Source: Candidatus Eiseniibacteriota bacterium (lineage in GTDB: Bacteria > Arandabacterota > Arandabacteria > JAGLYR01). From it: DNA of 8,654 bases. Below the pieces are notes generated by a model. That model was not told where the DNA came from and ran no database searches. It was given only the letters and a program-made list of their open reading frames with translations. The DNA lies in the NCBI GenBank assembly GCA_023132135.1, contig JAGLYR010000167.1, positions 1 to 8,654 on the forward strand. The letters run 5' to 3'. Numbering within the stretch: position 1 is the stretch's first letter; each line of letters opens with the position of its first letter. A program made the translations under genes and the position numbers. Shown here in pieces: positions 1 to 8,654 of the stretch.

Positions 1-33
1 GGTCTATTCTCTATTGTCTATTCTCATGTCCTT

Positions 34-50
34 GCACGAAGCACTGCTTC
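34..50 (+). repeat. 17-base repeat unit, copy 1
   Basis: Reads GCACGAAGCACTGCTTC, identical to 88-104 and to the reverse complement of 4526-4542. The inner 13 bases are palindromic around a central C. Copy 1 shares only this core and lacks the CGTA prefix found in the other two copies. Confidence 0.85.
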
Positions 51-83
51 CAACGCTCTTCTCCTTGCACGGAGCACGGGGCA

Positions 84-105
84 CGTAGCACGAAGCACTG
101 CTTCT
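84..105 (+). repeat. 22-base repeat unit, copy 2 (matches the tsaE-tsaB gap)
   Basis: Starts CGTAGCACGAAGCAC and ends TGCTTCT. All 22 bases match the reverse complement of 4525-4546; identity stops at 83 and at 106. Its last base is the first base of the folC stop triplet (105-107, TGA on the minus strand). Being the longest exact match I found between non-coding parts of the window, it marks a dispersed family rather than a purely local tandem repeat. Confidence 0.85.
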
Positions 106-1511
106 CATGCCCTTTTCCTTGCACTAGGGACTTGTCTTGCCTGGACTGCAGACTGGTCCCACGCATCCTCGATCCCCAGGGAACGCAGAGCCTCTCCGAC
201 TGTATAGCACGATCCAGCCACCACAACGGTTTCATCGCGCCCTGCAATGCTGATGCCCTTCTTCAGCGCGGCGCCCACCTCGGGAACTGTCACAGGTTCG
301 ATTCCCAGGCCCCTGGCCGCAGAGGCCAGCGCCTCAAGAGACGCTGCCCGGTCACTGTCCGGAGAGGTCACAACCACTCTTCTCGCCAGAGGCGCCAGCT
401 GCCGGAGGACATCGACATGTTTCTTCTCTTGCAGCATTCCAAGGACGAGCACACCTATGCCTTCCGGGCACAGGTTCTTGAGCGTCCTTGCCAGGACGCG
501 CGCGCCTCCCGGGTTGTGAGCGACATCCAGAACAATCCGGGGGGGGCCACTGAGCACCTGGAAGCGCCCCGGCCACACCACATCCCGCAATCCCCTGCGC
601 ACATGCTCGGGACGGATCCCGAGTCCCAGAACCCGACTCATCACCTCGACGGCCCGCACTGCCAGAGCGGCATTGGCAACCTGGTGCACTCCCGGCAAGG
701 GCAGAGTCAGATTGTCATACCGGTGTTCCTTCGTTCTCAGGAGAAACCGGGTACCACCCCAGGATGACTCCCGGATTCTCCAACGCGCTTCGTCCTTGAG
801 TACGAGCAGCGGGGCACCTGTCTCGCGGCACCGCTTGGCAAGAAGATCCAGGACCGCCCGCCGTCGGACACCTGTTATCACAGGCCGCGATCCCCGGATG
901 ATACCTGCTTTCTCCGAAGCAATCTCCACGAGTCTCTTCCCCAGAATTCCCTCGTGATCGAACTGGATGCCGGTGATCACCGGGAAAGGCTCATCCAGGA
1001 TATTGGTGGCATCCAGCCGCCCACCCAGCCCCACCTCCATCACGGCCACATCCACCTTCTGCCGGACGAACGTCAGGATTCCGAGCAGCGTAGTGATTTC
1101 GAAGAAGGTCAGCGGGATTTCCGAGAGGTGCGGACGAATCCGCTCGCAGGCATCCATCAAGTCTTCCGGACACGCTGGAACGCCCCCAACCCGGATGCGC
1201 TCCCGGTAGTCCAGAAGATGCGGAGACGTGTAGAGGCCGGTCCGGCACCCACCCGCCTCAAGGATGGCCGCGAGGATGGCTGACGTGGATCCTTTCCCAT
1301 TGGTGCCTGCTACGTGGAAGGCCGCAAGACCCCGGTGGGGGTGTCCCAGCCGTTCCAGCATGAGACGGGTGTTTTCCAATCCCAGCTTCACACCGCTGGC
1401 TTTGCGGCCAAAGAGGAATTGCAGGAAGTCCGGGTAGGAATCCAGACACCCGGGCACGGGGGGAAAGGGGTCCCCGGCGATCGCCCGATCGGCTGCGCCC
1501 GAAGCGCGCAA
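105..1511 (-). CDS. folC: Folylpolyglutamate synthase / dihydrofolate synthase FolC
   Basis: Cytoplasmic Mur-ligase-superfamily enzyme that adds glutamate to folates using ATP; many bacterial members also make dihydrofolate from dihydropteroate. Visible motifs in the 468-residue product are the P-loop VAGTNGKGST (67-76), TSPHL (95-99), MEVGLGGRLDATN (158-170), DHEG (185-188), EKAGI (200-204), HQVANAALA (276-284), WPGR (313-316), the C-domain signature LDVAHNP (328-334) and GSCYTVGEAL (433-442). Length is slightly above the usual 420-450 because of extensions at both ends. The start is TTG, three bases after the accD stop, supported by AGGAG nine bases upstream; GTG at 1457 would give a shorter, also plausible, N-terminus. 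The last six codons and the stop appear to come from the adjoining repeat. Whether it is mono- or bifunctional cannot be decided here. Confidence 0.95.
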   Translation of the reverse strand: MRASGAADRAIAGDPFPPVPGCLDSYPDFLQFLFGRKASGVKLGLENTRLMLERLGHPHRGLAAFHVAGTNGKGSTSAILAAILEAGGCRTGLYTSPHLLDYRERIRVGGVPACPEDLMDACERIRPHLSEIPLTFFEITTLLGILTFVRQKVDVAVMEVGLGGRLDATNILDEPFPVITGIQFDHEGILGKRLVEIASEKAGIIRGSRPVITGVRRRAVLDLLAKRCRETGAPLLVLKDEARWRIRESSWGGTRFLLRTKEHRYDNLTLPLPGVHQVANAALAVRAVEVMSRVLGLGIRPEHVRRGLRDVVWPGRFQVLSGPPRIVLDVAHNPGGARVLARTLKNLCPEGIGVLVLGMLQEKKHVDVLRQLAPLARRVVVTSPDSDRAASLEALASAARGLGIEPVTVPEVGAALKKGISIAGRDETVVVAGSCYTVGEALRSLGIEDAWDQSAVQARQVPSARKRA

Positions 1512-1514
1512 CGC

Positions 1515-2402
1515 CTACAGCTCCTGGACCTTGGGGAAGGGTCCCGAAGGATCCATGACCGCCTCATCGAGGAAGAACCTGAACAGGTCGACCAGCGTAT
1601 CTTTCATCCTCGTGCGGTGTACCACCATATCCACCATTCCATGTTCCTGGAGAAACTCGGACTTCTGGAAACCGTCCGGCAACTCCTGATTGATGGTCTG
1701 CTGGATGACCCGCGGACCGGCAAAACCCACCAGAGCGCCGGGCTCCGCGACTATCACGTCGCCCAAGGTAGCGAAGCTCGCTGAGGCACCTCCTGTGGTC
1801 GGGTCGGTCAGTATTGAGATAAAGAGCCCCCCTGCATCCGACAAGCGGGCAAGGAGAGCACTGGTCTTGGCCAACTGCATGAGCGAGAGAATACCTTCCT
1901 GCATCCGCGCTCCACCGGAACAGGATACGAGAACCAATGGACGGGACTTGTCGATGGCGCGAGCTGTGGCCCGGGCAATCTTCTCACCCACCACCGAGCC
2001 CATGCTTCCCCCCATAAAGCCGAAGTCCAGGACACCCAGTTCCGTGTCGTACCCGCCGATCCTGACGGACCCGCACAGTATGGCATCGTTCAGGGACGTC
2101 TTCTTCCTTGCGGCCTTCAACCGGTCCGTGTAGCGTTTTGAATCCTTGAAACCCAAGGGATCGACAGCGGTCAAGTCGGCATCCTTCTCACGGAAGGTCC
2201 CCTCATCCACCAGGATCTGGATCCACTGTCGCGCCCTCACCCGGAAATGCCGGTTACACTTGGGACAGGTCCAGAGTAGTTTCTCCACTTCTTTCCGGTA
2301 GAGAATTTCCCCGCATCCATCGCATTTTGTCCATAGTCCGTCGGGGATCTCCTTTCGCTTGACCGACTTGAATCCCCGACCCCTCTTCCGAAACCAGGCC
2401 AT
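1515..2402 (-). CDS. accD: Acetyl-CoA carboxylase carboxyltransferase subunit beta AccD
   Basis: AccD pairs with AccA to move carboxyl from carboxybiotin-BCCP to acetyl-CoA, giving malonyl-CoA, the committed step of fatty-acid synthesis. The 295-residue product has the N-terminal zinc ribbon typical of bacterial AccD (C27, C30, C46, C49), then the crotonase-like carboxyltransferase core: GGSMGSVVGEKIARA (131-145), SGGARMQEG (162-170), DPTTGG (200-205), and AEPGALVGFAGPRVI (219-233). Length and motif order are normal and nothing is missing. The ATG start overlaps the upstream phosphorylase stop by one base (TAATG), with AAGGGAG seven bases upstream, so translation is probably coupled. AccA is not in the window. 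accD followed directly by folC is a frequent bacterial arrangement. Confidence 0.97.
   Translation of the reverse strand: MAWFRKRGRGFKSVKRKEIPDGLWTKCDGCGEILYRKEVEKLLWTCPKCNRHFRVRARQWIQILVDEGTFREKDADLTAVDPLGFKDSKRYTDRLKAARKKTSLNDAILCGSVRIGGYDTELGVLDFGFMGGSMGSVVGEKIARATARAIDKSRPLVLVSCSGGARMQEGILSLMQLAKTSALLARLSDAGGLFISILTDPTTGGASASFATLGDVIVAEPGALVGFAGPRVIQQTINQELPDGFQKSEFLQEHGMVDMVVHRTRMKDTLVDLFRFFLDEAVMDPSGPFPKVQEL
1521..1525 (-). promoter_or_regulatory. Ribosome-binding site of folC (TTG start)
   Basis: AGGAG within the last accD codons, nine bases before the TTG at 1509-1511. It is the main support for choosing this rare start over the GTG at 1455-1457. Confidence 0.55.
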
Positions 2403-3274
2403 TATTCCACTCCCTTGCTCCAGGACGCCAGAGCCTCTTCCAGCAGGCGCCGCAGGTTTTCCCCCGAGCGCCGCGCTACATCGACCACTTCGCTGTGACG
2501 GGTGTGACCGGCCTCATCCGGCACCACATGATTCGTGATCAGAGAAATGGCGGTCGAGCGTACCCCGGCCGACCAGGCCGCGATGTTCTCCGGCAGCGTG
2601 GACATGGTCGCCGCATCCGCGCCCAGGGTTTGCACCATCCGCGCCTCTGCGGGGGTTTCATAAGTGGGGCCGCTGAACCAGAACAGGACACCTCCGAGCA
2701 TCCGGATTCCAAGAAGAGCCGCAGTGCGCTCCAGATGATCCCCCATCCGACGGTCGTAGCCCCAGACCCCCCTCCCATCAGGATCCCACCCGAGACCCCG
2801 GGACCATTGCCTCGGAAGGAAACCAAGATGGTCGCGGACCAGGAGAAAATCCCCCACGCGAAGGCTCGGGTTAAGACCGCCCGCGGCATTGGTGGTGATC
2901 AGAAAGCGCACCCCGGCTGCCGCCAGGGAGCGAACCGGGAAAACCACTTCCTCCGCTGCGATTCCCTCGTACAGGTGCACACGTCCCGCCAGAACCGCCA
3001 CCCGGCGTCCGCCGAGATTGAGGACAATCAGAGAACCCCCATGCCCCGACACAGAAGGCCGGGGAAAATGCGGGATTTCGCCGTAAGGGATGACCGCCTC
3101 GGCCGGCAGCTCCTTTACCCAGTCCCCCAGACCCGAACCCAAGACAACAGCAATCTCGGGAAAAGGAGAGACTGCGTCCTTCAAGTACTCCGCGGTTTCA
3201 CGAACCCGCCCGGACAAGCCCGAGTCCGACCCGATCGCGAGATCACAGATACGGAGGTCACGGTGAATCGACAT
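2402..3274 (-). CDS. punA: Purine nucleoside phosphorylase (trimeric, PNP-I/PunA type)
   Basis: Cleaves purine (deoxy)ribonucleosides with phosphate to the free base and (deoxy)ribose-1-phosphate, a cytoplasmic salvage step. The 290-residue product has the trimeric-PNP signatures in order: GSGLG (46-50), GHGG (77-80), AGRVHLYEG (96-104), TNAAGGLN (128-135), SGPTYETPAE (201-210), GADAATMSTLPE (218-229), SLITN (244-248) and RHSEV (259-263). By analogy with human PNP, E206, N248 and H260 occupy the purine- and ribose-contacting positions; the Asn and Glu favour 6-oxopurines such as inosine and guanosine. The family usually has VGMST where this protein has ATMST. About the first 20 residues precede the conserved core, so a start at TTG (L20) is possible; the ATG has AAGG ten bases upstream. 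An MTA phosphorylase role is less likely. Confidence 0.92.
   Translation of the reverse strand: MSIHRDLRICDLAIGSDSGLSGRVRETAEYLKDAVSPFPEIAVVLGSGLGDWVKELPAEAVIPYGEIPHFPRPSVSGHGGSLIVLNLGGRRVAVLAGRVHLYEGIAAEEVVFPVRSLAAAGVRFLITTNAAGGLNPSLRVGDFLLVRDHLGFLPRQWSRGLGWDPDGRGVWGYDRRMGDHLERTAALLGIRMLGGVLFWFSGPTYETPAEARMVQTLGADAATMSTLPENIAAWSAGVRSTAISLITNHVVPDEAGHTRHSEVVDVARRSGENLRRLLEEALASWSKGVE
2410..2416 (-). promoter_or_regulatory. Ribosome-binding site of accD
   Basis: AAGGGAG on the minus strand within the end of the phosphorylase gene, seven bases before the accD ATG that overlaps its stop (TAATG). Confidence 0.65.
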
Positions 3275-3308
3275 TGCAGATCCGCCTTGTGAGCACAGAA
3301 TCCAACCT

Positions 3309-3812
3309 TCAGACTCTCACACTCTGTTTCGGGCTGGGCTTCCCGCATTGCACGGCTTTTCCGATCGCCCTCACCATCACCAACGCATCTTCATCGTTGT
3401 CCGTGTAGTACCCGTGCGAAACGGTCACGGTCCGGAAGCCCACCTTGCGAAATAGATTAATAGCCACTCTGTTCGAAACCCGTGTCTCAAGAGACACCCT
3501 TGAGCAGTCCCTCTTCAAAGCCTCCTCAAAAACTCTCCGGATCAGAAGGGTTCCTAGTCCCCGCCTCTGGTACCTCTCGTCAACGGCGATGTTCGCCACA
3601 TGGAATCTGCGGCCCACCCGCCACAGGATGGCGTAGGCCACCAATCGTCCTTCCAGATGCATCACCAGCGGAACGCTGTCCGCCGAGGCGGCGATCTCCT
3701 TCAGGAACATCTCGCAGGTCCAAGCCATCGCGAACGCCCGCCGCTCGATGTCTACAACACCGGGCACGTCCCCCGCCTGCATCCTCCGGATCTCCATGCC
3801 CTCCAATCTCAT
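3309..3812 (-). CDS. rimI: GNAT-family N-acetyltransferase RimI
   Basis: In E. coli RimI acetylates the N-terminal alanine of ribosomal protein S18; homologues encoded beside tsaB are common and their substrates are often unproven. The 167-residue product is a single GNAT domain: substrate-side helix with W31, beta strand HVANIAVDERY (71-81), acetyl-CoA pyrophosphate loop QRRGLG (82-87), then LETRVSN (108-114), AINLFRKVGF (117-126) and Y136, matching the Glu and Tyr positions used for catalysis in RimI. After DALVMVRAI (142-150) there is a 17-residue basic tail (KAVQCGKPSPKQ...) that looks non-conserved. The ATG overlaps the tsaB stop (ATGA), so the two are probably translationally coupled. 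M6 has a GGAGG too close to it to be the better start. Confidence 0.9.
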   Translation of the reverse strand: MRLEGMEIRRMQAGDVPGVVDIERRAFAMAWTCEMFLKEIAASADSVPLVMHLEGRLVAYAILWRVGRRFHVANIAVDERYQRRGLGTLLIRRVFEEALKRDCSRVSLETRVSNRVAINLFRKVGFRTVTVSHGYYTDNDEDALVMVRAIGKAVQCGKPSPKQSVRV

Positions 3813-4510
3813 CGTCGACCCTTTTCCTCCGCATCGCTGGGTCTCACATACAGGGGTTCCAGGCTCACGGGATCGTCCACCAGTCCATCAAGCAGCCGTG
3901 CGGCCCCCAACCGCGCTACCGTCCCCGGCTTCGCCTCGGATCTCGCCGACGAGATCACCTTCACCCCACGTCCGGAGAGAGCGTTCACAAGCTCATCCAG
4001 AGGACAGGTCTCGTCGCCGACCACACAAAGCCCCTCCCCATTCGACGGTAGAGTTTCCAGGACGGCAACCACCGCGTCCTCGACAGCCCCCAGCACGGTC
4101 GGCAAGCACTCCGAGAGCCGCCCCTCCACCCCCTGGTAGAGAGCATAGAACACATCCCCTCGACGGGCATCGGAAACCGACAGGACCCACTCTCCCTGCA
4201 GCAGACCTGCGGCACGAACTTCGAGCGTGGGAACTCCCGCCAGATTCAGCCCCACGGCATACGCAAGCCCCTTGCCCAGACCGAGTCCCGCTCGGAGCCC
4301 CGTAAACGATCCGGGACCGAGCGAAACACAAACTCCCCCGATGGTCCGCAGGTCCATTCCCAAGTTCTTCAGAAGCCCATCCAGGGTCGGAAGCAGACGT
4401 TCCGTGTGAGCGCCCCGGAGATCAACGCACGACTCTCCCAGAAGCCGGCCGTCCCCTACGACCGCCACCCCCCCGCGCCACCCGGAACTCTCGATTCCCA
4501 ACACGTTCAC
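3809..4510 (-). CDS. tsaB: tRNA t6A37 biosynthesis protein TsaB
   Basis: Catalytically inactive ASKHA-fold platform subunit that binds TsaD and TsaE when the threonylcarbamoyl group is placed on A37 of ANN-decoding tRNAs. The 233-residue product shows the family pattern: N-terminal strand NVLGIESS (2-9), GAHTERLLP (33-41), the signature GPGSFTGLRAGLGLGKG (65-81), DARRGDVFYALY (114-125) and a C-terminal LEPLYVRPSDAEEK (217-230). Length is as expected. The start is GTG, placed by the strand-1 motif and by GGGAG eight bases upstream. A copy of the window's repeat ends one base upstream of that site, so a hairpin there could affect initiation. It overlaps rimI by four bases and follows tsaE after 38. 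TsaD and TsaC must be encoded elsewhere. Confidence 0.94.
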   Translation of the reverse strand: MNVLGIESSGWRGGVAVVGDGRLLGESCVDLRGAHTERLLPTLDGLLKNLGMDLRTIGGVCVSLGPGSFTGLRAGLGLGKGLAYAVGLNLAGVPTLEVRAAGLLQGEWVLSVSDARRGDVFYALYQGVEGRLSECLPTVLGAVEDAVVAVLETLPSNGEGLCVVGDETCPLDELVNALSGRGVKVISSARSEAKPGTVARLGAARLLDGLVDDPVSLEPLYVRPSDAEEKGRR

Positions 4511-4518
4511 CCTTCAAA

Positions 4519-4523
4519 CTCCC
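4519..4523 (-). promoter_or_regulatory. Ribosome-binding site of tsaB (GTG start)
   Basis: GGGAG on the minus strand, eight bases before the GTG at 4508-4510. It decides this non-ATG start and lies directly beside the inverted repeat copy at 4525-4546. Confidence 0.65.
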
Positions 4524-4524
4524 T

Positions 4525-4546
4525 AGAAGCAGTGCTTCGTGCTACG
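4525..4546 (-). repeat. 22-base repeat unit, copy 3, inverted, in the tsaE-tsaB gap
   Basis: The minus strand of this segment is identical over 22 bases to the plus strand at 84-105. It fills more than half of the 38-base gap between the tsaE stop (4549-4551) and the tsaB start. The core (4526-4538, GAAGCAGTGCTTC) is self-complementary around one central base and could fold as a small hairpin in the transcript just before the tsaB ribosome-binding site. Role unknown; it could be a neutral insertion or a modulator of tsaB expression. Confidence 0.85.
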
Positions 4547-4548
4547 CG

Positions 4549-5028
4549 TCACTGGTTAGCCCAACCTTCCGTGAACCGGCTCAGCAAGTCCTTGCCGCGG
4601 GCGCCGCCAGGGCGAAAGATCAACCGCCGCGATTGGCGACCCGTTATCTCAATGCTGATGTCCAGACGATCCTCAGGAAGGACTCCTGCGATTTTCTCAC
4701 TCCACTCAATCAGAGCGACTCCCGAACCAAAGATCATCTCATCGTACCCGTCGGTGCGAAGATCCGTCACTCTCCCGACCCGGTACAAATCAATGTGAAA
4801 GACCCGCAGCCGCCCACGGTACTCATTCACAGTCAGGAACGAAGGCGATGTTACCCGGTCTTCGACGCCAAGCCCCCTGCAGATCCCGCGGGCGAGACAG
4901 GTCTTCCCACTGCCCAGGTCACCAGACAGTCCAACAACATCCCCCCCCTGCAGATTCAGCGCCAGCGCTGCTCCCAATTGTTCCGTTTCCTCGGGTGAGG
5001 AAGTCTCCGCGCACCAGCGATTTTCCAT
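4549..5028 (-). CDS. tsaE: tRNA t6A37 biosynthesis ATPase TsaE
   Basis: P-loop ATPase that binds the TsaB-TsaD complex and drives the catalytic cycle of tRNA t6A37 formation. Positions here count from the GTG at 5031. Seen are Walker A GDLGSGKT (37-44), the switch-like VTSPSFLTVNEY (60-71), HIDLYRV (79-85), the Walker-B-like strand VALIEW (105-110) followed by SEK, and RLDISIE (122-128), all diagnostic of TsaE. Length (159-160 residues) is normal. The start is ATG at 5026-5028, sharing its A with the porX stop (TGATG); the GTG directly before it is an equally open choice. No strong ribosome-binding site is visible, consistent with translation coupled to porX. The C-terminus (RFTEGWANQ) ends just before the repeat in the tsaB gap. 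Confidence 0.94.
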   Translation of the reverse strand: MENRWCAETSSPEETEQLGAALALNLQGGDVVGLSGDLGSGKTCLARGICRGLGVEDRVTSPSFLTVNEYRGRLRVFHIDLYRVGRVTDLRTDGYDEMIFGSGVALIEWSEKIAGVLPEDRLDISIEITGRQSRRLIFRPGGARGKDLLSRFTEGWANQ

Positions 5029-6593
5029 CACTTTGCTGTGAGCACCGTGCAGGGAACGATCATCTCCTCCAGCGAAATGCCGCCGTGCTGGAAGCTGCCC
5101 TTGTACTGTCTCTCGTACTCGTGGTACTTGGTCGGGTAGACAAAGTAGAAATCCTCCTCAGCCAGAATGTAGTTCTTGTTCAGGCTGTCCGAGGGCAGGC
5201 CAAAGACCTCGGGATTCCTGACCACCAGTGCATGCCGGGTATCGCAGTTCAGGTTGTTGCCGAACTTGTACCGGAGATTTGTGGACGTCTGCCGATCCCC
5301 GTAGGCAACGGTCGCACGCGTTCCCAGCACCGATCCGTGGTCGGTGGTTATCACCACTGTGATCCCCTGCACCGCCAGCAGCTTCAGAGTATCAAAAAGA
5401 GACGAGTGGGCAAACCAGGATTTCGTCAAACTTCGGAAAGCCGATTCGTCCGGTGCAATCTCCTGGAGCAGCTCGGATTCGGACCGCCCGTGAGCCAGCA
5501 TATCCATGAAATTGAACACGAGGGAAACCAGACGCTGGGACGCGTACCCTCTGGCCAGCCTCCGGACATTGTTGGCTTCCTCAACGTTGTAGATCTTCAC
5601 ATACTTCGGCTGCGGAGAGAGGTTGATCCCCAACTGCTCCAGCTGCTTGTCCATCAGCTGCCGCTCGTGCCTATTCTTGCTCCGCTCGTCCCCGGTGACT
5701 TCCTGCCAGTACTTCGGGAACTTCTTGTGAATCTGGATCGGCAACAGTCCCGCAAAGATGGCATTGCGGGCATACGGTGTAGCCGTTGGCAGTATGGCGT
5801 AGTAGTTGTGTCTCTCCATCGCGAAGTACGGCTCCAGAAGAGGCTCGATGGTCAGCCACTGATCCACCCGCATGCAATCCAGGATGATGAAACAGACGGA
5901 CGGGCTCCGCTCCAGTTCCGGGACCAGAAACCGGGAGACCACGTTGGTGGACAGCACGGGCCCCTCTTCCCCGGCTATCCAGCCCGGGTAGTTCTTCTCA
6001 ATGAACTTGGCAAACTCCACATTGGACTCCCGCCGTTGGTCGTTGTGGGTCTGCCGCAGGCCCTCTTCGGGGAACTGATCGATCAGCACATCCCACTCGG
6101 AGAGATTCGTGTGGATCTGGATCCAGTCCTGCCAGGTGGGGCGGTCGGACCGCATCATCGCGTTCTTCCGGAAATCCTCCACATAGTCGCGGGTCAGCTG
6201 GAGCGACTGAATGGAATGCCGGTCGAGAAGGCGCCGACACGCGGAGAGAACCTGAACCGGATTCACCGGCTTGATCAGGAAATCGTCCATGCGCCTGCCG
6301 ATGGCTTCGTCCACCAGGGATTCTTCTTCACTCTTGGTGATCATGATCACCGGCAGATTCGGACGGTTTTCCTTGATTGCCTCCAGCGTCTCGAGACCGC
6401 TCATTCCGGGCATGAACTCGTCCAGGAGAACCAGATCAAACCGCCCGTCCCGGATCATTCCCACTGCATCCTCCCCATTTCCCACCGGTGTAACCTGGTA
6501 GCCCCGCTCGTTGAGAAACAGGATGTGTGCGCGGAGAAGCTCAATCTCGTCGTCAACCCACAGGATCTTGTGCTGCTTTGTCTTCTCCGTCAT
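5028..6593 (-). CDS. porX: PorX-like response regulator with PglZ phosphatase domain
   Basis: Cytoplasmic response regulator; in Porphyromonas gingivalis PorX controls type IX secretion genes with PorY and SigP, and its PglZ domain is a zinc-dependent phosphodiesterase. Counting from the chosen ATG (521 residues), the receiver domain (about 9-130) has ILWVDDE (D14, D15), phospho-acceptor D58 in LLDEFMPGM, switch T86 and K108 in LIKP. D58 matches the number of the PorX acceptor. A helical linker (about 130-210) leads to the PglZ/alkaline-phosphatase fold, with apparent metal-site residues D239 (ILDCMR), T270 (LPTATPYARNAI), D364 and H368 (MDMLAH), D417-H418 (TTDHGS) and H503 (FQHGG). None is missing. 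The ATG is preceded by CGAGG seven bases upstream; a TTG at 6629 would add 12 unconserved residues. It follows a kinase gene and overlaps tsaE. No DNA-binding domain is visible. Confidence 0.94.
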   Translation of the reverse strand: MTEKTKQHKILWVDDEIELLRAHILFLNERGYQVTPVGNGEDAVGMIRDGRFDLVLLDEFMPGMSGLETLEAIKENRPNLPVIMITKSEEESLVDEAIGRRMDDFLIKPVNPVQVLSACRRLLDRHSIQSLQLTRDYVEDFRKNAMMRSDRPTWQDWIQIHTNLSEWDVLIDQFPEEGLRQTHNDQRRESNVEFAKFIEKNYPGWIAGEEGPVLSTNVVSRFLVPELERSPSVCFIILDCMRVDQWLTIEPLLEPYFAMERHNYYAILPTATPYARNAIFAGLLPIQIHKKFPKYWQEVTGDERSKNRHERQLMDKQLEQLGINLSPQPKYVKIYNVEEANNVRRLARGYASQRLVSLVFNFMDMLAHGRSESELLQEIAPDESAFRSLTKSWFAHSSLFDTLKLLAVQGITVVITTDHGSVLGTRATVAYGDRQTSTNLRYKFGNNLNCDTRHALVVRNPEVFGLPSDSLNKNYILAEEDFYFVYPTKYHEYERQYKGSFQHGGISLEEMIVPCTVLTAK

Positions 6594-6600
6594 CAGCAGA

Positions 6601-6605
6601 CCTCG
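6601..6605 (-). promoter_or_regulatory. Ribosome-binding site of porX
   Basis: CGAGG on the minus strand, seven bases before the ATG at 6591-6593. It favours this start over the upstream in-frame TTG at 6627-6629. The remaining 6606-6666 shows no clear promoter or terminator, consistent with co-transcription with the kinase gene. Confidence 0.65.
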
Positions 6606-6666
6606 ATGTGTTGGAAATCCGAAAAGCAAGCCGCAGATTGCGCGTCATGTTTCTGATGGATTGAGG

Positions 6667-7953
6667 TCAGCCCACCGGTAGAACAATGCGGAACACGGTT
6701 CCCTTGCCCGGTTGGGAGCTCTTCAGAATCAGCTTGCCGCCGTGGTAGTCTTCCACAATGCGCCGGGCCAGAGGCAGCCCCAGTCCCCAGCCCCGTTTCT
6801 TGCTGGAGTATCCCGGCGTGAACGCCTTGTCCCTCTCCGCCGCGTTCATGCCCCTGCCGTTGTCCTTCATCTCAATCTCAACACACGGATCATCCGGCCG
6901 GTACCACGACCGGATCTCGATCCAGCCGTCGGATCTGTCAATGGCTTCCACCGCGTTCTTCAGCAGGTTCTCCACAACCCACTCCAGCAGCTCGGCATTC
7001 CCGCTGATGCAGGGACTGTCCCCGTGATCCTCAACGATCCCGATCTCCTGGCCGAGACGTGGCAGTCGCCGCCTGAAATACTCCACCACGTTGTGCACCA
7101 CTGTCCCAACGTGAACGGGCCGAACCCTGGGACTGGTACCGACGCTCTCAAATCGGGACGATATTTTGCCCAACCTGGCCACATCCTTGTTCATCTCCAC
7201 CACGATGGCCTGGGGAGATGTTTCGCTGGTGTCGCTCGTCGGTCCCAGCCGGTCCTTCAGAATCTCGAGCCAACCCATCAGCGAGGAAATGGGAGTCCCC
7301 AGCTGGTGGGCCGTCTCCCTTGCCATGCCGACCCAGATGGATTTCTGTTCCCCCGCCTTGACCGACCGGTATCCCAGATACCCAAGGAAAACAAACACAC
7401 CGACGATGAATACCTGAACAATGGGCAGGTACTTCAACTGCCTGATGGTGGCCGACTCTCCGTAGTGCACCATCCCGAGAACACGGTTGCTCCCCGGCAG
7501 CACCATTGGAACGGGCGCACGGCGGGCATCCATTCTCTGGACGATGGCCAGGATCTCGGTGGCCGGACCCGGGGGCGGGTTTTGCGGATCGAGCTCCCGG
7601 AAAACCTGGTAGGGAATGGCATAGGGATTGATCCCGATCTTCTTCCAGGCCAGGGGAACGCCCCGGTCATCGGTGATGACCAGCGGGAAATCGATTCTCC
7701 GGATCACAGTGTCCAGGATCGCGTGCAGGTTGCGGTCGTCCATGGCCGGGAAGGTCGTGGTAGCGCAGAACTGGGCGAAGACGCGGGAGAGCAAGTCCGC
7801 CTGGTCCTCCAGTTTCCGGACCAGGTTGTGAGTGTACAGCAGGAAGAGGATGACCAACCCGGCGCTGCCCAGGAACATGTAACTCCTGAGGAACGTGGCG
7901 GATGTCGGGCCTCTCCGGCCGCGAAGCCTCCCGCTGAACCTCCCTCCATCCAT
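6667..7953 (-). CDS. Membrane sensor histidine kinase, PorY-like
   Basis: Two-component sensor, most likely the partner of the PorX-like regulator encoded 73 bases downstream. The 428-residue product has a basic N-terminus, a membrane segment at about 25-43, an extracytoplasmic region of about 130 residues (46-174) with no fold I recognise, and a second membrane segment at about 176-195. No HAMP domain is visible: the dimerisation helix begins almost at once (AGEQKSIWVGMARETAHQLGTP), with phospho-acceptor H216. The ATPase domain has N box ENLLKNAVEAID (328-339), G1 DNGRGM (364-369), an F box region around AFTPGYSSKK and G2 GWGLGLPLARR (388-398). The H box has Gln after the His, not the usual Glu, as I recall for PorY-type kinases. 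The ATG has a strong AGGAGG seven bases upstream. The signal sensed is unknown. Confidence 0.9.
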   Translation of the reverse strand: MDGGRFSGRLRGRRGPTSATFLRSYMFLGSAGLVILFLLYTHNLVRKLEDQADLLSRVFAQFCATTTFPAMDDRNLHAILDTVIRRIDFPLVITDDRGVPLAWKKIGINPYAIPYQVFRELDPQNPPPGPATEILAIVQRMDARRAPVPMVLPGSNRVLGMVHYGESATIRQLKYLPIVQVFIVGVFVFLGYLGYRSVKAGEQKSIWVGMARETAHQLGTPISSLMGWLEILKDRLGPTSDTSETSPQAIVVEMNKDVARLGKISSRFESVGTSPRVRPVHVGTVVHNVVEYFRRRLPRLGQEIGIVEDHGDSPCISGNAELLEWVVENLLKNAVEAIDRSDGWIEIRSWYRPDDPCVEIEMKDNGRGMNAAERDKAFTPGYSSKKRGWGLGLPLARRIVEDYHGGKLILKSSQPGKGTVFRIVLPVG

Positions 7954-7960
7954 CCCTTGT

Positions 7961-7966
7961 CCTCCT
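7961..7966 (-). promoter_or_regulatory. Ribosome-binding site of the histidine kinase gene
   Basis: AGGAGG on the minus strand, seven bases from the ATG at 7951-7953. It is the strongest Shine-Dalgarno match I found in the window, suggesting the kinase is translated independently of the Mut7-C gene upstream. I see no promoter in the 60-base gap (7954-8013). Confidence 0.75.
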
Positions 7967-8013
7967 CACCCCGGTTCGTCAATCCACATGCGCTGAACAC
8001 GAGATCCTGCAAA

Positions 8014-8484
8014 TCAGGGCAATTCGGAGAACCGGGGCCCGAAAATCCGCTCCAACCTCGCCCTCATTCCCTCCCAATGCGTTGCCTTCCAGTAGTACTT
8101 GTCGCATCCGGCGCAGTACCCGAAACTCTCCTGTGTCTGACACACGTACTGCGGAACCCGGTTCCCCGGCCGTTCCTTCGGCACCGTCTCCAGGACCCGG
8201 TTGCAGATCAGGCACCGGCTGAACGGAACCGCCCGCTCCAGCGCCGGAAACTGGTGTCCAACCTGATACAGCTGATCCTCCAAGCCATCGGCTTCCAACG
8301 TGGTGGCCACTGAGGAATCGCGAGCTGCCAGCGAGCGGTTTCGGGACAGCAGAATCCTCTTCTCCCGCCGGGCCAGCTGCAACATCTCACCAGGGCTCAG
8401 GGACGATGTATATTCTACATCGTGACCCAGGATCCTCAGCCAGCGGGAGAGCTTTCCCGCGGTCGAATCAACCAGGAATCTCAT
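8014..8484 (-). CDS. Mut7-C (DUF82) PIN-like putative RNase with zinc ribbon
   Basis: Mut7-C proteins combine a PIN-like nuclease fold with a C-terminal zinc ribbon; RNase activity is inferred from the fold and from the eukaryotic Mut-7 namesake, and substrates in bacteria are mostly unknown. The 156-residue product opens with FLVDSTAGKLSRWLRILGHD (3-22), where D6 is the first acidic residue, then E33 and RILLSRNRSLAAR (43-55). The ribbon follows: C91 and C94 (CLIC), C124 and C127 (CAGC), then YYWKATHWEGM (130-140). C115 is an extra cysteine between the pairs. At residue 49 there is Asn where I remember many relatives having Asp (TRD), which may weaken metal binding. The ATG follows a G-run (GGGGGG) six bases upstream. 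It is the first gene after the candidate promoter. Confidence 0.88.
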   Translation of the reverse strand: MRFLVDSTAGKLSRWLRILGHDVEYTSSLSPGEMLQLARREKRILLSRNRSLAARDSSVATTLEADGLEDQLYQVGHQFPALERAVPFSRCLICNRVLETVPKERPGNRVPQYVCQTQESFGYCAGCDKYYWKATHWEGMRARLERIFGPRFSELP

Positions 8485-8520
8485 ACATGGCCCCCCACTC
8501 GATGATTCGGCCCTGTAGCT

Positions 8521-8549
8521 ACTTTAGGCTTCCTCTCCCGATTTCGCAA
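8521..8549 (-). promoter_or_regulatory. Candidate sigma-70-type promoter for the operon
   Basis: On the minus strand TTGCGA (8544-8549) and TAAAGT (8521-8526) are separated by exactly 17 bases, each matching four of six consensus positions. They would place transcription start about 30 bases before the Mut7-C ATG. The match is moderate and such pairs also arise by chance, so this is a candidate only. FCB-group promoters can differ from the E. coli consensus. Confidence 0.35.
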
Positions 8550-8654
8550 TCGTATTCTAGAGCCTGCGTTTCTCACCATGTTTCTGCTGCGGTACCGGTG
8601 CGTGGGCGCGACAGGGGTGGGCGTTGTCACTCTGTCCCCCCGGGTTCCACTTCG

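Follow-up and report, generated by a model that had tools for sequence, protein, structure and literature searches.

A PorY-like sensor kinase gene directly upstream of porX in Candidatus Eiseniibacteriota and other deep-branching FCB phyla

Introduction

Are PorY and PorX encoded as a linked pair in some bacteria and, if so, is linkage their original arrangement? The question is raised by a stretch of DNA of 8,654 nucleotides from Candidatus Eiseniibacteriota bacterium (contig JAGLYR010000167.1; this whole stretch is referred to as the window), in which the gene of a sensor histidine kinase adjoins that of a PorX-like regulator. In Porphyromonas gingivalis, porX and porY are separate (PMC4800418, PMC10951265), yet PorY phosphorylates PorX in vitro, and it is from this species only that the phosphotransfer is known (PMC4800418). 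Both have been described as orphan genes and their pairing, which derives from the in vitro work in one species, has been questioned (PMC11320123).

Results

Organization of the locus

The kinase gene and porX are adjacent on the minus strand with the kinase upstream (Table 1), and the coordinates and the 73-base gap given in the initial annotation proved exact on an ORF check. PorX starts with an ATG at 6593 and its open reading frame ends at 5028. Along the minus strand, the gene order is Mut7-C domain gene, kinase, PorX, tsaE, tsaB, rimI, purine nucleoside phosphorylase, accD and folC. A search for terminator- and promoter-like sites found none inside the 73-base spacer; such sites occur at chance level.

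Table 1. Features of the kinase–porX locus in the window
Feature	Position	Strand	Remarks
PorY-family sensor histidine kinase (family assignment very probable), 428 aa	6667..7953	-	TM1, short extracytoplasmic domain, TM2, no HAMP, HisKA, HATPase_c
H216 phospho-acceptor, H-box HQLGTP	7306..7308	-	invariant in 62 family members
Kinase extracytoplasmic sensor region, ~residues 45-178	7420..7821	-	predicted fold weakly PAS/Cache-like
Kinase HATPase_c catalytic domain	6673..6999	-	
Kinase–porX spacer, 73 bases	6594..6666	-	
PorX, 521 aa, receiver + PglZ alkaline-phosphatase-type domain	5028..6593	-	NF052313, 659 bits; solved relatives 8ted, 7pv7
PorX receiver domain	6240..6566	-	PF00072
PorX phospho-acceptor D58	6420..6422	-	invariant in 94 PorX
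PglZ domain; T272 catalytic; D239, D364, H368, D418, H419 metal-ligand residues	5328..5897	-	
tsaE, directly 3' of porX	4549..5031	-	kept as neighbour across the FCB group
tsaB	3809..4510	-	
rimI	3309..3812	-	

The regulator

The regulator matches the NCBIfam PorX equivalog model NF052313 over its full length (model positions 2-513) with 659.3 bits (E=4e-198), the curated cut-off being 300. It combines a receiver carrying the acceptor aspartate with a PglZ domain whose metal-binding and catalytic residues are intact, H503 being located downstream of the PglZ span. The PorX architecture with acceptor D58, initially read from the letters alone, is borne out by this score and by the invariance of D58, T272, D239, D364, H368, D418, H419 and H503 across 94 PorX sequences.

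The protein could be aligned at full length with the solved PorX structures of Flavobacterium johnsoniae (PDB 8ted, 8p6f) and P. gingivalis, showing 40% identity to both. P. gingivalis PorX (PGN_1019) has the same D58 and active site. The catalytic threonine and zinc-ligand residues of F. johnsoniae PorX, which has zinc-dependent phosphodiesterase activity (PMC11320123), are aligned and conserved; by spacing, T272, D364 and H368 match T271, D360 and H364, the residues mutated in the F. johnsoniae protein. A BREX PglZ identity (NF033449) was rejected at 98.9 bits, under the cut-off of 250. The PglZ domain is common to BREX PglZ and PorX, but the window contains no BREX genes.

The kinase and its family

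HATPase_c is present in the kinase, HisKA is matched just under the Pfam cut-off and there is no HAMP, as the initial annotation had it for this HQLGTP kinase. None of the 12 relatives in which HAMP was sought has one, and its absence is therefore a family trait. H216, N333, the D and G boxes and the ATP-binding glycines are invariant among 62 family members. The predicted fold of the extracytoplasmic domain bears a weak likeness to PAS/Cache domains (best Foldseek E=0.01, WalK).

The sensor part varies in size within the family. Linked kinases of 607-629 aa (L038:3848-5734, L040:4101-5924, L041:4103-5923) have an enlarged extracytoplasmic region with apparent repeated sensor units. Calditrichota and LCP-89 genomes (L215/G019, L216/G020) encode a shortened member (ORF of 229-261 aa), apparently without the membrane sensor part.

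The genome of the window contains 21 kinase matches at E<=1e-15, among which the porX-adjacent kinase is the sole family member (profile score 3.8e-177, next kinase 3.3e-34). A profile built from the linked kinases, with family matches counted at E<=1e-35, picked out a single strong match in 41 out of 43 PorX genomes, linked or not, bar two extra partial or weaker matches. Best hits across PorX genomes ranged from 1e-56 to 1e-177 and other kinases were much weaker; in three Chlorobiales genomes the best match was 2.2e-28. One Bacteroidia genome, G460, has PorX but yielded no family member in the same profile search. When 23 other kinases were included in a tree, the family came out as a single clade (SH-aLRT 100) that includes the window kinase and all Bacteroidia members. 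Distances among PorX and among kinases correlate over 53 genomes (r=0.83), a value to which shared ancestry contributes.

Recurrence of the arrangement across phyla

All eight genomes of the window's phylum have PorX. The order kinase, porX, tsaE is present in seven out of seven checkable genomes, with the kinase full or nearly full; in the eighth, the contig begins inside the kinase gene, the end of which is visible. Among named genomes, 80 PorX loci were scanned, representing the best 80 of more than 580 matches, so that phylum counts describe a sample, mostly of metagenome-assembled genomes (MAGs). The kinase is directly upstream of porX in 11 of these loci, in one case with a small gene in between, is not so in 65, and could not be judged in four (11/76 linked). 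Latescibacterota account for three linked loci, Zixibacteria for two, a Gemmatimonadota MAG and a MAG titled Ignavibacterium for one each, and unnamed bacteria for four. Among the 76 checkable named loci, none from Bacteroidota or Ignavibacteriota was linked, nor were those of most other groups. The pair of kinase and PglZ regulator, when searched across the FCB group, thus recurs in its own phylum and at 11 loci elsewhere. Kinases of any other type were not encountered in the slot upstream of porX. Since the order recurs and the sole family member out of 21 kinase matches sits beside porX, the adjacency is not due to chance.

Irrespective of the kinase, tsaE lies just 3' of porX in 62 of 79 judgeable named loci, FCB-wide, and is often followed by tsaB, rimI, accD and folC (loci L032-L111). 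In a Pedobacter genome, porX (G045:C1:229479-231014) and the kinase gene (244823-245941) are separated by about 14 kb of the same contig. In contrast to the window, a Flavobacterium MAG related to F. johnsoniae has porX and the kinase gene separate. The MAG titled Ignavibacterium sp. (L061) groups with Zixibacteria-like lineages in a joined tree, and its title may be wrong.

Ancestral or derived linkage

Joined PorX and kinase trees were rooted on other kinases. Several linked lineages are basal in these trees, while nearly all unlinked lineages fall into one clade or neighbouring branches; in one joined tree the Rhodothermales row, likewise unlinked, was not counted with the unlinked group. 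Support for linked lineages lying outside all unlinked ones is moderate (SH-aLRT 89-97 in one tree, 88-90 and 92-94 in the other). Linkage state requires two to three changes on the joined trees versus 11-14.5 with shuffled labels.

The alternative is that linkage is derived, i.e. that a single relocation of porY to the side of porX took place within a clade of deep-branching FCB phyla, the separation seen in Bacteroidota being older. Unlinked loci are indeed the majority of those sampled (65/76), and a constrained topology with the linked rows plus the unlinked Eisenbacteria row as one clade passes the AU test (p=0.32, lnL difference 2.1). Against it stand the two free trees, which at moderate support leave several of the linked lineages outside the unlinked ones altogether, and we regard such a single later origin as rather unlikely. 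The phylogenies thus favour linkage as the ancestral state. The ancestral system suggested in the initial annotation is upheld to this extent, with the qualification that the AU test is also compatible with one later origin.

Relationship of the linked kinase to PorY

P. gingivalis PorY (PGN_2001) has 395 aa, transmembrane segments at 14-36 and 149-173, and the phospho-acceptor H193 (PMC5005315). In its two transmembrane segments, the lack of HAMP and the H-box spacing it matches the linked-kinase family. The same topology (~395 aa, two transmembrane segments, no HAMP, histidine ~20 residues after TM2) is found in the family member of G565, a Bacteroidales genome (386 aa, segments at 8-36 and 142-172, H186), and in the window kinase H216 likewise follows TM2. 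The PorX of G565 shares 66% identity with P. gingivalis PorX; the best PorX identity was 70% in searches of the Bacteroidota phylum, one order other than Bacteroidales and the class of Pedobacter. Judging by PorX identity and group, G565 and other PorX-rich genomes are presumably Bacteroidales.

In view of the NCBIfam model NF052314 (T9SS_HK_PorY, cut-off 350 bits), length and topology by themselves were considered an unsafe basis for identification, and the reading of G565 and published primer sequences were used. This model scores Bacteroidales family members at only 52.6 and 53.9 bits and does not appear among the best-scoring families of the window kinase. The published P. gingivalis porY primers (PMC8050853) translate to FFERSR (residues 9-14), (W)AQATK and ALLAE (171-175). 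The pattern WA[EAD]A[TQ][KR] occurs at the matching place in six Bacteroidia family members and in none of 23 other kinases, its background rate being about one per 985,000 residues. Two Bacteroidia members carry ALL exactly 22 residues ahead of the histidine, as from 171 to 193 in PorY. In the kinase tree, the window kinase falls inside, not outside, the clade that holds the kinases of P. gingivalis' relatives, PorY itself being placed by peptide fragments only.

These data bear on a second alternative, according to which P. gingivalis PorY is another protein, belonging to the NF052314 family, and the linked kinase is a separate PorX kinase that is widespread and single-copy. Its attraction is that the linked-kinase family goes unrecognised by NF052314, whose number adjoins that of the PorX model, and that PorX may have other kinases, as deletion of porX but not of porY abolishes secretion (PMC11320123); with two kinases acting on PorX, the latter phenotype would be accounted for. 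However, the primer peptides, length, transmembrane positions and H193 spacing all fit the linked-kinase family. Moreover, in the part of G565 that was read (2.34 of ~2.52 Mb, 93%) no kinase attains the NF052314 cut-off, the closest seen being a PhoR with 101 bits, and the family member is the only classical kinase neither beside nor fused to a regulator; in P. gingivalis only one classical kinase is an orphan (PMC5706477). No NF052314 members were found among other Bacteroidia kinases. We consider this alternative improbable. P. gingivalis PorY very probably belongs to the linked-kinase family, as judged from clade, peptides and topology, and NF052314 is probably a model of a different kinase or of a narrow subset. 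The term 'PorY-like' used at the outset holds on these three grounds, the reservation being that the PorY model leaves the kinase unmatched. In G565, NF052314 ranks the PhoR above the family member (54 bits).

Type IX secretion genes in PorX genomes

The genome of the window encodes SprA/Sov (G000:C275:11825-16105, ORF of 1982 aa; 482 bits against a cut-off of 200). SprA (TIGR04189) is above cut-off in 41 of 41 PorX genomes tested, this one included, and is absent in a Chlorobiales genome without PorX. C-terminal sorting domains (TIGR04183) gave 118 matches at E<=0.001 in the window's genome and none in the Chlorobiales genome. They are located on contigs C94, C53, C220 and others.

No match to the GldL/GldM (PorL/PorM) motor was obtained in the window's genome or phylum with profiles that would miss a very divergent motor. 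GldL and GldM were above cut-off only in three Bacteroidia controls; the remaining non-Bacteroidia PorX genomes that were tested likewise had SprA but no GldM match (38 in all). While the Flavobacterium lineage has the GldLM motor, the window's genome is without a recognisable one. For P. gingivalis PorX, binding to PorL and SigP has been reported. One Bacteroidetes group was reported to have Sov, PorX and PorY in the absence of PorK/L/M/N (PMC7323717), and type IX secretion genes have been suspected in other FCB phyla (PMC11285876). The lineage had at first been supposed to be perhaps without classical type IX secretion. SprA and the 118 sorting domains speak against this, whereas the motor is indeed not recognisable.

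Discussion

The kinase and PorX of the window probably constitute a PorY–PorX two-component system, which would be transcribed as one unit heading the tsaE-tsaB-rimI row. According to our model, the inner-membrane kinase would sense an extracytoplasmic cue via its short PAS/Cache-like domain and autophosphorylate on H216. The phosphate would pass to D58 of PorX, and phosphorylated PorX would dimerise and act via its zinc-dependent PglZ phosphodiesterase, possibly also via a protein partner. The target would be an SprA/CTD-type secretion pathway lacking a recognisable GldL/GldM motor. Because the active site is fully conserved across the FCB sample, enzymatic output is suggested as the shared function of PorX in this group. 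That kinase and porX are mere neighbours in a housekeeping row, porX adjoining tsaE in most genomes and hence standing in a conserved row anyway, is highly improbable, since in many phyla the slot is taken by the same single family member, one among the 21 kinase matches that the window's genome contains, and since P. gingivalis PorY phosphorylates PorX despite the unlinked genes (PMC4800418).

The two-component system itself is known; its linked arrangement is undescribed and occurs outside Bacteroidota, here in a lineage with no recognisable GldL/GldM motor. No description of linked PorX and PorY was found in the literature searched, most subscription journals being outside its reach. Recurrent adjacency in several phyla, together with the presence of a single matching kinase in almost all PorX genomes, constitutes independent genomic evidence for the pairing, and intact linked pairs are offered for biochemistry.

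As SprA and sorting domains co-occur with PorX where GldL/GldM are not recognised, the oldest role of PorX is suggested to be independent of the rotary motor that P. gingivalis PorX reportedly binds. Tentatively, a wider history can be drawn, about which we are ourselves somewhat doubtful: an FCB-wide PorY–PorX system may have arisen as one operon, split toward Bacteroidota, and originally run motor-less SprA/CTD secretion via the PglZ phosphodiesterase rather than via PorL binding. The recurrent adjacency in deep-branching phyla is also evidence that the PorY–PorX pair may be older than the secretion motor to which it is usually tied.
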